From Chryseobacterium phocaeense (lineage in GTDB: Bacteria; Bacteroidota; Bacteroidia; Flavobacteriales; Weeksellaceae): 64,000 nt of DNA. The notes beneath the pieces are model-generated. The model was given only the letters and a program-made list of their open reading frames with translations, had not been told where the DNA came from and searched no databases. Below, piece after piece: positions 1 through 64,000 of the stretch (the stretch's first letter is position 1; every line of letters begins with the position of its first letter). Location: positions 3,178,158 through 3,242,157 of the forward strand of contig NZ_LT827015.1 of assembly GCF_900169075.1 (NCBI RefSeq), written 5' to 3'. Made by a program: the position numbers and the translations under genes.

Positions 1-602
1 GCGAAAATACCTACATCCTTTACAACGAAAATAAAAACGCCTGGCTGATTGACCCGGGAAATATGAATGAACAGGAAACCAAAGCGATAGAAAGCTTTAT
101 TTCTGAAAACGAATTAAAGATTCAGAAGATTCTTTTGACGCATGCCCATATAGATCATGTTCTTGGGCTTCAGTGGGCTTTTGATACCTTTAAAGTTCCG
201 GTTCATCTTCATCAGGAGGATCAGGAGGTCCTGGATATGCTTCAGGCCAGCGGAATGAGATTCGGATTCTCTATTGATCCTGTGAAAGTAGATATCGTAT
301 ACGTTAACGAGGGTGAAGTTCTGGAATTGGACGGAGAAAAGTTTAATATATACCACGTTCCTGGGCATTCTCCGGGAAGCGTTGTTTACCATAATGAAGA
401 CCAGAAATTTATGATCTCCGGTGATGTTTTGTTTGAAGGAAGTATCGGAAGAACTGATCTTTACAAAGGAAACCACGAACAACTGATCAGCGGCATTACC
501 AACAAATTATTTATCCTGGACGATGAAACCCAGGTTTTCTCCGGTCATGGCAATCCTACGAAGATTGGCTTTGAGAAGCAGTATAATCCGTTTTTTAAAT
601 AG
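1..602 (+). CDS. MBL-fold metallohydrolase (5' end outside window)
   Basis: The reading frame is open from the first full codon (base 3), so the true start lies upstream; the first ATG inside the window is at base 63. Counted from that ATG, the zinc-binding signature THAHIDH lies at residues 26-32 (H27, H29, D31, H32). It is followed by a GHSPGS histidine motif, a GDVLF aspartate and a C-terminal SGHGNPT histidine, the full ligand order of a glyoxalase-II-like metallo-beta-lactamase fold. Such proteins are usually cytoplasmic thioester hydrolases (hydroxyacylglutathione hydrolase-like) or detoxification enzymes. The substrate cannot be read from sequence. The gene stands alone, and its 3' spacer holds tandem ATTAGTT repeats and a longer dispersed repeat. 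Confidence 0.85.
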   Translation, partial: ENTYILYNENKNAWLIDPGNMNEQETKAIESFISENELKIQKILLTHAHIDHVLGLQWAFDTFKVPVHLHQEDQEVLDMLQASGMRFGFSIDPVKVDIVYVNEGEVLELDGEKFNIYHVPGHSPGSVVYHNEDQKFMISGDVLFEGSIGRTDLYKGNHEQLISGITNKLFILDDETQVFSGHGNPTKIGFEKQYNPFFK

Positions 603-620
603 GTTGGAGAGTTGCTGGTT

Positions 621-648
621 ATTAGTTATTAGTTATTAGTTATTAGTT
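621..648. repeat. Tandem heptamer (ATTAGTT)4
   Basis: Four head-to-tail copies of ATTAGTT lie directly after the MBL-fold gene. It is a simple tandem repeat in a spacer that also carries a longer dispersed repeat. Confidence 0.85.
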
Positions 649-673
649 AAAATTAATGTAAATAGTTTAGACA

Positions 674-752
674 ATCATACTCTGGTCTGAAATCTGATGT
701 CTGTTATCTGACATCTAATATCTGGCATCTAAAATTTTGATTCTCCACTCTC
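674..752. repeat. Dispersed intergenic repeat, copy 1
   Basis: This roughly 78-bp block contains GTCTGAAATCTGATGTCTG and a run of related TCTGAYATCT units. A near-identical block occurs at 45963-46040, also just downstream of a plus-strand gene. By eye they differ by a few substitutions and a 3-base gap. No coding potential is seen. Confidence 0.85.
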
Positions 753-770
753 ATTTCCCCAAAAAGCAAA

Positions 771-803
771 AACCGCCGGAAACGTTCCTGACGGTTTTTT
801 TAT
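771..803. terminator. Bidirectional intrinsic terminator
   Basis: An AACCG..CGGTT hairpin has GGAA/TTCC in its inner stem and is flanked by A- and T-tracts. It sits between the MBL-fold gene and the 3' end of the TonB-dependent receptor gene and can serve both. Confidence 0.8.
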
Positions 804-822
804 GAAGAAAATAAATATAAGT

Positions 823-3261
823 TTAGAAATCTAATGTGATAGAAGCTCTTGCAGCCGCACCCATGATTGGTCTTGCCATTCTGATGTTTGTTCCGGCTGT
901 AGTCTGTGATCTTGGGTCTCCTTCGGTAATTCCGATGGTGTTGAAGATATTCGTTCCGTCTACGGCGAAACGTATTTTTCCTAACTGGTAAGACATCCCC
1001 GCTCCCATTTCTGTGAATGAAGGCAGGATATTATCATCCGTATTTCCTTCGTTCTGGAAACGTTTTCCATAATAATTCATGCTTACGTAAGCTCTCCATT
1101 GCTTGGTGATGTTTACGGCAGGAGAAATATTAAAGTAGAATTTAGGCATTCTTCTTACCGTGTTTCCATCATAATCGAAAGTAGTTCCGTCCGCATTCTT
1201 TCCTGTAAAGTCCTTGTATTTCGGGCTCTGGATAGTTCCGTTAAAGGTCACTTCAAGAACATTATTGAACAATCTGGTGTACCCTTCAATCTCTACCCCG
1301 AAATTCGTGGTATTTGCGAATTTATTTTCTGAAGTCCCGTCTGAGAATACATCTGTGAACGAAAGGTTATTAAGTGTAGAATAAAAAGGAATGATTCCGA
1401 TATCAAATGTACGCGAGTAATACTTGTACCCTACTTCCAGCTGATTGGTATCTACCGCTTTAATGGCGCTCAGATCTGACATATTATTGTAATAGGCCTC
1501 TTCATTCGGAGATCTGAAACCATGTGAGAAACGTGCGTACACCGCATTATTTCTGTTGATTTTATAATTGGAAGCCAATGTATAGGATACTTTGTTAATA
1601 TCATAATACCAGTATGTGTATTTATTCCCCAGTACTGCCATATTATCATCTGCCGTAGTGGTATCAAAACCGTGGGTACCGTCAGTAGTCAGTCCTGAAT
1701 TGTTCAGATTGGCAGTGGTGGTGTTAACTCCGTAGCCTTTGTAGAAATCACGGCTGTAGCGCATCCCTCCATTCACACTTAAAGCATCGGTGATATTATA
1801 ATCCACATTTAAATACACATCATTCAGACTTCCCTGGATCTGTGAATCTCTGATCAGGAAAGACATATCTTTAACTCCATTGTAGGTCTGGGAATATCCT
1901 GTAGCTGAAGGCGCCATGGAGGGATTCACCAGATTTAAAAGCTGTGGCCGGTCTGTAGCGGTTGTCAAAATATTACTCCAGTTCCAGTATTGATGGGATT
2001 TCCAGTTGGATTTATAGAAACCTGCCGTTATATTTCCCTGGTCGAATTTATAATTGAACTGCAAATCATTCACGAAATTATTCATCTGCTTGTCAATAGC
2101 CCAGAACCCTAATTTCTGTATATATTGAGGATTCACTACCGCACCATTGCTCACCAATGAATATTGATAATTGCTCATGCCAAGCTCATTTGCATAGTCA
2201 GAAGCCAGTTTAGGAGCACCAGCAGGGAACATCCCTGTATATTCCATATTGATATTCGTATATCTTGTTTTGTTCAGAACGCTGAAATTATTTCCAAGAT
2301 CATATTTAAATTCTGCACCTACCACGTCTACTTTCGGATGGATTCCGTTTTCAAGATCTCTTCTGAAAAAACCGCCGCCTGCCTGCGGAATGCTCAGCTG
2401 GCCAATTGCACGATAGCTGTAGGTTCCGTAATTGGCATCAAAGCCCGGGAATTCTTTCAGATCATTACCATCCTGTAATAAAGGAATCGGAAGGTAGAAT
2501 GTATTCCTGTCATCCAGCTTTTTATAATATACTTTAGCATAGCCTTTATCAAAGACATACTTAAGATTCATTCTGATCTGTCCTCCATTATTTGCTTTAA
2601 ATCCGGTTTTTCTGATTCCGTCATCAGATCTGTAGAAACCACCGACATTGAAGAAAAGCTTATCCTGAATAAGAGCGCCCCCTACATTCACATCGGTGCG
2701 CATCAGGCCATAGGTACTGGTTTCAAGCTTAGCGGTTCCTCTAAAATCATTCCCCCCTTCTTTGGTGATAAAGTTGATCAGACCTCCGGGAGAATTATTG
2801 GCATAAATGGATCCTGAACCCCCTCTCAGGGCTTCCAGACGGCTCACCGAGTTATCTACACGGAAAAAATTATCTGCATTCGCGAACTGAAGTGCTCCGT
2901 CCTCAAAAACAGGAAGACCGTCCTCCTGAACCTGAACAAATTCGTAAGCACCTGCAGAAGGAATTCCTCTTGCAAAAAGGTTGTTCCCAACCTCACCTCC
3001 AGAAGTTTCCACGGCAAAACCAGGAACCCTCTGTAAAAGTGCAGCCGCACTGATCGGGTTCTGTTTCTGAATTTCTTTCGCCGTAAAAGTGGAAATAGCC
3101 GTACTGGATTCTATTTTCTTTTTTGGGCCGGAGTTTCCGGTGATGACGATCTGGTCTATAGAAGATGTTTTGATGGAATCCTGCGGAGTTTCCTGGGCAT
3201 ACGCATTATTAAAATAAAGCGTAGCGGTGGCGGCCATTAAAAATATCGATCTCTTTTTCAT
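823..3261 (-). CDS. TonB-dependent outer-membrane receptor
   Basis: The protein is 812 aa with an N-terminal signal peptide (MKKRSIFLMAATATLYFNNA, cleaved near AYAQ). A plug domain follows at roughly residues 35-170 (start near DQIVITG, then the VPGFAVETSGG and LRGGSGSIYANNSPGGLINF segments typical of plugs). The rest is a long aromatic-rich beta-barrel ending in a terminal Phe. The SusC-type carboxypeptidase-like N-terminal domain is absent and no SusD gene is adjacent. It is the last gene of a minus-strand unit with trehalase (21 nt upstream) and an MFS transporter, so uptake of trehalose or a related glucoside across the outer membrane is the contextual inference. A siderophore role cannot be excluded by sequence alone. 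Confidence 0.9.
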   Translation of the reverse strand: MKKRSIFLMAATATLYFNNAYAQETPQDSIKTSSIDQIVITGNSGPKKKIESSTAISTFTAKEIQKQNPISAAALLQRVPGFAVETSGGEVGNNLFARGIPSAGAYEFVQVQEDGLPVFEDGALQFANADNFFRVDNSVSRLEALRGGSGSIYANNSPGGLINFITKEGGNDFRGTAKLETSTYGLMRTDVNVGGALIQDKLFFNVGGFYRSDDGIRKTGFKANNGGQIRMNLKYVFDKGYAKVYYKKLDDRNTFYLPIPLLQDGNDLKEFPGFDANYGTYSYRAIGQLSIPQAGGGFFRRDLENGIHPKVDVVGAEFKYDLGNNFSVLNKTRYTNINMEYTGMFPAGAPKLASDYANELGMSNYQYSLVSNGAVVNPQYIQKLGFWAIDKQMNNFVNDLQFNYKFDQGNITAGFYKSNWKSHQYWNWSNILTTATDRPQLLNLVNPSMAPSATGYSQTYNGVKDMSFLIRDSQIQGSLNDVYLNVDYNITDALSVNGGMRYSRDFYKGYGVNTTTANLNNSGLTTDGTHGFDTTTADDNMAVLGNKYTYWYYDINKVSYTLASNYKINRNNAVYARFSHGFRSPNEEAYYNNMSDLSAIKAVDTNQLEVGYKYYSRTFDIGIIPFYSTLNNLSFTDVFSDGTSENKFANTTNFGVEIEGYTRLFNNVLEVTFNGTIQSPKYKDFTGKNADGTTFDYDGNTVRRMPKFYFNISPAVNITKQWRAYVSMNYYGKRFQNEGNTDDNILPSFTEMGAGMSYQLGKIRFAVDGTNIFNTIGITEGDPRSQTTAGTNIRMARPIMGAAARASITLDF

Positions 3262-3282
3262 AGCATATGATTTTTTATAGAG

Positions 3283-4761
3283 TTAGTTTTGTTTTAATTT
3301 GAGATAGACCCCGTTTGTCCAGCCGAATCCGTCCTGATTCGGGTACTCTCCGCCTCCTGCAATGGTTTCAGTGTCTAATGCATTATATTTTTCCATTAAT
3401 TTTCCGGTGTTGCTGTATACCCTTTCCACATTTCCGCACCAGTTATTTTTTATTTTTTCGGCAAGCTCATCGTAGCCGTAGTTTTTCATGGCTTTAAAAC
3501 CTAACCACTGATAAGGTGCCCAGGCATTCGGAAGGTCCCATTGCTGGCCGCTGTTTTTGGTGGTGGTTACAAGGCCTCCCTGATACAGAAACTTTTCAGC
3601 TATAATGTTAGCAACAGATTCTGCCTGTTGAGCATCTGCAAGTCCTAAAAATAAAGGGTAAAGAGCAGCAATATGTTCAGACGGTGTGTTTTTGTGTTTT
3701 TTTAAATGATAATCTTTAAAACATTCAGTGTTTTCATCCCAAAAGTAGGTGTTGATCATCTGTCTGCGTCTTGCTGCTCTTTCAGTAAAATATTTTTCTT
3801 TTTCTGTCAGATTCTGAAGCGCTGAAGATTTTGCCAGAGTATGCTCCAAATGCCATAAAAGGCTGTTCAGGTCTACTTCTGCAATATTCAGTGTTTCTAT
3901 CGTCTGTATATGTTCTCCGTCTGCAAACCATCTGCTGGAAAAATCCCAGCCAGACTCGCAGGCGCTTCTGATATTTCTGTAAAATTCCTCTCCAGTGTTT
4001 TCGCTGTCTTCAATATCAATCAGGTAGCTTTCAGGGCGCGGTGCATTTTCTGCATCGTAATAACGGTTCAGAAGATCTCCATTCTTTGTTTTTGCCACTC
4101 TTTTCACGGTGGAATCATTTTCCAGCCATTCTTCACCATTCATCCAGAAAGCATGTTCTTTCTCTAAAGTATCATGGTATTTACTATAAATGCTTTCATC
4201 ACCCGTTGTTTCAAAAAGCAGGTCCAGCATCAGCGAAAAATATGGCGGCTGCGAACGGCTCAGGAAATGGGTTCTGCTTGCATTGGGAACAAAACCTACA
4301 TTCTGAATCAGATAGGAACAGTTCTCAATAATATTTTCCATCATTTCCGTTCTTCCGGAAACCTGCAGCCCCAACATAATAAAATAGCTGTCCCAGTAGA
4401 AAAATTCGTTAAAACGGCCTCCGGGAACAATGTATGGCTTCGGAAGCTTCAGCAATGTTCCTTTTTCCTCATACGCCGTACGGGTCAGTTCATCCCAAAG
4501 TTTTTCAATGTGTTGCTGTATCGGCAGCTGCTCTTCTCTCCGGATTGAAACTCTGGCACCCAGGAAATCAAAATTGGTCATGACAAAATCTTTCAGATCA
4601 AATCCTTCATTTCCCTTCTTCTTTTCATACTTCGCATTGATCTCCGAAACAGGAAACAAAGGAACCGCATCGGTCATCATCTTCTGGTCTTCAAAGATTC
4701 TGGCTCTCTGAACATCATCAAAAAGAACCTGGATTTCGTTAATGTATAGCTGCTTATTCAT
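3283..4761 (-). CDS. Trehalase, GH37 family
   Basis: The protein is 492 aa. Both GH37 signatures are present: PGGRF at 113-117 followed by WDSY at 123-126, and QWDLPNAWAP starting at residue 407. The expected acid/base pair is visible as D273 in ESGWDFSSRW and E472 in GGGEYPNQDGFGWTNGV. The enzyme hydrolyses alpha,alpha-trehalose to two glucose molecules. No signal peptide is seen, so it should be cytoplasmic (TreF-like), which fits co-expression with an inner-membrane MFS importer whose gene ends 2 nt upstream. The length is short for the family (E. coli TreF is about 550 aa) but no core motif is missing. Confidence 0.92.
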   Translation of the reverse strand: MNKQLYINEIQVLFDDVQRARIFEDQKMMTDAVPLFPVSEINAKYEKKKGNEGFDLKDFVMTNFDFLGARVSIRREEQLPIQQHIEKLWDELTRTAYEEKGTLLKLPKPYIVPGGRFNEFFYWDSYFIMLGLQVSGRTEMMENIIENCSYLIQNVGFVPNASRTHFLSRSQPPYFSLMLDLLFETTGDESIYSKYHDTLEKEHAFWMNGEEWLENDSTVKRVAKTKNGDLLNRYYDAENAPRPESYLIDIEDSENTGEEFYRNIRSACESGWDFSSRWFADGEHIQTIETLNIAEVDLNSLLWHLEHTLAKSSALQNLTEKEKYFTERAARRRQMINTYFWDENTECFKDYHLKKHKNTPSEHIAALYPLFLGLADAQQAESVANIIAEKFLYQGGLVTTTKNSGQQWDLPNAWAPYQWLGFKAMKNYGYDELAEKIKNNWCGNVERVYSNTGKLMEKYNALDTETIAGGGEYPNQDGFGWTNGVYLKLKQN

Positions 4762-4763
4762 TA

Positions 4764-5993
4764 TTATTTCTTAGGATTTATTTTTAACTGATTCATGAAA
4801 ATAGCGGAAATGATCAGCAGTGAAAGCGGTATCAATGAAAGATAAAACGCCTGCTGGCCGCTGAATTCCTGGAACACAAAACCTGTAATCATAGACCCGA
4901 TGGTTCCCCCGATGGCAGAGAACACCACGATAAGTCCGGACATGGCGCTGTGTAAATATTTTGGAATGGATGCCAGGATCACAGAATTGATGCTTGGATA
5001 AATCGGTGCCAGCAAACCGCCCATCAATGGGAATAAATAGACTACCAGCGGGGCATTGAACCAGCCCGTTCCTTTATTGATCTGAATATTATGGGTTAAA
5101 GGCAGAACCAGAAGAATGCTTACTGCAAAGCCTATCACACAAAACGAAACCACATAGATCCAGCTGAATTTCTTCGAGAAAAAGCCTGATAAAAATCTTC
5201 CCAGTGCAAAAGCTCCTGCTAAAACCGCTCCTGCCTGGATACTCATTGAGGTAGGAAGTTTCAGAATTTCTTTATAAAAAGTAGGTGTCCAGGTCTGAAA
5301 ACTTTGCTCTACCAGAACAAACAGGAAGGCACACAGCAGAAAAAACAGTACTTTCTTATAGCTGAATAAGCTGATGCTGTTCCTTAAATCTCCTAACAAA
5401 TCCGTTTTTTCACTTTTTGCTTCACTCTCATTTAGTTTTGAAAAGAATAAAAACAGGAATGATAAGGCAGAAAGTGCTCCCAGCACCCAATATACATTCA
5501 TCCAATGGGTAGATTTGGGATTGTGATCATCAATAAATAAGCTGAAAAGGACATTTCCCGCCAAAACCCCGATCATAAAGAAACCTTCCAGGAATCCCAT
5601 AAAGCTTGAATGTTCTTTATCCGTATTGGTTACAAGGCCTATAGAAGTAAAAACCGAGATTTTGATTAAAGCAAAAGAAATTCCTACAATAGCAAACAGT
5701 AATTTGAAAAACCAGAAATCATCGGCAAAAGGCATCACAAAACACATGCAGCTCACCAGAAAAAGGGCAATCAGCATGGAATTTTTGATCCCGATTTTGG
5801 GCAGAAATGATGCAAGGATAAATGAGCAGATGGCAATCGGAAGGTCTTTAAAACCTTCGAGCACACTGGCTGAAGATTTTGAAATGCCGAAGTTCTGCTG
5901 AACCTGTAAAATCACTGTTCCCACGGAATTCAAAAGAATCGCGAAAACAAAATAGTTCAAGAACAAAACAGCCTTAATGTTGAAATTTTTCAT
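4764..5993 (-). CDS. MFS transporter, probable trehalose/sugar importer
   Basis: This hydrophobic protein of about 409 aa has around 12 predicted membrane segments, a central cytoplasmic loop rich in charged residues (SKLNESEAKSEKTDLLGDL region) and a lysine-rich C-terminus, the layout of a major facilitator. The frame opens at 6032, but the stretch before the Met at 5993 (MKNFNIKAVLFLNYF) looks non-coding, so I prefer 5993; 6002 is another option. It is the first gene of the unit with trehalase and the TonB-dependent receptor, and is divergent from an AraC-type regulator. The substrate assignment (trehalose or glucose) is inferred from the neighbouring trehalase only. Confidence 0.8.
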   Translation of the reverse strand: MKNFNIKAVLFLNYFVFAILLNSVGTVILQVQQNFGISKSSASVLEGFKDLPIAICSFILASFLPKIGIKNSMLIALFLVSCMCFVMPFADDFWFFKLLFAIVGISFALIKISVFTSIGLVTNTDKEHSSFMGFLEGFFMIGVLAGNVLFSLFIDDHNPKSTHWMNVYWVLGALSALSFLFLFFSKLNESEAKSEKTDLLGDLRNSISLFSYKKVLFFLLCAFLFVLVEQSFQTWTPTFYKEILKLPTSMSIQAGAVLAGAFALGRFLSGFFSKKFSWIYVVSFCVIGFAVSILLVLPLTHNIQINKGTGWFNAPLVVYLFPLMGGLLAPIYPSINSVILASIPKYLHSAMSGLIVVFSAIGGTIGSMITGFVFQEFSGQQAFYLSLIPLSLLIISAIFMNQLKINPKK

Positions 5994-6116
5994 GGAGATC
6001 ATTTCTTGTCGGCTAAGATAAAAGCATTTCACTTAACATTAATTTAACACAATAAATCAATATTTGAACAATATTAATATATTTAGTATTTTTATTGAAT
6101 AAATACGATTAATGAG

Positions 6117-6980
6117 ATGAAAGTTAGTTTTGAACGAATAATTCCCAGTGAGAAAAGCTCTTTTCGTACGCTTCACAACAATTCCCCGATCTGCGAGTTC
6201 AAATGGGAATATCATTATCATCCGGAGATTGAGCTGGTCTGCGTTATTTCCGGAAACGGAACCCGCCATGTGGGCTACCATAAAAGCAATTATACTAATG
6301 GTGATCTGGTATTAATTGGGTCCAATATTCCGCATTCCGGCTTCGGACTGAACTCTACCGATCCACATGAGGAAATTGTACTTCAGTTCAGGGAAGAGAT
6401 TCTTCAGTTTCCCCAGCAGGAAGTGGAAGCCCGGTCTATAAAAAACCTGTTGGAGCTTTCAAAATATGGGATTCACTTTCATCATAAGATCAAAAAACTG
6501 ATGCTTCCCAAACTGAAACTGATGCTGGAATCCGAAGGCTATAAAAGATATCTGCTCCTCCTCGAAATCCTGTTTGAGCTTTCGAAATGTAAAGATTATG
6601 ATCTTCTTAACAAGGAAATTATGCCGTACACCATTATTTCAAAGAATAAAACAAGGCTGGAAAATATTTTCACGTACGTAGAACATCATTACGATAAAGA
6701 AATCAATATAGAAGATGTGGCAAAGCTTGCCAATCTTACGTTGCCGGCTTTCTGCAATTTTTTCAAAAAAGCCACTCAGATTACTTTTACGGAATTTGTC
6801 AACCGTTACCGAATTAATAAAGCCTGCCTGCTGATGGCACAGGATAAAAGTATTTCGGAATGCAGTTACAGCTGTGGTTTTAATAATGTGACGTATTTTA
6901 ACAGGATGTTTAAAAAATATACGGAGAAAACGCCTTCTGAGTTTATTAAAAATTATTCGCATAATAAGGTGAGTGTGTGA
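6117..6980 (+). CDS. AraC-family transcriptional regulator, cupin sensor
   Basis: The protein is 287 aa. The N-terminal part (about residues 15-90) is a cupin-like ligand domain (EYHYHPEIELVCVISGNG, then GDLVLIGSNIPH). The C-terminal 100 residues hold the double helix-turn-helix of AraC/XylS proteins (INIEDVAKLANLTLPAFCNFFKK and ISECSYSCGFNNVTYFNRMFKK, ending TPSEF). It is transcribed divergently from the MFS-trehalase-receptor unit across a spacer of about 120 bp. The plausible role is sugar-responsive control of that unit and of itself. No clear operator repeat could be assigned in the spacer. Confidence 0.9.
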   Translation: MKVSFERIIPSEKSSFRTLHNNSPICEFKWEYHYHPEIELVCVISGNGTRHVGYHKSNYTNGDLVLIGSNIPHSGFGLNSTDPHEEIVLQFREEILQFPQQEVEARSIKNLLELSKYGIHFHHKIKKLMLPKLKLMLESEGYKRYLLLLEILFELSKCKDYDLLNKEIMPYTIISKNKTRLENIFTYVEHHYDKEINIEDVAKLANLTLPAFCNFFKKATQITFTEFVNRYRINKACLLMAQDKSISECSYSCGFNNVTYFNRMFKKYTEKTPSEFIKNYSHNKVSV

Positions 6981-7002
6981 GTTATGCCACTGATGATTAT
7001 AA

Positions 7003-7211
7003 AATGTCATGCTGAGCACAGATAGAAGATCTGCGAACGGAGGTTCACGTAGCATTTCATATATAGTAAAATCATGGTATTTATTTCCCGCAGATCACGC
7101 GGATGCTTGAGAATAAAAATCTGCATAATCTGCGAAGTCAGCAATTTCACGCAGATTTTGCAGATTAAGCGGATTGCTCTTAAGAATGGTAAATACACTC
7201 AGCATGACATT
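7003..7211. repeat. Nested palindromic intergenic element (GTCATGCTGAG type)
   Basis: This fills most of the 344-base spacer after the AraC gene. Its ends are an exact 14-bp inverted repeat, AATGTCATGCTGAG at 7003-7016 and its complement at 7198-7211. Inside is a second imperfect inverted repeat built from AATCTGC/GCAGATT units (about 7110-7135 against 7150-7168). There is no ORF of note. The appearance is that of a non-coding interspersed palindromic element able to fold into a long hairpin. Confidence 0.75.
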
Positions 7212-7247
7212 GCTAATACTATAAGTACTCCATGATACAAAATAAAA

Positions 7248-7271
7248 AAGCTGCTCCCAAAAGAACAGCTT
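7248..7271 (-). terminator. Intrinsic terminator of the thioredoxin-like gene
   Basis: An AAGCTG..CAGCTT stem is followed on the minus strand by a T-rich tract (A-run at 7244-7249 on plus). It lies about 55 nt past the stop codon of the gene ending at 7325. Short AAACCTTA repeats at 7289-7325 separate the two. Confidence 0.75.
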
Positions 7272-7324
7272 ATATATGTATCGGCCAAAAACTTTAAACT
7301 TTAAACCTTAAACCTTAAACCTTA

Positions 7325-7879
7325 TTATTTCCACTTGATATTGCATCCCATACTCGGTCTCTGGATTTCCTCCTGAGATTCTCCCAGCAAAAGGTTTTCA
7401 AAAGCAATGATCAGGTCTTCTCCGGTGACATCCTTACTGTTTCCGGGTCTTGAATCATCCATTTGTCCTCTGTAGATCAGGTCCAGTTTATCATCAAAGA
7501 AATAGAAATCCGGGGTGCATGCTGCATCATAAGCCTTAGCTACGGCCTGGCTTTCATCATATAAATAGGGGAAATCAAATTTTCTTTCAATCTGGAATTC
7601 GATCATTTTTTCCGGGGCGTCCGCCGGATATTTTTCTACATCATTGGCATTGATGGCAATAAATTCAATTCCTTTATCATTATAATCTTCATACAATTCA
7701 TTGATCTTGTCAATCACATGAAGAACAAACGGACAATGGTTGCACATGAAGATCACCAGGGTTCCTTTTTCTCCTTTCAGCTCGTCCAGAGACTGAATTT
7801 CATTGGTTTTTGATGGATTCGGAAGCTCAAAAAACGGAGCTTTGGTTCCTAGGGCCAGCATATTTGAGGGCGTATTCAT
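7325..7879 (-). CDS. Thioredoxin-like / AhpC-TSA family protein
   Basis: The protein is about 184 aa with a peroxiredoxin-type thioredoxin fold. It starts with LGTKAPFFELPNPS, then has CNHCPFVLHV as the active-site-like CxxC (FMCNHCPF replaces WCxxC), IEFIAINAND, and CTPDFYFFDD supplying the cis-Pro region. The frame runs to 7903, but the Met at 7879 (MNTPSNMLALG) matches the usual start of this family. No signal peptide is present, so it is cytoplasmic. The likely role is thiol redox or peroxide handling; the precise substrate is unknown. It is monocistronic with its own terminator. Confidence 0.82.
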   Translation of the reverse strand: MNTPSNMLALGTKAPFFELPNPSKTNEIQSLDELKGEKGTLVIFMCNHCPFVLHVIDKINELYEDYNDKGIEFIAINANDVEKYPADAPEKMIEFQIERKFDFPYLYDESQAVAKAYDAACTPDFYFFDDKLDLIYRGQMDDSRPGNSKDVTGEDLIIAFENLLLGESQEEIQRPSMGCNIKWK

Positions 7880-7977
7880 ATCCTTTATTTTCTTTATACG
7901 CAAAGATAAAATTTCTTTTAATATAAGCCAATTCAGGAATTTATAAACTTGCGTTAAATGTTAAATATCAAATACCA

Positions 7978-8023
7978 TTTGGAAGATATATTAAAAAGTT
8001 TGTAGTTTTGCTAACACTGTTAG
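7978..8023 (+). promoter_or_regulatory. tetR-type promoter with overlapping operator
   Basis: TTTG at 7978-7981, a 21-bp spacer and TAGTTTTG at 8003-8010 match the Bacteroidetes promoter. CTAACACTGTTAG at 8011-8023 is a perfect 13-bp palindrome directly over the expected transcription start. The same palindrome recurs three times before the efflux genes, so this is read as an autoregulatory operator. Confidence 0.8.
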
Positions 8024-8035
8024 TAAATAAAAATC

Positions 8036-8632
8036 ATGGGCTTACATGAACGCCGTCAACGAGAAAAAGAATCCATCCGTGCAAATATTTTGCAGGCTGC
8101 CTTTGGTTTGGCTAAAACAGAGGGCTGGGCTTCACTTTCGATGCGTAAAATAGCAGATGCTATTGAGTACAGTGCTCCCGTGGTGTATGATTATTTTGAA
8201 AACAAAGAAGCCATTTTGTATGAAATTTCCATTAATGGTTTCCACTGTCTTCATATAGAATTATTAAAAGCACAGAGAAAATTTGATACTCCGGAAGAGC
8301 AGCTTACTGCTATAGTAGATGCCTACTGGAATTTTGCTTTTAAAAATAAAGAATACTATCAGCTGATGTTTGGTTTGGGAATGCAGTGCAGCGGTAAGGG
8401 CCAGATGAAAGAAGAATTTTCTTCATTTCAGGACCTGATTTATGAGTGTACCTACAACATTATCAAGAAGAACGGAAACAATACGGAGAATGCCTGCCAT
8501 ATGTCACATGCTTTATTTTCAGCGGTGCACGGACTGATCTCCATTATGATGATGAGAAATGCAGATATACCTTCTACAATGAATAAAACAACTTTGGACG
8601 AGACAGTTTCTGCTTTCGTTAAGTCTTTGTAA
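8036..8632 (+). CDS. TetR/AcrR-family repressor of the RND pump
   Basis: The protein is 198 aa. The N-terminal HTH spans about residues 10-60 (RANILQAAFGLAKTEGWASLSMRKIADAIEYSAPVVYDYFENKEAIL), a textbook TetR_N domain. The C-terminal part is the helical ligand-binding and dimerisation domain (LTAIVDAYWNFAFKNKEYYQLMFG). It lies immediately upstream of a complete RND efflux operon in the same direction. Its own promoter and the spacer before the pump share a palindromic operator, so it very probably represses both and is released by a pump substrate. Confidence 0.92.
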   Translation: MGLHERRQREKESIRANILQAAFGLAKTEGWASLSMRKIADAIEYSAPVVYDYFENKEAILYEISINGFHCLHIELLKAQRKFDTPEEQLTAIVDAYWNFAFKNKEYYQLMFGLGMQCSGKGQMKEEFSSFQDLIYECTYNIIKKNGNNTENACHMSHALFSAVHGLISIMMMRNADIPSTMNKTTLDETVSAFVKSL

Positions 8633-8638
8633 ATTTTT

Positions 8639-8989
8639 TTTGAATTCAAAATTAACACCGTTAGGAAAAATAACATTGAATATCAGTATAAATTCAATTT
8701 AAAAACTAAAAAATAACCATGGAAACGATCATTCATAATTCTCCGGAAAGTTCCTGACACTTACTTAACACCGTTAGATAAATTAACGCACAATTAATAC
8801 ACCTCATTATATATACATATCAACATTAAAAACAGACAACTATTATGAAAATGACGTTCTGACTTCTGTATTAAAAATTCTGAATTTTTTTTTGAACTGA
8901 TTATTAACACTGTTAGGAAAAATAACGAATTTATTTAAAAGAACACTATTACTTAAATCTAACACTTCATTAAAAAAATTAAACCCACA
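8639..8989 (+). promoter_or_regulatory. Efflux operon control region with three operator copies
   Basis: The spacer between the regulator and the adaptor gene holds three copies of TAACACYGTTA: 8653-8663, 8766-8776 and 8905-8915. The first and third sit in near-duplicate modules: TTTG (8639-8642 and 8891-8894), then the operator, then AGGAAAAATAAC. The position about 19 bp after each TTTG falls on the right half of the operator, so repressor binding should block the -7 region. The -7 boxes themselves are poor matches to TAnnTTTG. A 12-codon ORF (8719-8757) lies between the first two operators. Confidence 0.75.
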
Positions 8990-10150
8990 ATGAAAATACC
9001 TGGAAAAATAAGGTTCATCGTACTTATATCAAGTATTATCCTTTTGCAGAACTGCACCAAAGCAGCAGAAGGTTCCAATGCGGCACCGCCTGCCCCGGAG
9101 CTGCCGGTTTATACCGTGATCACCTCTCCAGCGACAACATATCAGGAATTCCCTACCGCACTGGAAGGTAAAAATAACGTAGAGATCAGGTCTCAGGTAG
9201 ACGGATACCTGGACAGGATCTATGTAGAGGAAGGCGCTTACGTAAGAGCAGGACAGCCCCTGTTTAAAATAGATTCAAGAAGCTATGGCGAACAGGTGAA
9301 CATGGCGCAGGCCAATCTGCAGGCTGCCAATGCCAATATTGAAAAGGCAAGAGTGGAAGTAGACAGACTTCAGCCACTGGTAGCTGCAAAAGTAGTTTCT
9401 GATGTACAGCTAAAAACGGCAAAAGCTAATTATTCCGCCGCTGTAGCTGCTGCCTCTCAGGCCAGAGCTTCGGTAGGAAACGCGAGAATCAACATAGGAT
9501 TTACAACGATTACAGCACCGGTAAGCGGATATATCGGAAGGATTCCTTACAAAAAAGGAAGTCTTATCTCAAGAACAGACGTTAATCCATTAACATTATT
9601 ATCCGATATCAGTGAGATCTACGCGTATTTCTCTTTAAGCGAACTGGATTTTATCGCGTTTCAGAAAAAATATCCCGGGGCAAGTCTGGATGAAAAACTG
9701 AAAAATATGCCAATGGTAGACCTGGTAATCGCAGACAACAGCATTTATCCTGAAAAAGGAAAGATGAGCATTGTAGACGGGCAGTTTGATAAAACCACTG
9801 GAGCCATAAGTGTCCGTGCTGTTTTCCCTAATGCACAGGGTGCTTTGAGAACAGGAAATACGGGAAGGGTGCGTATGCCTCAGATGCTTTCCAACGCCTT
9901 GATTATTCCACAGGAATCAACGTTTGAGATTCAGGATAAAACCTATGTATATATCGTAGGAAAGGATAACAAAGTGACCAGCAAACCTGTGACAATCTCA
10001 GGAAAAACCGAAAGCTACTATTTTATTTCAGAAGGGATTACTCCCGGAGAGAAAATCGTATACACCGGAATCGGAGCATTAAAAGATGGCGCTTCCATCA
10101 AGCCGAAAGCGATTTCATCTGACAGCCTGCTGAGAGCTAAGCCTTTGTAA
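8990..10150 (+). CDS. RND efflux periplasmic adaptor, lipoprotein
   Basis: The protein is 386 aa. The lipoprotein signal ends at LLQNC with the lipidated Cys at residue 22, so it is anchored facing the periplasm. The order is that of AcrA/MexA proteins: barrel-sandwich half (VEIRSQVDGYLDRIYVEEGAYVRAGQPLFKID), an alanine-rich alpha-helical hairpin (NMAQANLQAANANIEKARVEVDRLQ), the second half (TTITAPVSGYIGRIPYKKGSLI), then beta-barrel and membrane-proximal domains. It links the inner-membrane permease to the outer-membrane factor encoded downstream. It is the first gene of the pump operon. Confidence 0.95.
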   Translation: MKIPGKIRFIVLISSIILLQNCTKAAEGSNAAPPAPELPVYTVITSPATTYQEFPTALEGKNNVEIRSQVDGYLDRIYVEEGAYVRAGQPLFKIDSRSYGEQVNMAQANLQAANANIEKARVEVDRLQPLVAAKVVSDVQLKTAKANYSAAVAAASQARASVGNARINIGFTTITAPVSGYIGRIPYKKGSLISRTDVNPLTLLSDISEIYAYFSLSELDFIAFQKKYPGASLDEKLKNMPMVDLVIADNSIYPEKGKMSIVDGQFDKTTGAISVRAVFPNAQGALRTGNTGRVRMPQMLSNALIIPQESTFEIQDKTYVYIVGKDNKVTSKPVTISGKTESYYFISEGITPGEKIVYTGIGALKDGASIKPKAISSDSLLRAKPL

Positions 10151-10200
10151 GTATTCCTGATACGAACTATGTATAAGAACGGCTTAAACTTATCAATTGT

Positions 10201-10345
10201 AACCACAAAAGTCACAAAAGCTTTTAAACACTTTAGTTTTTTTAAGTAAATCTGATGAACTAGCTAAGAACACATAAGTTTTCGAAAATCTCCGGTTTTC
10301 ATCTGTACTCCAGATTCACATTTTTAAAACTAAGAAAATTTAAGT
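10201..10345. repeat. CACAAAAGTCACAAAAG-type element, partial copy A
   Basis: AACCACAAAAGTCACAAAAG at 10201-10220 is identical over 20 bp to 61229-61248. CACATAAG follows and then a small hairpin GAAAATC/GGTTTTC at 10284-10300. The right terminal repeat of the 61.2-kb copy is missing. It lies inside the pump operon between adaptor and permease. Confidence 0.8.
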
Positions 10346-10396
10346 CTTATAAAATCAATTGATAAAAGTTTAAGCAAATAAAAAAATAAACTTCTT

Positions 10397-13300
10397 ATGT
10401 TAAAACAATTTATAGAAAGACCGGTACTTTCAACGGTCATCTCCATCATACTGCTATTGCTGGGAGCTCTTTCGGTTTTCAACCTGCCGATTACGCTGTT
10501 TCCGGACATTGCACCGCCAAGTGTTCAGGTAACGGCCTTTTATCCGGGAGCGAACGCGGAAGTAGTGGCAAGATCAGTAGCAACGCCTATTGAAGAGGCC
10601 GTAAACGGGGTTGAGAACATGACGTACATGACTTCCAACTCAAGTAACGACGGAACCATGACCCTTAGCGTATTCTTCAAGCAGGGATCAGATCCTGACA
10701 ATGCTGCTGTAAACGTTCAGAACCGGGTATCCAAAGCTATGAGCCAGCTTCCGCAGGAGGTTGTTCAGGCCGGAATTTCCACGCAGAAAGTGCAGAACAG
10801 TATGATCATGTTCATGGGATTATCCAGTGACGATCCTAAACAGTATGACGAACTTTTCCTGCAAAACTACCTTAAAATAAACATCATCCCGCAGATACAG
10901 CGTATCCCGGGGGTTGCACAGGCACAGGTGTTCGGAACCATGGACTATTCCATGAGAATATGGCTGAAGCCGGACCGTCTGGCAGCCAATAACCTCTCTC
11001 CACAGGAAGTGATGGCGGCCATCAAAGACCATAACCTTGAAGCTGCACCGGGACGTCTTGGACAGGGAAGTAAGGAAACCTACGAATATATTTTAAAGTA
11101 TAAAGGTAAATTAAACCAGAACGGAGACTATGAAAATATTGCCATCAAAGCTAATAATGACGGTTCATTCCTGAGATTAAAAGATGTGGCCAGAGTAGAA
11201 TTCGGTTCCTATACCTATACGGCAACCAACAGAGTTGACGGAAAACCTGTAGCAGGTTTCGCAATCTTGCAGACCGCAGGTTCCAACGCGAATGACATCC
11301 TGACTGAGATTGAAAAACAGGTAGATCAGTTTTCCACTACCCTCCCGAAAGGCGTAAAACCGATCATTATGTACAACTCCAAAGACTTCCTGGATGCTTC
11401 TATTCACCAGGTTGTTGAAACTTTGGTGATTGCATTTATCCTCGTATTTATTGTGGTGTATATCTTCCTTCAGGATTTCAGATCTACATTGATTCCGGCC
11501 ATTGCGGTTCCGGTGGCCATTATCGGTACCTTCTTTTTCCTGCAGTTATTCGGTTTCAGCATCAATATGCTAACTCTGTTTGCCCTGGTGCTCGCCATCG
11601 GTATTGTAGTGGATGATGCCATTGTGGTGGTGGAAGCCGTCCATTCCAAAATGGAGCATACGGGAATGCCGGTAGAGCAGGCAACCACCCATTCTATGAG
11701 TGAAATTTCCGGAGCTATTATATCCATTACCCTGGTGATGTGTGCGGTATTTATTCCGGTGGGCTTCATGCAGGGTCCTGCGGGAGTTTTCTACAGACAG
11801 TTTGCCTTCACCCTGGTAATTGCCATTATGATTTCCGCAGTGAACGCATTGACATTAAGCCCTGCTTTATGTGCTCTGTTCCTGAATGATCCTCAGGGAG
11901 AACATGGAGAACACGGTCAGAAAAAAGGTTTTGGTGCGAGATTTTTCAACGCTTTCAATGTGGCCTTTAACAATATGACCCGAAAATATATCTACAGCCT
12001 TAAATTTTTAATTAAAAACAAATGGGTAGCTGTAGGAGGTTTAGCCGTAATTATTGCAGCCAGCATTTTCCTGATTAAAAAGGCTCCTACAGGATTTATT
12101 CCAACGGAAGACCAGGGATTTGTTCTCTATGCCGTGAATACGCCTCCAGGAAGTTCACTTGAAAGAACCAACAGAGCAACAGAGCAGATTGATAAGATCG
12201 TAAAAAGCGAAAAAGCCATGAATCACCTTTGGGTAGCCGATGGTATGAACTTCATCAGTAATGCCAATGCCTCCCCTTATTCTGCAGGTTTCATTAAACT
12301 TAAAGATTATAAAGACCGTGGTGACATGAAAGATCCCGATCAGATTGCCGCTGCACTGACAGGAAAAGTTGCCCAGGTGAAAGATGCCAATGCTTTCTTC
12401 TTCAACTTCCCTACTGTACAGGGATTTGGTAACGTTTCCGGTTTTGAGTTCATGCTTCAGGATAAAACCAATGGCTCTTACGAAAAATTAGGAACCACCA
12501 CTCAGGCATTCATCGGGGAACTGATGAAACGTCCGGAAATTGCTTTTGCATTTACCACGTATGCCGCCGGAAATCCGCAGTACACCATTGATGTGGATAC
12601 CGATAAGGCCAATCAGCTGGGAGTTTCCGTCACAGAACTGATGCAGACGATGCAGATCTATTACGGAAGTAGCTTCGTTTCGGATTTCAACAGATTCGGG
12701 AAATACTACAGGGTAATGGCTCAGGCTGATGTTCCTTACCGTACGGATGCCAATTCCCTGGAAGGAATTTATGTGAAAAACAATGCCGGTGAAATGGTTC
12801 CTGTAAAGACCTTAGTGACATTAAAAAGAACTTTCGGACCTGAAACCGTGACGAGAAACAACCTGTTTACTGCCGTTACCATTAACGGAACTCCGAAACC
12901 TGGTTACAGTACCGGAGATGCCATTAAAGCGGTGGAAGAAGTTGCCCAGAAATCACTGCCAAGAGGTTTTGGCTATGAATGGACCGGAATTACGCGTGAA
13001 GAGATTAAAACAGGTGGTCAGACTGCATTTGTCTTCCTTTTAAGTATATTATTCGTGTACTTCCTGTTAGCAGCACAGTACGAAAGCTATATTCTTCCGT
13101 TTGCAGTAATTCTTACAGTTCCTACTGGGATTTTCGGGGTATTCGCATTCACGGGATTAGCTGGAATTGATAACAATATTTACGTTCAGGTAGGTTTGAT
13201 CATGCTTGTCGGACTATTGGCGAAGAACGCGATTTTGATTGTGGAATTTGCCGTTCAGAGAAGAAAAGCAGGGAAAACCCTGGTTGAATCAGCACTTCAG

Positions 13301-13579
13301 GCTTCAAGATTACGTTTGAGACCAATTTTGATGACCTCATTTGCCTTTATCATCGGGATGCTTCCATTGGTATGGACTCAGGGTGCAGCGGCAAAAGGTA
13401 ACCACTCCATCGGGATCAGTACCGTGGGAGGAATGTTTACAGGAGTAGTTTTCGGGATTTTTATTATTCCGGTAATGTATGTGATCTTCCAGTATTTGCA
13501 TGAAAAAATGCCGAGCAGAAAAAAGAAAAGACTTCTGAAAAAATTACAGGAGGAGGAACTTTTAGCAACGGCTCATTAA
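10397..13579 (+). CDS. RND efflux permease, HAE1/AcrB family
   Basis: The protein is 1060 aa, the normal AcrB/MexB length. It has an N-terminal membrane helix (FIERPVLSTVISIILLLLGAL), a large periplasmic porter domain, then TM2-6 with the proton-relay motif GIVVDDAIVVVEAV, a second porter half and TM7-12 with GLLAKNAILIVEFA. The twelve-helix, two-loop organisation is complete. It is the proton-driven inner-membrane pump of the tripartite system, exporting hydrophobic drugs, dyes or detergents. Its start is about 245 nt after the adaptor because of the inserted repeat element; all three pump genes share one direction. Confidence 0.96.
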   Translation: MLKQFIERPVLSTVISIILLLLGALSVFNLPITLFPDIAPPSVQVTAFYPGANAEVVARSVATPIEEAVNGVENMTYMTSNSSNDGTMTLSVFFKQGSDPDNAAVNVQNRVSKAMSQLPQEVVQAGISTQKVQNSMIMFMGLSSDDPKQYDELFLQNYLKINIIPQIQRIPGVAQAQVFGTMDYSMRIWLKPDRLAANNLSPQEVMAAIKDHNLEAAPGRLGQGSKETYEYILKYKGKLNQNGDYENIAIKANNDGSFLRLKDVARVEFGSYTYTATNRVDGKPVAGFAILQTAGSNANDILTEIEKQVDQFSTTLPKGVKPIIMYNSKDFLDASIHQVVETLVIAFILVFIVVYIFLQDFRSTLIPAIAVPVAIIGTFFFLQLFGFSINMLTLFALVLAIGIVVDDAIVVVEAVHSKMEHTGMPVEQATTHSMSEISGAIISITLVMCAVFIPVGFMQGPAGVFYRQFAFTLVIAIMISAVNALTLSPALCALFLNDPQGEHGEHGQKKGFGARFFNAFNVAFNNMTRKYIYSLKFLIKNKWVAVGGLAVIIAASIFLIKKAPTGFIPTEDQGFVLYAVNTPPGSSLERTNRATEQIDKIVKSEKAMNHLWVADGMNFISNANASPYSAGFIKLKDYKDRGDMKDPDQIAAALTGKVAQVKDANAFFFNFPTVQGFGNVSGFEFMLQDKTNGSYEKLGTTTQAFIGELMKRPEIAFAFTTYAAGNPQYTIDVDTDKANQLGVSVTELMQTMQIYYGSSFVSDFNRFGKYYRVMAQADVPYRTDANSLEGIYVKNNAGEMVPVKTLVTLKRTFGPETVTRNNLFTAVTINGTPKPGYSTGDAIKAVEEVAQKSLPRGFGYEWTGITREEIKTGGQTAFVFLLSILFVYFLLAAQYESYILPFAVILTVPTGIFGVFAFTGLAGIDNNIYVQVGLIMLVGLLAKNAILIVEFAVQRRKAGKTLVESALQASRLRLRPILMTSFAFIIGMLPLVWTQGAAAKGNHSIGISTVGGMFTGVVFGIFIIPVMYVIFQYLHEKMPSRKKKRLLKKLQEEELLATAH

Positions 13580-13613
13580 TAAAAATGATTTACAAAACTT
13601 TGGGAACATTTTA

Positions 13614-13768
13614 AACCACAAAAGCCACACAAATTTTTTAAACATTAAGTTATCTGAAGTTTACTATTGAAATGAATAGAAGCTCACATAAGTTTAAAAA
13701 AATCAAAGATTTTTATCAGAATCATCTACATAAGCATCTGTGAAAATCTGTATCATCTGTGGTCAAAT
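13614..13768. repeat. CACAAAAGTCACAAAAG-type element, diverged copy B
   Basis: This starts AACCACAAAAGCCACACAAA, has CACATAAG followed by the hairpin AAAAATC/GATTTTT (13698-13714), and ends in an ATCTGTG-rich segment closing with TGTGGT, complementary to the ACCACA at the left end. It is a diverged relative of the 10.2 and 61.2 kb copies, lying between permease and outer-membrane-factor genes. Confidence 0.7.
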
Positions 13769-13857
13769 AAAAAAAAACAAAGCACTCTCCTACTAAAGAC
13801 AGCTTTGACAAACGGTTTCTCAAAGTTTTGTATTCAATTAAAAGTAGATTAAAAACT

Positions 13858-15270
13858 ATGAAAAGAATAAAGAATATTTTTCTAACTTTTATATTGGCTG
13901 TAGCCTCGGTTTCGTGTGTGTCTAAACTGGCCTACACGGAGCCGGATCTGCAGCTTCCGGAAAAATTCCAGTACACGGCTACTGCTGATACAGCAAGCAT
14001 CGCCAACCTGCAATGGAAACAGTTTTTCAACGATCCTATTTTACAGGATCTGATCGAAAAAGGAATAAAGAACAATTATGATCTTCAAATTGCATTAAAA
14101 CAGGTCGCATCTTCGCAGGAAAAGTTAAAACAGGCTAAATTTCTTCAGTACCCTGATGTAGGTTTCGCTGTTTCTGCACAGATTTCAAAACCTTCTGAGA
14201 ACAGCATGAACGGGAAAAGCTTAAATTCATTTTTAGGCCAAAGCCACGTGGAAGATTACAATGCAGCATTCAACCTTTCATGGGAAGCTGATATCTGGGG
14301 GAAAATCAAAAACCAGCAGGAAGTTTCCAGAATGCAGTACCTGCAGACTTATGAAGCGACAAAAGCAGTACAGACCCAGGTGGTAGCAGCCATTGCGCAG
14401 GGTTACTATAACTTGCTGATGCTTGACAAGCAGATCCAGATCGCAAAAGCCAACCTGGAATTAAGCACCAATACCCTTTCTATCACAGAAAAAATGTGGC
14501 AAAGCGGTGATACCACTTCTCTGGGTGTTCAGCAGGCAACAGCACAAAAGCAGTCCACTGAACTTTTAATCGCTCAGCTGGAGCAGAATATTGCCATCCA
14601 GGAAAATGCTTTGAGTATTCTGGTAGGCGAAAATCCGACAAAAATCAGCAGAACGATTGAAATGTCTGATACTTCCCTTCCGCAGAAAATTTCCGCGGGA
14701 CTTCCCGCAGCCATGGTAAGCCGTCGTCCGGATGTCCGTCAGCAGGAACTGGTTCTTCTGGAGTCCAACTCAATGGTGGGAATTGCCCAGGCCAATATGT
14801 ATCCGGCTTTAAAAATTACAGCCAGCGGAGGAGTGAATTCTTTCAAATTTGATAACTGGTTCCAGATCCCTGCATCTTTGTTCGGGTCTGTATTGGGAGG
14901 AATTACCCAGCCTATTTTCCAGAAGAGACAATTGAAAACGGATCTTAATGTGGCTAAGATCCAGAGAGAGAAAAACGTGCTGGCTTTCCGCCAGTCTGTA
15001 TTAAATGCAGTAGGTGAGGTTTCTGATGCGATGGTTTCCAATGAGAGCCTGAAAGTTCAGGAACAAAAAGCAACAGAACAGGTAGCTACCTTAAAAAACG
15101 GAATAAAAAGTGCCGAAATGCTTTACAAAGGCGGTATGGCCAATTATCTGGAAGTGATTACAGCTCAGGGAAATTCCCTGCAGGCTGAACTGAATCTGGC
15201 CTCCGTAAAAAGACAGAGACTGAGCAGCATTGTAGATCTGTACAGAGCGCTTGGCGGCGGTTGGAAGTAG
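13858..15270 (+). CDS. RND outer-membrane factor, TolC/NodT-type lipoprotein
   Basis: The protein is about 470 aa from the ATG at 13858. The frame opens 30 nt earlier, but MKRIKNIFLTFILAVASVSC gives a proper lipoprotein signal with Cys at residue 20. Two OEP repeats of coiled-coil alpha-barrel and beta strands are visible (LQDLIEKGIKNNYDLQIALKQV in the first half, RRPDVRQQELVLLESNSMVGIAQANMYP in the second). It forms the trimeric outer-membrane exit duct of the efflux pump. It is the last gene of the operon and is followed by a strong terminator. Confidence 0.94.
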   Translation: MKRIKNIFLTFILAVASVSCVSKLAYTEPDLQLPEKFQYTATADTASIANLQWKQFFNDPILQDLIEKGIKNNYDLQIALKQVASSQEKLKQAKFLQYPDVGFAVSAQISKPSENSMNGKSLNSFLGQSHVEDYNAAFNLSWEADIWGKIKNQQEVSRMQYLQTYEATKAVQTQVVAAIAQGYYNLLMLDKQIQIAKANLELSTNTLSITEKMWQSGDTTSLGVQQATAQKQSTELLIAQLEQNIAIQENALSILVGENPTKISRTIEMSDTSLPQKISAGLPAAMVSRRPDVRQQELVLLESNSMVGIAQANMYPALKITASGGVNSFKFDNWFQIPASLFGSVLGGITQPIFQKRQLKTDLNVAKIQREKNVLAFRQSVLNAVGEVSDAMVSNESLKVQEQKATEQVATLKNGIKSAEMLYKGGMANYLEVITAQGNSLQAELNLASVKRQRLSSIVDLYRALGGGWK

Positions 15271-15296
15271 TAAATTTAATTATATTGTTTTTAGTG

Positions 15297-15326
15297 CGGT
15301 CTCTGATTTTCAGGGACCGTTTTTTA
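15297..15326 (+). terminator. Intrinsic terminator of the efflux operon
   Basis: A CGGTCTCTG..CAGGGACCG stem (one mismatch) with a TTTT loop is followed by a seven-T run, 26 nt after the outer-membrane-factor stop codon. Confidence 0.9.
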
Positions 15327-15338
15327 ATACCTAAAATT

Positions 15339-15956
15339 TTATGGTGTACTCTGCCCGTACTTTTTCTGAACAGCAAACACCGATCCCGCTGCTGCCGAGT
15401 TTTTCGTGATAAATATATTGTCAAACTGCGTCTCACTAATGGTCACATTCAACGTATTATTACTCAAAACTTTTACCATTTCAGGAATGGTATTGGAATG
15501 ACCAACAATAACCACAATTTTTCCCTGATTCTCTGCAAGAATGTTGTTGATAAATAATTGAGTGGCAGCAATAGTGGCAGCCGGCACATATTCTTTAATA
15601 ACAATTCCTTTACTTACGGCCACTGGAATGGCGGTTTGCTGTGTCCGGTTATATGCCGTCGTATAAATATGATCGATATGAACATTTTCCAGCAGACGTT
15701 TCAATTCTTCTGCCCTCTGCTTACCGGCAGCGCTGAGATCAGGATCAGTTCCGGAATTTTCCTTTTCTGCATGACGCAACAGAATACACACTGTTTCTGT
15801 ACTCCTGATTTCTGAAGGAAGCGGAATTCCTAGTGGATTGTCAGTGTTTTGAACATTATTTCCAGGATTTTCCTTTTGGGTTTCCTGGCCGGAAACTCTT
15901 TCCCAGCTCGTGAAAAATATTATAGGAACCAAAGCCGATATAATTAGTTTTTTCAT
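15339..15956 (-). CDS. Histidine phosphatase superfamily protein, exported
   Basis: The protein is about 205 aa from the Met at 15956 (MKKLIISALVPIIFFTSW, a signal peptide); the frame extends to 15998 without support. The phosphohistidine motif is LLRHAEKENSG (RHA in place of RHG), and the second catalytic His is in VIVGHSNTIPEMV. This is the branch-1 histidine phosphatase (phosphoglycerate mutase-like) fold, here in a secreted or periplasmic form. The substrate is unknown. It converges with the efflux operon. Confidence 0.85.
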   Translation of the reverse strand: MKKLIISALVPIIFFTSWERVSGQETQKENPGNNVQNTDNPLGIPLPSEIRSTETVCILLRHAEKENSGTDPDLSAAGKQRAEELKRLLENVHIDHIYTTAYNRTQQTAIPVAVSKGIVIKEYVPAATIAATQLFINNILAENQGKIVVIVGHSNTIPEMVKVLSNNTLNVTISETQFDNIFITKNSAAAGSVFAVQKKYGQSTP

Positions 15957-16052
15957 AATTAAATTGTGTTTAGAAATTGTCAATATTTTTAAACACAATT
16001 TAACTAAAAAATGACAAAACTTTTATAAATAAGATTATGGTAAAAAATAGAA

Positions 16053-16970
16053 TTAATCTTTCTGATTAGATATAGAAATAAATTCAATTAATTTGTCAAA
16101 ATCGTCCTGAGAATATCCTAATGGCAAGTAGTGAATATCATCTGCCTTCCGGTACCATGTCAGCTGACGTTTTGCATATCTGCGGCTGTTTTTTTTAATC
16201 TCGGAAACGGCAAAATCCAGGTCCCATTCTCCGTCAAAATATTTGAAAAGTTCTGAGTACCCAACAGTATTTAAAGCAGTTAAATGTTTAAACTTCTCCA
16301 GACCTTCTGCTTCAGCCAGCAACCCTTTCTCCATCATAATATCCACCCTTCTGTTGATCCGGTCATACAGTTCTTCCCTAGGCGCTTCAATTCCGATTCG
16401 GATCACATTGAAATCCCGGGAATCCTGTGAAACGGCAATCTGTTCGGAATATTTTTTATTCGTCTGCCAGATCACGTCAATAGCGCGTAAAAGCCTTCTG
16501 TGATTGTGAAAATCCACCACTTCAAAATATTCGGGATCAAGTTCCTTTAAAATATCCTGCAGTTTTTCAATCCCATCGGTTTCAAAAATTGCCTGAAGCC
16601 TTTTCTGATTGGTTTCATCCGCTTCCGGGAGATCATTCAGGCCTTCAATAACCGCTTTTTCGTACATCATGCTTCCACCCACTAAAATAACGGTATCATG
16701 ATTCAGGAAAAGCTCGCTGAGTTTTTTCAGGGCATCTTCTTCATACTGCCCGATAGAGTAATATTCCTCTACTGAAAGATTTCCGATAAAATGATGGGGA
16801 GCCTGGGCCAGCTCTTCTTCAGAAGGCGATGCCGTACCGATTTTCATTTCCTTAAAAAACTGCCGGGAATCACAGGAAACAATTTCTGTCCTGAAATGGT
16901 TGGCCAGATCAATGGCCAGTCTCGTTTTGCCTATTCCGGTGGGGCCTACAACAGAAATCAAATTTTTCAT
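16053..16970 (-). CDS. miaA: tRNA dimethylallyltransferase
   Basis: The protein is 305 aa from the Met at 16970. A longer frame to 17048 adds 26 residues ahead of the P-loop and is probably not translated, because GPTGIGKT then falls at residues 9-16 as in other MiaA proteins. Further family marks are SCDSRQFF, the ILVGGSMMYEKA segment, and RRYAKRQLTWYRK near the C-terminus. The enzyme adds the isopentenyl group to A37 of tRNAs reading UNN codons. It is divergent from yicC over a spacer of about 130 nt. Confidence 0.93.
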   Translation of the reverse strand: MKNLISVVGPTGIGKTRLAIDLANHFRTEIVSCDSRQFFKEMKIGTASPSEEELAQAPHHFIGNLSVEEYYSIGQYEEDALKKLSELFLNHDTVILVGGSMMYEKAVIEGLNDLPEADETNQKRLQAIFETDGIEKLQDILKELDPEYFEVVDFHNHRRLLRAIDVIWQTNKKYSEQIAVSQDSRDFNVIRIGIEAPREELYDRINRRVDIMMEKGLLAEAEGLEKFKHLTALNTVGYSELFKYFDGEWDLDFAVSEIKKNSRRYAKRQLTWYRKADDIHYLPLGYSQDDFDKLIEFISISNQKD

Positions 16971-17077
16971 ATGTAGCGCATCTGTTTGTTTTCTAAAGGT
17001 CATGGGGAATCTTAAATCTTCAGCATTTATTTGTGGTTTCCCAACCACTGCAATTTCACTGTGCTAATTTAAATGTT

Positions 17078-17085
17078 TATCTTTG
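17078..17085 (+). promoter_or_regulatory. Promoter -7 element of yicC
   Basis: TATCTTTG matches TAnnTTTG and ends 17 nt before the ATG at 17103. TTTC at 17054-17057 is a weak -33 partner at 20-bp spacing. Confidence 0.55.
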
Positions 17086-17102
17086 TACAACAATAAAAAA
17101 CT

Positions 17103-17960
17103 ATGATTTTATCAATGACGGGATTCGGCAGAGCCGAAGGTGTTTTTGAAGGTAAAAAGATCTCAATAGATATTAAATCACTGAACAGCAAAAGCTTTGA
17201 TTTAAATATCAAAGTACCTTTACGGTATAAGGAAAAAGAATTCGAGATCAGAAAAATTCTTAACGACAGAATTATCCGTGGAAAGGTGGATTGCTACATC
17301 AATCTGGAGAACCTTGAAGAATCGAATGATGTGAAAATCAATAAGAGTTTAATAGATTCTTATATCAATGAGCTTCGCAACATCGCTTCAGACGGCCCGG
17401 ACTTCGAATACCTGAAAATGGCGGTAAGGCTTCCGGATGCTATCACTTCAAGACCTGACGAACTGACAGAAGGAGAATGGGAAGCTCTCGCAGCTATCGT
17501 TCATGCGGCAGTGGACCGTTTTACGGAATTCAGAAAAACAGAAGGAACAATTCTTCATGAAGAGCTGGCCAGAAATATCCAGAATATTGACCAGTATCTT
17601 TCGGCGGTTATTCCTTTTGAAGAAGAAAGAATCACTGCGGTAAAAGAGCGGTATCAGAAATCTTTAAAGGAATTTGAAAATGTAGACGAAACCCGTTTTT
17701 ACCAGGAAATGGCCTATTTTACTGAAAAACTTGATATTGCAGAAGAAAAGGTAAGGTTGACCCAGCATCTTAAATACTATCAGGAAGTAATGGACAATGA
17801 AGATTTCAACGGGAAAAAACTTGGATTTATTTCTCAGGAAATCGGAAGAGAAATCAATACATTAGGTTCAAAAGCCAATCATGCCGAGATCCAGAAGCTG
17901 GTAGTGATGATGAAAGATGATTTGGAAAAAATAAAAGAACAGACGTTAAACGTTTTGTAA
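17103..17960 (+). CDS. yicC: YicC family protein
   Basis: The protein is 285 aa. It opens with the diagnostic MILSMTGFGRAEG, continues with ISIDIKSLNSKSFDLNIKVP, and ends with the conserved DUF1732 block (KKLGFISQEIGREINTLGSKANHAEIQKLVVMMKDDLEKIKEQ). YicC-type proteins are RNA-acting factors; E. coli YicC has been described as an RNase or an adaptor for RNA decay. It is followed 108 nt later by gmk, the classic neighbourhood of this gene in bacteria. The gap carries ATGAGTTATAAGTT-type spacer repeats. Confidence 0.93.
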   Translation: MILSMTGFGRAEGVFEGKKISIDIKSLNSKSFDLNIKVPLRYKEKEFEIRKILNDRIIRGKVDCYINLENLEESNDVKINKSLIDSYINELRNIASDGPDFEYLKMAVRLPDAITSRPDELTEGEWEALAAIVHAAVDRFTEFRKTEGTILHEELARNIQNIDQYLSAVIPFEEERITAVKERYQKSLKEFENVDETRFYQEMAYFTEKLDIAEEKVRLTQHLKYYQEVMDNEDFNGKKLGFISQEIGREINTLGSKANHAEIQKLVVMMKDDLEKIKEQTLNVL

Positions 17961-17979
17961 AAGTTATAAGTTGTCAATG

Positions 17980-18060
17980 ATGAGTTATAAGTTTCCTGCA
18001 TCACTTGCTATTGTTGCAGATTGAAAATAACTCATAGTTCATAACTCATAATTCATAACT
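17980..18060. repeat. ATGAGTTATAAGTT-type spacer repeats
   Basis: ATGAGTTATAAGTT occurs at 17980-17993 and an inverted, diverged cluster (ATAACTCATAGTTCATAACT) at 18027-18060. The 14-mer recurs at 45925-45938 and 57254-57267, always in intergenic DNA. Confidence 0.7.
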
Positions 18061-18068
18061 ATTAATAA

Positions 18069-18632
18069 ATGAATAAAGTAATCATATTTTCAGCACCATC
18101 CGGAAGCGGAAAAACTACATTGGTAAAACATGCGCTGGAAACATTTCCTGAACTGGCATTTTCCATCTCCTGCACCACAAGACAGCCCAGAGGAAGTGAA
18201 ATGCATGCTGTGGACTATCATTTTCTGAGTCCTGATGAATTCAGACAGAAAATAGCAGAAGACGCTTTTGTAGAATATGAAGAAGTGTATACTGACAAAT
18301 ATTACGGGACTTTAAAATCTGAAGTGGAAAAAATCTGGAATCAGGAAAAAGTGGTGATCTTTGATGTGGATGTGAAAGGAGGAATTTCTTTAAAAAAATA
18401 TTTTGGAGAAAAAGCCCTTTCTATTTTCATTGAACCGCCTTCCATTGAAGAATTGGAACGAAGATTGATCTCCAGAAACACGGATGATGCGGAAACCATC
18501 AAAACCCGTGTAGCAAAGGCAGGAGAAGAAATGACCTTTGCAAAAGAATTTGACAGGATCGTCATCAATACCGATCTTGACGAAGCAAAAAAAGAAATAG
18601 AAAGTTTAATAAAAAAATTTATTGGGAATTAA
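18069..18632 (+). CDS. gmk: Guanylate kinase
   Basis: The protein is 187 aa. The P-loop APSGSGKT is at residues 9-16, the GMP-binding region is SISCTTRQPRGSEMHAVDYHFLS, and the lid region contains EVYTDKYYGT. The enzyme phosphorylates GMP to GDP. It is complete and of normal length, probably read with yicC upstream. Confidence 0.96.
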   Translation: MNKVIIFSAPSGSGKTTLVKHALETFPELAFSISCTTRQPRGSEMHAVDYHFLSPDEFRQKIAEDAFVEYEEVYTDKYYGTLKSEVEKIWNQEKVVIFDVDVKGGISLKKYFGEKALSIFIEPPSIEELERRLISRNTDDAETIKTRVAKAGEEMTFAKEFDRIVINTDLDEAKKEIESLIKKFIGN

Positions 18633-18751
18633 GGAATGGAAGATGGAAGTCTGAAGATGAAAGTTTTGAAAAGTTGTAATAATTCAAGCTCCCCCATCTA
18701 ACTTCTAATTTCTAACTTCTAGTTTCTGATGAAAAAAAAATTGAGGTTGAT

Positions 18752-19771
18752 ATGAGTACCGAAACATTAGAAAAAGCTAAATCTGCCATCCCTGTAAGAG
18801 GGTTTCTGGATATAAAAGATATAGCAATCCCTCAAGGAGAAGAACTGGTAAAAGCCATTCTGAAACTTAAAGAAGAAAAAAATGCGGTGATCCTTGCCCA
18901 TTATTATCAGCCGGGAGAAATTCAGGATATCGCAGATTTCCTGGGAGATTCTCTTCAGCTGGCAAGACAGGCCAAAGACACCAATGCAGACATGATTGTA
19001 TTCTGCGGGGTACATTTCATGGCAGAAGCAGCTAAAATCCTGAATCCAACGAAAAAAGTAGTGCTTCCTGATACCATGGCAGGATGCTCTCTGGCGGACG
19101 GATGCTCGGGAGAAGGCCTCAGAAAAATGCGCGAACAGCATCCCAATGCTCTGATTGCCACCTATATCAACTGCAACGCTGAAACGAAAGCAGAAAGTGA
19201 TATCATCGTAACCAGTTCCAATGCTGAAACCGTGATTGAAGCCCTACCAAAAGACAGACCTATTATTTTCGCACCGGATAAAAATCTGGGAAGATATTTA
19301 TCTAAGAAAACCGGGCGTGACATGATCCTTTGGGATGGAAGCTGCATCGTGCATGAAGCATTTTCTATGGAAAGAATTGCCCAGCAGCTTGCTGACAACC
19401 CTGATGCGAAATTAATTGCCCACCCGGAAAGTGAGGAAGCCGTTTTAAAACTGGCACACTTTATTGGCTCCACTTCAGCCCTGCTGAATTTTGTGGAGAA
19501 AGATGACTGCCAGAAATTCATTATCGCCACTGAGGAAGGTATTCTTCACGAAATGAAAAAACGTGCACCGCATAAAGAGCTTATTCCCGCCCTTGTTTTT
19601 GATGAAAGTTGTAACTGCTCGGAATGTTTCTACATGAAACGCAACACAATGGAAAAATTGTACCTATGTATGAAATATGAGCTTCCGGAAATCCTTATCG
19701 ACGAAGAGCTTCGTTTAAAAGCCCTGAAACCGATTGAAGCCATGCTGGATCTTTCAAAAAGCATAAAATAG
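18752..19771 (+). CDS. nadA: Quinolinate synthase
   Basis: The protein is 339 aa. It has the NadA pattern: AVILAHYYQPGEIQDIADFLGDSLQLA, the cysteine in MAGCSLADGC, YINCNAETKAESD, the DGSCIVHE cysteine, and the C-terminal CNCSECFYMKRN cysteine cluster that helps hold the 4Fe-4S centre. It condenses iminoaspartate with dihydroxyacetone phosphate in de novo NAD synthesis. No nadB or nadC is present in the window. A hairpin terminator follows. Confidence 0.95.
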   Translation: MSTETLEKAKSAIPVRGFLDIKDIAIPQGEELVKAILKLKEEKNAVILAHYYQPGEIQDIADFLGDSLQLARQAKDTNADMIVFCGVHFMAEAAKILNPTKKVVLPDTMAGCSLADGCSGEGLRKMREQHPNALIATYINCNAETKAESDIIVTSSNAETVIEALPKDRPIIFAPDKNLGRYLSKKTGRDMILWDGSCIVHEAFSMERIAQQLADNPDAKLIAHPESEEAVLKLAHFIGSTSALLNFVEKDDCQKFIIATEEGILHEMKKRAPHKELIPALVFDESCNCSECFYMKRNTMEKLYLCMKYELPEILIDEELRLKALKPIEAMLDLSKSIK

Positions 19772-19778
19772 CAAAAAA

Positions 19779-19811
19779 GGGGCTGCCTCAAAATGAGTCA
19801 GCCTCTTTTTA
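19779..19811. terminator. Bidirectional terminator between nadA and peptide gene
   Basis: The GGCTG.CTCA / TGAG.CAGCC hairpin with an AAA loop is flanked by an A-run on the left and a T-run on the right, lying between convergent nadA and the small peptide gene. Confidence 0.85.
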
Positions 19812-19982
19812 TTACACCATTGGTGGATAGCAGGTACCGCCAGGATTTCTCCAGCAGCCCCAAGCTCCGCCTCCACGGAAACATACATAGGCAGCTCCAC
19901 CACAAGTCTCGATCTGAAACTCTGTAAATCCGCCACTGATCTTGCTTTTTTCTTCTCTCGAAAGTCTTTTTAAATTTTTCAT
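19812..19982 (-). CDS. Bacteriocin-like peptide with GG-type leader, 56 aa
   Basis: This 56-codon frame starts MKNLKRLSREEKSKISGG. That is a double-glycine leader ending at residues 17-18, followed by a short Gly/Cys/aromatic-rich core with four Cys (27, 34, 43, 51). It matches the MKNLKKLSRE leader class seen in many Chryseobacterium bacteriocin-like peptides. The product could be processed and exported by a PCAT-type ABC transporter, but none is in this window. A second member lies 200 bp upstream on the same strand. Function is unknown; antimicrobial or signalling roles are only inferred from the leader. Confidence 0.75.
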   Translation of the reverse strand: MKNLKRLSREEKSKISGGFTEFQIETCGGAAYVCFRGGGAWGCWRNPGGTCYPPMV

Positions 19983-20140
19983 ATGTTTTAGATTTGATTA
20001 TTAAATTTTGCTGCCTCTACCTTTGATAGGCTCAACAAATATGAGCGGTAAAGTTTGAAAAACAAAACATAAACTAGCAGATGCAGCTAGATTTTGAGTA
20101 AGTGAGTCTTTTCAAATGGTTTCTGTTAATCGGCATAAAA

Positions 20141-20166
20141 AAGAGCCATCTTTACTGACAGCTCTT
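20141..20166 (-). terminator. Terminator of second bacteriocin-like gene
   Basis: The AAGAGC/GCTCTT stem is followed on the minus strand by a run of six T, 20 nt after the stop of the gene at 20187-20384. Confidence 0.75.
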
Positions 20167-20186
20167 ACCATTCTTTCTTCTCCAGA

Positions 20187-20384
20187 TTATTGAAGACATT
20201 CGGAACTCACAAAAACGCAGCTTTTGCATCGGCCAGGAAGTACATAGTAATCTTCACAAGAAAAATCATATCCTGCAGAAGTACCACCCGGACCATATCC
20301 ACCTTTAGGACATCCGTTACAGTTGGAAACAGCTCCGTTAATCATTCCTAAATCTTTTCGGGTCATTTTCTTTAAATTTTTCAT
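20187..20384 (-). CDS. Bacteriocin-like peptide, 65 aa, Cys-rich
   Basis: The 65-aa peptide starts MKNLKKMTRKDLGMINGA, a leader clearly related to that of the 56-aa peptide at 19812-19982, but with NGA where the other has SGG. The core is rich in Gly and has six Cys (SNCNGC, FSCEDYY, GRCKSC, SSEC), hinting at disulfides or other thiol modification. Each gene of the pair has its own terminator. No modification enzyme, transporter or immunity gene is recognisable nearby, so it may depend on a locus elsewhere. Confidence 0.75.
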   Translation of the reverse strand: MKNLKKMTRKDLGMINGAVSNCNGCPKGGYGPGGTSAGYDFSCEDYYVLPGRCKSCVFVSSECLQ

Positions 20385-20500
20385 AGCAATTTTATTTTAG
20401 CATCTAAATATACTTATTCTATGGATAAAAAAAGGAGTTTCACACGGAATAAATCTCAAGATTATGAATTATTAACATATTGAAATGATGACCAATTAAT

Positions 20501-20530
20501 TTTGTTGTTTCCAAATAATTTGTACATTTG
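20501..20530 (+). promoter_or_regulatory. Threonine operon promoter
   Basis: TTTG at 20501-20504, an 18-bp spacer and TACATTTG at 20523-20530 match the Bacteroidetes consensus. Transcription would begin about 20535, only a few nucleotides before the leader peptide ATG at 20542. Confidence 0.75.
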
Positions 20531-20541
20531 TCCTGTCAAGA

Positions 20542-20673
20542 ATGAACTTTCTAAGAAACATATCAGATATTTCTGCACCTGAATTACTTATTCCGGGCAT
20601 TTCTGCTGTTTCCATTTTCACGACTACAACTACAACTACAACTACAACTACAACTACAACTACTACCCCATAA
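20542..20673 (+). CDS. Threonine operon leader peptide, 43 aa
   Basis: This 43-codon ORF sits between the promoter and thrA. Codons 27-42 are 16 consecutive Thr codons (one ACG, then ACT/ACA alternating, last ACC), followed by Pro and TAA. Five Ile codons lie earlier (residues 7, 10, 17, 20, 25), which recalls the Thr/Ile composition of E. coli ThrL. Ribosome stalling in the Thr run when charged tRNA-Thr is scarce would alter folding of the downstream RNA. The stop codon lies in the loop of a small hairpin at 20664-20680. Confidence 0.8.
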   Translation: MNFLRNISDISAPELLIPGISAVSIFTTTTTTTTTTTTTTTTP

Positions 20674-20727
20674 CGGGGTATATTTTCACATATTATTTCC
20701 GTCCCGTGTACTCTTTTTTTAAAGAGT
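20664..20727 (+). promoter_or_regulatory. Attenuator-like alternative hairpins before thrA
   Basis: The GGGG at 20675-20678 can pair in two exclusive ways: with TACCCC (20664-20669) across the leader stop codon, or as ACGGGG (20673-20678) with TCCCGT (20702-20707), which is followed by a seven-T run at 20714-20720. A further hairpin ACTCTTT/AAAGAGT (20710-20727) uses the same T-run. Competition of this kind is the hallmark of leader-peptide attenuation. Which stem is the real terminator cannot be settled by eye. Confidence 0.55.
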
Positions 20728-20764
20728 AAAAATCTCATTTTTCCCAAATTCAAATAAATAACAG

Positions 20765-23215
20765 ATGAAAATCTTAAAATTCGGTGGCAGCTCTGTTGCC
20801 AACGCCCGGAATATCCTTCTGGCAGAACATATTCTTAAAAAAGAATCTTTACAGAGCAGAATTATTGTTGTAGTTTCAGCCCTTCACGGTGTAACAGACA
20901 ATCTGATCAGATCGGCTGAGTATGCTTCTTCTAAAGATGCGGCTTATATCCCGGTCATAAAAGGACTGGAAGAAAAACACCTGGAACTCGTCAAAGAACT
21001 TATCCCCATTTCAGCCCAGAGCTCCTGGCTAAGTTTCGTGAAAAAACATTTTAACGACATAGAAGATATCTACAACGGAATCTTTGTATTGGGTGAATTC
21101 ACAGACAAAATCAGAGACAGAATCACGTCATATGGCGAATTCCTTTCGTCCAATATCATCGCAGCCAGACTTCAGTATGAAGGCCTGGACTGCCTTTGGA
21201 TGAATTCCGCAGAGCAGATCAGGACAGACAGTAATTTTACCCATGCAAAAGTAGATTTTGAAGTTACTGAGAACAATATAAAGAATTTTGCAGCCAAGAA
21301 TCCAAACCAGATCATTATAGCACCCGGTTTTATTGCGAAAGACCAGAACGGAAATGCCACCACATTAGGAAGAGGCGGCTCGGATTATACGGCTGCTATT
21401 ATCGCCGCTGCTCTTTCTGCCGGAGAACTCCAAATCTGGACAGATGTCAGCGGTATGATGACTGCTGATCCGAGACTTGCTTCCCATGCAAAACCTATCC
21501 CGGAAATTTCTTACCATGAAGCGATGGAACTGTCCCATTTTGGGGCAAAAGTATTGTATCCGCCATCCATACAGCCTGTTATGGCAAAAAACATAGACTT
21601 GAAAATCAAAAACACTTTTGATCCTGATGCTCCTGGAACTCTGGTTTCTCACCACTTAAAAAAATCCATGGATGAAAACCGGGAAGCTGCGGTTGGAGTT
21701 TCCAATATGAGCCAAATTGCTCTTCTTACTCTGGAAGGCAGCGGCATGGTAGGAATTCCCGGAACTTCCGCCAGGCTTTTTCAGTGTCTCAGCAATGAAA
21801 AAATAAATGTTATCCTCATTACCCAGGGATCTTCTGAGCATTCCATTACTGTAGCCGTTGATGAAAAAGAGGTGTACCATGCGGAACAAGCGGTCAATTC
21901 TTCATTTGCAGATGATATCAAACTTCAGAGAACTGCTCCGGTAAAAATAGAAACCGGGCTTTCAATTGTCGCACTGGTAGGAGAAAATATGAAAAACAGA
22001 AGTGGGATCAGTTCGAAGATGTTCGGATGCCTGGGAAATAATGGCATTAATATCAGAGCCATTGCGCAGGGATCATCTGAAAGGAATATCAGCATTGTAA
22101 TTTCAGAAAAGGATACAAAAAAAGCGGTCAATGTTCTTCATGAAGAATTCTTTGAATCTGAAATCAAGCAGGTGCATCTTTATCTGTGCGGAACCGGAAA
22201 TGTAGGTTCAAAGCTGGTAGAGCAGATTTTTGAGCAGAATGCCTACCTTCGGGAAAACAACCTGATCAATTTAAGGATCGCAGGGCTTTCCAACAGCAGA
22301 AAAATGTTTTTTTCAGACCAGGGAATTTCTGAAAAAGATTATGACAGCTGGAGCGAAAAAGGGGTCCCGGCTTCCATTCATGGGTTTGCAGAGGAGATCA
22401 TTTCAAGAAATCTGAGGAATTCAATTTTCATTGATATCACTGCCAGTCAGGAAGTTCCGGAAATATATGAACGTCTGCTCAAAAGAAGCATCAATATTGT
22501 AGCCTGTAATAAAATTGCGGCTTCCTCAGATTTTGAAATTTATAAAACCTTAAAAAATACAGCCCGAAACCATAGCTGCCGTTTTTATTTTGAAACCAAT
22601 GTAGGCGCAGGACTTCCTGTAATCGGGACCATTAATGACCTTATCAAAAGCGGTGACAAAATCACTTCGATCCAGGCGGTATTAAGCGGAACCCTGAATT
22701 TTGTCTTCAATAATTATGACGGAAGCAGGCCGTTTTCAGAAGTCGTAGCTCAGGCGCAGAAAGAAGGTTTCACAGAACCGGATCCCCGCCTGGATCTTAC
22801 CGGAACAGATGTAGCGCGCAAGATCCTGATTTTAGCAAGGGAAGCCGGTTATCCGCTTCAGTTCGGGGATATTGAGAATCAAGGTTTCCTGCCTGAAGAA
22901 TGCCTCCAGGGAAGCGTGGAGGATTTCTATCAAAAGCTGGGCGAGTATGAAGATCACTTTAAAAAGCTGGTGGATGATGCGCAAAAAAACGGGAAGATTT
23001 TAAAATATACCGCCGAATTTAAAGATGGAAAAGCAAAAGTAGGCCTTCAGCATGTAGCACCGGACAGCGACCTGTTTCATCTGTATGGCAAAGACAATAT
23101 CGTTATTTTCAAAACCTTGAGATACTCTGAGCAGCCTCTTGTCGTAAAAGGAGCCGGTGCCGGCGCTGAAGTGACCGCCAGCGGTGTTTTTGCAGATATT
23201 ATCCGATCCGTTTAA
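20765..23215 (+). CDS. thrA: Bifunctional aspartokinase / homoserine dehydrogenase I
   Basis: The protein is 816 aa, the usual ThrA fusion length. The N-terminal aspartokinase has KFGGSSVANARN at residues 4-15 and FIAKDQNGNATTLGRGGSDYTAA. Two ACT regulatory segments follow in the middle (GVSNMSQIALLTLEGSGMVGIPG and GLSIVALVGENMKNRSGIS). The C-terminal homoserine dehydrogenase begins at the CGTGNVGSKLVEQ Rossmann motif and includes GAGLPVIGTINDL and GTLNFVFNNY. It catalyses the first and third steps of threonine synthesis and is normally feedback-inhibited by Thr. It is the first structural gene after the Thr-rich leader. Confidence 0.96.
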   Translation: MKILKFGGSSVANARNILLAEHILKKESLQSRIIVVVSALHGVTDNLIRSAEYASSKDAAYIPVIKGLEEKHLELVKELIPISAQSSWLSFVKKHFNDIEDIYNGIFVLGEFTDKIRDRITSYGEFLSSNIIAARLQYEGLDCLWMNSAEQIRTDSNFTHAKVDFEVTENNIKNFAAKNPNQIIIAPGFIAKDQNGNATTLGRGGSDYTAAIIAAALSAGELQIWTDVSGMMTADPRLASHAKPIPEISYHEAMELSHFGAKVLYPPSIQPVMAKNIDLKIKNTFDPDAPGTLVSHHLKKSMDENREAAVGVSNMSQIALLTLEGSGMVGIPGTSARLFQCLSNEKINVILITQGSSEHSITVAVDEKEVYHAEQAVNSSFADDIKLQRTAPVKIETGLSIVALVGENMKNRSGISSKMFGCLGNNGINIRAIAQGSSERNISIVISEKDTKKAVNVLHEEFFESEIKQVHLYLCGTGNVGSKLVEQIFEQNAYLRENNLINLRIAGLSNSRKMFFSDQGISEKDYDSWSEKGVPASIHGFAEEIISRNLRNSIFIDITASQEVPEIYERLLKRSINIVACNKIAASSDFEIYKTLKNTARNHSCRFYFETNVGAGLPVIGTINDLIKSGDKITSIQAVLSGTLNFVFNNYDGSRPFSEVVAQAQKEGFTEPDPRLDLTGTDVARKILILAREAGYPLQFGDIENQGFLPEECLQGSVEDFYQKLGEYEDHFKKLVDDAQKNGKILKYTAEFKDGKAKVGLQHVAPDSDLFHLYGKDNIVIFKTLRYSEQPLVVKGAGAGAEVTASGVFADIIRSV

Positions 23216-23226
23216 ATTAAAAAAAT

Positions 23227-24156
23227 ATGAAAAAAATAAAAATAAAAGTTCCGGCCACCGTTGCCAATATGGTCTGCGGATTTGATATCCTCGGAATGGC
23301 CATCCATGAACCTTATGACGAAATGGAACTGAAATTACTGGACAGTCCGGAGATTATCATTAAACATGAAGACCGGTTCGGGCTTCCGGAAGATCCGTCA
23401 AACAATGTAGCAGGTGTTGTCCTTCAACATATTCAGCAGCATTTGAAACTGGCTACGGGTTTTGAAGTAACGATCCGTAAACATATCAAGCCGGGAAGCG
23501 GGCTCGGCTCCAGTGCGGCAAGTGCCGCCGGAGCTGCTTTCGGGGCCAATGCATTACTGGGAAACATTTTATCCAAAGAGGAAATGGTTCATTTTGCGAT
23601 GTTCGGGGAGGAACTTGCTTCCGGGGTACGGCATGCAGATAATATTGCACCTTGTATTTATGGCGGAATTACCCTTGTAAAGTCCTCATCTCCTATTGAT
23701 ATTATTCCGCTGAGCACTCCGGATTTATTTGTGGCTGCCGTGCATCCGCAGGTAGAAGTCAAAACTTCAGATGCCCGACAGATCCTAAAGAAAAATATCC
23801 TGTTGAAAGACGCCATTGAACAGTGGGGAAATATTGCAGGATTAGTCACAGGAATTCTTAAAAATGATATTCCGCTGATCGGGAGAAGCCTTAATGATGT
23901 CATCATAGAACCGGTAAGAAGCATTCTGATTCCAAAATTTGAAGAAATCAAAGCTAAAAGTCTTAAGATGGGTGCGCTTGGAGGAGGAATTTCCGGCTCG
24001 GGGCCTTCCATTTTTATGCTGACTGAAAGAAAACAAGCCGCTCAGGATATTGCCCGCATGATGAAATCAGTATATGATGACATTGAGGTTGAAAGTCTTA
24101 TCTATGTATCAAAAATAAATCCTGTAGGAATCGAAATCGTAGAAAAAGAATATTAA
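23227..24156 (+). CDS. thrB: Homoserine kinase
   Basis: The protein is 309 aa and a GHMP-kinase family member. It has the N-terminal substrate loop IKVPATVANMVCGFDILGMA, the phosphate-binding motif PGSGLGSSAASAAGA, and the C-terminal GGGISGSGPSIFML. The enzyme phosphorylates homoserine for threonine synthase. It begins 11 nt after thrA and is followed 17 nt later by thrC, so the three are one transcription unit. Confidence 0.96.
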   Translation: MKKIKIKVPATVANMVCGFDILGMAIHEPYDEMELKLLDSPEIIIKHEDRFGLPEDPSNNVAGVVLQHIQQHLKLATGFEVTIRKHIKPGSGLGSSAASAAGAAFGANALLGNILSKEEMVHFAMFGEELASGVRHADNIAPCIYGGITLVKSSSPIDIIPLSTPDLFVAAVHPQVEVKTSDARQILKKNILLKDAIEQWGNIAGLVTGILKNDIPLIGRSLNDVIIEPVRSILIPKFEEIKAKSLKMGALGGGISGSGPSIFMLTERKQAAQDIARMMKSVYDDIEVESLIYVSKINPVGIEIVEKEY

Positions 24157-24173
24157 AAAGGAAATTAAAGACA

Positions 24174-25487
24174 ATGAATTATTATAATTTAAAAGATAAA
24201 GAAGAGGTTGTTGATTTCAAAACGGCCTCTATAAAAAGCCAGGGGAACCACAAAGGGTTATTTTTTCCTGAATATATTCCCAAGTTTGATGATGATTTTA
24301 TTCAAAACCTTCATTTATATTCTGACCAAGAAATCGCTTTCAGGTGTATGAAAGACTTTGCAGGCGATGAAATTCCTGAAGAAATTTTAAGGAAAATTGC
24401 TGCGGAAACCATCAGTTTTGAGATCCCTTTAAAAAAAATCAATGAAAATATTGCTGTGCTGGAGCTTTTTCACGGGCCTACTTTAGCATTTAAAGATGTG
24501 GGGGCAAGGTTTATGAGCCTCTGCCTTTCGTACTTTTTAAAAGATGAAAACAAAAAAGTAACGGTTCTTGTGGCCACTTCCGGGGATACGGGAGGAGCCG
24601 TTGCCCATGGATTTTATAATATTCCGGGCATTAACGTGGTGATTCTTTATCCTAAAAACAGAGTAAGTCCGGTTCAGGAAAAACAGCTTACGGCACTGGG
24701 TGGAAATATTTCTTCACTGGAAGTCAATGGCAGTTTTGATGATTGTCAGCGTCTTGTCAAGCAGGCCTTCGCAGATAAAAGTATTAACTCCGAATTGTTT
24801 CTCACTTCAGCCAACTCTATCAATATTGCGAGATGGCTTCCGCAGCAGATCTATTATTTATTGGCTTTAAAACATTGGCAACAGCATGAAAACACAAATC
24901 CTGTCATCTGCGTCCCGAGTGGAAATTTCGGAAATATCTGTGCGGGACTTCTGGCTCATTTCCGGGGGCTTCCCGCAGAGCATTTCATCGCAGCCTGCAA
25001 TGAGAATGATGTTGTTCCGGATTATCTGAAAACCCGGCAGTATCATCCTAAGAAAGCCTTATCCACACTTTCAAATGCTATGGACGTGGGAGATCCCAGC
25101 AATTTCACAAGAATTCTGGAACTTTTCGGGCAGCAGTTTGAGCAGCTGAAAGATATGATTTCGGGGTATTCCATTAACGATGAACTCACCTTACAGACCA
25201 TACAGGAGGTTCATAAAAAATACGGATACCTTCTGGAACCCCACGGTGCCGTAGCATATGCATCTCTGGAACAATACTTGATTGAACATCCGGGCAAAAA
25301 AGGCCTGATCCTCGGAACTGCACATCCGGTGAAATTCCCTGATGCTGTGGAGAAAGCAACAAATATTAAAGTGGAGATTCCTTCCGGATTAAAAGATCTG
25401 ATGAATACAGAGAAAAAAACTATAGAAATACATGCAGATTTTGAAGAATTAAAGCGATTTTTGCTGAATAAAAATCAGGAACAATGA
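24174..25487 (+). CDS. thrC: Threonine synthase
   Basis: The protein is 437 aa and PLP-dependent. The lysine-bearing motif is in LFHGPTLAFKDVGARFM, followed by VLVATSGDTGGAVAHGF and VICVPSGNFGNICAGLLA. It converts O-phosphohomoserine to threonine and phosphate. Its stop overlaps the start of folB by four bases (ATGA), implying translational coupling. Confidence 0.96.
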   Translation: MNYYNLKDKEEVVDFKTASIKSQGNHKGLFFPEYIPKFDDDFIQNLHLYSDQEIAFRCMKDFAGDEIPEEILRKIAAETISFEIPLKKINENIAVLELFHGPTLAFKDVGARFMSLCLSYFLKDENKKVTVLVATSGDTGGAVAHGFYNIPGINVVILYPKNRVSPVQEKQLTALGGNISSLEVNGSFDDCQRLVKQAFADKSINSELFLTSANSINIARWLPQQIYYLLALKHWQQHENTNPVICVPSGNFGNICAGLLAHFRGLPAEHFIAACNENDVVPDYLKTRQYHPKKALSTLSNAMDVGDPSNFTRILELFGQQFEQLKDMISGYSINDELTLQTIQEVHKKYGYLLEPHGAVAYASLEQYLIEHPGKKGLILGTAHPVKFPDAVEKATNIKVEIPSGLKDLMNTEKKTIEIHADFEELKRFLLNKNQEQ

Positions 25488-25855
25488 GTAAGATCTTTCT
25501 TGAAGAGGTAAAAATATATGCTTATCACGGCGTTCTTCCCGAAGAAAATATCATCGGGACTTACTATATTTTAAATGCAGAACTGCACACCGATCTCTGG
25601 AAAGCTGCAGAAACAGATGATCTGAATGACACGATCAGCTATGCAGATATTAATGCTATCCTGCATAAGGAAATGTCCATTAAATCCAAATTGCTGGAAC
25701 ACGTGGCAGGGAGAATGATCACCGGAATTCATCGCGCTTTTCCACAGATTTCGTACATTAAACTGAAGATTACGAAGACTTCCCCACCGATGCAAGGTGA
25801 AATGAAGGGCGCAAGTATTGAACTGGAAAAAAGCTTCAAACCTGATGAGCATTAA
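25484..25855 (+). CDS. folB: Dihydroneopterin aldolase
   Basis: The protein is 123 aa, the normal length of this octameric enzyme. The family marks VKIYAYHGVLPEENIIGTYY, DLNDTISYADI, KLLEHVAGRM and IKLKITKTSPPMQGEMKGASIEL include the conserved Tyr, Glu and Lys of the active site. It acts in folate synthesis, releasing glycolaldehyde from dihydroneopterin. Overlap with thrC by four bases places it in the threonine operon, so it would be read under the leader control. Confidence 0.93.
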   Translation: MSKIFLEEVKIYAYHGVLPEENIIGTYYILNAELHTDLWKAAETDDLNDTISYADINAILHKEMSIKSKLLEHVAGRMITGIHRAFPQISYIKLKITKTSPPMQGEMKGASIELEKSFKPDEH

Positions 25856-25885
25856 ATCTATTACTGACAACAAAAACATAAAGAA

Positions 25886-27250
25886 TTGAAATCCATCAAA
25901 TTATTTTTTTTATTGAGTTGTGCCATGGTTTTTGGCCAGACTGCGGTTGATACCCCATCCCCTGTTTACAATTTTCCAAAGATAAAATCCAGCATCACGA
26001 TGCCTGTAACCATCCCGCTTTCAGAGATCAGCAATATGATCAATGCATCGGTAAAGGAGCTGGTATATCAGGATGATTCTTATACGGATAATAATAATGA
26101 CCAGTTTAAAGTGAAGGTATGGAAAACCCGCCCTATCCGTCTGGTAGGCGGAACCACCCAGAATCTCCTGATTGAGGTTCCTTTAAAAATATGGGCTGAG
26201 AAAGGAATCGGTACCCTTGGGGTATATTCCTATCAGAACACTACCTTTGAAACGGTCATGTCTTTTAACACAACACTAAGTTTTAAAAATAACTGGACCA
26301 TCGTTACTACCACACAGCCCAATGGTTTCAGATGGGTTACGAAACCGGTTCTGGATTACGGAAGAATACAGATTCCTATTACCTCCCTCGTAGAAAAAAG
26401 TCTTAGGGAACAGCAGGAAAAATTTGCTAAAACCATTGACCAGCAAATGGCTACCCAGCTGAATTTTCAGAAGTATGCGGTCATGGCGTGGAATGTTTTT
26501 TCACAACCTTTTAATATTTCGGAGGAATACAACACGTGGCTTAAAATCAGCCCGGTGGGTGTGAACATCACTCCTTTGAAATTCTACGGAAATGAAATCA
26601 CTACGAATATCGGAATGGATATTTATTCGGAAACCTTTACGGGGAGCAAACCGGCGGCCTCAGCCACAGTAAAATCCGTCAATAATTTCGCAGTGGTTCC
26701 GGTACTGGCGGATAAATTCCTTCTGCAGACCACTGCCAATGTTCCTTTTTCCGAAGCAACGAATATTGCCAGGAATATGTTTATGAATAAGGAATACGAT
26801 GTCCGCGGCTCTAAAGTAAAGATCAAAGACATCCGGGTATACGGAGCAGACGACAGGGTGATCATCGAAGCGGAAACGGAAGGCTATGTGAATGGAAAAG
26901 CCATTATTTCAGGAATTCCGGTGTATGACGAGACAAAAAAGAAAATTGTTCTGTCTGCCACTAAATTCAATTTAAAGACAGCCAATATCCTCCAGAAAAC
27001 TGCTACCCTTATTTTTAAAGGAAAAATTGTAAAAATGATCGAAGAGGAATACGGAATTCCGACTCAGGACCTGGAGCTGGCCTCGAAGAAAAGCATAGAG
27101 GAAGCTTTCAACAAAGAATATTACAAAGGCTTAAAAATGAACGGAAGAGTTTTCAACCTGAAGCCTGGCAGCGTTCTTCTCAACGAATATGGCATCACAG
27201 CAGTAATAGAAACCAACGCAACTTTAAAATTAACGCTTAACGGAATTTAA
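25886..27250 (+). CDS. DUF4403 family exported protein
   Basis: The protein is 454 aa from a TTG start at 25886; a later ATG would cut the signal peptide (KLFFLLSCAMVFG, ending about residue 18). It shows the DUF4403 layout: SSITMPVTIPLSEISNMINASV near the N-terminus, LIEVPLKIWAEKGIGTLGVYS, and repeated beta-rich halves with strands such as KVKIKDIRVYGADDRVIIEAETEGYVNGKA, reminiscent of SMP/BPI lipid-binding folds. It is probably a periplasmic or envelope lipid-associated protein, but this is inference. It follows folB by 30 nt and precedes an RDD-family gene. Confidence 0.8.
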   Translation: MKSIKLFFLLSCAMVFGQTAVDTPSPVYNFPKIKSSITMPVTIPLSEISNMINASVKELVYQDDSYTDNNNDQFKVKVWKTRPIRLVGGTTQNLLIEVPLKIWAEKGIGTLGVYSYQNTTFETVMSFNTTLSFKNNWTIVTTTQPNGFRWVTKPVLDYGRIQIPITSLVEKSLREQQEKFAKTIDQQMATQLNFQKYAVMAWNVFSQPFNISEEYNTWLKISPVGVNITPLKFYGNEITTNIGMDIYSETFTGSKPAASATVKSVNNFAVVPVLADKFLLQTTANVPFSEATNIARNMFMNKEYDVRGSKVKIKDIRVYGADDRVIIEAETEGYVNGKAIISGIPVYDETKKKIVLSATKFNLKTANILQKTATLIFKGKIVKMIEEEYGIPTQDLELASKKSIEEAFNKEYYKGLKMNGRVFNLKPGSVLLNEYGITAVIETNATLKLTLNGI

Positions 27251-27278
27251 ATTTATAAAAAACTAATAACTAAAATCA

Positions 27279-27767
27279 ATGAGACCGTATTTACAGATCG
27301 TCGACAGACATCGAGCTTCAAAAGGAACGAGGCTGGCAAATTATTTAATTGACCTTGTGGCCTTTTACATCGTATTTTTTATGATCCTTACTTTGCTTAT
27401 GATCATCAGTCCCGCTTACAGAGGCTGGGTTGCCAATAGCAGCGATATCACGCAAAGGCTGATGGGAATCACTTCTTACCTTTTATTTTGCTTTTTTATG
27501 GAAACCGTAACGGGTGGAAGAAGCCTTGGAAAACTGATCACTGGTACCAGAGTCATTATGACAGACGGGCAGAAACCTTCTGCGGGAAACTATTTTTTAA
27601 GAAATATTATCAGGGGAGTAATTCTGATTGATCAATTGTCTTTTCTGAGTGAAAACGGATTCCATGACAGCTGGAGCAATACCTGTGTTATAAAGATAAA
27701 AGATTATGAAGCTGAAAGACAGCTAAAAAGCGATATCAACAGCATCGGAACTAAAGAAATTGTATAA
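27279..27767 (+). CDS. RDD family membrane protein
   Basis: The protein is 162 aa. The RDD signature is seen near the N-terminus (RLANYLIDLVAFYIVFFMI, with Arg and Asp of the motif), followed by two more membrane helices, then GRSLGKLITGTRVI and FLRNIIRGVILIDQLSF in the conserved C-terminal helix region. Function is unknown; some RDD proteins are Na+/H+ antiporters. It is the last gene of the thr-folB-DUF4403 run. Confidence 0.85.
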   Translation: MRPYLQIVDRHRASKGTRLANYLIDLVAFYIVFFMILTLLMIISPAYRGWVANSSDITQRLMGITSYLLFCFFMETVTGGRSLGKLITGTRVIMTDGQKPSAGNYFLRNIIRGVILIDQLSFLSENGFHDSWSNTCVIKIKDYEAERQLKSDINSIGTKEIV

Positions 27768-27772
27768 AAAAC

Positions 27773-27803
27773 TTTGGTCCATAAAGAATTTTTGCTATAT
27801 TTG
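27773..27803 (+). promoter_or_regulatory. tRNA-Cys promoter
   Basis: TTTG at 27773-27776, exactly 19 bp, then TATATTTG at 27796-27803: a perfect Bacteroidetes promoter 23 nt upstream of the tRNA. Confidence 0.85.
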
Positions 27804-27826
27804 CACACCTCAAAAATGGTAAAAAT

Positions 27827-27900
27827 GGTACTTTGGCCGAGCGGCTAGGCAGTGGTCTGCAACACCATCTACAGCGGTTCGAATCCGCTAGGTACCTCCA
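27827..27900 (+). tRNA. tRNA-Cys (GCA)
   Basis: The cloverleaf can be drawn directly. The acceptor stem GGTACTT pairs with AGGTACC (one G-T). The anticodon loop CTGCAAC carries GCA and sits between GTGGT and ACCAT. The T arm is AGCGG/CCGCT around TTCGAAT. The discriminator is T at 27897 and the CCA tail is encoded (27898-27900). Confidence 0.95.
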
Positions 27901-27949
27901 AACCTTTCTATATAAAACTGAATTTCAGTGGACTATAGAAAGGTTTTTT
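27901..27949 (+). terminator. tRNA-Cys terminator
   Basis: The perfect 12-bp stem AACCTTTCTATA/TATAGAAAGGTT has an inner ACTGAA/TTCAGT hairpin and is followed by six T. It begins directly after the encoded CCA. Confidence 0.9.
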
Positions 27950-28153
27950 CTTTTATATCAATCATCTGAATATAAGCTGTAAGTTTGAGTGTAAAAATTT
28001 TATCAGCTACAGTTTAAAAATACCTACTGATCCTTATAAGCATATATCGTTTCATTTTTTATTTCTACTCCGGCAAAAAAATAAAAAAACAGATACCACG
28101 TCACAAAATTTCTCCCTGTTGTGGCATATTGCTTGTTACTGCATAAAACATAA
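27950..28153. other. Spacer without recognisable gene
   Basis: This AT-rich sequence between the tRNA terminator and the next small gene shows no ORF, repeat or clear promoter. Confidence 0.6.
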
Positions 28154-28411
28154 TTGGAAATAATAATGAAACCGAGTCAAGAAGCATTAAACAATAATGA
28201 GGTTACTGTAACGCTTGCGCTGTTGGATAAAGATTTACAAGAAATGATGATTCACTGCATGCAGTATCAATGGAAATTTGAAATGATCAGTTCACATAAT
28301 TTACAGCTGCATATTCCAAAAGATTCGGTCCATTTGCTTTTCTATTTAGGTCACAAAGTCCTGTCAGGCATTAATTTGACCGGAAAAGCAGGTGATCATA
28401 TGTTATATTAA
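28154..28411 (+). CDS. Small hypothetical protein, 85 aa
   Basis: The protein is 85 aa (81 aa if the second Met at 28166 is used), soluble, with a mixed helix and strand pattern and no signal peptide. I do not recognise a family. Support for it being real: coding-like composition through most of its length, and an intrinsic terminator 61 nt after the stop (28472-28499). It stands alone between tRNA-Cys and a minus-strand orphan gene. Confidence 0.5.
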   Translation: MEIIMKPSQEALNNNEVTVTLALLDKDLQEMMIHCMQYQWKFEMISSHNLQLHIPKDSVHLLFYLGHKVLSGINLTGKAGDHMLY

Positions 28412-28471
28412 CCCTAACCGACACACCAAATACTATTATATACTTTCTATTTTCAATTCAGTTCAGTTCAT

Positions 28472-28499
28472 AAAAGCCTTTCATAACGAGAGGCTTTTT
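28472..28499 (+). terminator. Terminator after 85-aa gene
   Basis: The AAAAGCCT..AGGCTTTT stem with extra TC/GA pairs inside is followed by TTT. Confidence 0.7.
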
Positions 28500-28576
28500 G
28501 ACGTTCATAATTCAGTTAATAATGAGTTGTTCTTTACTTACCTATCAAAGAAAGGTTTTATTTTCAGCATTAAAAA

Positions 28577-28599
28577 ACCTCCCGCAAAAGGCAAGAGGT
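28577..28599 (-). terminator. Terminator after 109-aa gene
   Basis: The ACCTC..GAGGT stem with an inner GC pair is followed on the minus strand by six T. It lies about 65 nt past the stop at 28665. Confidence 0.7.
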
Positions 28600-28664
28600 G
28601 AAAAGTGTAAATTTCAGAAATATGAATGTATTTAAGATTTTTAAATATAGCCAGTTTCTGAATC

Positions 28665-28994
28665 TTAAATTATGACTCTGATCATAAGGTTGCGTTTTCT
28701 ATTTTCACAATATTTTTGTGCTAAAAATTTCAGGATGGCCGCAATTTTAACCAGGTCATAATTAATCATTTCTCTATTCCCTTCTAGCACATTTTGCAAA
28801 AAAGCCCAATCATCTGCAAGGCTTCCCATGGTAAAATTCTCCGGTTTTTTATATGGATCGTACAATTCTTCATCCAAAATGTTCCAATACAAATCCTCAT
28901 CCAATATAAAGGTATCCTCTGTTGAAGTTTCCAGTTTATTCATTAAAATAAGAATAATTTTCTTCAGATCTTCTTTTTGAATCTTAGTATTCAT
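28665..28994 (-). CDS. Small acidic hypothetical protein, 109 aa
   Basis: The protein is 109 aa, acidic through the middle (EDTFILDEDLYWNILDEELYDPYKK), predicted largely helical, with a basic C-terminal tail. No signal peptide or membrane segment is seen. Size and acidity resemble immunity-type proteins, but I recognise no family and no toxin gene is adjacent. It has its own terminator and is probably monocistronic. Confidence 0.6.
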   Translation of the reverse strand: MNTKIQKEDLKKIILILMNKLETSTEDTFILDEDLYWNILDEELYDPYKKPENFTMGSLADDWAFLQNVLEGNREMINYDLVKIAAILKFLAQKYCENRKRNLMIRVII

Positions 28995-29849
28995 TGCGTT
29001 AACATTGATTGATAATTTTACGAATTAAAGTTTTGCAAAAAAAAATCCCCAGATTGCTCTGAGGATAAAAACTAATAACCATGAAAACTCAAATTAAACA
29101 TGAGTTGCTTCATATATTGAAAAATCGTGCCAAAGTTGTTTTGAATTAAAATACTTTTTCATATTTTTTCTAATCGTTTATTTATCAGACGATTCGAACA
29201 ACAAGACTGGTTCTATCTTAAAAACAGAAAACTTCCCCGATAAAAGGGAAGCTTAAGTATGATAATAAATGATGAAAACTTATGATATTCTGGTCCAATT
29301 TCAAATTTAAAATAATGCATTATTTAGTCTTATGATCAGGATCATATATCCGGCTGTTCTTTTCATCTATATTTGAATATACTTACAACACACCAAGAAA
29401 TGTAATTGTTACAGGATACTTTTTTTAGCCATATACTTTTTTGACTCTCCTTTCACGGAGAGTTTTATTTTTTACAGGATTTATTAAAATTCAAATATCA
29501 AGACAAAAAAAGCCCCCATAATGGAGGCCTCAAAAACACAAATGATGAAAAAAAAATTTTTATAATTTATAAATAATTATCTATCGTTTAATCTTGAACC
29601 CAAATTTAATCCCTTTCAGGCTACCATTTTATGCTTGCAGTCATAAAGTTCATTTTTTGTTATCAAATCAATATACTGGTGAACATTTATCACTTTAAAT
29701 ATTTACATTAATAAAATATTTAAAATAAAAATTACTCAACATAATGGTTAATTATATGAAAAATTAATCACATATCCTATGATCTATGTTAAATTTTCTC
29801 AATGTTTTATTGCTTAGTTTTATTCACTACTAATTTAATTCAATAAACC
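28995..29849. other. 855-base spacer with repeated hairpins
   Basis: There is no gene of normal size. It contains three hairpins preceded by A-rich DNA and followed by tiny ATG frames (29046-29065, 29232-29251, 29512-29528), one TATATTTG box (29368-29375) with a downstream plus-strand terminator (29444-29473), and otherwise very AT-rich DNA. The last 300 bases before the glycosyltransferase show nothing I can name. Confidence 0.6.
29380..29473 (+). ncRNA. Candidate small RNA of about 95 nt
   Basis: A consensus -7 box TATATTTG at 29368-29375 is followed by no useful ORF (the first ATG is directly followed by TAA) and by a strong terminator, stem ACTCTCC/GGAGAGT at 29444-29463 plus a T-rich tail. 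A matching -33 element is not visible, so the promoter is uncertain. Confidence 0.3.
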
Positions 29850-30677
29850 GTGATCAAATTCTCTATTCTTGTAGCCCACTACAATAATGGTAAATACTTC
29901 AGAGATTGCTATAACTCACTGATTGCCCAGACTTATGAAAACTGGGAGGTCATTATTGTTGATGATGCATCTACAGATAATTCTTTGGAAATAATAGAGG
30001 ATATTATTAAGAATGACTCACGGTTCAGGCTGTACAGGAATGCCACAAATCAAGGCTGCGGCTATACAAAAAGAGAATGCATGAAATATGCAGAAGGAGA
30101 ACTGTGTGCTTATCTGGATCCTGATGACGCCCTGTATACGGATACCCTGAAAAAAATGACTGAAGAATTTGCTAAAAACGATATTGCAGCTGCCTATTCT
30201 CAGATGATGCTCTGCAATGAAAACCTGACTCCGGAAAAAGTTTTTGCAAGTACTAAGCAGATCTGTAACAACAGGTATTTTTTCAACTGCCCTACCCAGT
30301 TTGCACATTTCTTCACCTTTAAAAAAGAAACTTATCTGAAAACTTCCGGCATCAATCCCAATCTGAAAAGTGCTGTAGACCAGGATCTCTACCTGAAGAT
30401 CCTGGAGCATGGCAGCGTAAAATATATTAAAGAACCTCTTTACTTATATCGTCTGCATTCTAACGGAATTTCACAGCACTCTTCCAAACAGGGAGCCAAA
30501 GAATCTTTTGCCCGCGTAATTCATGATACCATGAAAAGACGGGGGATTACAAAAATAAACAACAGAACAGTCCCGGAAGAATACACCAGCCCTTACGAAA
30601 TCTATGAGCTCCTGAATTACCAGACTCAAAAACTTCACAGGATCATTAATAAAGTAAAAGTAACATTCAATATTTAA
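29850..30677 (+). CDS. Glycosyltransferase family 2 protein
   Basis: The protein is 275 aa from a GTG start. It has a GT-A fold N-terminus: FSILVAHYNNGKYFRDCYNSLIAQTYENWEVIIVDDASTDNS, followed by the metal-binding AYLDPDDAL (DxD-like) near residue 91. No membrane anchor is present, so it probably works at the cytoplasmic face on an activated sugar for a surface glycan. It is an isolated gene, not in a polysaccharide cluster. The end of the ORF carries a 15-bp tandem duplication spanning the stop codon. Confidence 0.88.
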   Translation: MIKFSILVAHYNNGKYFRDCYNSLIAQTYENWEVIIVDDASTDNSLEIIEDIIKNDSRFRLYRNATNQGCGYTKRECMKYAEGELCAYLDPDDALYTDTLKKMTEEFAKNDIAAAYSQMMLCNENLTPEKVFASTKQICNNRYFFNCPTQFAHFFTFKKETYLKTSGINPNLKSAVDQDLYLKILEHGSVKYIKEPLYLYRLHSNGISQHSSKQGAKESFARVIHDTMKRRGITKINNRTVPEEYTSPYEIYELLNYQTQKLHRIINKVKVTFNI

Positions 30678-30693
30678 CATTCAATATTTAATA

Positions 30694-30722
30694 AAGGCTT
30701 CTCAGAAATGGGAAGCTTTTCC
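30694..30722 (+). terminator. Terminator of the glycosyltransferase gene
   Basis: The GCTTC..GAAGC hairpin within AAAGGCTTC...GAAGCTTTT is followed by T-rich DNA. Confidence 0.65.
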
Positions 30723-30745
30723 TTTTCAACTTAAGAAATAAAAAC

Positions 30746-31003
30746 GGCCTCTGGTAAGGAGGCCTAAAAACACAAATGATGAAAAAATCTATTTAGAAAA
30801 ATCCAAACAGAATCTCGTAGACAATACTGTCCTAATATTTTTCCGGTTTTAATAAGAATGATAGATTCTTAAACCAGTTTCTTTCATTTTATATTTTAAA
30901 TTTAACACAAATTTCCACGCGATGTAAATACAATCTACGAACTGCTAAATTCATATAAAAATTGAGTTGAAATTGATGACATCAACGCTAAATCATGTCA
31001 CAA
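30746..31003. other. Spacer with GGCCTC/GAGGCC hairpin module
   Basis: The perfect six-bp stem GGCCTC/GAGGCC at 30746-30764 is followed by ACACAAATGATGAAAAAA (30770-30787), which is also found at 29536-29553. The following frame stops after six codons. The rest up to the lipoprotein gene shows no feature. The hairpin could alternatively terminate that minus-strand gene, although it lies about 240 nt past its stop. Confidence 0.5.
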
Positions 31004-31453
31004 CTATTCAGCCCAGGTTACCGGAATGTATACCGTAACATAGCCATCCGCATCTACCTGGGCATCAGATACGGTTCCTGTCACAGATCCGTAGCCAGTC
31101 CAGCCTCCCTGACCCTGCATTGCAGAAAACGTATAATCACCGGCCGGAATTCCGTCATAATACCCCGGAAGAGTCTGAAATCCACCTCCATAATACGTGT
31201 CATATACCTCTCCTGTCACTGTATTCTCAGCCAGAAAGCTTCCTACGTCGTGATTTCCTGAAAGAGTTTTGGTCCCATCTAAAGAAATAAGCCCGAATCT
31301 CAGTTTATAGGTTTTTGTCTTTAAAGCTTCTTTGGAAGAATCAGATTTTGTCTGTGTCTGGGCGTCCGCCATCATCTCATCATGAGAAGAGCATGAAACA
31401 GCAGCGGCCAGAAAAATTGCCGAAGCCATTGTTTTTAAAATTGATATTTTCAT
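31004..31453 (-). CDS. Hypothetical lipoprotein
   Basis: The protein is about 149 aa from the Met at 31453. The signal MKISILKTMASAIFLAAAVSC places the lipidated Cys at residue 21; the frame continues to 31492 but that extension lacks a reason. The mature part is a small all-beta domain rich in Gly, Tyr and Thr (LPGYYDGIPAGDYTFSAMQG), resembling carbohydrate-binding or transthyretin-like exported domains. I do not recognise the family. It is monocistronic. Confidence 0.7.
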   Translation of the reverse strand: MKISILKTMASAIFLAAAVSCSSHDEMMADAQTQTKSDSSKEALKTKTYKLRFGLISLDGTKTLSGNHDVGSFLAENTVTGEVYDTYYGGGFQTLPGYYDGIPAGDYTFSAMQGQGGWTGYGSVTGTVSDAQVDADGYVTVYIPVTWAE

Positions 31454-31699
31454 AAGAATGTAATTTTGGTATTTCAAAAGTAACCAATTCATATGAACTG
31501 TATAAAAATCATAAATTAACTCAAAATTACATTACATCCCCATCAATAAGCGGCTTCAGTTATTCCTTATCTTCCATCTAAAAGGAAGTTTAACTTCATA
31601 TTCATTATTTTAACGTTTCTTAACTTAATTTTGGCTTCATAATTGAAAATACATAGAAAGTTGCCGCCGTTTTGGCTTAGACTTATTAAAATTTGAATT

Positions 31700-32251
31700 A
31701 TGAGAAAGATAGTATTAGCAGGTTTTTTATCAGTCTTTTTAATGACTGCCTGCAAAAAAGACGACAGGACAGCTGAAAAATCTTTAGAACAGCAAAAGCT
31801 TGAATTTCAGGCAAGACAGCTTGATATAGAAAAACAAAAACTGGCTATTGAGAAAGAAAGAATAGTATATGAGGCCCAGAAAAAAGCAGACAGCATTGCA
31901 GAAAGCAAATCCAAAGCAACGGCTGCAGCCAATTCAAAACCTCAGATCATAAGAGAAACAAAAACAGTATACAGAGACAGAGGATCCAACTCTAATTCAG
32001 GAGGCGGAACTTATGCAAATAACGGAAACAGCTCTTCACAGGGAACAACCGCACAACAGAAGAAAGGATGGAGTAAGGCCGCTAAGGGAACTGCCATTGG
32101 TGCCGTGGGTGGTGCTGCATTAGGAGCTATTGTTGCTAAGAAAAACAGAGGTCTTGGCGCCGTGATTGGTGGTGTAGTAGGTGGTGCAACCGGTTATACG
32201 ATCGGTAGAGCAGGAGACAGAAAAGATGGAAGAGTTCAGCCGCGTAATTAA
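31700..32251 (+). CDS. Lipoprotein with coiled coil and glycine zipper
   Basis: The protein is 183 aa. The lipoprotein signal ends LMTAC (Cys 18). Residues about 28-70 are a charged coiled coil (LEQQKLEFQARQLDIEKQKLAIEKERIVYE), then a Ser/Asn/Gly linker, then a hydrophobic glycine zipper (GTAIGAVGGAALGAIVAKK, GLGAVIGGVVGGATGYTIG) of the YMGG/Gly-zipper type found in envelope stress proteins. The likely location is the periplasmic side of the envelope with the zipper inserted in membrane. Specific function is unknown. Confidence 0.8.
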   Translation: MRKIVLAGFLSVFLMTACKKDDRTAEKSLEQQKLEFQARQLDIEKQKLAIEKERIVYEAQKKADSIAESKSKATAAANSKPQIIRETKTVYRDRGSNSNSGGGTYANNGNSSSQGTTAQQKKGWSKAAKGTAIGAVGGAALGAIVAKKNRGLGAVIGGVVGGATGYTIGRAGDRKDGRVQPRN

Positions 32252-32270
32252 TATTTTCACGATACCATTT

Positions 32271-32302
32271 AAAGATTGCTTATTTTTAGGCAATCTTTTT
32301 TT
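32271..32302 (+). terminator. Strong terminator overlapping the next gene's 5' frame
   Basis: The perfect 9-bp stem AAAGATTGC/GCAATCTTT is followed by a T-run that runs straight into the ATG at 32303. This argues against a start at 32276 for the next gene. Confidence 0.9.
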
Positions 32303-33937
32303 ATGATATTACTTCTGTTTTCCTCGGCCCTTATTCTATCAGTTCTTGCCGGCTGGGGAAAGATCATGGAAAAATATACCGGGAACTTTTTGTCTTGCGG
32401 GATTTCAGGAAATATCCTGACCGGGATATTAGGACTCAGCTTGATCTGGACGGTTCTGGCATTTTTTATCCCTCTTGATTTATATGCAGAAATCCCTGTG
32501 ATTCTCACCGGAATTTTCTTCTTTTTCAAAGAAAGGTTATACCATGAATTTAGTCGTTTTTCAAAAAAAGAAGCTATTTTAATAAGCGGTATTTCCGTGA
32601 TTATTATATTCAGCAGTTCTTTTTATCCCTTTATTTTAGATCATTTCGGATATTATGTTCCTACGATTAAGTGGCTTACAGAGTATGGTCTGGTGAGAGG
32701 CATTTCCAACCTTGACCTTACTCTGGGGCAAATGTCGGTATGGCATATTTTTCAGGCAGGATTTTCCAATTTTTCAGATCCGTTTCTAAGGATTAATGCT
32801 ATTCTTCTTATTATATATACGTTGTATATTTTTGAACGGAAAAGCTGGATCCAGGTGTGCTTTATTCCGGTGCTTCTGCTTTTTTCACAGTCACCAAGCC
32901 CTGACCTTCCGGTGATCACATTCTCACTGATTATTTTAAATGAAATTTTATCCCGAAATAAAAATATACCGCTCCTGTTTGCCTATTCTGTTTTTGTTTT
33001 TTCAATAAAACCTACTATGATCTGGCTTCCGTTACTGGGAGTTCTTTGCTCCGCTTTTCACTATAAAACCAGTTTTAAGACTATGATATTTGGAGGAATT
33101 ATTCTTCTGCTTTTTATCATTAAAAATATCTGGACATTCGGATACCCGATTTTTCCAGTTGCTGTGGCTGATTTTGGGTTCAGCTGGAGACCAAATTCTG
33201 AAGTACTGAAAATTTCGTCGGAATATGCCGTTCAGAAAACCTATGATATGCAGTACAGCTACGAAGAAATTCAAAAGTTTTCTACTTATGATAGTGTGAA
33301 AAACTGGCTGACCCTCGAAGGAATTAAATCCAAGATCAATATCCTCTTCATTATAAGTCTGGTGGGATTGGCTGTTTTCGCCTTCATTAAAAAGAAAAAG
33401 ATCATAACGCTGGTCTTTATTTCCATAGCCGTTAAAAGCATACTCGTTCTGGGCTTTTCAGCACAATACCGTTTTTTTATTGATGTGTTTTTTGTGTTAA
33501 TTTTTATTTTATTGATTCACTTTAGCCAAAAGAAATCACTTGCCGTTTTTTCCGTTTTAAGCTTAGCCGTAATTGGAATTTTAAGTTTCCCTGGCTTTAT
33601 ACAGAAATACATTCCAAGTTTCAGGCCCGGAAGTTTTATGACCGGATTAAAGAAAGAACAGCTGTGCCAACCTTCGGCCTATCATTACAATAAGTTTGAT
33701 ACCTTCCAAACCGGAAATTTAAAATTCAATATATCAAAAGATTATCCTTTTAATTTTGACACTCCCCTTCCTGCCATTTCATCAGGATATGTTCTGGACG
33801 ATATACAATCAGGAATTTTCCCGCAGTATGTGGATGAAAAAAACATCAGAAAAGGATTTATGTGGAGAAAACTTACTCCCCGGGAAGAAACGGAAACCGA
33901 ACACATTATCAATACCATCAAAAACACTGATAAATAG
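32303..33937 (+). CDS. Polytopic membrane protein, LIC_10190-like
   Basis: The protein is about 544 aa with around 12 hydrophobic helices and a C-terminal soluble tail of about 110 residues. The first part (LAGWGKIMEKYTG, then GLSLIWTVLAFF) and the YGLVRGISNLDLTLGQMSVWHIFQAGFSN segment resemble the LIC_10190-type membrane proteins found in Bacteroidetes and Leptospira, which look like GT-C glycosyltransferases. An acidic loop residue in LDHFGYYVP supports that idea only weakly. The start at 32303 is preferred because an earlier one lies inside a terminator. Confidence 0.7.
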   Translation: MILLLFSSALILSVLAGWGKIMEKYTGNFLSCGISGNILTGILGLSLIWTVLAFFIPLDLYAEIPVILTGIFFFFKERLYHEFSRFSKKEAILISGISVIIIFSSSFYPFILDHFGYYVPTIKWLTEYGLVRGISNLDLTLGQMSVWHIFQAGFSNFSDPFLRINAILLIIYTLYIFERKSWIQVCFIPVLLLFSQSPSPDLPVITFSLIILNEILSRNKNIPLLFAYSVFVFSIKPTMIWLPLLGVLCSAFHYKTSFKTMIFGGIILLLFIIKNIWTFGYPIFPVAVADFGFSWRPNSEVLKISSEYAVQKTYDMQYSYEEIQKFSTYDSVKNWLTLEGIKSKINILFIISLVGLAVFAFIKKKKIITLVFISIAVKSILVLGFSAQYRFFIDVFFVLIFILLIHFSQKKSLAVFSVLSLAVIGILSFPGFIQKYIPSFRPGSFMTGLKKEQLCQPSAYHYNKFDTFQTGNLKFNISKDYPFNFDTPLPAISSGYVLDDIQSGIFPQYVDEKNIRKGFMWRKLTPREETETEHIINTIKNTDK

Positions 33938-33975
33938 AACAAATCCCAAAACTTTATTATCTGGAGAAAAATAGG

Positions 33976-33983
33976 TAATTTTG
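33976..33983 (+). promoter_or_regulatory. aroC promoter -7 element, near-leaderless
   Basis: TAATTTTG matches TAnnTTTG and ends only 4 nt before the ATG at 33988, so the mRNA would begin at or within a few nucleotides of the start codon. No good -33 partner is seen. Confidence 0.55.
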
Positions 33984-33987
33984 TACT

Positions 33988-35058
33988 ATGTTCAATACAT
34001 TAGGTAATCTTCTCAGTCTTACAACATTTGGAGAAAGTCACGGTGTGGCTTACGGCGGTATCATCACTAATTTCCCGGCAGGTTTAACGGTAGATTTCGA
34101 TAAAATTCAATATGAATTGGATCGGAGGAAACCTGGCCAGTCTGCTATTGTCACGCAAAGAAAAGAAAGTGACACAGTAAAATTTCTTTCCGGAATCTTT
34201 GAAGGAAAAACAACGGGTACCCCTATCGGTTTTATCATCGAAAATGAAAATCAGAAATCCAAGGACTACGATCATATTGCTGATTCGTTCCGTCCGAGCC
34301 ATGCAGATTTCACGTATGATCAGAAATTCGGAATCAGGGACCATCGCGGAGGCGGAAAATCTTCAGCAAGGGAAACCATCAATTGGGTGGTAGCCGGTGC
34401 TTTGGCGAAACAGCTGCTGTCCGGTATTGAGATCAATGCTTACGTTTCTTCCGTAGGTGAGATTTTCTGTGAAAAGCCATATCAGGCTCTGGATTTTTCG
34501 AAGACAGAAAGCAATGCGGTACGTTGTCCGGATGCCGAAACTGCCGAAAAAATGATCGAAAGAATTAAAGAGATCAAAAAAGAAGGCAACACGATTGGCG
34601 GAACAGTGACCTGTGTCATTAAAAATGTTCCCGTAGGAATCGGCGAGCCTATATTTTCCAAACTCCAGGCTGAGCTGGGTAAAGCAATGCTGAACATCAA
34701 TGCCTGCAAAGGATTTGAGTACGGAAGCGGTTTCTGCGGTGCAAAAATGACCGGAAAAGAGCATAATGATGCTTTCAATACGGATTTCACCACAAAATCC
34801 AATCTTTCCGGAGGAATTCAGGGGGGCATTTCAAACGGTATGGATATTTATTTCCGTGCGGCATTCAAGCCTGTGGCCACTATTTTAAGACCTCAGGAAA
34901 GTGTTGATAAATATGGAAATCCTGTTACCGTAGAAGGAAAGGGCCGTCATGATCCATGTGTAGTGCCAAGAGCTGTTCCTATTGTGGAAAGTCTGGCGGC
35001 ATTTGTACTGGCTGATCTGTTTTTAATCAACAAGACAAGAAACATCAATAATTTTTAA
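33988..35058 (+). CDS. aroC: Chorismate synthase
   Basis: The protein is 356 aa. The start [26 protein letters not shown] carries family signature 1 (GESHG). [13 protein letters not shown] matches signature 2 and the segment [17 protein letters not shown] is conserved. It uses reduced FMN to form chorismate from EPSP, the last step of the shikimate pathway. No other aro gene is present in the window. It is followed closely by two thioredoxin-fold genes. Confidence 0.97.
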
Positions 35059-35075
35059 CAAAAATATTTTTAGTA

Positions 35076-35639
35076 ATGAAAAATTACTGGGATCAGGGTA
35101 TTTCTTTTGAAGAATATATCCGCATTGGAAGAGAAAGATTAGAACATCCTTCCAGTCAGCAGGAGACAGAATACAAACAATATTATGAGCTTGGGCTTCA
35201 GAGGATGGACAGAACATTAAAAAAGTATGTTCCGGATGAAGAACAGCTGAAAGAATTGGCTGCTAAGAATTTTGACGGAAAAATCCTGATCATTTCAGAA
35301 GCATGGTGCGGAGACGCCAGTGCCACCGTCCCGGCCCTTGTTACTTTTTTCAAAGGACACAATGAAGTAAGAGTTTTCCTGAGAGACAGTGACAAAAGCC
35401 TGATTAATCAATTCCTGACAAACGGTACGGAATCTATCCCTAAAGTGATTATCCTGGATAAAGATTTCAACGTAAAAAATTCCTGGGGCCCGCGTCCGAA
35501 ATATGGCTATGAATTATTAATGAAGCATAAAGCAGACCCTGAGGCTTATCCGAAAGATAACTTTTACAATGACCTGCAGCTGTATTATGCAAAAAACAGA
35601 GGCAAAGACTCCATCCGGGAGATCCTGGAATTATTGTAA
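35076..35639 (+). CDS. Thioredoxin-fold protein with single active-site Cys
   Basis: The protein is 187 aa and lacks a signal peptide. A helical N-terminal region of about 65 residues precedes a thioredoxin fold (KILIISEAWCGDASATVP, then ESIPKVIILDKDFNV with the cis-Pro). The usual WCxxC is WCGDA, leaving only Cys 78, so it cannot be a normal dithiol reductase. It resembles the Thioredoxin_9 group. It starts 17 nt after aroC and 47 nt before a TlpA-like gene. Confidence 0.8.
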   Translation: MKNYWDQGISFEEYIRIGRERLEHPSSQQETEYKQYYELGLQRMDRTLKKYVPDEEQLKELAAKNFDGKILIISEAWCGDASATVPALVTFFKGHNEVRVFLRDSDKSLINQFLTNGTESIPKVIILDKDFNVKNSWGPRPKYGYELLMKHKADPEAYPKDNFYNDLQLYYAKNRGKDSIREILELL

Positions 35640-35686
35640 TTTAACATTGAATCCCTTACAGTAAAAATAACAGTAAAGATCAACCC

Positions 35687-36226
35687 ATGAAAAAGAATAT
35701 CATTTATCTTGTGCTTATCATCATTATTGGAGTGGTGGCTTTTGTTCCTGGTGTAAAAGAATACCTGAGAGACCAGTTTTTCCCGATCGCTACCATTGAA
35801 AATGCGGTACATGTAAGTGAGGAGGATTATGACATTGAACTGAAGGGGATCAATGCGCCGAGTACCAATCTTAAAGCTTTTAAAAATAAACCTGTTTTCC
35901 TGAATTTCTGGGGAACATGGTGCCCGCCGTGCAGAAAAGAATGGCCTACCATTCAGAAATTATATGATTCCAGAAAAGGAAATGTAGATTTTATCCTGAT
36001 TGCTATGAATGACAAGGAAGATGCGGTAAGAGCATTTTTAAAGGAAAATAATTATACGGTTCCTGTTTACATTGCGCAAAGCCCTATTTCCGAAAAAATT
36101 CTTCCGAAAGTATTCCCTACTACTTTCCTGATAGACCAGCATGGAAGAATTATCATTAAGGAGGATGCCTACAGAGATTGGAACACAGAGACTGTGCATC
36201 AGTTCATTGACAATATAATTAAGTAA
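35687..36226 (+). CDS. TlpA-like thiol-disulfide oxidoreductase
   Basis: The protein is 179 aa with an N-terminal membrane anchor (residues 4-20, IIYLVLIIIIGVVAFVP) and a periplasmic thioredoxin domain holding WGTWCPPCRKEW (Cys 79 and 82) and the cis-Pro motif VFPTTFLID. It probably reduces disulfides in extracytoplasmic proteins such as apocytochromes. It follows the single-Cys thioredoxin-like gene. Confidence 0.9.
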   Translation: MKKNIIYLVLIIIIGVVAFVPGVKEYLRDQFFPIATIENAVHVSEEDYDIELKGINAPSTNLKAFKNKPVFLNFWGTWCPPCRKEWPTIQKLYDSRKGNVDFILIAMNDKEDAVRAFLKENNYTVPVYIAQSPISEKILPKVFPTTFLIDQHGRIIIKEDAYRDWNTETVHQFIDNIIK

Positions 36227-36310
36227 TTTTTTTAACTAAATTTTATAGTTTATTGGTATAAAATTTGCGAAATTTACTCCGTTGAAGAACTCATTAAAAC
36301 TAAACACAAA

Positions 36311-36652
36311 ATGAAATATTCTAAATTGAATCTTGCAAAAGAAGCCATCAGCCATAAAGGTTTCGTAAAAAAAATCCCTGATATTTTCAGAATGGTAAAA
36401 TTTTGGAGAAAAGGTCTTTACCCGATGAAATCTATTGACATTATCCTTCCATTACTCGGGATTTTGTATGTGATCTCACCTATAGACCTTCTTCCTGAGT
36501 TTGCCGTACCTGTACTGGGTGTCATGGATGACCTTGCGGTATTATCACTTACGATTCCAAAGCTGATCAAGGAAGTGGATAAATTCCTCCTGTGGGAAGC
36601 AGAACAAAGGCTGAACGGCACAAAAGTCATTGACGCAGAAATTGTAAAATAA
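36311..36652 (+). CDS. YkvA family protein (DUF1232)
   Basis: The protein is 113 aa. The diagnostic segment DIILPLLGILYVISPIDLLPEFAVPVLGVMDDLAVL (around residues 43-80) forms one or two membrane-associated helices with the ISPIDLLPE motif. Function is unknown. It is followed by its own terminator. Confidence 0.88.
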   Translation: MKYSKLNLAKEAISHKGFVKKIPDIFRMVKFWRKGLYPMKSIDIILPLLGILYVISPIDLLPEFAVPVLGVMDDLAVLSLTIPKLIKEVDKFLLWEAEQRLNGTKVIDAEIVK

Positions 36653-36675
36653 TAATTTACAGAAATATTCTTAAG

Positions 36676-36704
36676 CCATCCTGAAACGTTCGGGATGGTT
36701 TTTT
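36676..36704 (+). terminator. Terminator after the YkvA gene
   Basis: The ten-pair stem CCATCCTGAA/TTCGGGATGG (one G-T) with an ACG loop is followed by a T-run. Confidence 0.9.
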
Positions 36705-36748
36705 ATTTACAAATTGCTGATAAATTTTTAAGCCTTATTTCAAATGAT

Positions 36749-36756
36749 TAAATTTG
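36749..36756 (+). promoter_or_regulatory. Promoter -7 element of the pyrEF fusion gene
   Basis: TAAATTTG matches the consensus exactly and lies 19 nt before the ATG. The -33 region is only T-rich. Confidence 0.55.
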
Positions 36757-36775
36757 CAGTATCTAATAAAAAATA

Positions 36776-38155
36776 ATGGAAAGTAAAAAAGAATTTTTCT
36801 TAGAATGCTACAAGCTGGGCATCATCAAATTTGGAAGGTTTACCTTGAAAAGCGGGATCGAAAGTCCGTTTTATGTAGACCTGAGACCTTTGGCTTCGGA
36901 CCCTAAAATCTTAAAAAATCTGGCCAATTATTTATTGGAAATGCTTCCACTGGATAATTTCGATTTGATCTGCGGAGTGCCTTATGCAGCCCTTCCGATG
37001 GCTACTGCAATGTCTTTGGAAAGTTATATTCCATTAATTATTAAAAGAAAGGAAGCCAAAAATTACGGAACTAAAAAACTGATCGAAGGAATTTACCAGA
37101 AAGGCCAGAACTGTCTTTTGGTTGAAGACGTGATCACCTCAGGAAAATCTCTTGTAGAAACTATTGCAGAGGTAGAACAGGAAGACCTTAAGGTAGCAGA
37201 TATCGTGGTGGTTCTTGACAGGGAACAGGGCGGAAAACAGCTGCTGGAAAGCAAAGGTTACAGAGTTCATACGCTTTTCAATATTTCGGAAGTATGTGCT
37301 ATTCTTCAGGAAACCGGGGAACTGTCTGACGAAGAAGTAAAAAGAATCCAGGATTTTCTTCAGGGAAACCATATCCAGTTTGAAGAAAAAACGAGAAGTT
37401 CTTACGAGCAAAAATTAGAGCACGCGCAACATTCAGTTTCTAAAAAGCTGTTAGAAACGGCGCTGGCAAAACAATCAAACCTGATTGCATCTGCGGATGT
37501 GACCACAACACAGGAATTGCTTGATTTAGCTGAAAAAGTTGGCCCACACGTGATTGCACTGAAAACGCATATTGATATCATTTCGGATTTTGACTACGAA
37601 AAAACCATTACTCCTCTTAAAGCACTGGCTGAAAAGCACAGATTTTTACTGATGGAAGACCGAAAGTTTGCTGACATCGGCAACACCCAGGAACTTCAGT
37701 TTACCAGCGGTGTATTTAAAATTACAAACTGGGCAGATTTCGTAACCTCACAGGTCATCGGAGGATTTGAATCTTTAGATTGCTTTAAAAATGTAGGCGT
37801 AGTTGCTATTGTTGGAATGTCTTCCAAAGGAACGCTTACTACCGCGAACTACCGTGAGGAAGCATTAAAAGTGGCCTTATCCCATCCAAACGTGATTGGC
37901 GGAGTATCCCAGAACCAGCTTCCAGAGGAACTTCTTCTTTTCACTCCGGGTGTTAATCTTGCAGATTCGGGAGACGGAAAGGGCCAGCAGTATAACACTC
38001 CTGAGCATGTTTTCAAAATGCTTCATACCGACTTCATTATCGTGGGAAGAGGAATTTATAAATCTGCAGATCCGGAAACCGCCGCCATTACCTACAAAAA
38101 TACAGGTTGGAATGCGTATGTTAATTCTTTGCAAAAAAACACCATCCAAGGTTAA
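36776..38155 (+). CDS. Bifunctional orotate phosphoribosyltransferase / OMP decarboxylase
   Basis: The protein is 459 aa. Residues 1-205 are an orotate phosphoribosyltransferase (KFGRFTLKSGIESPFYVDLR; PRPP loop VEDVITSGKS at 116-125). After a short linker, residues about 215-455 are an OMP decarboxylase with the catalytic array D295-x-K297-x-x-D300 in MEDRKFADIGNT. Gene order and the decarboxylase motif are those of eukaryotic UMP synthase, not of separate bacterial PyrE and PyrF. It would catalyse the last two steps of UMP synthesis. No other pyr gene is nearby. Confidence 0.92.
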   Translation: MESKKEFFLECYKLGIIKFGRFTLKSGIESPFYVDLRPLASDPKILKNLANYLLEMLPLDNFDLICGVPYAALPMATAMSLESYIPLIIKRKEAKNYGTKKLIEGIYQKGQNCLLVEDVITSGKSLVETIAEVEQEDLKVADIVVVLDREQGGKQLLESKGYRVHTLFNISEVCAILQETGELSDEEVKRIQDFLQGNHIQFEEKTRSSYEQKLEHAQHSVSKKLLETALAKQSNLIASADVTTTQELLDLAEKVGPHVIALKTHIDIISDFDYEKTITPLKALAEKHRFLLMEDRKFADIGNTQELQFTSGVFKITNWADFVTSQVIGGFESLDCFKNVGVVAIVGMSSKGTLTTANYREEALKVALSHPNVIGGVSQNQLPEELLLFTPGVNLADSGDGKGQQYNTPEHVFKMLHTDFIIVGRGIYKSADPETAAITYKNTGWNAYVNSLQKNTIQG

Positions 38156-38162
38156 AACCCTG

Positions 38163-38192
38163 TTGAATTTATTCAAAATAAGTTTATATTTG
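38163..38192 (+). promoter_or_regulatory. Promoter of the M1-like barrel gene
   Basis: TTG at 38163-38165, exactly 19 bp, then TATATTTG at 38185-38192. The predicted start of transcription is around 38198, 12 nt before the TTG start codon. Confidence 0.7.
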
Positions 38193-38209
38193 GGCTTTAT
38201 CACAGGATA

Positions 38210-41032
38210 TTGAAAAAGATCACCACTTGCCTAGTTTTGTTTTGGGGAATTGTACAGGTTTCCGGGCAGAAAGACAGCATTTATATTGAAGCAAAATTAT
38301 CTGCCGACAGAAAAATACTGGAGGTGAATCAGGAGATTGTGTACTACAATCATTCGGATAAGGACCTTCATTCGGTGAAACTCCTCAACTGGGTTTCCGC
38401 TTATCATAAAAGAGGAACATCCCTGGTCTACAGAAAGCTGGAGGACAGAAGTAGCGACCTGCATTTTGCAAAACAGGAACAGCTGGGTAAGCTTCTTAAC
38501 CTGGAGATTAAAACTTCAGCACAGGAGTCCGTTCCGGTTAAATCTATGGCCGATGAGAACCTTTTTCTTCCCCTGACAGAGGCTTTAAGGCCTGGTGAAA
38601 GCATTAAATTAAAGCTTCAGTATAAGATGGAGCTTCCCGATAAGAAATTTACGGGCTACGGAACATCCGATCAACTGACGGCATTAAAATATTTCTTTAT
38701 TGTTCCGGATCATTTTGATCCGGACAATATTTCCAAAAGAAATTATCACGACATTGAAGAGTCGGTAAATTTCAATACGTACTGGACTGTAAATTTTGAC
38801 CTTCCTCCCAACAGTTTTATCGAAAGTAATCTTCCTCAGATCCAGATGAATGCATTTAAAGGTTATCTTGATTCTGATCCTGAATTTGTGATTGCACAAA
38901 ACGGACTTCCTTCAATAAAAGTTAATGTGGATGGAGATGATACTGAGGTCAAATTCGGATACAATCTGAAACCGGAAGAAAAACAGAATCTGGAGTTCTA
39001 TCTTCCCCTGCATTTAAAATTCGTCAAGGAAAAAACCGGTTTCCTGCCGAGAAATCTTTTTATTTCTGAAAAATTCAGATCTTCGGAAGACTTTTTCGGA
39101 AATAATGATATTAGTTTTTGGAAATTCCGGTTTCAACTGTTCACGGATGCTGAGAAAACAGATCTTGATTACTTCGGAATTATTGCAAAAAAAGTGCTTG
39201 ATGAAGGCATTATTGCCGATAAACAGACCAATCACTGGTTTAAAAACGGTTTAAAATCTTATCTGGAAATTCAATATCTTCAAAAGTTTTATAAAGAGAC
39301 CAAATTATTGGGCAACTTACCGGAAACACGCATTTTCGGGGTTAAGCCCCTGAAACTCTTCCATGCATCACAGGTAAAGCTTATTGACCGTTATGGACTG
39401 TCTTATCAATATATCATGTCCCAGAATCTTGACCAGAAGATCGACGAGAAGTTTGCGGTCCTGAGCAACTTCAATGTTATGGCAGTGAGCAGCTTTGAAA
39501 CAGGAAGCCTGTTTAATTATACGGCACAGAAAATGGGCTACGATCATTTCGATACTATTTTAAAAGATTATATCTTCAAAAATACAGACAAGAAGATTGA
39601 TCCGGAAGAGTTCCTTAAAGAGCTGGCTGAAAAAGATAAAAATTCAGGTTATCTCTCTGATTTTCTAAAGCATAAAAACAGGGTTAATTTCAGACTCAAA
39701 AATGTACGGAAAGACGATGAATCCCTGAACATCAGAATCGGAAAAAACACAGACTCTTCCATTCCCGTAAAACTTGAGACCCAAACCCGGGAAGGCGAAA
39801 AGAAATATTACTGGATAGAGACGGAAGAAAATGAAAGGACGACCAATTTTGTGCTTCCCGCTTCAGAAGAGATTCATAAAGTGACCCTCAATACAGATTA
39901 TATTTTCCCTGAATCCAAATACCGGGACAACTTTTTATATGCGAAAGGTCTGTTCTCGAATGCAAAAAAGATAAAATTCAAACTGGTCAAGGATATTCCG
40001 AATCCTGAATACAACGAAGTATACATCAGTCCAAGGGTGCGTTTTAATAATACTTATGATAAATTCCTCCTTGGAGTGAACCTGAAGAACCAGTCCTTCT
40101 TTGATCAAAAGTTCCTGTATTCATTTACCCCAACCTACAGTACCGGAACCGGAAAGCTGACAGGGTCGGGAGCGATCTCCTACTCTTTTCTCCCTGCTGA
40201 AAGTGTTTTCAGAAGTATTACGTTTGGAGTGTCAGGATCTTATTTCCATTATGATTACGGATTGGCTTATACCAAAACTTCCCTATTTTCCAATTTCAAT
40301 TTCAGGAAAAACCCGAGAAGTACAGTGAGCAGAAGTATCGGACTTTCTTACAATTATCTGGAACGAGATCTGAGCCCAAGAATGATCGCTAACAGAGATT
40401 ACAAGAAATATAATCTGTGGAGCGCAGGATATGGCTACAGTGACAGCCAGATGATTCACGAAAAAAGTTTAAGTCTCAGCACCCAAGGAATGGAAGATTT
40501 CAACAAGATAACTGCTGAAGGATTCTACCGGTGGGAGTTTGCACCTAAACAGAAACTGAGTGTCAGGTTATTCGCCGGTTATTTTTTAAGAAACGAAACC
40601 CGGAACAATACATTCAATTACGGGATTTCGAGGGTATCGAATTATTCTTTCTCTTATAATCTTTTGGGGGAAAGTGCGAACAGCGGTCTTTTATCCCAAC
40701 AGTTTATCCTTGCTGACGGTGGTTTTAAATCTTTTATTCCCGGATCTGTTAATCAGTGGATCACTTCTTTCAATGTGGATTCCAGTGTATGGAAAATATT
40801 CCATGTGTATGCAGATGCCGGAATTTATAAAAATAAAAACCGTCCTGCAGAGTTTATCTGGGACAGCGGGATTAAAGTGAGACTGATTCCGGATTTCCTT
40901 GAGATTTATTTCCCTATTCAATCTTCGCTGGGCTTTGAGCCTTCTTTTAAGGATTATGCGAAACGGATCAGATATACTTTAGTACTTAATCTTGGAGCAG
41001 TGATCAATGCTGCCAGAAGAGGCTGGTACTAA
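38210..41032 (+). CDS. Degenerate M1-aminopeptidase-like protein with C-terminal beta-barrel
   Basis: The protein is 940 aa from a TTG start, with a signal peptide cleaved near VSGQ. Residues about 20-450 follow the M1 (gluzincin) plan: an N-terminal beta-saddle (YIEAKLSADRKILEVNQEIVYYN), then a helical domain with HWFKNGLKSYLEI where M1 enzymes have W.NEG.A.Y.E. No HExxH zinc motif and no GAMEN motif are visible, so peptidase activity is unlikely. From about residue 600 to the end the sequence alternates as an outer-membrane beta-barrel (SPRVRFNNTYDKFLLGVNL onward, aromatic C-terminus GWY). It is probably an outer-membrane protein with a periplasmic pseudo-enzyme domain; the role is unknown. 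Confidence 0.7.
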   Translation: MKKITTCLVLFWGIVQVSGQKDSIYIEAKLSADRKILEVNQEIVYYNHSDKDLHSVKLLNWVSAYHKRGTSLVYRKLEDRSSDLHFAKQEQLGKLLNLEIKTSAQESVPVKSMADENLFLPLTEALRPGESIKLKLQYKMELPDKKFTGYGTSDQLTALKYFFIVPDHFDPDNISKRNYHDIEESVNFNTYWTVNFDLPPNSFIESNLPQIQMNAFKGYLDSDPEFVIAQNGLPSIKVNVDGDDTEVKFGYNLKPEEKQNLEFYLPLHLKFVKEKTGFLPRNLFISEKFRSSEDFFGNNDISFWKFRFQLFTDAEKTDLDYFGIIAKKVLDEGIIADKQTNHWFKNGLKSYLEIQYLQKFYKETKLLGNLPETRIFGVKPLKLFHASQVKLIDRYGLSYQYIMSQNLDQKIDEKFAVLSNFNVMAVSSFETGSLFNYTAQKMGYDHFDTILKDYIFKNTDKKIDPEEFLKELAEKDKNSGYLSDFLKHKNRVNFRLKNVRKDDESLNIRIGKNTDSSIPVKLETQTREGEKKYYWIETEENERTTNFVLPASEEIHKVTLNTDYIFPESKYRDNFLYAKGLFSNAKKIKFKLVKDIPNPEYNEVYISPRVRFNNTYDKFLLGVNLKNQSFFDQKFLYSFTPTYSTGTGKLTGSGAISYSFLPAESVFRSITFGVSGSYFHYDYGLAYTKTSLFSNFNFRKNPRSTVSRSIGLSYNYLERDLSPRMIANRDYKKYNLWSAGYGYSDSQMIHEKSLSLSTQGMEDFNKITAEGFYRWEFAPKQKLSVRLFAGYFLRNETRNNTFNYGISRVSNYSFSYNLLGESANSGLLSQQFILADGGFKSFIPGSVNQWITSFNVDSSVWKIFHVYADAGIYKNKNRPAEFIWDSGIKVRLIPDFLEIYFPIQSSLGFEPSFKDYAKRIRYTLVLNLGAVINAARRGWY

Positions 41033-41039
41033 AATAAAA

Positions 41040-41068
41040 AAGCAACTGAGAATACAGCTGCTTCTTTT
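41040..41068 (+). terminator. Terminator of the M1-like barrel gene
   Basis: The AAGCA.CTG/CAG.TGCTT stem is followed by TTCTTTT. Confidence 0.75.
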
Positions 41069-41287
41069 AACATGTTATATTGAAAACTAACTTTTGCCTT
41101 TATAAGAAATAAGTGGTTTATCAATATTGAATCCGCTTATCCTATATTACTTAAATATCAAAAAGAATACCACAAAATTAAACTGACTAAAGATTTACGC
41201 ACAAAACAAAAAACAACTTACAAATTCACTGAATTATTTGAATTATGTCAATGAAAACAACAATATGACAAATAATTACACAAAAAA
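41069..41287. other. AT-rich spacer, nothing recognised
   Basis: This spacer lies between two converging terminators. No ORF, repeat or structured element could be named. Confidence 0.6.
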
Positions 41288-41318
41288 GTTGCGGCCATTT
41301 CTTCGAAATGGCCGCAAC
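41288..41318 (-). terminator. Strong terminator of the T9SS cargo gene
   Basis: The perfect 13-bp stem GTTGCGGCCATTT with a five-base loop is followed on the minus strand by six T. It lies 27 nt past the stop codon. Confidence 0.93.
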
Positions 41319-41344
41319 TCATATATTATAAAGAAACTGAAAAA

Positions 41345-42205
41345 TTAGTCTTTCAGGATCTTCTGAGATACAGGCTCGTTGTTTACTGTTCCTGTCACGA
41401 TATAGTTTCCTTTTGAAAGGTCAGAAACGTTAACCGTACCGTTTTCTTTTACAGAAGCAGACTTCACTACCTGTCCCATCATATTGTATACTTTAACATC
41501 TTTCACATCAGCACCGAAAGTAATCTCGTCGCTTTTCACGAAAGTGTTTTTTACAAGGTTCAGTTTGGTTCTGAAGTTTTCAGAAGTACCTAATGCTCCT
41601 GTTGTAGCAGTTCCGCTGATGATAACATCATCAACACTGAACGTTCCTCCGGAAGCTTCAGCTCCGTAAAAATAGAATCTTAGAGTTACAGGGGTGGTTA
41701 CATTGGAAATAGCCGTCGCTAAAGTATTTCCATTTTGTCCTGTACAGCTTGAACAGTCATTTACAAAATGAAATTCATTGGTTCCTACCACTTCCAGTTC
41801 TGCATTAGCCGGGCTGATTGATGCCGGTAAGTTAGCAGCATAAGAATCTGCATTTGATCTTACCACATAGAATCTAGGTCCTGTTCCTGATCTCTGGCTT
41901 CTGAACGTAACAGAAGATACGGAAAGGCTTACACCTGCATTAGGAGTTATAGTAACCTGTAAATACTTTGAAAGGTCAGGGTTCGTTGCTGTAGGAGCAT
42001 TGCTATGGGCAAATCTGTTTCCCGTTCCCGTTTGTGTATATCCTGTTGTTGTAAAGTTTCCGGCAGCAATATTGGAACTTCCGGCTCCTGCTACAGCTCC
42101 TGTTGTTGGAGGAGGTGTCCCTTCAAAATCATAAGTAGCCGTAAAGCTTTGTGCATTCATCGTCGATAGCGCTGCTATCCCCAAAATAGTAAAGATTTTT
42201 TTCAT
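41345..42205 (-). CDS. Secreted protein with T9SS type A sorting domain
   Basis: The protein is 286 aa. It has a signal peptide (KKIFTILGIAALSTMNAQ), a Thr/Ser/Gly-rich beta domain of about 190 residues with one close Cys pair (CSSC), and a C-terminal sorting domain of about 75 residues (FGADVKDVKVYNMMGQVV, DLSKGNYIVTGTV, SQKILKD). The last part targets the protein to the type IX secretion system for cell-surface attachment or release. The cargo domain has the look of a lectin- or jellyroll-like adhesion module, but no family is recognised. It is a single gene. Confidence 0.9.
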   Translation of the reverse strand: MKKIFTILGIAALSTMNAQSFTATYDFEGTPPPTTGAVAGAGSSNIAAGNFTTTGYTQTGTGNRFAHSNAPTATNPDLSKYLQVTITPNAGVSLSVSSVTFRSQRSGTGPRFYVVRSNADSYAANLPASISPANAELEVVGTNEFHFVNDCSSCTGQNGNTLATAISNVTTPVTLRFYFYGAEASGGTFSVDDVIISGTATTGALGTSENFRTKLNLVKNTFVKSDEITFGADVKDVKVYNMMGQVVKSASVKENGTVNVSDLSKGNYIVTGTVNNEPVSQKILKD

Positions 42206-42635
42206 TACAAAAAGTTTTTTTTATTTACTGGGTAAAAGTACAAAAAAACCATCACTCTAGTAAAATAGTGGTATATAATTAACAATAAGTTAAAATTACT
42301 TTTTTAAATATTCTCTCAAAAACCGCATTAACATTCATATTTTTAGCCGTCATATAAATCCCACTACAAGGATCTAATCATCTATAAGATTCTCCTGTCA
42401 TCAATTCATCAATTGAGCATACTGCAAGGTTTAGACTGAAAATCGTAACCACCGATTGTGCTTAAAAAATATTTTTTCTGTCCGCAATGTTCAGGGTTAT
42501 GAAATTTTATCATTCATAATTTACACTCTAAAATCAACTGTAATTTTCAAGTATTTACAATAATTGCATTAATTTTCTGTTAATAATGCGAAACCTATTT
42601 CCATTAACATTTTTTAGTTATTTTTACGAATTATT
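42206..42635. other. 430-base divergent spacer
   Basis: It carries the promoters of the divergent T9SS cargo gene and the large outer-membrane gene. TATTTTTA at 42619-42626 is a seven-of-eight match to the -7 box of the latter, and an in-frame TAG at 42615 limits how far upstream that gene could start. No ORF or repeat is seen. Confidence 0.5.
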
Positions 42636-45600
42636 TTGAAAGGCTTGCGCAATCTTTTTCTTCTGATCGGTTTGTTTTTCATGGGCATATTTTCGGCTCA
42701 TGCGCAGATATTTTCATGGAAAAACCCAAACATTCCTGAGGACAGTATAAAAAAAGACAGCATTCTTGCCGCCAGGTTTGAACAGGATATTTTTGCAAAA
42801 GACACCCTTGATTTTGTAAAAACCAACAATAAAATAATTGTAGACGAAGCAGTACTGGCCAAAAACGACAAAAAAAGATTTTTAGGAGAACTGAATTCCA
42901 AAGGTTCCATTATCCGCGGAATTACTTTCGGGAATAACCAGGGACAGTCTGTACAGAGTTCCATGGACCTACAGATTTCAGGCCGTCTTTCAAAGGACGT
43001 TACTATTTTAGCCAGTATTTCGGATCATAATTTACCGATTCAGGCTGACGGATATACACAGACTCTGGAAGAATTTGACAAGATCTATATGCAGCTCAAT
43101 ATTAAGGATAAATCAATCCTTAGAGCAGGACATCTTGATCTTGTAGACTCCAAAACCTATTTTGCAAAATTCCAGAGACGAAGCATGGGTCTTGAATTCC
43201 AGACAGAATTCGGAAAGGACAATAAGACTTTTGTAGATGTTTCTATGGGGGTGGCGCGAAGTGAATTCCACAGGGTCCGTTTCCAGGGGGTGGAAGGAAA
43301 CCAGGGACCTTACCGTTTAACCGGTAAAAACGGTGAGCAGTTTATCACCCTGATCTCAGGTTCAGAGCAGGTCTTTATTGACGGTATCCTGATGAAGCGT
43401 GGAGAAAACCAGGATTATATTATTAATTATAATACCGGAGAAGTAACTTTTACCAGTTTCCGTCCGATTTTCCAGCAGAATTTCATTACCATTTCCTATA
43501 ACTATACAAACAGAAATTATTCAAGATACCTGTTTACGGGGAAACTTGAACATCAGAGAGAGAAATTTAAAGTAGGATTGAATTGGTTCATGGAGAATGA
43601 CAACAAAAATGCTCCGCTTTCTTTAAACCTTTCAAAAGAAGATGAGCAGATTCTTGCCAATGCCGGGAATGACCCTAATTTAATGTACGCGCCGTCCGGA
43701 GTGGTAACTGAATATGATGTCAACAAAATCTTATATCGTTTAAATCCTGCCGGAAACTTCTATGAATTTTCCACGGATCAGAATGAAACACTTTATCAGG
43801 TATCTTTCACCTATTTTGGGATCAATCAGGGAGATTATAAAATTACGCAAACCACCAACAATGGTCGTGTTTTCGAGTACGTAGGAACTAATCTTGGAGA
43901 TTACAAAGCTGTACGGAAACTCCCTTCCCCACAAAAATCGCAGGTATACTCAGTGAATTCCGAATATCTTTTAAAGGAAGGGAAAATAGGGGCTGATTTC
44001 TCTTTGAGCAATTATGACCTGAACCTGTTTTCCTCAAAGGATGCAGCCGAGAATATAGGTTATGCATGGCGTGTTTTCGGAAATAAGACCTTTACAAAAA
44101 ACACATGGAAAGGAACTCCAAGTTTTGAATACCAATATATTGATAAGCAGTTCCATATTTTAGACCGTATCAATGATGTGGAATTCTCAAGGGATTTTAA
44201 CCTGGTTCAGGAGTTCAGCCAAAGGACTCAAAACAGGTTTATCTTCAGTTTTTTAAATAAATGGAATAATAAGTCTACCTTAAATTACAGGATCAATTAT
44301 CTGGATGAGCAGGATACGTACAAAGGAATAAAAAATGATCTTGATTTTGGCTGGATCACCGGAAAATTCTTCACAAAAGGAAACCTTTCCTATCTGAATA
44401 CCACCGCCACCCTTCAGGATACTAAATTTATCCGGGGTGGGGTTTCCACAGAGTTTACCGGCAAAAAAGGAAGTTGGGCTGTAGGTGGAAGCATGGAACA
44501 TAACGAGAAAAAATATAATGATACCCAGCTCATGGATGTCACCAGTTTCAGCTGGAAAGAACTTTTCGTGCAGAAAAAAATAGGTGACAGTACACGTACC
44601 AAATTACTTGCAAAGGTTTATATGAGGGACAATGATTCCGTGCGTAACAACAGGCTTGAGAGTATGAACAATATTCTGGGGATTATGGCAGAAAGCCAGC
44701 TTATTAAAACGGATAAAACCACCTTAAATGCATTGATCCATTACAGAAAGTTCTTCTACCAAAGTGACGACGCGGACATGACACGAAATAATGATTTTGT
44801 GGTAGGAAATATTCTTTATAACCAGCAGCTGTTCAGAAACGGGATGCGTCTTCAGGCATTTTATGAGCTTGGAAACGGACAGGAGGCTCAAAGAGAATTC
44901 CAATACCTTAAAGTAACGGACGGACAGGGTGTTTATAAATGGACCGATTACAATGGCGACGGCATCCAGCAGCTGGATGAATTTGAAATTGCAGAATATT
45001 CCGATCTGGCCCAGTACATCAGGATTTATACGAATTCGGTAAGGTATATTCCTTCCAATAAAAATAAAATTCAGCTCGCTTTATTTGTGAATCCATCTAT
45101 TGTTTTTAATTCCGAGAATGCATTTTTAAAGCGCTGGAATTTCAATGTTTCCTTAAATTCGCAAAACTCATTTTACAAGAAAGACAAGGTTCTGGTCCTG
45201 AATCCTTTTGAAAAGAACAGTGACCAGATCCTTAAAAATCAGAATATTTTAGCTTCCGTACAGTTTAACCCAACTGAAAAATCCGGATGGAATGGAAATT
45301 ACCGTTTCATTACGAACGACAATCTCATTAATGCCAACTTCAGTAATGAGGAACGTCAGCAGACGTCTCATTTTGTCAATATTGGCTATTGGTTCAATAA
45401 AGAATTCAGGGTGGATTGGGAAAACTCAGTCCATGAACTTAAAAACTCGTCCCAGCTATTTGCAACAAGGGATTACCGTTTGAATAATATTGAAACGAAA
45501 CCGAAAGCAACCTATAAATTCACAGATGCCATCCAGGCTGAACTTTCCTCGGCCTACCGTCAGAAAAAGAGAGCAGACGGAGAAGAACTCCTGAAAGCTT

Positions 45601-45872
45601 TTGATATTACAGGAACCATTCAATGGGAGCGAAAGAAAACTTCTATCAGAGGGAACTTCTCTTTTATCAACAACGATTTTACGGGGAACAATTTCAGTAT
45701 TGTAGGAAACCAGATGCTGGACGGTCTTAAACCGGGAAAAAACCAGGTATGGAGCGTCTTTATTCAGCAGGCCATCAATTCTTTCCTTCAGCTGAATTTA
45801 AATTATGAAGGCAGAAATTCCGGGGACAGAACCATTCATATCGGAAGTATGCAGGTGAAAGCGAGTTTTTAA
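42636..45872 (+). CDS. Large outer-membrane beta-barrel protein, SprA-like N-terminal segment
   Basis: The protein is 1078 aa from a TTG start, with a signal peptide cleaved near SAHAQ. Residues about 80-160 (NSKGSIIRGITFGNNQGQ, then SMDLQISGRLSKDVTILASI, LPIQADGYTQTLEEFDKIYMQ) resemble the repeated motif of the T9SS translocon protein SprA. The remaining 900 residues alternate hydrophobic and polar residues as in a large barrel, with a DYNGDGIQQLDEFEIAEY calcium-like loop near residue 770. It lacks the plug and TonB box of receptors. It may belong to a SprA-related outer-membrane family of unknown role; at 1078 aa it is far shorter than SprA itself (over 2000 aa). Confidence 0.65.
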   Translation: MKGLRNLFLLIGLFFMGIFSAHAQIFSWKNPNIPEDSIKKDSILAARFEQDIFAKDTLDFVKTNNKIIVDEAVLAKNDKKRFLGELNSKGSIIRGITFGNNQGQSVQSSMDLQISGRLSKDVTILASISDHNLPIQADGYTQTLEEFDKIYMQLNIKDKSILRAGHLDLVDSKTYFAKFQRRSMGLEFQTEFGKDNKTFVDVSMGVARSEFHRVRFQGVEGNQGPYRLTGKNGEQFITLISGSEQVFIDGILMKRGENQDYIINYNTGEVTFTSFRPIFQQNFITISYNYTNRNYSRYLFTGKLEHQREKFKVGLNWFMENDNKNAPLSLNLSKEDEQILANAGNDPNLMYAPSGVVTEYDVNKILYRLNPAGNFYEFSTDQNETLYQVSFTYFGINQGDYKITQTTNNGRVFEYVGTNLGDYKAVRKLPSPQKSQVYSVNSEYLLKEGKIGADFSLSNYDLNLFSSKDAAENIGYAWRVFGNKTFTKNTWKGTPSFEYQYIDKQFHILDRINDVEFSRDFNLVQEFSQRTQNRFIFSFLNKWNNKSTLNYRINYLDEQDTYKGIKNDLDFGWITGKFFTKGNLSYLNTTATLQDTKFIRGGVSTEFTGKKGSWAVGGSMEHNEKKYNDTQLMDVTSFSWKELFVQKKIGDSTRTKLLAKVYMRDNDSVRNNRLESMNNILGIMAESQLIKTDKTTLNALIHYRKFFYQSDDADMTRNNDFVVGNILYNQQLFRNGMRLQAFYELGNGQEAQREFQYLKVTDGQGVYKWTDYNGDGIQQLDEFEIAEYSDLAQYIRIYTNSVRYIPSNKNKIQLALFVNPSIVFNSENAFLKRWNFNVSLNSQNSFYKKDKVLVLNPFEKNSDQILKNQNILASVQFNPTEKSGWNGNYRFITNDNLINANFSNEERQQTSHFVNIGYWFNKEFRVDWENSVHELKNSSQLFATRDYRLNNIETKPKATYKFTDAIQAELSSAYRQKKRADGEELLKAFDITGTIQWERKKTSIRGNFSFINNDFTGNNFSIVGNQMLDGLKPGKNQVWSVFIQQAINSFLQLNLNYEGRNSGDRTIHIGSMQVKASF

Positions 45873-45924
45873 CGGGTTTGAGATTTTGAGGGTGTTAGCG
45901 TTTTAGAGTTATGAAGTATGAGTT

Positions 45925-46040
45925 ATGAGTTATAAGTTTTTAAAATCAATACAACTTTTTCTATCATACTCCGGTCTGAAATCTGATGTCTGTTATCTGA
46001 TATCTAATATCTCATCTAAAATCTTGGTTCATTACTCTCC
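45925..46040. repeat. Spacer repeats: ATGAGTTATAAGTT and dispersed repeat copy 2
   Basis: ATGAGTTATAAGTT at 45925-45938 is followed by the second copy (45963-46040) of the block at 674-752, with GGTCTGAAATCTGATGTCTG conserved. It lies between the SprA-like gene and dusB. Confidence 0.85.
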
Positions 46041-46106
46041 ATCCCCCTCTTTTCCACTCTATCCACACCATAGATATTATCATACTCCTAAATGTTTAGA
46101 ATTTCG

Positions 46107-46114
46107 TAAATTTG
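46107..46114 (+). promoter_or_regulatory. dusB promoter -7 element, near-leaderless
   Basis: TAAATTTG is an exact match to TAnnTTTG and ends 4 nt before the ATG at 46119. No -33 TTG partner is evident at normal spacing. Confidence 0.55.
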
Positions 46115-46118
46115 CGGC

Positions 46119-47117
46119 ATGGTAAAAATAGGCAATATAGAACTGCCGGAATTTCCGCTTTTGCTGGCTCCGATGGAAGATGTAAGTGATCCTCCGTTCA
46201 GACGGCTGTGCAAGATGCATGGGGCAGATCTGATGTACTCAGAATTTATTTCGTCTGAGGGCTTGATCCGTGATGCAATGAAAAGCCGCAAGAAGCTGGA
46301 TATTTTCGATTATGAAAGACCGGTAGGTATTCAAATCTTTGGCGGTGATGAGGAAGCAATGGCGATGTCCGCAAGAATTGTAGAGACGGTAAATCCGGAT
46401 CTGGTGGATATTAATTTCGGATGTCCTGTAAAAAAAGTAGTATGTAAGGGAGCGGGAGCAGGAGTTCTTAAGGATATTGACCTTATGGTACGTCTTACGA
46501 AAGCGGTTGTAAGTTCTACCCATCTGCCAGTTACTGTAAAAACCCGTTTGGGATGGGACAGCACCAGCATCAATATTGATGAAGTTGCGGAACGTTTGCA
46601 GGAAACCGGCATTAAAGCACTCACCATACATGCAAGAACCCGTGCGCAAATGTACAAAGGGGAAGCAGACTGGGAACATATTTCAAGAATTAAACAGAAT
46701 CCTAATATTGAGATCCCTATTTTCGGGAACGGAGATATCGATTCTCCTGAAAAAGCCCTTGAATACAAGCAGAAATATGCTTGCGACGGGATCATGATTG
46801 GCCGTGCAGCTATTGGATATCCATGGATTTTTAATGAGATCAAACATTTTTTCAAAACAGGAGAGCATCTGCCTGAACCTGTTATAGCAGACCGTTTACT
46901 GGCTGTCCGCCAGCATGCGGAATGGAGTGCAGAATGGAAAGGGGAAAAATTAGGACTTATTGAAATGAGACAGCATTACAGCAATTATTTCCGTGGTGTT
47001 CCTCATTTTAAAGAATTCCGGAAAAAATTCCTGGAAGTTTTTACTTTGGAAGAAATGGATGCCTTGATTAAAGAAACGCAGCAGTTTTACGAAGAATACA
47101 TGGCACAACAGGCATAA
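46119..47117 (+). CDS. dusB: tRNA-dihydrouridine synthase
   Basis: The protein is 332 aa. It is an FMN-binding TIM barrel with the Dus signatures LLAPMEDVSDPPFRRLCKMHGADLMYSEF, DINFGCPVKKVVCKGAGAGVL (catalytic Cys in the CKGAGAG loop), VKTRLGWD, IHARTRAQMYKGEADW and GNGDIDS. The enzyme reduces specific uridines of the tRNA D-loop. The DusB assignment is preferred because the NFGCPVKKV and RTRAQMYKG segments match that branch. Confidence 0.94.
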   Translation: MVKIGNIELPEFPLLLAPMEDVSDPPFRRLCKMHGADLMYSEFISSEGLIRDAMKSRKKLDIFDYERPVGIQIFGGDEEAMAMSARIVETVNPDLVDINFGCPVKKVVCKGAGAGVLKDIDLMVRLTKAVVSSTHLPVTVKTRLGWDSTSINIDEVAERLQETGIKALTIHARTRAQMYKGEADWEHISRIKQNPNIEIPIFGNGDIDSPEKALEYKQKYACDGIMIGRAAIGYPWIFNEIKHFFKTGEHLPEPVIADRLLAVRQHAEWSAEWKGEKLGLIEMRQHYSNYFRGVPHFKEFRKKFLEVFTLEEMDALIKETQQFYEEYMAQQA

Positions 47118-47126
47118 TAAAAAAAC

Positions 47127-47149
47127 CATCAGAATCTGATGATTTTTTT
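47127..47149. terminator. Bidirectional terminator between dusB and deoC
   Basis: The CATCAG/CTGATG stem with an AAT loop is flanked by an A-run and a seven-T run, serving the convergent genes. Confidence 0.8.
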
Positions 47150-47154
47150 ATGTT

Positions 47155-47898
47155 CTAATATCCGTCTGATGAGGATTCGTTTTTAATAAGTGCCAGTGCG
47201 GAGGAAGTTCCTATTCTTTTCACTCCCATGCTGATCATTTTTTCAGCATCTCCGGGGGTTCTTACTCCTCCGGCCGCTTTTACAGGAAGTTTCCCTGCGT
47301 TATCCAGCATGATTTTAATGCCTTCAAAGGTAGCTCCGTTGGGTTTTCCACCTTCTGTCTGATAAAAGCCTGTAGAAGATTTCACAAAAATATTCGGAAG
47401 ATCGGCTTCAGAGAAATTTTCTTCTGCCCAGTTTGAAATATTTTTGGTTATATCTGCTATCTGTCCGTCTGTGAGTGCCGCTATTTCAATGATCCATTTC
47501 ACCACTTTATGATGCTTAAGACCAAGCTGCGTACATTTCACAAACTCTTCTTTTACCTGTCCGGAATTTCCTTCAAGATAGGCTTTGTAATTAATAACAA
47601 AATCCAGTTCATCTGCTCCGTCTTCAATTGCTTTTGAGGCTTCCGCAAGCTTCTCGTCAATCGTATAGGTTCCTTCATGAAAACCTATCACGGTGCCTAC
47701 CGCAACATTTGAATTTTTTCCCTGAATATACTTTTTAATATCCGCTACATACTCCGGCCGGATCATCACTGCAAAAATACCATGGTCTATGGCTTCCTGA
47801 GCAAGATCTTTATCTACTTGTAATGTTTCTTCGTTTGAGATTCCTGACTGTGCAGGTGTTTTCAAATAGGTGGAATCCAAATATTGGGCAATGTTCAT
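47155..47898 (-). CDS. deoC: Deoxyribose-phosphate aldolase
   Basis: The protein is 247 aa. The Schiff-base lysine K173 lies in IFVKSSTGF, the second lysine K207 in VKAAGGVRT, and the acid D99 in DELDFVIN, matching the DERA catalytic triad. It cleaves 2-deoxyribose-5-phosphate to acetaldehyde and glyceraldehyde-3-phosphate in deoxynucleoside breakdown. Its start is 4 nt from the end of an Lrp/AsnC-type regulator gene upstream, so the two are co-transcribed. Confidence 0.94.
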   Translation of the reverse strand: MNIAQYLDSTYLKTPAQSGISNEETLQVDKDLAQEAIDHGIFAVMIRPEYVADIKKYIQGKNSNVAVGTVIGFHEGTYTIDEKLAEASKAIEDGADELDFVINYKAYLEGNSGQVKEEFVKCTQLGLKHHKVVKWIIEIAALTDGQIADITKNISNWAEENFSEADLPNIFVKSSTGFYQTEGGKPNGATFEGIKIMLDNAGKLPVKAAGGVRTPGDAEKMISMGVKRIGTSSALALIKNESSSDGY

Positions 47899-47902
47899 AT
47901 CG

Positions 47903-48373
47903 TTATACTTTCAGTTGTCTGTAAATACCTTGCTCCAAAGATATGAAAGTTTCAGTTCTTGTTACCCCCTTCAGCTTCTGAAGTTTGTTCAGAATCTGCA
48001 TCAGATGGTCATTATCCTTACAAAGGACTTTTAAAAATATCGTGTAGTTTCCTGTTGTATAATGAGCTTCTACAACCTCATTCACATCATGCAGGGATTT
48101 TACAACTTCGGGATAATGACTTGGCTGGTCTAAAAATACCCCGATATACGAAATGACCTTATACCCGATCTTTTTAGGATTAAGAAAAGAAATAGAGTTC
48201 TCGATAACTCCGGCGTGCTCCAGTTTTTTGATTCTTTGATGTACAGCTGTGGTGGAAATTCCAACATTTTTTGAAATGTGGGCCAGCGAAGTTTTCGCAT
48301 TATCCATGAGCATGTAAATGATCTCTTTGTCAATTGAATCTAAATGATAACTTGTGTTGCTTGAATTTTTCAT
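47903..48373 (-). CDS. Lrp/AsnC-family transcriptional regulator
   Basis: The protein is 156 aa. The N-terminal winged helix spans about residues 12-60 (IDKEIIYMLMDNAKTSLAHISKNVGISTTAVHQRIKKLEHAGVI) and the C-terminal part is an RAM/ACT-like domain (VISYIGVFLDQPSHYPEVVKSLHDVNEVVEAHYTTGNY). These proteins bind small effectors, usually amino acids, and form octamers. It is followed immediately by deoC and preceded by an endonuclease/phosphatase-like gene 18 nt upstream. Regulation of deoC is possible but not shown. Confidence 0.92.
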   Translation of the reverse strand: MKNSSNTSYHLDSIDKEIIYMLMDNAKTSLAHISKNVGISTTAVHQRIKKLEHAGVIENSISFLNPKKIGYKVISYIGVFLDQPSHYPEVVKSLHDVNEVVEAHYTTGNYTIFLKVLCKDNDHLMQILNKLQKLKGVTRTETFISLEQGIYRQLKV

Positions 48374-48391
48374 TTTCTACTTTTTTATTAT

Positions 48392-49339
48392 TTATGTTTT
48401 TGCTTCTTTAAATTTTACAAAAACCGGAAAGTGGTCGCTATATCCGCCCAAGTACCGTGTACCGGCATAGGTTCGGAAGGGTCGTCCTTCAAAATTTCTT
48501 GTCCGGCTGCTTATTTTTTCAGAATTAAAAATCTGTGCATTCTGAAACACCAGGGTATCATTACCAAAGAGGGATTCGGACATGATAATCTGATCATAAA
48601 GCAGACCCGACTTATAATGAAAAGTAGAATAATTTCTTGTAGAGAACAACTCTAGAAAAGGGTTTACCAAGACCTTCTCATGATCGTTGTCATAGAGAAT
48701 TTTTACTAATTTTTCATCATCAGGGTTTTCGTTAAAATCACCACACAATATCACATGTTCCTTTTCTTCATGTATAATTTTCACGATCCTTGCCTGGATC
48801 TCATTAAGAATAAAGTCTCTTTTGGGTTTATTAACGTCTTTTTCTCGCTTGGAGGGAAGATGGGCGATAAAAACATTAATAACAGTTCCTTTATATTTAA
48901 TTTTAGAAAATAATACGTCTCTGGTTGTGTCGTAATTTTCTGTGTTTTTTTTATTTATAATTTCAAAGAAGAAGGTAATAGTTTCTGAATCTATAATTTC
49001 TACTTTGCTCTTATCATATAACAGTGCAACATCTACCTTTCTCTCATCCATAGAATTATAATGTACAATTCCATATTCCGAATTAAAAGGTTCCATTTCT
49101 ACCAGGTCTTCCAGTACTTTCCTTCCGGAAACTTCGGACAAACCGATTAAAAATGGAAGAACACCATTTTCCTCCTTCATCAATTGGAAAACATGTGAAA
49201 TTTTAAACAGCTTATTCTTATATCTCTTCTCGTCCCAGTTCCTCAGTCCCGATCTTGTAGGATCTAACCTGTGAACAGGTTTGGGATCAGGTAAAAATAG
49301 ATTTTCGACATTGTAAAAAGAGAACATCTCCATCTGCAC
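48392..49339 (-). CDS. Endonuclease/exonuclease/phosphatase family protein
   Basis: The protein is 315 aa with no signal peptide. The DNase I-like fold is marked by FYNVENLF near the start, IGLSEVSGR (metal-binding Glu), INVFIAHLPSKR, HVILCGDFNENPDD and the final GYSDHFPVFVKF. The full catalytic set (N, E, H, D-x-N, S-D-H) is visible. It acts on phosphodiesters, but nucleic acid or phospholipid substrate cannot be decided. It is probably the first gene of the unit with the Lrp-type regulator and deoC. Confidence 0.9.
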   Translation of the reverse strand: MQMEMFSFYNVENLFLPDPKPVHRLDPTRSGLRNWDEKRYKNKLFKISHVFQLMKEENGVLPFLIGLSEVSGRKVLEDLVEMEPFNSEYGIVHYNSMDERKVDVALLYDKSKVEIIDSETITFFFEIINKKNTENYDTTRDVLFSKIKYKGTVINVFIAHLPSKREKDVNKPKRDFILNEIQARIVKIIHEEKEHVILCGDFNENPDDEKLVKILYDNDHEKVLVNPFLELFSTRNYSTFHYKSGLLYDQIIMSESLFGNDTLVFQNAQIFNSEKISSRTRNFEGRPFRTYAGTRYLGGYSDHFPVFVKFKEAKT

Positions 49340-49709
49340 AATTGCTATCTTAAAATTATCATTTTCTTTTCCGTTGTAAATTTATTATTTTTTTTCAAAT
49401 GACGTTAATTTATTTATAATATTTTTAAACTAATCTTATACAATAAATATAACAAGTGAATAAAAAACATTACCAGAAAAGCATTTCATGGTTAAAAATT
49501 TAAACTTTTTAAAGCTGTCTAAGTCCAAAAGGACATTAAAACGATACTTGTTTTTTAAATTAAAAAGAATAAATCTACAAAAAAAATAGAAATAAGCTAA
49601 TATTTTTCTGTTATTTTAACTTTTGTATCCCTACTTATTCCATTTTTCCCACAACTTTACAGATATGCGAAAAAAAAAGCATAGGATTGATTGGTTTCAG
49701 TTATCTTTT
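49340..49709. other. 370-base AT-rich spacer
   Basis: This lies between two minus-strand genes. It contains long A/T runs and an ATGC..GCAT inverted pair around an A9 stretch near 49665-49683, perhaps part of the trmD terminator region. No ORF or known RNA was seen. Confidence 0.55.
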
Positions 49710-50381
49710 TTAAAGTAAATCAGGACGTCTCTCTTGTGTGATTCTTACCGCTTCTTCATGCCGCCATTCTTCAATCCTCGCAAAATTTCCACTTAAAAGT
49801 ACTTTGGGAACCTCCAGACCTTTGTACACTTCAGGCCTTGTATAAATAGGTGGAGAGAGAAGATCATCCTGGAAACTGTCTGTCAGTGCACTCTGCTCAT
49901 CATTCAGAACTCCGGGAACCAGTCTTATGATGGAATCGGCCAGCACGCATGCCGCCAGCTCACCTCCCGTAAGAACATAATCCCCGATTGAAATTTCTTT
50001 GGTGATATGAAGATCACGCACCCTCTGGTCGATCCCTTTGTAATGACCACACAAAAAGATCAGGTTTTTTTTAATCGAAAGAGAATTGGCAATTTTCTGG
50101 TTCAGCGTAACGCCGTCCGGGGTAAGATAGATCACCTCATCATACTCCCTTTGAGCTTTAAGTTCAGAAATGCATTTATCCAGCGGTTCTATCATCATCA
50201 CCATTCCTGCACCACCTCCATAAGGCTCATCATCAATCTGTCTGTGCTTATTAATAGCCCAGTCTCTCAAATGGTGAAAATGAACTTCTACGATTCCTTT
50301 ATCCACTGCTCTTCTCAAAATAGAAGCTTGAAACGGACTTTCCATTAATTCCGGAAGCACGCTTATAATATCAATTCTCAT
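49710..50381 (-). CDS. trmD: tRNA (guanine37-N1)-methyltransferase
   Basis: The protein is 223 aa. The SPOUT knot is evident: [57 protein letters not shown] and [14 protein letters not shown], with [24 protein letters not shown] near the end. It methylates G37 next to the anticodon to prevent frameshifting. The usual ribosomal neighbours (rpsP, rimM, rplS) are absent. Its start overlaps the end of the NDH-2 gene by four bases. Confidence 0.96.
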
Positions 50382-51640
50382 TGTACTGTACTGTTTTTCT
50401 TATTAGGCGAAATAATTAATCTTAAGGAAGAGTCTTTATTGAAATAGCTCCACATCCAGTTGAAAAAGACGGCAAGTTTATTCCTTACACTCAGAATGAG
50501 CATCAGGTGCAAAAACATCCAAAAATACCACGCCAGGAATCCCTGGAACTTGATAAACGGAAGATCCACCACAGCTCTGTGTTTTCCTATGGTTGCTAGT
50601 GAGCCCTGGTCTTTGTATTCGTACTCTACCCAGTCACCTGCATTTTTCTTCAGAAAATTTTTCCCTAAATTTTTCGCCTGATTAATGGCTACGTTGGCCA
50701 CCTGCGGATGTCCCTGCGGATACTTGGGAGTTTCCATATAAGCGATATCCCCTACTGCATAAATATTGTCGTAACCTTTTATTTTATTGAACCGGTCTAC
50801 TATATACCTGTTTCTTACTAATTTTTCTTCCGGAAATCCTGCCACCACATTTCCTGTAACCCCGGCTGCCCAGATCACATTATTGGATGGAATTGTTTTT
50901 CCGCTTTTCATGTGTACCTTATCACCATCATATTCTGTAACTACCTCCCCACTCATGAAAGTCACGCCAAGATCCTTCAGATATTTTTCAGACTTTTCCT
51001 GGGCTTCACTGCTCATCACAGCAAGAGGCTTTTCGGTGGAACTCACCAGAATAATTTTAAGATGATCAAAATTCATATACGGATAGTCTCTCGGAAGAAT
51101 TTCTTTTTTCATTTCAGCAAAAGCACCGGCCAGTTCTACACCGGTTGGGCCGCTTCCTACGATGACAATATTCCAGTTCCCGTCATCACTTCTGCTTTTT
51201 TCCAGAATCAGCTTTTCAAACGTCATCAGCACATGATTTCTGATGCCTATCGCTTCCTGGGTATTTTTCATCCCGAAAGCTCTTGATTCCAGTTCTTTGT
51301 TTCCGAAGAAATTCGTTTTACATCCTGTTGCAATGATCAGTTTGTCATAGGTAAATTCAGCTTCATCAGTGATCACCCTGTTGTGTACAGGATCAATTTC
51401 TTTCACTTCGGTAAGACGAAACTGCGTATTTCTGGATTGCTGAAAAATCTTCCGGAACGGGAAGGAAATATTGGAGGGTTCTATCCTCCCACATGCAACC
51501 TGATAAAAAAGCGGCTGAAACATATGATGATTCACCCGGTCCAGAACGATTACTTTTTTGTTCCTGTTATTCAATGTTTTTGCAAGCTGCAGCCCCGCAA
51601 ATCCTCCTCCTATAATGATGATTTTTTCGCGTGTTTCCAT
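50378..51640 (-). CDS. Type II NADH dehydrogenase (NDH-2 family FAD oxidoreductase)
   Basis: The protein is 420 aa from the Met at 51640; the three upstream codons of the frame overlap the promoter. The first dinucleotide fold is [18 protein letters not shown] (FAD), the second is [17 protein letters not shown] (NADH), with IYAVGDIAY as the FAD C-terminal motif and a membrane-associating hydrophobic C-terminal helix ([17 protein letters not shown]). It transfers electrons from NADH to quinone without proton pumping. Coupling to trmD is by a four-base overlap. Confidence 0.92.
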
Positions 51641-51646
51641 AATACA

Positions 51647-51696
51647 CAAATTTACTGATTTTATTTAGCATTTAGTAGTGAAATAAGTTAGTTTTG
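51647..51696. promoter_or_regulatory. Divergent promoters for NDH-2 and GH25 genes
   Basis: On minus, TAAATTTG at 51654-51647 ends 6 nt before the NDH-2 start, so that mRNA is almost leaderless. On plus, TAGTTTTG at 51689-51696 precedes the GH25 gene. The latter box contains the TTG at 51694 that opens a longer frame, so translation should start at the ATG at 51706. Confidence 0.6.
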
Positions 51697-51705
51697 CAAA
51701 ACTTT

Positions 51706-52569
51706 ATGACCCCAAAAAAGTATACCAAAAAAACTGCCAAAAAAGTGCATGAAACCCGCCGGAAGAATTATTTTTTCCGGAGAAAAGTGATATTGGCTGT
51801 TTTGATTGTGGCATTAATAGGTACCGGCTTTTACCTGAAGCAATCGATCAGTTATTACTACGCCTTATACTTTAATAAATTCAGTCATAAAAAGCTTCAT
51901 AACAGCGAAGTGGAAGCGGCCAGGATTCAAAAGATCCTCACCAACAACCTGGATAAAACCTACGGATTTGATATTTCCCATTACCAGAACAGGGAAGATA
52001 TCAAATGGGACAGCCTGAGCATCGGAAACAAAACAATTCCCCTGGAATTTGTAGTGATGCGTGCCACAATGGGAAACCGCAATGCAGACAAACATTTTGA
52101 TGAATTCTGGGCAAAAGCTCAAAAACACAATCTGATCCGCGGAGCCTATCATTTTTACAGAGCAGATGAAGATCCCGTAATCCAGGCCAATAATTTTTTA
52201 GCGAATGTAAAACTGGAAAGCGGCGACCTTCCTCCTATTTTAGATATTGAAAAAATCCCCAAACGAAAAACCAATAAAAAACTGCTAGAAGACCTTAAAG
52301 TATGGTGCAAAATCGTAGAGGAAACTTATGGGGAAAAACCAATTATCTACACGTACTACCATTACTACAAGGATTTTCTGAAAGGAGAATTTGATGATTA
52401 TCCACTATGGCTGGCCAATTACAATGACGTTCCCGCTCCCACTCCCGATGACCACTGGGATTTCTGGCAGTTCACGGAAAACGGCATCGTTCACGGCATT
52501 AATACGAAAGTAGATTTGGACATTTACAACGGAAATTCCTGGTCCTTGAAGAGGTTGACACTGGACTAA
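51706..52569 (+). CDS. GH25 family lysozyme-like protein, membrane anchored
   Basis: The protein is 287 aa. A basic N-terminus (about 25 residues rich in Lys) is followed by one membrane helix (VILAVLIVALIGTGFYL). The GH25 domain begins at YGFDISHYQ and has FVVMRATMG, RGAYHFYR, LPPILDIEKI carrying the catalytic Asp/Glu pair, IIYTYYHYY and WDFWQFT. It should cleave the MurNAc-GlcNAc bond of peptidoglycan from the periplasmic face. It is a single gene, divergent from NDH-2. Confidence 0.92.
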   Translation: MTPKKYTKKTAKKVHETRRKNYFFRRKVILAVLIVALIGTGFYLKQSISYYYALYFNKFSHKKLHNSEVEAARIQKILTNNLDKTYGFDISHYQNREDIKWDSLSIGNKTIPLEFVVMRATMGNRNADKHFDEFWAKAQKHNLIRGAYHFYRADEDPVIQANNFLANVKLESGDLPPILDIEKIPKRKTNKKLLEDLKVWCKIVEETYGEKPIIYTYYHYYKDFLKGEFDDYPLWLANYNDVPAPTPDDHWDFWQFTENGIVHGINTKVDLDIYNGNSWSLKRLTLD

Positions 52570-52626
52570 ATGATGATTGATGATTGATGGATGATAAATG
52601 ATGATCACTCACGCATTTGCCTTTTA

Positions 52627-52668
52627 GCCTTTTCGCCCTTTTGCTTTTTTGCCTTTTCGCCCTTTTGC
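52627..52668. repeat. 18-bp direct repeat in polypyrimidine spacer
   Basis: GCCTTTTCGCCCTTTTGC occurs at 52627-52644 and again at 52651-52668, inside a 110-bp spacer that also has ATGATTGATG repeats. Confidence 0.9.
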
Positions 52669-52683
52669 AAATTCGCCTATTCG

Positions 52684-54330
52684 CTATTTCTCTAAAAACC
52701 TCACAATATCCGCATTCAGCTCATCCGCTTTCTCAAATGGAATCATATGGGTTGCATCTTTGTAGATTTTGAGTTCTGCATTCGGGATTTGTTTTGCCAT
52801 CATTTCCGAATGCTCCTGCTTAATAACGTCTTTATCCCCTGCAATTACCAATACCGGACTTTTGATCTTTGTAAGGTCTTTTTCAGAGATATGAGGTTCG
52901 TTCAGCATGATTTTCACCAGTCTTTTTTCATTGAACTTCTGAGGATCATTCTCAGCCTGAAGTACCAACAACTGGTTTTTCATATGCAAAACAAGTCTTT
53001 CATCAACACCTTCGGGAAAGGCATTGGCACCGATGGCAATCACTTTTTGACAGGTTTCAGGATATTTTAAAGCGAATTCAAGGCCTGTGATCCCGCCGTC
53101 GCTCCATCCTGCAATATTTATTTTTTTGAGACCCAGCTGATCTGCAAGGGCTTTCACATCCTCTGCAAACTGAGTGTAGTTGAAATCTTTTTTGGATGTA
53201 TCGATACTTTTCCCCTGCCCGCGGGTATCTACTGCAATCACTTTAAACTGTTTGGCCAGCACCGGAATCTGCTGGTAAAAATCCCTGATGCTGCCGGAAT
53301 TTCCATGAAGCAGGAAAAGCGGCTCTCCTTCGCCGTAAACTTCGTAATAAAGCCGGGTATCTTTTAAGGGAAGATAGGCGCCTGCAGCAGTATTTTTCCC
53401 GTAGATAGAATTCCCTGATTCCGTTTGATATTGTGAAACATCTGAGATCAGGCCTTCAAGGTCATCTCCTCCGGCTGCTGTTTCATCTTTAATATTCTTT
53501 GCGCTTTTATCCACTTTTACATCAATATTAATGGCCGGTGCTGCCAGAGTCATTTTATGCCAGTCCCCGTAAAATTTTCTCATGAATCCTGTTCTGAAAA
53601 GGGCTGCACTGATATTAATCTTGCCTTCAAATTCTTTCAGAAACTGGATTCCGATAAAAAATTTCCCCTGCACCCAGATATTATGATGATTAACGTCCAG
53701 GGTATAGGTTCCGTCTTTGATCATATCCTGCGTAAGTTCTACAGTGATTTCTTCATCCAGGATATTTTTATCCGGGAAACCATCTTTTTCTGAGTAGATA
53801 CTGTACCTCATCAATACTGGCCTGTCGGAAGTATAGCTGGCAATATTCAGATTGATATTTTTAATTTTGGATCTTTTGCTGGCATTGAATTCCAATGCAG
53901 TCTCTCCAAGAAAATCCTCCCTTCTGAATTGGGGATTCACGGAATACAGAACATGTTTTGTTTTGGTATTTACTCCCCAGTTTTTATCTACCAGCTTTTT
54001 AACTTTAATGCTGACCTCCTTAATATTTTTAGTCTTTTCTTTTAAAAATATCTGTTGCTTATCCTGCTTTCTGAAAAACTCTACGGTTTGGATGTACGGT
54101 TCATATCCGGGAACCTCTATCTTAATTTTCCCTGAGGCATCAAATCTGGTAAGGTCAATGGAATAATTTCCCTTTTCATCGGAAACTGTTCCGGCATTTT
54201 CCTTTTCCACACCAATCTTTACGTAAGGAACCGGTCTGTTCTCATTTTTGGAAATGATAGTTCCGGAAATCACCTGGGCATTGAAAGAATAAACCCCTAA
54301 AAGGAATAGTAAGGTATTGAGTTTTTTCAT
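52684..54330 (-). CDS. Alpha/beta hydrolase fused to carboxypeptidase-like regulatory domain
   Basis: The protein is about 548 aa from the Met at 54330. It has a signal peptide (KKLNTLLFLLGVYSFNAQ), then a carboxypeptidase-like regulatory domain at about residues 20-100 (ISGTIISKNENRPVPYVKIGV, DEKGNYSIDL). A middle beta domain of some 180 residues follows (GETALEFNASKRSKIKNINLNIASY) and then an alpha/beta hydrolase from about residue 320 (LFLLHGNSGSIRDF; nucleophile elbow GWSDGG; acid in AGDKD; His in DATHMIP). The catalytic triad is complete. It is exported, with unknown substrate; the composite architecture is unusual for an alpha/beta hydrolase. Confidence 0.82.
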   Translation of the reverse strand: MKKLNTLLFLLGVYSFNAQVISGTIISKNENRPVPYVKIGVEKENAGTVSDEKGNYSIDLTRFDASGKIKIEVPGYEPYIQTVEFFRKQDKQQIFLKEKTKNIKEVSIKVKKLVDKNWGVNTKTKHVLYSVNPQFRREDFLGETALEFNASKRSKIKNINLNIASYTSDRPVLMRYSIYSEKDGFPDKNILDEEITVELTQDMIKDGTYTLDVNHHNIWVQGKFFIGIQFLKEFEGKINISAALFRTGFMRKFYGDWHKMTLAAPAINIDVKVDKSAKNIKDETAAGGDDLEGLISDVSQYQTESGNSIYGKNTAAGAYLPLKDTRLYYEVYGEGEPLFLLHGNSGSIRDFYQQIPVLAKQFKVIAVDTRGQGKSIDTSKKDFNYTQFAEDVKALADQLGLKKINIAGWSDGGITGLEFALKYPETCQKVIAIGANAFPEGVDERLVLHMKNQLLVLQAENDPQKFNEKRLVKIMLNEPHISEKDLTKIKSPVLVIAGDKDVIKQEHSEMMAKQIPNAELKIYKDATHMIPFEKADELNADIVRFLEK

Positions 54331-54477
54331 AGTATAAGTTTGGTGCAAAATTCTTTATTTCCTCCCTTGAATACTCACAATACCTTATTAAAATTTAAAC
54401 CGGTTTAGTTAAATTTATGGTAAAACAGTTTCTGTTCGTGACAGTAATTCTAAAAAAATGATAAACTTTTTCTGTTT

Positions 54478-54990
54478 TTAAAGAATATTCATAATTTCTT
54501 CCCAGGAGTGCACCCTTCTGTAATTTTCATTTTCAATCAGCTCGTTGTGCGGCTGGGTAAAAATAAGTTTTTCTCCTGCAAAATGATCCAGGTTTTTAGG
54601 ATAATCATCAATCATGACATCGCCATGTACTACTTTTTTACTGCCGCAGAGAACAATCTGTTCCCAGCTGATGAAAGGAAAATGTTCCGCCAGCCAGTCG
54701 AATTTCTCCCGTAAGCTGTTGGGAAACTCCATTCCTGCGGAAACAATATACAGTTCGTATTTATTATTTAAATATTCCAACGCTTCACGGCTTCCTTCCA
54801 TAACAGGAAGCGTTCTGAAAAAACCGATCTCATTCACGTGTTTTTTACCGTTGGGAAAAGATTCTAATTCCGGTTGTCCCTTCAGACGGCTGATTTCTAT
54901 TTCAGTACCTGAATCTCTTTTTTCAAACTGCACAAGCTGGTGGTAGACATCCGCCATTACCCCGTCCATATCTACAATTACTTTTTTCAT
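54478..54990 (-). CDS. 5'(3')-deoxyribonucleotidase-like HAD phosphatase
   Basis: The protein is 170 aa. The HAD motif I is VIVDMDGVMADVY, motif II is YIVSAGM, and the DVMIDDYPKNL aspartates form motif IV. Length and sequence fit the NT5C-type deoxyribonucleotidases, which dephosphorylate dNMPs in the cytoplasm. It is a single gene. Confidence 0.88.
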   Translation of the reverse strand: MKKVIVDMDGVMADVYHQLVQFEKRDSGTEIEISRLKGQPELESFPNGKKHVNEIGFFRTLPVMEGSREALEYLNNKYELYIVSAGMEFPNSLREKFDWLAEHFPFISWEQIVLCGSKKVVHGDVMIDDYPKNLDHFAGEKLIFTQPHNELIENENYRRVHSWEEIMNIL

Positions 54991-55296
54991 TTTCTGACCT
55001 CTGATTTAGTATTCTATTAAAATTTGAGCAAATGCTCTTTCAAATGTAGTTAATGTCTTTTCAAAATATCGGTTTTCAGGTATTAAATAAATCTTAAAAA
55101 TTAATGACTGGAAGTGGGAAGAAGGAGGCTGGAAGTTGCTTTGCAGTCAATTGTAACACTTGATATACAGGTCTACGGATCCGTATTTAAAGTTTAATAA
55201 ACTATGATAAAGTTCCGATATCATTATCCAATAGCCCTCTTTCTTCGAACTTCCTGACAAATTGAATTCTGTAAAACTTTTCTGCGTACATTTTCG

Positions 55297-55304
55297 TATT
55301 TTTG
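55297..55304 (+). promoter_or_regulatory. ABC-F promoter -7 element
   Basis: TATTTTTG matches TAnnTTTG and lies downstream of the earliest possible start of the frame (55262), so translation from the ATG at 55343 is favoured. Confidence 0.55.
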
Positions 55305-55342
55305 CGGCTCGATACAAAATCAATATCAAACCCTACCTTCCA

Positions 55343-57232
55343 ATGAATTACGTTTCTGCAGAAAATCTTACCAAATCTTACGGCATCAAATTTTTATTTA
55401 AAAACATCTCCTTTCACATTAATGAAGGAGACAAAATAGCCATTGTTGCCAAAAACGGAAGCGGAAAATCTACCCTCCTTAAAATATTAATGGGGAAAGA
55501 AATTGCAGACAGTGGAACGGTAGCTATTAATAAGGATATCCAGGTGGTTTTGTTTGACCAGGAAATTGATTTTAATCCTGATCTTACGATTGATGAGTTT
55601 ATGATGACGCTGGATTCGGAACCGATTCTTGCGCTTAAAAACTACCACAAATCCCTTCATTCTACTGATGATGCTTTTATTGAAAAGGCACTGAATGATA
55701 TGGAAGCCCACAAAGCCTGGGATCTTGAAAACGAAATGAAGCAGATCCTTTCCCAGCTTAAAATCACCAATCTTGAGGCTAAAATGGGAACCCTTTCCGG
55801 AGGACAGGTAAAACGTGTGGCCCTGGCCAAACTTCTAACGGAAACCAGAGCGGAACACAAGCATACCCTTCTGATTATGGATGAGCCCACCAACCACCTG
55901 GATGTGGAAATGGTAGAATGGCTTGAAAATTATTTAACCAAAGCAAAAATTACCTTATTGCTGGTTACTCACGACCGTTATTTCCTGGACAGCGTTTGCG
56001 ATATTATCTGGGAAATGGAAGATCAGAACCTTTATCTTCACAACGGATCTTATGCAACCTATCTTGAAAATAAGATGATCCGCGAGGATAATATGAATGC
56101 GACCATCGACAAGGCCAACAACCTTTACAGAAAGGAACTGGAATGGATGCGCAGACAGCCGAAAGCCCGTACCACAAAGTCAAAAAGTAGGATTGATGCT
56201 TTCTATGAAACAGAAAAAGTAGCTAAAACTGACACCAGCAAACAGGGACTTGAACTGGATTTTGAAATGAAACGCCTCGGGAATAAGATCCTTGAGTTGA
56301 AAAATATCGACAAAAGCTTTGGAGACAAACTATTACTAAAGGATTTCAGCTACCAGTTCCAGCGCGGCGAAAAGGTTGGAATTGTAGGAAAAAACGGTGC
56401 GGGAAAATCCACACTGTTAAATATTATCCAGGGACTTGAACAATATGACAGCGGTGCTATTGAAACAGGAGAAACAATTTCTTTCGGGTATTTTTCGCAA
56501 AAGGGACTTACGTATAAAGAGGATGAGCGTGTGATAGATTTCATCAAAGAAATTGCAGAATATTACCCTCTTGCCAACGGAAAAAGTCTTTCCGCATCAC
56601 AGTTTTTGAGATTATTCCTGTTTGATGACCAGACCCAGTATTCGCCGATTTCCAAATTATCCGGCGGCGAAAAAAGGAGGCTTCACCTGATGTACATCCT
56701 GTATCAGAATCCTAATTTCCTTATTTTTGATGAGCCTACGAATGATCTTGATCTTCCTACGCTGACCGTTCTTGAGAACTTCCTTCAGCAGTTCCAGGGT
56801 TCACTGATCATTGTTTCTCACGACAGGTATTTCATGGACAGAATTGTAGATCACGTTCTCGCCTTTGAGGGCAACGGAAAGATCAGGGATTTTGTTGGAA
56901 CCTTTTCGGAATACAGGGAAGCCAAGAGCCGCGAAGATGCTATGGAAAAAAATACAGCATCCAAACCGGAACCGGTAAAAGAAACTGTAGCAGCTCCGGA
57001 AGTTTCCCAGGCTTCTGCGAAAAAAAGAAAAATGACCTTTAAGGAACAGAGGGAACTGGAAACCATAGAAAAGGAAATGCCTGAACTTGAACAACAGCGC
57101 GCAAAGATCATGGACCAATTGAATAACGAAACAGAATATGAGAAAGTAGCCCAACTTTCCGCCGAGCTGGAGACTGTTTCTGAAAAGCTTGAGGAATATG
57201 AGATGAGATGGCTGGAGCTTCAGGAGATTTAA
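55343..57232 (+). CDS. ABC-F family ATP-binding protein
   Basis: The protein is about 629 aa from MNYVSAENLTKSYG. It has two ATPase cassettes: Walker A GKNGSGKS and signature LSGGQVKR with Walker B LLIMDEPTNHLD in the first, and GKNGAGKS, LSGGEKRR and FLIFDEPTNDLD in the second. They are joined by a basic inter-domain linker (KELEWMRRQPKARTTKSKSR), and a C-terminal coiled coil follows (about the last 90 residues). There is no membrane domain. This is the Uup/EttA-like ABC-F layout of ribosome-associated factors that affect translation or antibiotic protection. Confidence 0.94.
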   Translation: MNYVSAENLTKSYGIKFLFKNISFHINEGDKIAIVAKNGSGKSTLLKILMGKEIADSGTVAINKDIQVVLFDQEIDFNPDLTIDEFMMTLDSEPILALKNYHKSLHSTDDAFIEKALNDMEAHKAWDLENEMKQILSQLKITNLEAKMGTLSGGQVKRVALAKLLTETRAEHKHTLLIMDEPTNHLDVEMVEWLENYLTKAKITLLLVTHDRYFLDSVCDIIWEMEDQNLYLHNGSYATYLENKMIREDNMNATIDKANNLYRKELEWMRRQPKARTTKSKSRIDAFYETEKVAKTDTSKQGLELDFEMKRLGNKILELKNIDKSFGDKLLLKDFSYQFQRGEKVGIVGKNGAGKSTLLNIIQGLEQYDSGAIETGETISFGYFSQKGLTYKEDERVIDFIKEIAEYYPLANGKSLSASQFLRLFLFDDQTQYSPISKLSGGEKRRLHLMYILYQNPNFLIFDEPTNDLDLPTLTVLENFLQQFQGSLIIVSHDRYFMDRIVDHVLAFEGNGKIRDFVGTFSEYREAKSREDAMEKNTASKPEPVKETVAAPEVSQASAKKRKMTFKEQRELETIEKEMPELEQQRAKIMDQLNNETEYEKVAQLSAELETVSEKLEEYEMRWLELQEI

Positions 57233-57253
57233 AAAAGTTAGAAGTTATAAATT

Positions 57254-57395
57254 ATGAGTTATAAGTTATAGAAAATAGAGGTTTTCAAGATATAAAATGA
57301 GAGTTTAAAGCATTTTTAAACTCTCACATAAATTTATAAATTTTCCTTTTTGTTAACCAGAATCTCAATCCAGAATCTCATAACTTATAACTCAT
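57254..57395. repeat. Inverted ATGAGTTATAAGTTAT pair around a terminator
   Basis: ATGAGTTATAAGTTAT at 57254-57269 and its exact complement at 57380-57395 flank the spacer between two convergent genes. Between them lies a separate perfect 12-bp hairpin. Confidence 0.85.
57298..57326. terminator. 12-bp hairpin between convergent genes
   Basis: TGAGAGTTTAAA/TTTAAACTCTCA is a perfect stem with a five-base loop. T-runs beside it are weak, so a terminator role is likely but not sure. Confidence 0.55.
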
Positions 57396-58452
57396 CACTT
57401 AAATACACTATTTTCCCTCCTTTTGAGCTTTCCAGCGAGGCATCAATGATCTTCATATTCTGCACCACTTCCCTTCCCTGGGACGGCAGCGCATATCCGA
57501 AGACGATATATTCGTAGATCTGCTGATAATAATTCATATAATTTCCGGGTTCACTGGAGGTAAGAATTCTTTCTGTCTCTGAATTTTCGTTTAAAAAATT
57601 CAGGATTCCATCCGTTCCTTGCAAAGGCTCGGTCCATTCTGTTCCATATACAGGAATTACACCGGCCACCAGTTCGTTTTCCTGATTATCGGTTCTTTCC
57701 TGAAGGAAGCTCCCTTTTTCTCCGTGAACAGAATACGCATAATGTGCTTCTTTGGTGAAAACAGATGATTTAAGTCTTACCCTTAGGTTATCTTTATAGT
57801 ATAACAGAATTTCAAAATAATCGTTCGCATATTCTTCTCCTTTCATGGAAAACACATCGGCAAAAAGCTTTTCAGGATATCCGAAATACTGTACCGCCTG
57901 GTCTACAAGATGGGCTCCAAGATCGTGCAGGGAACCAGAACCTGTCTGCTGAGGGTCTTCTTTATGCTGTTTTCCGCTTGGTGTGGTCCGGAATCTGTCA
58001 AAACGGATCTCTGCTTCTTTGATGCTTCCCAGTGTTCCGTCATTAAGAATTTTATGCACCTGTAAAAAATCACGGTCAAATCTTCTGTTCTGATACACAC
58101 TTAAAAACAGTCCTTTGGATTCCGCCAGATTCACAAGCTCTTCTGCTTCCGAAACACTTACGGTAAAAGGTTTCTCAACAATTATATTTTTCCCCGCCTC
58201 AAGAGCCATCTTTGCATATTCATAATGGGTCTGCACGGGAGTATTGATGATCACCAGTTCTATATCTGCACTCTGAAGCATTTCTTCTACGGAACGGTAA
58301 ATCGTAGCTTCAGGGTATTTTTCCTTAGATTCATCTTTGCTTCTTTCTACTACCGCCGCCATAAAAAATCCGGGATGTTCTTTCAAAAACGGAGCGTGGA
58401 ACACTTTTCCGCTCATTCCAAAGGCACAAAGTCCTGCTTTTACCAATTGCAT
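57385..58452 (-). CDS. Gfo/Idh/MocA family oxidoreductase
   Basis: The protein is 355 aa. The N-terminal Rossmann fold carries VKAGLCAFGMSGKVFHAPFL (NAD(P) loop), followed by INTPVQTHYEYAKMALEAGKNIIVEKPFTVS with the EKP motif and conserved Lys. The C-terminal domain has GSLHDLGAHLVDQAVQYFG with the catalytic-type His pair. It is a sugar or inositol-type dehydrogenase of unknown substrate. The minus-strand -7 box TATATTTG lies at 58469-58476. Confidence 0.92.
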   Translation of the reverse strand: MQLVKAGLCAFGMSGKVFHAPFLKEHPGFFMAAVVERSKDESKEKYPEATIYRSVEEMLQSADIELVIINTPVQTHYEYAKMALEAGKNIIVEKPFTVSVSEAEELVNLAESKGLFLSVYQNRRFDRDFLQVHKILNDGTLGSIKEAEIRFDRFRTTPSGKQHKEDPQQTGSGSLHDLGAHLVDQAVQYFGYPEKLFADVFSMKGEEYANDYFEILLYYKDNLRVRLKSSVFTKEAHYAYSVHGEKGSFLQERTDNQENELVAGVIPVYGTEWTEPLQGTDGILNFLNENSETERILTSSEPGNYMNYYQQIYEYIVFGYALPSQGREVVQNMKIIDASLESSKGGKIVYLSDEL

Positions 58453-58816
58453 ATGTTTAATTTTTAAACAAATATATTCATAAAAGAAACCTGATCCATC
58501 ATCTGAGCTGTATAGAAATAATTTTCTGCTGTAAAAAAGCGATAAAGTTATCGGTATTTTACATCCTCCGGTTAGTCCTAAATAAGTAAGTCTGAAAGAA
58601 GAATCAGATTTACCGTTGCAGCCCTTATCATTCCGGTGTCCGTCTGATTTATTAGAATTATATTATCGTTAAAATAATGACCAAATAATTCACATTCCTA
58701 TCATCCCGGAATTAACACATATTCTGAGTTTTTATCTTAAATTAAGAAGTCTGGCACATTTCTTGTCTTTTCTTTAATCTACAAATGATAACATTTAATT
58801 ATTAAAATAATAAATT
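58453..58816. other. 364-base spacer with sigma-54-like site
   Basis: It carries the promoter of the Gfo/Idh/MocA gene on its left. On the right, TGGCAC at 58752-58757 and TTG at 58763-58765 have the spacing of a -24/-12 promoter ahead of the outer-membrane protein gene, although the -12 GC is GT. Nothing else is recognised. Confidence 0.45.
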
Positions 58817-59407
58817 ATGAAAAAACTAATTTTTGCAGGAATATTGGCAGTATCAGGATTAACTGCAACTGCTAACGCTCAGATTCAAAAAGGTAACTGG
58901 CTGGTAGGAAGTAGCCTTTTAACAAGTAACTTCGGTTTAAACACCGGTGGAGGATACAGTATTGCCATTCAGCCTAAAGGAGCTTATTTCATAGAAGACA
59001 ATGTTGCCGTGGGTGGATATGTTAATTTAGGAATCAGCAAAGTAACCAATGGAAGCCCTACAAGATTTGACTATGCAGTAGGTGGTTTAGGCCGTTACTA
59101 TCTTTCTCCGGGTGAAAAAGGAGTAGATAATTTATTGAATCACGGACGTTGGTTCTTTGAAGGTAACGTAGGTATCGGAGGATCATCTGTTGAAAATGGT
59201 AATTCTACAACAGGTCTTGACTTTGGTGTAGGTCCTGGTTACTCTTACTTTATCACTCCAAACATTGGTCTTGAAGGTCTTGTTAAATATCAGGGTCAAA
59301 CCGGATTTGGTAGCGAAGGTCTTAACTCCAATATTACGTTCAACGTAGGATTCAGTATTTATTTACCGACTTCGAAGGCTAAAGACATTGCAAGAGACGT
59401 AAACTAG
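58817..59407 (+). CDS. Small outer-membrane beta-barrel protein
   Basis: The protein is 196 aa. The signal peptide is cleaved at TANAQ. The mature part is eight or so amphipathic strands rich in Gly and aromatic residues (WLVGSSLLTSNFGLNTGGGYSIAIQPKGAYFI, FDYAVGGLGRYYL, NITFNVGFSIYLP), an OmpW/OmpX-like barrel of the Bacteroidetes outer_membrane_beta-barrel type. It is a single gene with a very strong terminator. Function is unknown. Confidence 0.85.
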   Translation: MKKLIFAGILAVSGLTATANAQIQKGNWLVGSSLLTSNFGLNTGGGYSIAIQPKGAYFIEDNVAVGGYVNLGISKVTNGSPTRFDYAVGGLGRYYLSPGEKGVDNLLNHGRWFFEGNVGIGGSSVENGNSTTGLDFGVGPGYSYFITPNIGLEGLVKYQGQTGFGSEGLNSNITFNVGFSIYLPTSKAKDIARDVN

Positions 59408-59438
59408 TCACTTTACATTTACCGAAATAAAAAAATTG

Positions 59439-59470
59439 AAATCGCCCCGAAAAATTTTTCGGGGCGATTT
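59439..59470. terminator. Perfect 32-bp palindromic terminator
   Basis: AAATCGCCCCGAAAAA is followed directly by its complement, a 16-bp stem. It lies between the convergent OMP and peroxiredoxin genes. Confidence 0.92.
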
Positions 59471-59509
59471 TCGTACAAATTAAAACTAAACTATAAAAAA
59501 TCAAATAAA

Positions 59510-60145
59510 TCATGTATTGGGTTGGGGCGTATATCTCAGATACGGCTTTATCTCGGTCACTCCTTTCGGAAATATTTTTCTGGCATCTTCTGTAGAAATG
59601 GCAGGCGGTACAATCACATCTTCACCCTGTTCCCAGTTGACAGGAGTAGCTATACTATGCGAATCAACCAGCTGAAGAGAATCCAGTACACGCAGGATCT
59701 CATTAAAATTCCTTCCGGTAGACGCCGGATAGGTAATGATAAGCCTTACTTTTTTGTTCGGATCTATAATCAATAATGAGCGTACTGTAGCGGTTACCGA
59801 TGCATTCGGGTGAATAAAATCATACAATTCTGAAATGTTCCTGTCTTTATCTGCAATAATGGGAAACTGCACTTCTGTATCCTGGGTTTCGTTAATATCC
59901 TTAATCCAGTTCTGATGGTCTTCTACTCCATCTACACTTAAAGCAATAACTTTGGTTCCTCTTTTATCAAATTCCGATTTCAGTTTTGAAGTGTAACCCA
60001 GCTCTGTAGTGCATACAGGCGTATAATCTGCAGGATGTGAGAATAAGATTCCCCAGGAATCTCCTAAAAAATCATGAAATTTAATATCCCCTAAAGACGT
60101 CTCTGCCTGAAAGTCCGGTGCGGTATCTCCTAGTTTGATTGACAT
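59510..60145 (-). CDS. 1-Cys peroxiredoxin (Prx6 type)
   Basis: The protein is 211 aa. It has the motif SHPADYTPVCTTELG with peroxidatic Cys 45, SVDGVEDHQNWIKDI, FPIIADKDRNIS and the Prx6-type C-terminal dimerisation arm (GVTEIKPYLRYTPQP). It reduces hydrogen and alkyl peroxides in the cytoplasm. Its promoter at 60168-60198 is a perfect consensus with a 7-bp inverted repeat around the -7 box. Confidence 0.94.
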   Translation of the reverse strand: MSIKLGDTAPDFQAETSLGDIKFHDFLGDSWGILFSHPADYTPVCTTELGYTSKLKSEFDKRGTKVIALSVDGVEDHQNWIKDINETQDTEVQFPIIADKDRNISELYDFIHPNASVTATVRSLLIIDPNKKVRLIITYPASTGRNFNEILRVLDSLQLVDSHSIATPVNWEQGEDVIVPPAISTEDARKIFPKGVTEIKPYLRYTPQPNT

Positions 60146-60161
60146 AATATTCTGCTTTGTT

Positions 60162-60198
60162 AGTCTACAAATTTAGTAGACTTTTTGAAACTGGCAAA
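60162..60198 (-). promoter_or_regulatory. Peroxiredoxin promoter with overlapping inverted repeat
   Basis: On the minus strand, TTTG (60198-60195), 19 bp, then TAAATTTG (60175-60168). AGTCTAC (60162-60168) and GTAGACT (60176-60182) form an exact 7-bp inverted repeat whose 7-bp spacer is the -7 box itself, a likely regulator site. Confidence 0.7.
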
Positions 60199-60239
60199 AT
60201 TTTTGTTGAAAATTTATATATTTAATCAAAATTTTATTC

Positions 60240-61124
60240 ATGCAGAACATTGAGCACAGCTATGTAGACGTTATTTACAGGGTTTTGGAAAGCTGGTACA
60301 TGAGGTTTGCCGAGCTTACCCCTAAATTGATCGTGGGGATTCTGGTTTTCTCTTTTTTTCTTATTACCAGTAAATACCTAAGTTTAGGCGCCGTAAGATT
60401 ATTTCACAAGTTTTTCCCGAAAAGCAAAAAAGAAAGTTCTCTGGTTACTCTGATAGGCGTTTTCAGATTTCTGATTATGCTGATGGGGACCTTTATTGCC
60501 CTTGAAATTATGGGCTTCAGCGGCTTCCTGTGGAAGTTTATCGGAAGTTTAGGGGTAGCCGGGGTTATTGCCGGGGTGGCTTTGAAGGATCTGGTATCCA
60601 GCATTTTTTCAGGAATGCTGATCGGGATTGATAAAGCTTTTAAAGTGGGTGATTATATTACCATCGGGAATCATTCGGGAACGGTTCAGGAAATAGGATT
60701 TTTAACCACCAAAATTATTACTGACGATGGCAAAAAGGCATACATCCCCAATCAGGTGATTTTTAATGCACCGTTTTACAACATCACCGCATCACCTCAG
60801 CGCAGGATTATCTTAAATTTTGAAATTCCTGCCGATGAAGATATCACGAAAGCCCAGAAAGGAATGCTGGATGTGATTAAAAATCTGGAGGGTGTAGACC
60901 GGCTGGATACTTCTGAGGTTATTTTTACAGATCTGAAGCAGGGAAATTTCAATTTACAGGCTAAATTCTGGATGAAAATAGGGGCCAATATCGTTCAGCT
61001 GAAAAGCGAGGCCTATCTGAAGATCAAGGAACGCCTGGATGCGGATAATATTCAGTTGGTAACGCCTACAAGCATCAGCATTACCAATGGTGAAAGTCTT
61101 CCCCCCGAACATCAGGATAAATAA
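60240..61124 (+). CDS. MscS-family mechanosensitive channel
   Basis: The protein is 294 aa. Three membrane helices are visible: LIVGILVFSFFLITSKYL, LIGVFRFLIMLMGTFIALEIMG, and the pore helix FIGSLGVAGVIAGVALKDLVSSIFSGMLIGID with the Gly/Ala pattern of TM3. The beta domain follows (FKVGDYITIGNHSGTVQEIGFLTTKI). It opens under membrane tension to release osmolytes. It is a single gene followed by a strong terminator. Confidence 0.94.
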   Translation: MQNIEHSYVDVIYRVLESWYMRFAELTPKLIVGILVFSFFLITSKYLSLGAVRLFHKFFPKSKKESSLVTLIGVFRFLIMLMGTFIALEIMGFSGFLWKFIGSLGVAGVIAGVALKDLVSSIFSGMLIGIDKAFKVGDYITIGNHSGTVQEIGFLTTKIITDDGKKAYIPNQVIFNAPFYNITASPQRRIILNFEIPADEDITKAQKGMLDVIKNLEGVDRLDTSEVIFTDLKQGNFNLQAKFWMKIGANIVQLKSEAYLKIKERLDADNIQLVTPTSISITNGESLPPEHQDK

Positions 61125-61132
61125 CAAATATC

Positions 61133-61158
61133 AACCGCTTTTTTTAAGCGGTTTTTTT
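61133..61158 (+). terminator. Terminator of the MscS-family gene
   Basis: The perfect AACCGCTT/AAGCGGTT stem is followed by a T-run. Confidence 0.9.
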
Positions 61159-61228
61159 ACTTCATTTGTTTCTTTTGTGCCTTTGAATGATCCTTCTTTG
61201 GCTGTTCATATGACAAAAAGATATTTTT

Positions 61229-61432
61229 AACCACAAAAGTCACAAAAGTTTTTTGACACGTAAGTTATTTTAAAGATAAGTAGAGTACACATAGAAGTAC
61301 ACATAAGTACTTATGAAAATCTTTGATTTTCTGCTTATGTGATCTTATTGATTTTCAGGAACGATAAAAAACTTTTAAAACTAAAATGTTCTAAAGTGTT
61401 GAACATTAAAAACTTTTGTGACTTTTGCGGTT
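61229..61432. repeat. 204-bp palindromic interspersed element with 25-bp terminal inverted repeats
   Basis: The left end AACCACAAAAGTCACAAAAG (continuing TTTTT) and the right end at 61408-61432 are complementary over 24 of 25 bases. Internally CACATAAG (61300-61307) pairs with CTTATGTG (61334-61341) around GAAAATC/GATTTTC (61315-61331). There is no ORF. The left end is shared over 20 bp with 10201-10220 and, diverged, with 13614-13633. Confidence 0.85.
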
Positions 61433-61447
61433 AAAAAGAAAAAGAAA

Positions 61448-61473
61448 AAACCGTTCCAAAAATGAAACGGTTT
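61448..61473 (-). terminator. Terminator of sucC
   Basis: The AAACCGTT/AACGGTTT stem is followed on the minus strand by a T-run, 25 nt after the stop codon. Confidence 0.85.
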
Positions 61474-61497
61474 TCTGTATTATTTAAAAGTTCAGGC

Positions 61498-62688
61498 TTA
61501 TGCTAAAACTTCTTTTACTTTGTTGGCTGCTTCTTCCAGAGTAATTGCAGAATGTACAGGAAGACCTGATTCGTCAATTAATTGTTTAGCTTCTACAGCG
61601 TTTGTTCCCTGTAATCTTACGATCAATGGAACCGGAAGGCTACCCATTGCTCTGTAAGCATCTACAACTCCCTGAGCCACTCTGTCACATCTTACGATAC
61701 CTCCGAAGATGTTGATCAGGATCGCTTTTACATTCGGATCTCTAAGGATAATTCCGAAAGCCGTCTGTACTCTCTGAGCATCAGCAGTACCACCTACGTC
61801 AAGGAAGTTGGCTGGGTTACCACCTGATAATTTGATGATATCCATAGTTGCCATTGCAAGACCGGCACCGTTTACCATACAGGCAACGTTACCGTCAAGT
61901 TTTACGAAGTTAAGACCAGCTTCACCAGCTTCTACGTCCATTGGATCTTCTTCTCTTGTATCTCTAAGTTCAGCTAAATCTTTGTGACGGAACAATGAGT
62001 TGTCATCCAAAGTAACTTTAGCATCTACAGCGATAATTTTATTATCAGAAGTTTTCAACACAGGGTTGATCTCGAAAAGAGAAGCATCAATTCCTGTATA
62101 AGCATTGTAAAGAGACGCGATGAATTTTGTGAATTCTTTGAACGCATTTCCCTCAAGACCTAAGTTGAAAGCAATTTTTCTGGCCTGGAATCCCTGAAGA
62201 CCTAAAGCCGGATCAATAATTTCTTTGTGGATCAAATGAGGAGTAACTTCAGCTACGTGCTCGATATCCATCCCGCCTTCAGTAGAATATACGATGGTAT
62301 TTTTACCTTCAGCTCTGTCTAAAAGAATGGAAACATAGAATTCCTTTGTTTCAGATTCTCCCGGATAATATACATCCTCTGCAACCAAAACAGAATTTAC
62401 TTTTTTACCTTCAGCAGAAGTCTGAGGGGTAATAAGCTGCATTCCGATGATGTTCTGAGCGTTTTCTTTTAATTTATCCATGTTTGGAGAAAACTTTACA
62501 CCACCACCTTTACCACGTCCACCTGCGTGGATCTGTGCTTTTACAACCCATCCCTGAGCTCCGGTTTCAGCAGTCAGCTTTTCAGCAGCAGCTACAGCTT
62601 CGTCTACGTTATTTGCAACGAAACCACGTTGGATAGCTACTCCATACTTTGATAAAATCTCTTTTGATTGATACTCGTGAAGATTCAT
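61498..62688 (-). CDS. sucC: Succinate-CoA ligase (ADP-forming), beta subunit
   Basis: The protein is 396 aa. The ATP-grasp domain begins MNLHEYQSKEILSKYGV; WVVKAQIHAGGRGKGGGVKF binds nucleotide, LFEINPVLKTSDNKIIAVDAKV coordinates metal, and the C-terminal flavodoxin-like domain has FLDVGGTADAQ and NIFGGIVRCDRVAQG. It forms succinate and ATP from succinyl-CoA in the TCA cycle with SucD, whose gene is not in this window. It is monocistronic. Confidence 0.96.
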   Translation of the reverse strand: MNLHEYQSKEILSKYGVAIQRGFVANNVDEAVAAAEKLTAETGAQGWVVKAQIHAGGRGKGGGVKFSPNMDKLKENAQNIIGMQLITPQTSAEGKKVNSVLVAEDVYYPGESETKEFYVSILLDRAEGKNTIVYSTEGGMDIEHVAEVTPHLIHKEIIDPALGLQGFQARKIAFNLGLEGNAFKEFTKFIASLYNAYTGIDASLFEINPVLKTSDNKIIAVDAKVTLDDNSLFRHKDLAELRDTREEDPMDVEAGEAGLNFVKLDGNVACMVNGAGLAMATMDIIKLSGGNPANFLDVGGTADAQRVQTAFGIILRDPNVKAILINIFGGIVRCDRVAQGVVDAYRAMGSLPVPLIVRLQGTNAVEAKQLIDESGLPVHSAITLEEAANKVKEVLA

Positions 62689-62726
62689 ATTATTTTTATT
62701 ATTTTATTTTAAAATTTAAAGGTTGA

Positions 62727-62756
62727 CAAATTTACTAAAAAGACATGGAAGTTCAA
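62727..62756 (-). promoter_or_regulatory. sucC promoter
   Basis: On the minus strand, TTG (62756-62754), exactly 19 bp, then TAAATTTG (62734-62727), a perfect consensus about 40 nt before the ATG. Confidence 0.8.
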
Positions 62757-62819
62757 GTTTATTGACTTAAAAATTAAAGTGGAAGAAACTTGATTTTTAA
62801 CATGTCTGCGAAATCTGCC

Positions 62820-64000
62820 TTATTCTTCGGATAATTTCTCAGACTGCGAGCCGATAAACGGAATTTTCGGAGCAAGGAAATAGCCGGTTAAGCTCGCGAA
62901 CAGGATCGGCACAAAATAAGTAAATCCCGTTAAAGTTCCCAGAATAATGGTAGTACTCATCGGAGTTCTTGTTACGCAGGCATTAATAGCGGCCATACAG
63001 CTTACAATCGCCAGAGTGGTATCTACATTGGGAAATAACTGATGAATGATTAATCCTAAAGTAGTTCCCACGAAAAACAAAGGAATAATGAAACCGCCTC
63101 TCCATCCGGAAGTTACCGTGACAGCAATAGCAATGATTTTAAACACCAGAATCAGAATCAAAAAGTTCAGCGCAAAATTCCCGTTGATCAGTTCATTGAT
63201 TTCGTGATGCCCGAAGTATCTGGTAAGCGGGAAATAATAGGCAATAATTCCCAGAATAATTCCTCCGGTCAGGGTTTTAATGTAAATCGGGAATGATCTG
63301 TATTCAAAAACTTTTTTGAAAAATTTTACCACAAAAATAAAGATCCATCCAAAAACAGTAGCTACTACCCCGAATAAAAATGCATAGATGAAATCATACA
63401 CTCCTGAGTAATGATAGGCTTTCAGATTCCATGTGGCACCTATCCCCAGATGAATGATCAGCGCAAACATCACATAGCTGAAACAGCTGGCTACTAAGGC
63501 AGGGATAATGGCTTTATAATATTCCACCGCATGCTTGTGGTGAAGGATTTCAAGTGAAAAAAGACTTCCCCCCAGCGGCGCTCCAAAAAGAGCGGTGAAG
63601 CCAGAAGCCATCCCGGCAATACTCAACGAACGGAGCTCTTCTCCTTTCAACCTGAATAATTTCCCGAGATAGGTCCCCGTAGAACCTGTGACCTGAACCA
63701 ATGGAGCTTCCGGCCCAAGGCTTCCTCCCGATGCCACACAAAATAGTGACGAAAGAATCATCGAAGGATTATTTTTAGGGTCTAATTTCCCTTTATTAAA
63801 ACGGATATTGTTAACAATCAGGTGAATTTCCCCGGGATCTCCGATAAAATGAATCACCAGCCCGGCCATCAGACCACAAATGGCCATGGTTGGAATCACC
63901 ATCCAGCCCTGAAACTCCGTTAAAAACTCAGTAAAATGTTCCAGCACAATCCAGTAGCCACCCGCAATAGCACCGCCTACAAGACCGGTGAAGGCCCACA
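62820..64000 (-). CDS. ClC-type chloride channel/transporter (N-terminus outside window)
   Basis: The frame is still open at the window edge: upstream of the GTG at 63947 it reads on through GLVGGAIAGGYW, a plausible first membrane helix. Visible ClC signatures are SGGSLGPEAPLVQVTG (selectivity loop with the proton-glutamate), GFTALFGAPLGGSLFSLE, and SGWRGGFIIPLFFVGTTLG. About ten helices are present. It has no C-terminal CBS domains. The protein is a Cl- channel or Cl-/H+ exchanger. Confidence 0.92.
   Translation of the reverse strand, partial: WAFTGLVGGAIAGGYWIVLEHFTEFLTEFQGWMVIPTMAICGLMAGLVIHFIGDPGEIHLIVNNIRFNKGKLDPKNNPSMILSSLFCVASGGSLGPEAPLVQVTGSTGTYLGKLFRLKGEELRSLSIAGMASGFTALFGAPLGGSLFSLEILHHKHAVEYYKAIIPALVASCFSYVMFALIIHLGIGATWNLKAYHYSGVYDFIYAFLFGVVATVFGWIFIFVVKFFKKVFEYRSFPIYIKTLTGGIILGIIAYYFPLTRYFGHHEINELINGNFALNFLILILVFKIIAIAVTVTSGWRGGFIIPLFFVGTTLGLIIHQLFPNVDTTLAIVSCMAAINACVTRTPMSTTIILGTLTGFTYFVPILFASLTGYFLAPKIPFIGSQSEKLSEE

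Follow-up and report, generated by a model that had tools for sequence, protein, structure and literature searches.

The leader thrL of the Escherichia coli thr operon is a classical example of ribosome-mediated attenuation, and its regulatory codons are a mixture of Thr and Ile, Thr being the biosynthetic precursor of Ile. Leader peptides such as tnaC and mgtL belong to the Rho-dependent attenuators, and the Bacteroid-trp RNA is found upstream of trp genes. The E. coli thr leader is described as having eight ACC codons (PMC1183508), and the Bacteroid-trp RNA motif (RF01692) is listed as a cis-regulatory candidate of Bacteroidetes (Table 1 of PMC2864571). In Flavobacterium psychrophilum, amino-acid operons have been reported to show strong clues of control by leader-peptide attenuation, the elements named including those at pheA and hisG (PMC9723704), and leader-peptide-like ORFs are mentioned for Bacteroides (PMC7366714); leader-peptide attenuation in flavobacteria is therefore not new as an idea (PMC9723704). 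In more distant bacteria, mycobacterial cys operon leaders have been described with Cys codons near the stop and no conserved terminator, for which the authors suggest Rho (PMC1262725), and in the Salmonella mgtCBR leader a Pro-codon ORF, mgtP, has been reported to raise downstream transcription under shortage of the cognate tRNA (PMC3641672). Among the matches listed from the open-licence literature, none concerned a thr leader in Bacteroidetes.

We analyzed the region upstream of thrA in Chryseobacterium phocaeense within a stretch of 64,000 nucleotides, hereafter the window (Table 1). The leader ORF product was MNFLRNISDISAPELLIPGISAVSIF(T16)P*, in which the Thr run is followed by a Pro codon (20668-20670) and the TAA stop (20671-20673). 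Translation and folding confirmed the preliminary description of a 43-codon ORF before thrA with codons 27-42 all Thr and its Pro-stop in a hairpin. The promoter that it had placed ahead of the leader was also recovered, as the TACATTTG box at 20523-20530, which we take to be of the Bacteroidetes -7-type promoter consensus. The TANATTTG box was present in all 97 Chryseobacterium leaders (97/97), with the first ATG 10-11 nt downstream in 85 of them.

Table 1. Features of the thr leader and operon in the C. phocaeense window
Feature	Position	Strand	Basis
Promoter box TACATTTG, -7-type	20523..20530	+	Sequence; 11 nt before leader ATG
Leader peptide ORF, 43 codons + TAA	20542..20673	+	Translation; frame kept in 95/97 relatives
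Thr run, 16 consecutive Thr codons (codons 27-42)	20620..20667	+	Translation
Hairpin 1, TACCCC-ATAAC-GGGGTA	20664..20680	+	Predicted fold; window and 166 relatives; stop TAA 20671-20673 in loop
Linker motif ATTTTCACATAT	20682..20693	+	Conservation in genus; short form in other families
Hairpin 3, TACTCTTT-TTTT-AAAGAGTA; T run in 5' arm and loop	20709..20728	+	Predicted fold
thrA, aspartokinase/homoserine dehydrogenase	20765..23215	+	Pfam
thrB, GHMP kinase (homoserine kinase by position)	23227..24156	+	Pfam
thrC, threonine synthase	24174..25487	+	Pfam
folB, dihydroneopterin aldolase	25484..25855	+	Pfam
DUF4403 protein	25886..27250	+	Pfam
RDD family membrane protein	27279..27767	+	Pfam

The six genes behind the leader, including folB, DUF4403, and RDD as initially reported, were verified by Pfam, and the latter three were the same behind thrC in 5/5 other Chryseobacterium loci checked. 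The order thrA-thrB-thrC was found in 10/10 loci from ten genomes. In another genus of the family (L362), folB was the only one of folB, DUF4403, and RDD behind thrABC, and none of the three was found in the ~8 kb taken from three genomes of family f3 and one of another family (the group labels f1 and f3 used here were inferred to be Weeksellaceae and Flavobacteriaceae, respectively). Because all three genes followed thrABC in the Chryseobacterium loci and not in the others checked, shared control with threonine biosynthesis would be a genus-level possibility. The window also encodes two small minus-strand proteins at 19812-19982 and 20187-20384, which start with MKNLKKLSREEKSKISGG and MKNLKKMTRKDLGMINGA, respectively, and presumably resemble bacteriocin precursors in having a leader and a Gly motif.

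The nearest named relatives, in a comparison that may not include records of the window's own genome, were Chryseobacterium species, such as C. endalhagicum, whose thrA shows 91% identity and whose leader (L004) has seven Thr after a Met. The longest Thr run had 16 codons in the window, as counted in one assembly, versus 1-8 in 97 other Chryseobacterium thrA upstream regions, and most of it is made up of 6.8 perfect tandem copies of ACTACA (20623-20663). These results indicate that the long uninterrupted run first noted is real, but that its length is an outlier produced by local hexamer expansion of a conserved feature. Over the ten codons that precede the hairpin, Thr made up 48% in Chryseobacterium, 38% for f3, and 51% for the Chitinophagaceae set (L292-L310, including some Bacteroidetes bins), as against 5%, 9%, and 7%, respectively, in codons 15-32 upstream. 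In addition, the length from the conserved ORF stretch to hairpin 1 was a multiple of 3 in 95/97 Chryseobacterium leaders despite taking several values, whereas the distance from hairpin 1 to thrA fell into all three length classes (40, 35, and 22 of the 97 leaders), and this difference between the ORF side and the non-coding side supports translation of the leader. Judged by frame (95/97) and Thr enrichment, the locus appears to have the short translated ORF with operon-cognate codons that defines the sensing part of a thrL-type attenuator. The thrL-like sensing logic proposed in the preliminary description, with a translated Thr-codon leader, is thus conserved in relatives, Thr-rich ends being present in 97/98 Chryseobacterium regions.

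Ile was more frequent in the last ten codons than upstream in other f1 genera (29% vs 12%) and in f3 (17% vs 11%), but not in Chryseobacterium (7% vs 15%) or the Chitinophagaceae set (13% vs 16%). Since Ile is made from Thr, leaders that combine the two are similar to thrL in their regulatory codons. In one locus (L328), a leader ORF ~160 nt upstream of the thrA homologue contained several Met codons besides Thr (..TVMFMCTMTLRG*), and this leader possibly senses both homoserine products. The leader ORFs of L292-L300 and L302-L310 may start with GTG, and most of these leaders share a stretch around TGGGC after CATAT, for which we saw no explaining pairing.

The stem of hairpin 1 has 6 bp (20664-20669/20675-20680). 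Among 250 distinct thrA upstream regions, such a stop-codon hairpin was identified at 167 of 180 Thr-rich ORF ends versus 36 of 968 random control stops in the same regions, counting perfect Watson-Crick stems and requiring that 4 or more of the final 13 codons be Thr. The stop codon lay no more than 2 nt from the hairpin centre in 133 of the 167 leaders and 7-10 nt to its 3' side in the other 34. All 97 Chryseobacterium regions with a Thr-rich ORF end, from 98 distinct regions, had the hairpin. It was also found in 7/21 regions of other f1 genera (probably Weeksellaceae), 35/69 of f3 (probably Flavobacteriaceae, one genome per genus), 6/17 of the mixed order-level f3 genomes and small-genome family f16, 16/18 of the Chitinophagaceae set, 1/2 of family f2, 0/3 of family f15, and 5/22 of other class-level genomes. 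A looser leader search was positive in 55/81 f3-side regions. The 83/250 regions in which no stop hairpin was counted comprised 70 that failed the Thr filter and 13 more without a hairpin; reading 22 uncounted regions by eye, we found a hairpin at a short ORF end in 12, no leader in ~9, and a classical-looking leader in 1. The regions without a leader indicate that it is not universal where thrA occurs. Loci were excluded for lack of the start pattern (L133, L153), as paralogues (L002, L003), or because of too little upstream sequence (L301), and L101 was missed by one regular expression.

The stem of the stop-codon hairpin occurred in several variants, including ACCCC/GGGGT, AACCC/GGGTT, TCCGC/GCGGA, ATCCC/GGGAT, and ACGGG/CCCGT, and L317 and L321 had exchanged G and C arms (right arm C-rich) with the stop codon still in the loop. 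Preservation of the pairing rather than the sequence, at a fixed place relative to the stop codon, is strong evidence that the hairpin matters and that the ribosome is involved. This evidence was drawn from the wider families because hairpin 1 is nearly invariant within Chryseobacterium. Within the genus, column-pair covariation in 96 leaders (two were left out of the alignment as too gapped) gave one top pair at window positions 20578/20594, 94% paired, which is evidence for a small hairpin within the leader ORF; another top pair was 77% paired, and most others were not pairs. This small hairpin (20578-20594), whose closing pair alternates between T-A (46) and C-G (42), is possibly a polymerase pause hairpin. 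The leader of the window as a whole folded better than 200/200 dinucleotide shuffles (z -3.89), and the part from hairpin 1 onward better than 197/200 (z -3.17). At one locus (L116), the Thr-rich ORF and the left hairpin arm upstream of thrA have apparently been lost, and the GGGG arm remains together with the linker motif and the hairpins that follow.

Downstream of the hairpin, YATAT or CATA occurred within 22 nt in 158/167 leaders, including 97/97 in Chryseobacterium, 30/35 in f3, and 16/16 in the Chitinophagaceae set (shuffle expectations, 41.0, 15.4, and 8.9, respectively). A 28-nt pattern comprising the hairpin arms and linker was present as a single copy in each of 95/148 genus genomes, and a reversed control pattern in none; 50 of the 53 genomes without it had no close thrA, and three had one (G089, G099, and G102). 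On these sequence features, we define a group, the stop-codon-hairpin thr leader of Bacteroidia, by a Thr-rich ORF end upstream of thrA, a stop codon in or just 3' of a hairpin, and YATAT/CATA within 22 nt after it, and the window belongs to this group together with relatives. Measured against the 5% tail of shuffles, hairpin 3, located 36 nt before thrA in the window, was stronger in 93% of 30 Chryseobacterium leaders (of 97), 37% of 30 f3 leaders (of 35), and 6% of 16 Chitinophagaceae-set leaders. Its signal is therefore weaker in other Flavobacteriales and absent from the Chitinophagaceae set, and hairpin 3 falls outside the universal core.

The tail behind the leader ORF was rich in C. Its C/G ratio was 2.50 in Chryseobacterium leaders, 2.23 in those of f3, and 1.45 for the Chitinophagaceae set; as controls, 31 other 5' regions of the window gave 1.03, and ten classical-type thr leaders 0.77. 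YC dinucleotides reached 12.7 versus 6.0 per 100 nt in the control, alongside the C/G ratios of 2.50 versus 1.03. From its sequence, the region thus appears to provide the C-rich, G-poor, unstructured RNA behind the leader ORF that is characteristic of Rho-dependent leader-peptide attenuators, and a rho gene was found in 6/6 genomes checked. Base composition nevertheless speaks only weakly for Rho, and the Chitinophagaceae set shows less of a C excess.

Intrinsic terminators were searched for with a script requiring a stem-loop of at least 5 pairs, an energy of -6 kcal/mol or better, and an adjoining T tract, and by this script none was found in the thr leader of the window. Candidates behind hairpin 1 occurred in 4/40 Chryseobacterium leaders (40 of the 97) versus 2/40 shuffled sequences, and in 0/35 f3, 0/7 other f1, 0/6 f3/f16, 0/1 f2, 1/16 Chitinophagaceae-set, and 2/5 class-level leaders. 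In sum, 7/110 stop-hairpin leaders gave a weak candidate, those listed having -6.2 to -6.4 kcal/mol. As positive controls, the his and trp leaders of seven genomes, including that of the window, yielded a terminator in 14/14 cases (-12.6 to -21.3 kcal/mol) from stretches cut after the leader positions had been seen. Classical-type thr leaders of other Bacteroidia did so in 10/11 cases (not L322), these eleven having been picked by eye, with L127, L128, and L322 among them not clearly Thr-rich. A consensus scan called only hairpin 1 terminator-like in the window. We rejected hairpin 1 as a terminator, because the required T tract follows it in just 8/97 Chryseobacterium, 4/35 f3, and 2/16 Chitinophagaceae-set leaders, and because the regulatory sign would also be wrong; a T tract followed it in 3/7 other f1, 3/6 f3/f16, 1/1 f2, and 1/5 class-level leaders. 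Of two parts of a thrL-type attenuator, an intrinsic terminator was thus rarely found in the stop-hairpin leaders, and the pairing expected for a mutually exclusive, strand-sharing antiterminator stayed at chance level in all groups. A search of Rfam 15 at the curated gathering score, including Thr_leader and Bacteroid-trp, returned only a tRNA in the window and no match in 20 related loci.

Taken together, the sequence comparisons suggest, with a probability of roughly 0.65, that a threonine-sensing leader peptide (Thr and Ile in some lineages) controls thrABC through the position of the ribosome and is built unlike thrL. For the direction of regulation and its readout, we infer the following course. 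With ample charged tRNA-Thr, the ribosome would reach the stop codon, where its footprint would have to melt hairpin 1; with scarce tRNA-Thr, it would be parked in the Thr run, and hairpin 1 would form as RNA polymerase enters the linker. A ribosome has been reported to cover ~12 nt downstream of its codon (PMC4833913). A ribosome terminating at the leader stop would thus be expected to open hairpin 1, and one well back in the Thr run to leave it free. A closed hairpin 1 should mean expression, the operon being biosynthetic, and would let transcription continue into thrA, and a melted hairpin would lead to premature termination or loss of the message. However, hairpin 1 can re-form after release of the ribosome, and a lasting difference between the two states is not explained by the hairpin alone. 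The terminating step would not be a classical hairpin with a U tract. Given the C-rich tail and the lack of an intrinsic terminator, termination by Rho in this tail would be the first choice and the likeliest readout, followed by RNA decay or translation, and taken on its own we give the Rho step somewhat less than an even chance. As a tentative generalization, in which our confidence likewise stays below one half, these leaders may represent an attenuator class of Bacteroidia in which one hairpin around the leader's own stop codon replaces the antiterminator/terminator pair, ribosome and hairpin being mutually exclusive, so that the hairpin would report translation status directly to RNA polymerase or Rho.

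Other explanations of the leader were weighed against the same data. The preliminary description had proposed a classical attenuator, in which GGGG pairs with CCCC as an antiterminator or with a downstream CCCG strand as a terminator before a T run. The strands are present in the window, where an ACGGG/CCCGT pairing is possible (20673-20677/20703-20707) upstream of the T run at 20714-20720, and TACCC or TATCCC is kept downstream in 32/97 Chryseobacterium leaders. However, 30/97 leaders have no CCC there, and the duplex energies between the right arm of hairpin 1 and the downstream strand were no better than those of shuffles in any of the seven groups; the second pairing is at chance level and not conserved, and the switch from GGGG to a downstream CCC was rejected. 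Aligned across relatives, as had been proposed, the upstream region retains the Thr-rich end and hairpin 1, with a stem varying by lineage, but neither the long run nor the GGGG/CCC pairing. When the right arm of hairpin 1 was allowed into the search, 13/40 Chryseobacterium leaders yielded a terminator candidate, the window not among them, and part of the genus may therefore have a terminator of its own. The C-rich right arms of L317 and L321 also speak against a classical attenuator, which we consider quite improbable. A four-segment logic resembling that of trp, formed by the right arm of hairpin 1 and the 5' arm of hairpin 3, appeared in one fold of a piece of the window; it fails the duplex test and is also contradicted by the swapped arms of L317 and L321.

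Translation of the leader could instead act after transcription, which would run on, by determining whether thrA is translated or whether the message is cleaved or degraded in the linker that separates hairpin 1 from hairpin 3. The conserved unpaired linker between two hairpins in Chryseobacterium and the lack of a terminator are consistent with such control, and a leader ORF with contiguous Cys codons in Mycobacterium smegmatis is described in a review as regulating downstream translation (PMC9031893). Nevertheless, the predicted fold leaves the thrA start open, for which reason sequestration of this start was rejected, the ORF end lies ~85-105 nt from thrA in Chryseobacterium, far for reinitiation, and hairpin 3 has no signal in the Chitinophagaceae set, which makes post-transcriptional control unlikely. 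The near invariance of ATTTTCACATAT in Chryseobacterium, together with the persistence of its short form in other families, would also fit a translation-independent protein-binding or polymerase-pausing signal formed by hairpin 1 and the linker, with the Thr codons secondary; we regard this as very improbable, since it leaves the Thr codons, the conserved frame, and the fixed place of the stop codon unexplained. Finally, a functionless chance ORF arising from a hexamer microsatellite could account for a run of 16 that is mostly perfect repeat and exceeds the maximum of 8 in the 97 other Chryseobacterium regions. The ORF, its frame, the Thr-rich end, and the stop hairpin are conserved in relatives without the repeat, however, and the likelihood of this explanation is close to negligible.

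Compared with described systems, the leader resembles E. coli thrL in that a short ORF containing Thr (and Ile) codons precedes thrABC, and in the charged-tRNA sensing that it would perform, but differs in that the Chryseobacterium leader has no conserved antiterminator/terminator pair, has its stop codon in a local hairpin, and finds no Rfam match. The mycobacterial cys leaders are similar in their cognate codons near the stop, the lack of a conserved terminator, and the suggested role of Rho, whereas the parts of that report available to us describe no conserved hairpin able to terminate, weak Rho motifs, and do not mention a stop-codon hairpin (PMC1262725). The likeness to mgtP lies in the codon-rich leader ORF; the gene, stem-loops, and lineage described for it differ, and the two are not homologous (PMC3641672). 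The leader elements of F. psychrophilum embody the same idea of regulation in a flavobacterium, and the main text of that study is without thrA or threonine (PMC9723704). Like the Bacteroid-trp RNA, the thr leader is a cis-regulatory RNA candidate upstream of amino-acid genes in Bacteroidetes, but it is not matched by Rfam.

Classical leaders were also identified in the same genomes. In that of C. phocaeense, leader ORFs were found upstream of hisG with His codons (L339, ..LTLHHYYHHLC*), and upstream of the ilvD region (L346) and trpE (L353) with runs of Ile/Val (..LLTVIIIVIIIPLRL*), Leu, and Trp (..NNIWWWLSNSS..) codons; its his and trp leaders have classical terminators. His and trp leaders were seen in 7/7 genomes and ilv-type leaders in 5/7. 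Thr leaders with intrinsic terminators were observed in other Bacteroidia (L131, L156, L157, L319, L320, and L324), placing the same operon under two designs. These classical his, trp, ilv-type, and thr leaders share cognate codon runs near the end of a short ORF with the stop-hairpin leader, but have strong stem-loops and T tracts that the latter lacks.

These results indicate that the thr leader is real and conserved, that its stop-codon hairpin without a terminator is more interesting than first noted, and that the 16-codon run, a local repeat, is less so. Amino-acid attenuation in its textbook form depends on a terminator hairpin. In the thr leader, the half that senses is plain and its conservation extends beyond one order, but the half that terminates was not found. 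Either another step (Rho, pausing, or RNA decay) would read the position of the ribosome, or this would be a new kind of RNA switch, and the stop-hairpin thr leader is a candidate RNA family, for which Rfam 15 gave no match in the window or in 20 loci. If the proposed reading is true, genomes with a stop-hairpin attenuator would at the same time carry classical attenuators of his and trp, while other Bacteroidia use the classical design at thr. As thrA is preceded by a classical leader in some of these related bacteria and by a stop-hairpin leader in others, reporter assays could compare the two designs side by side.
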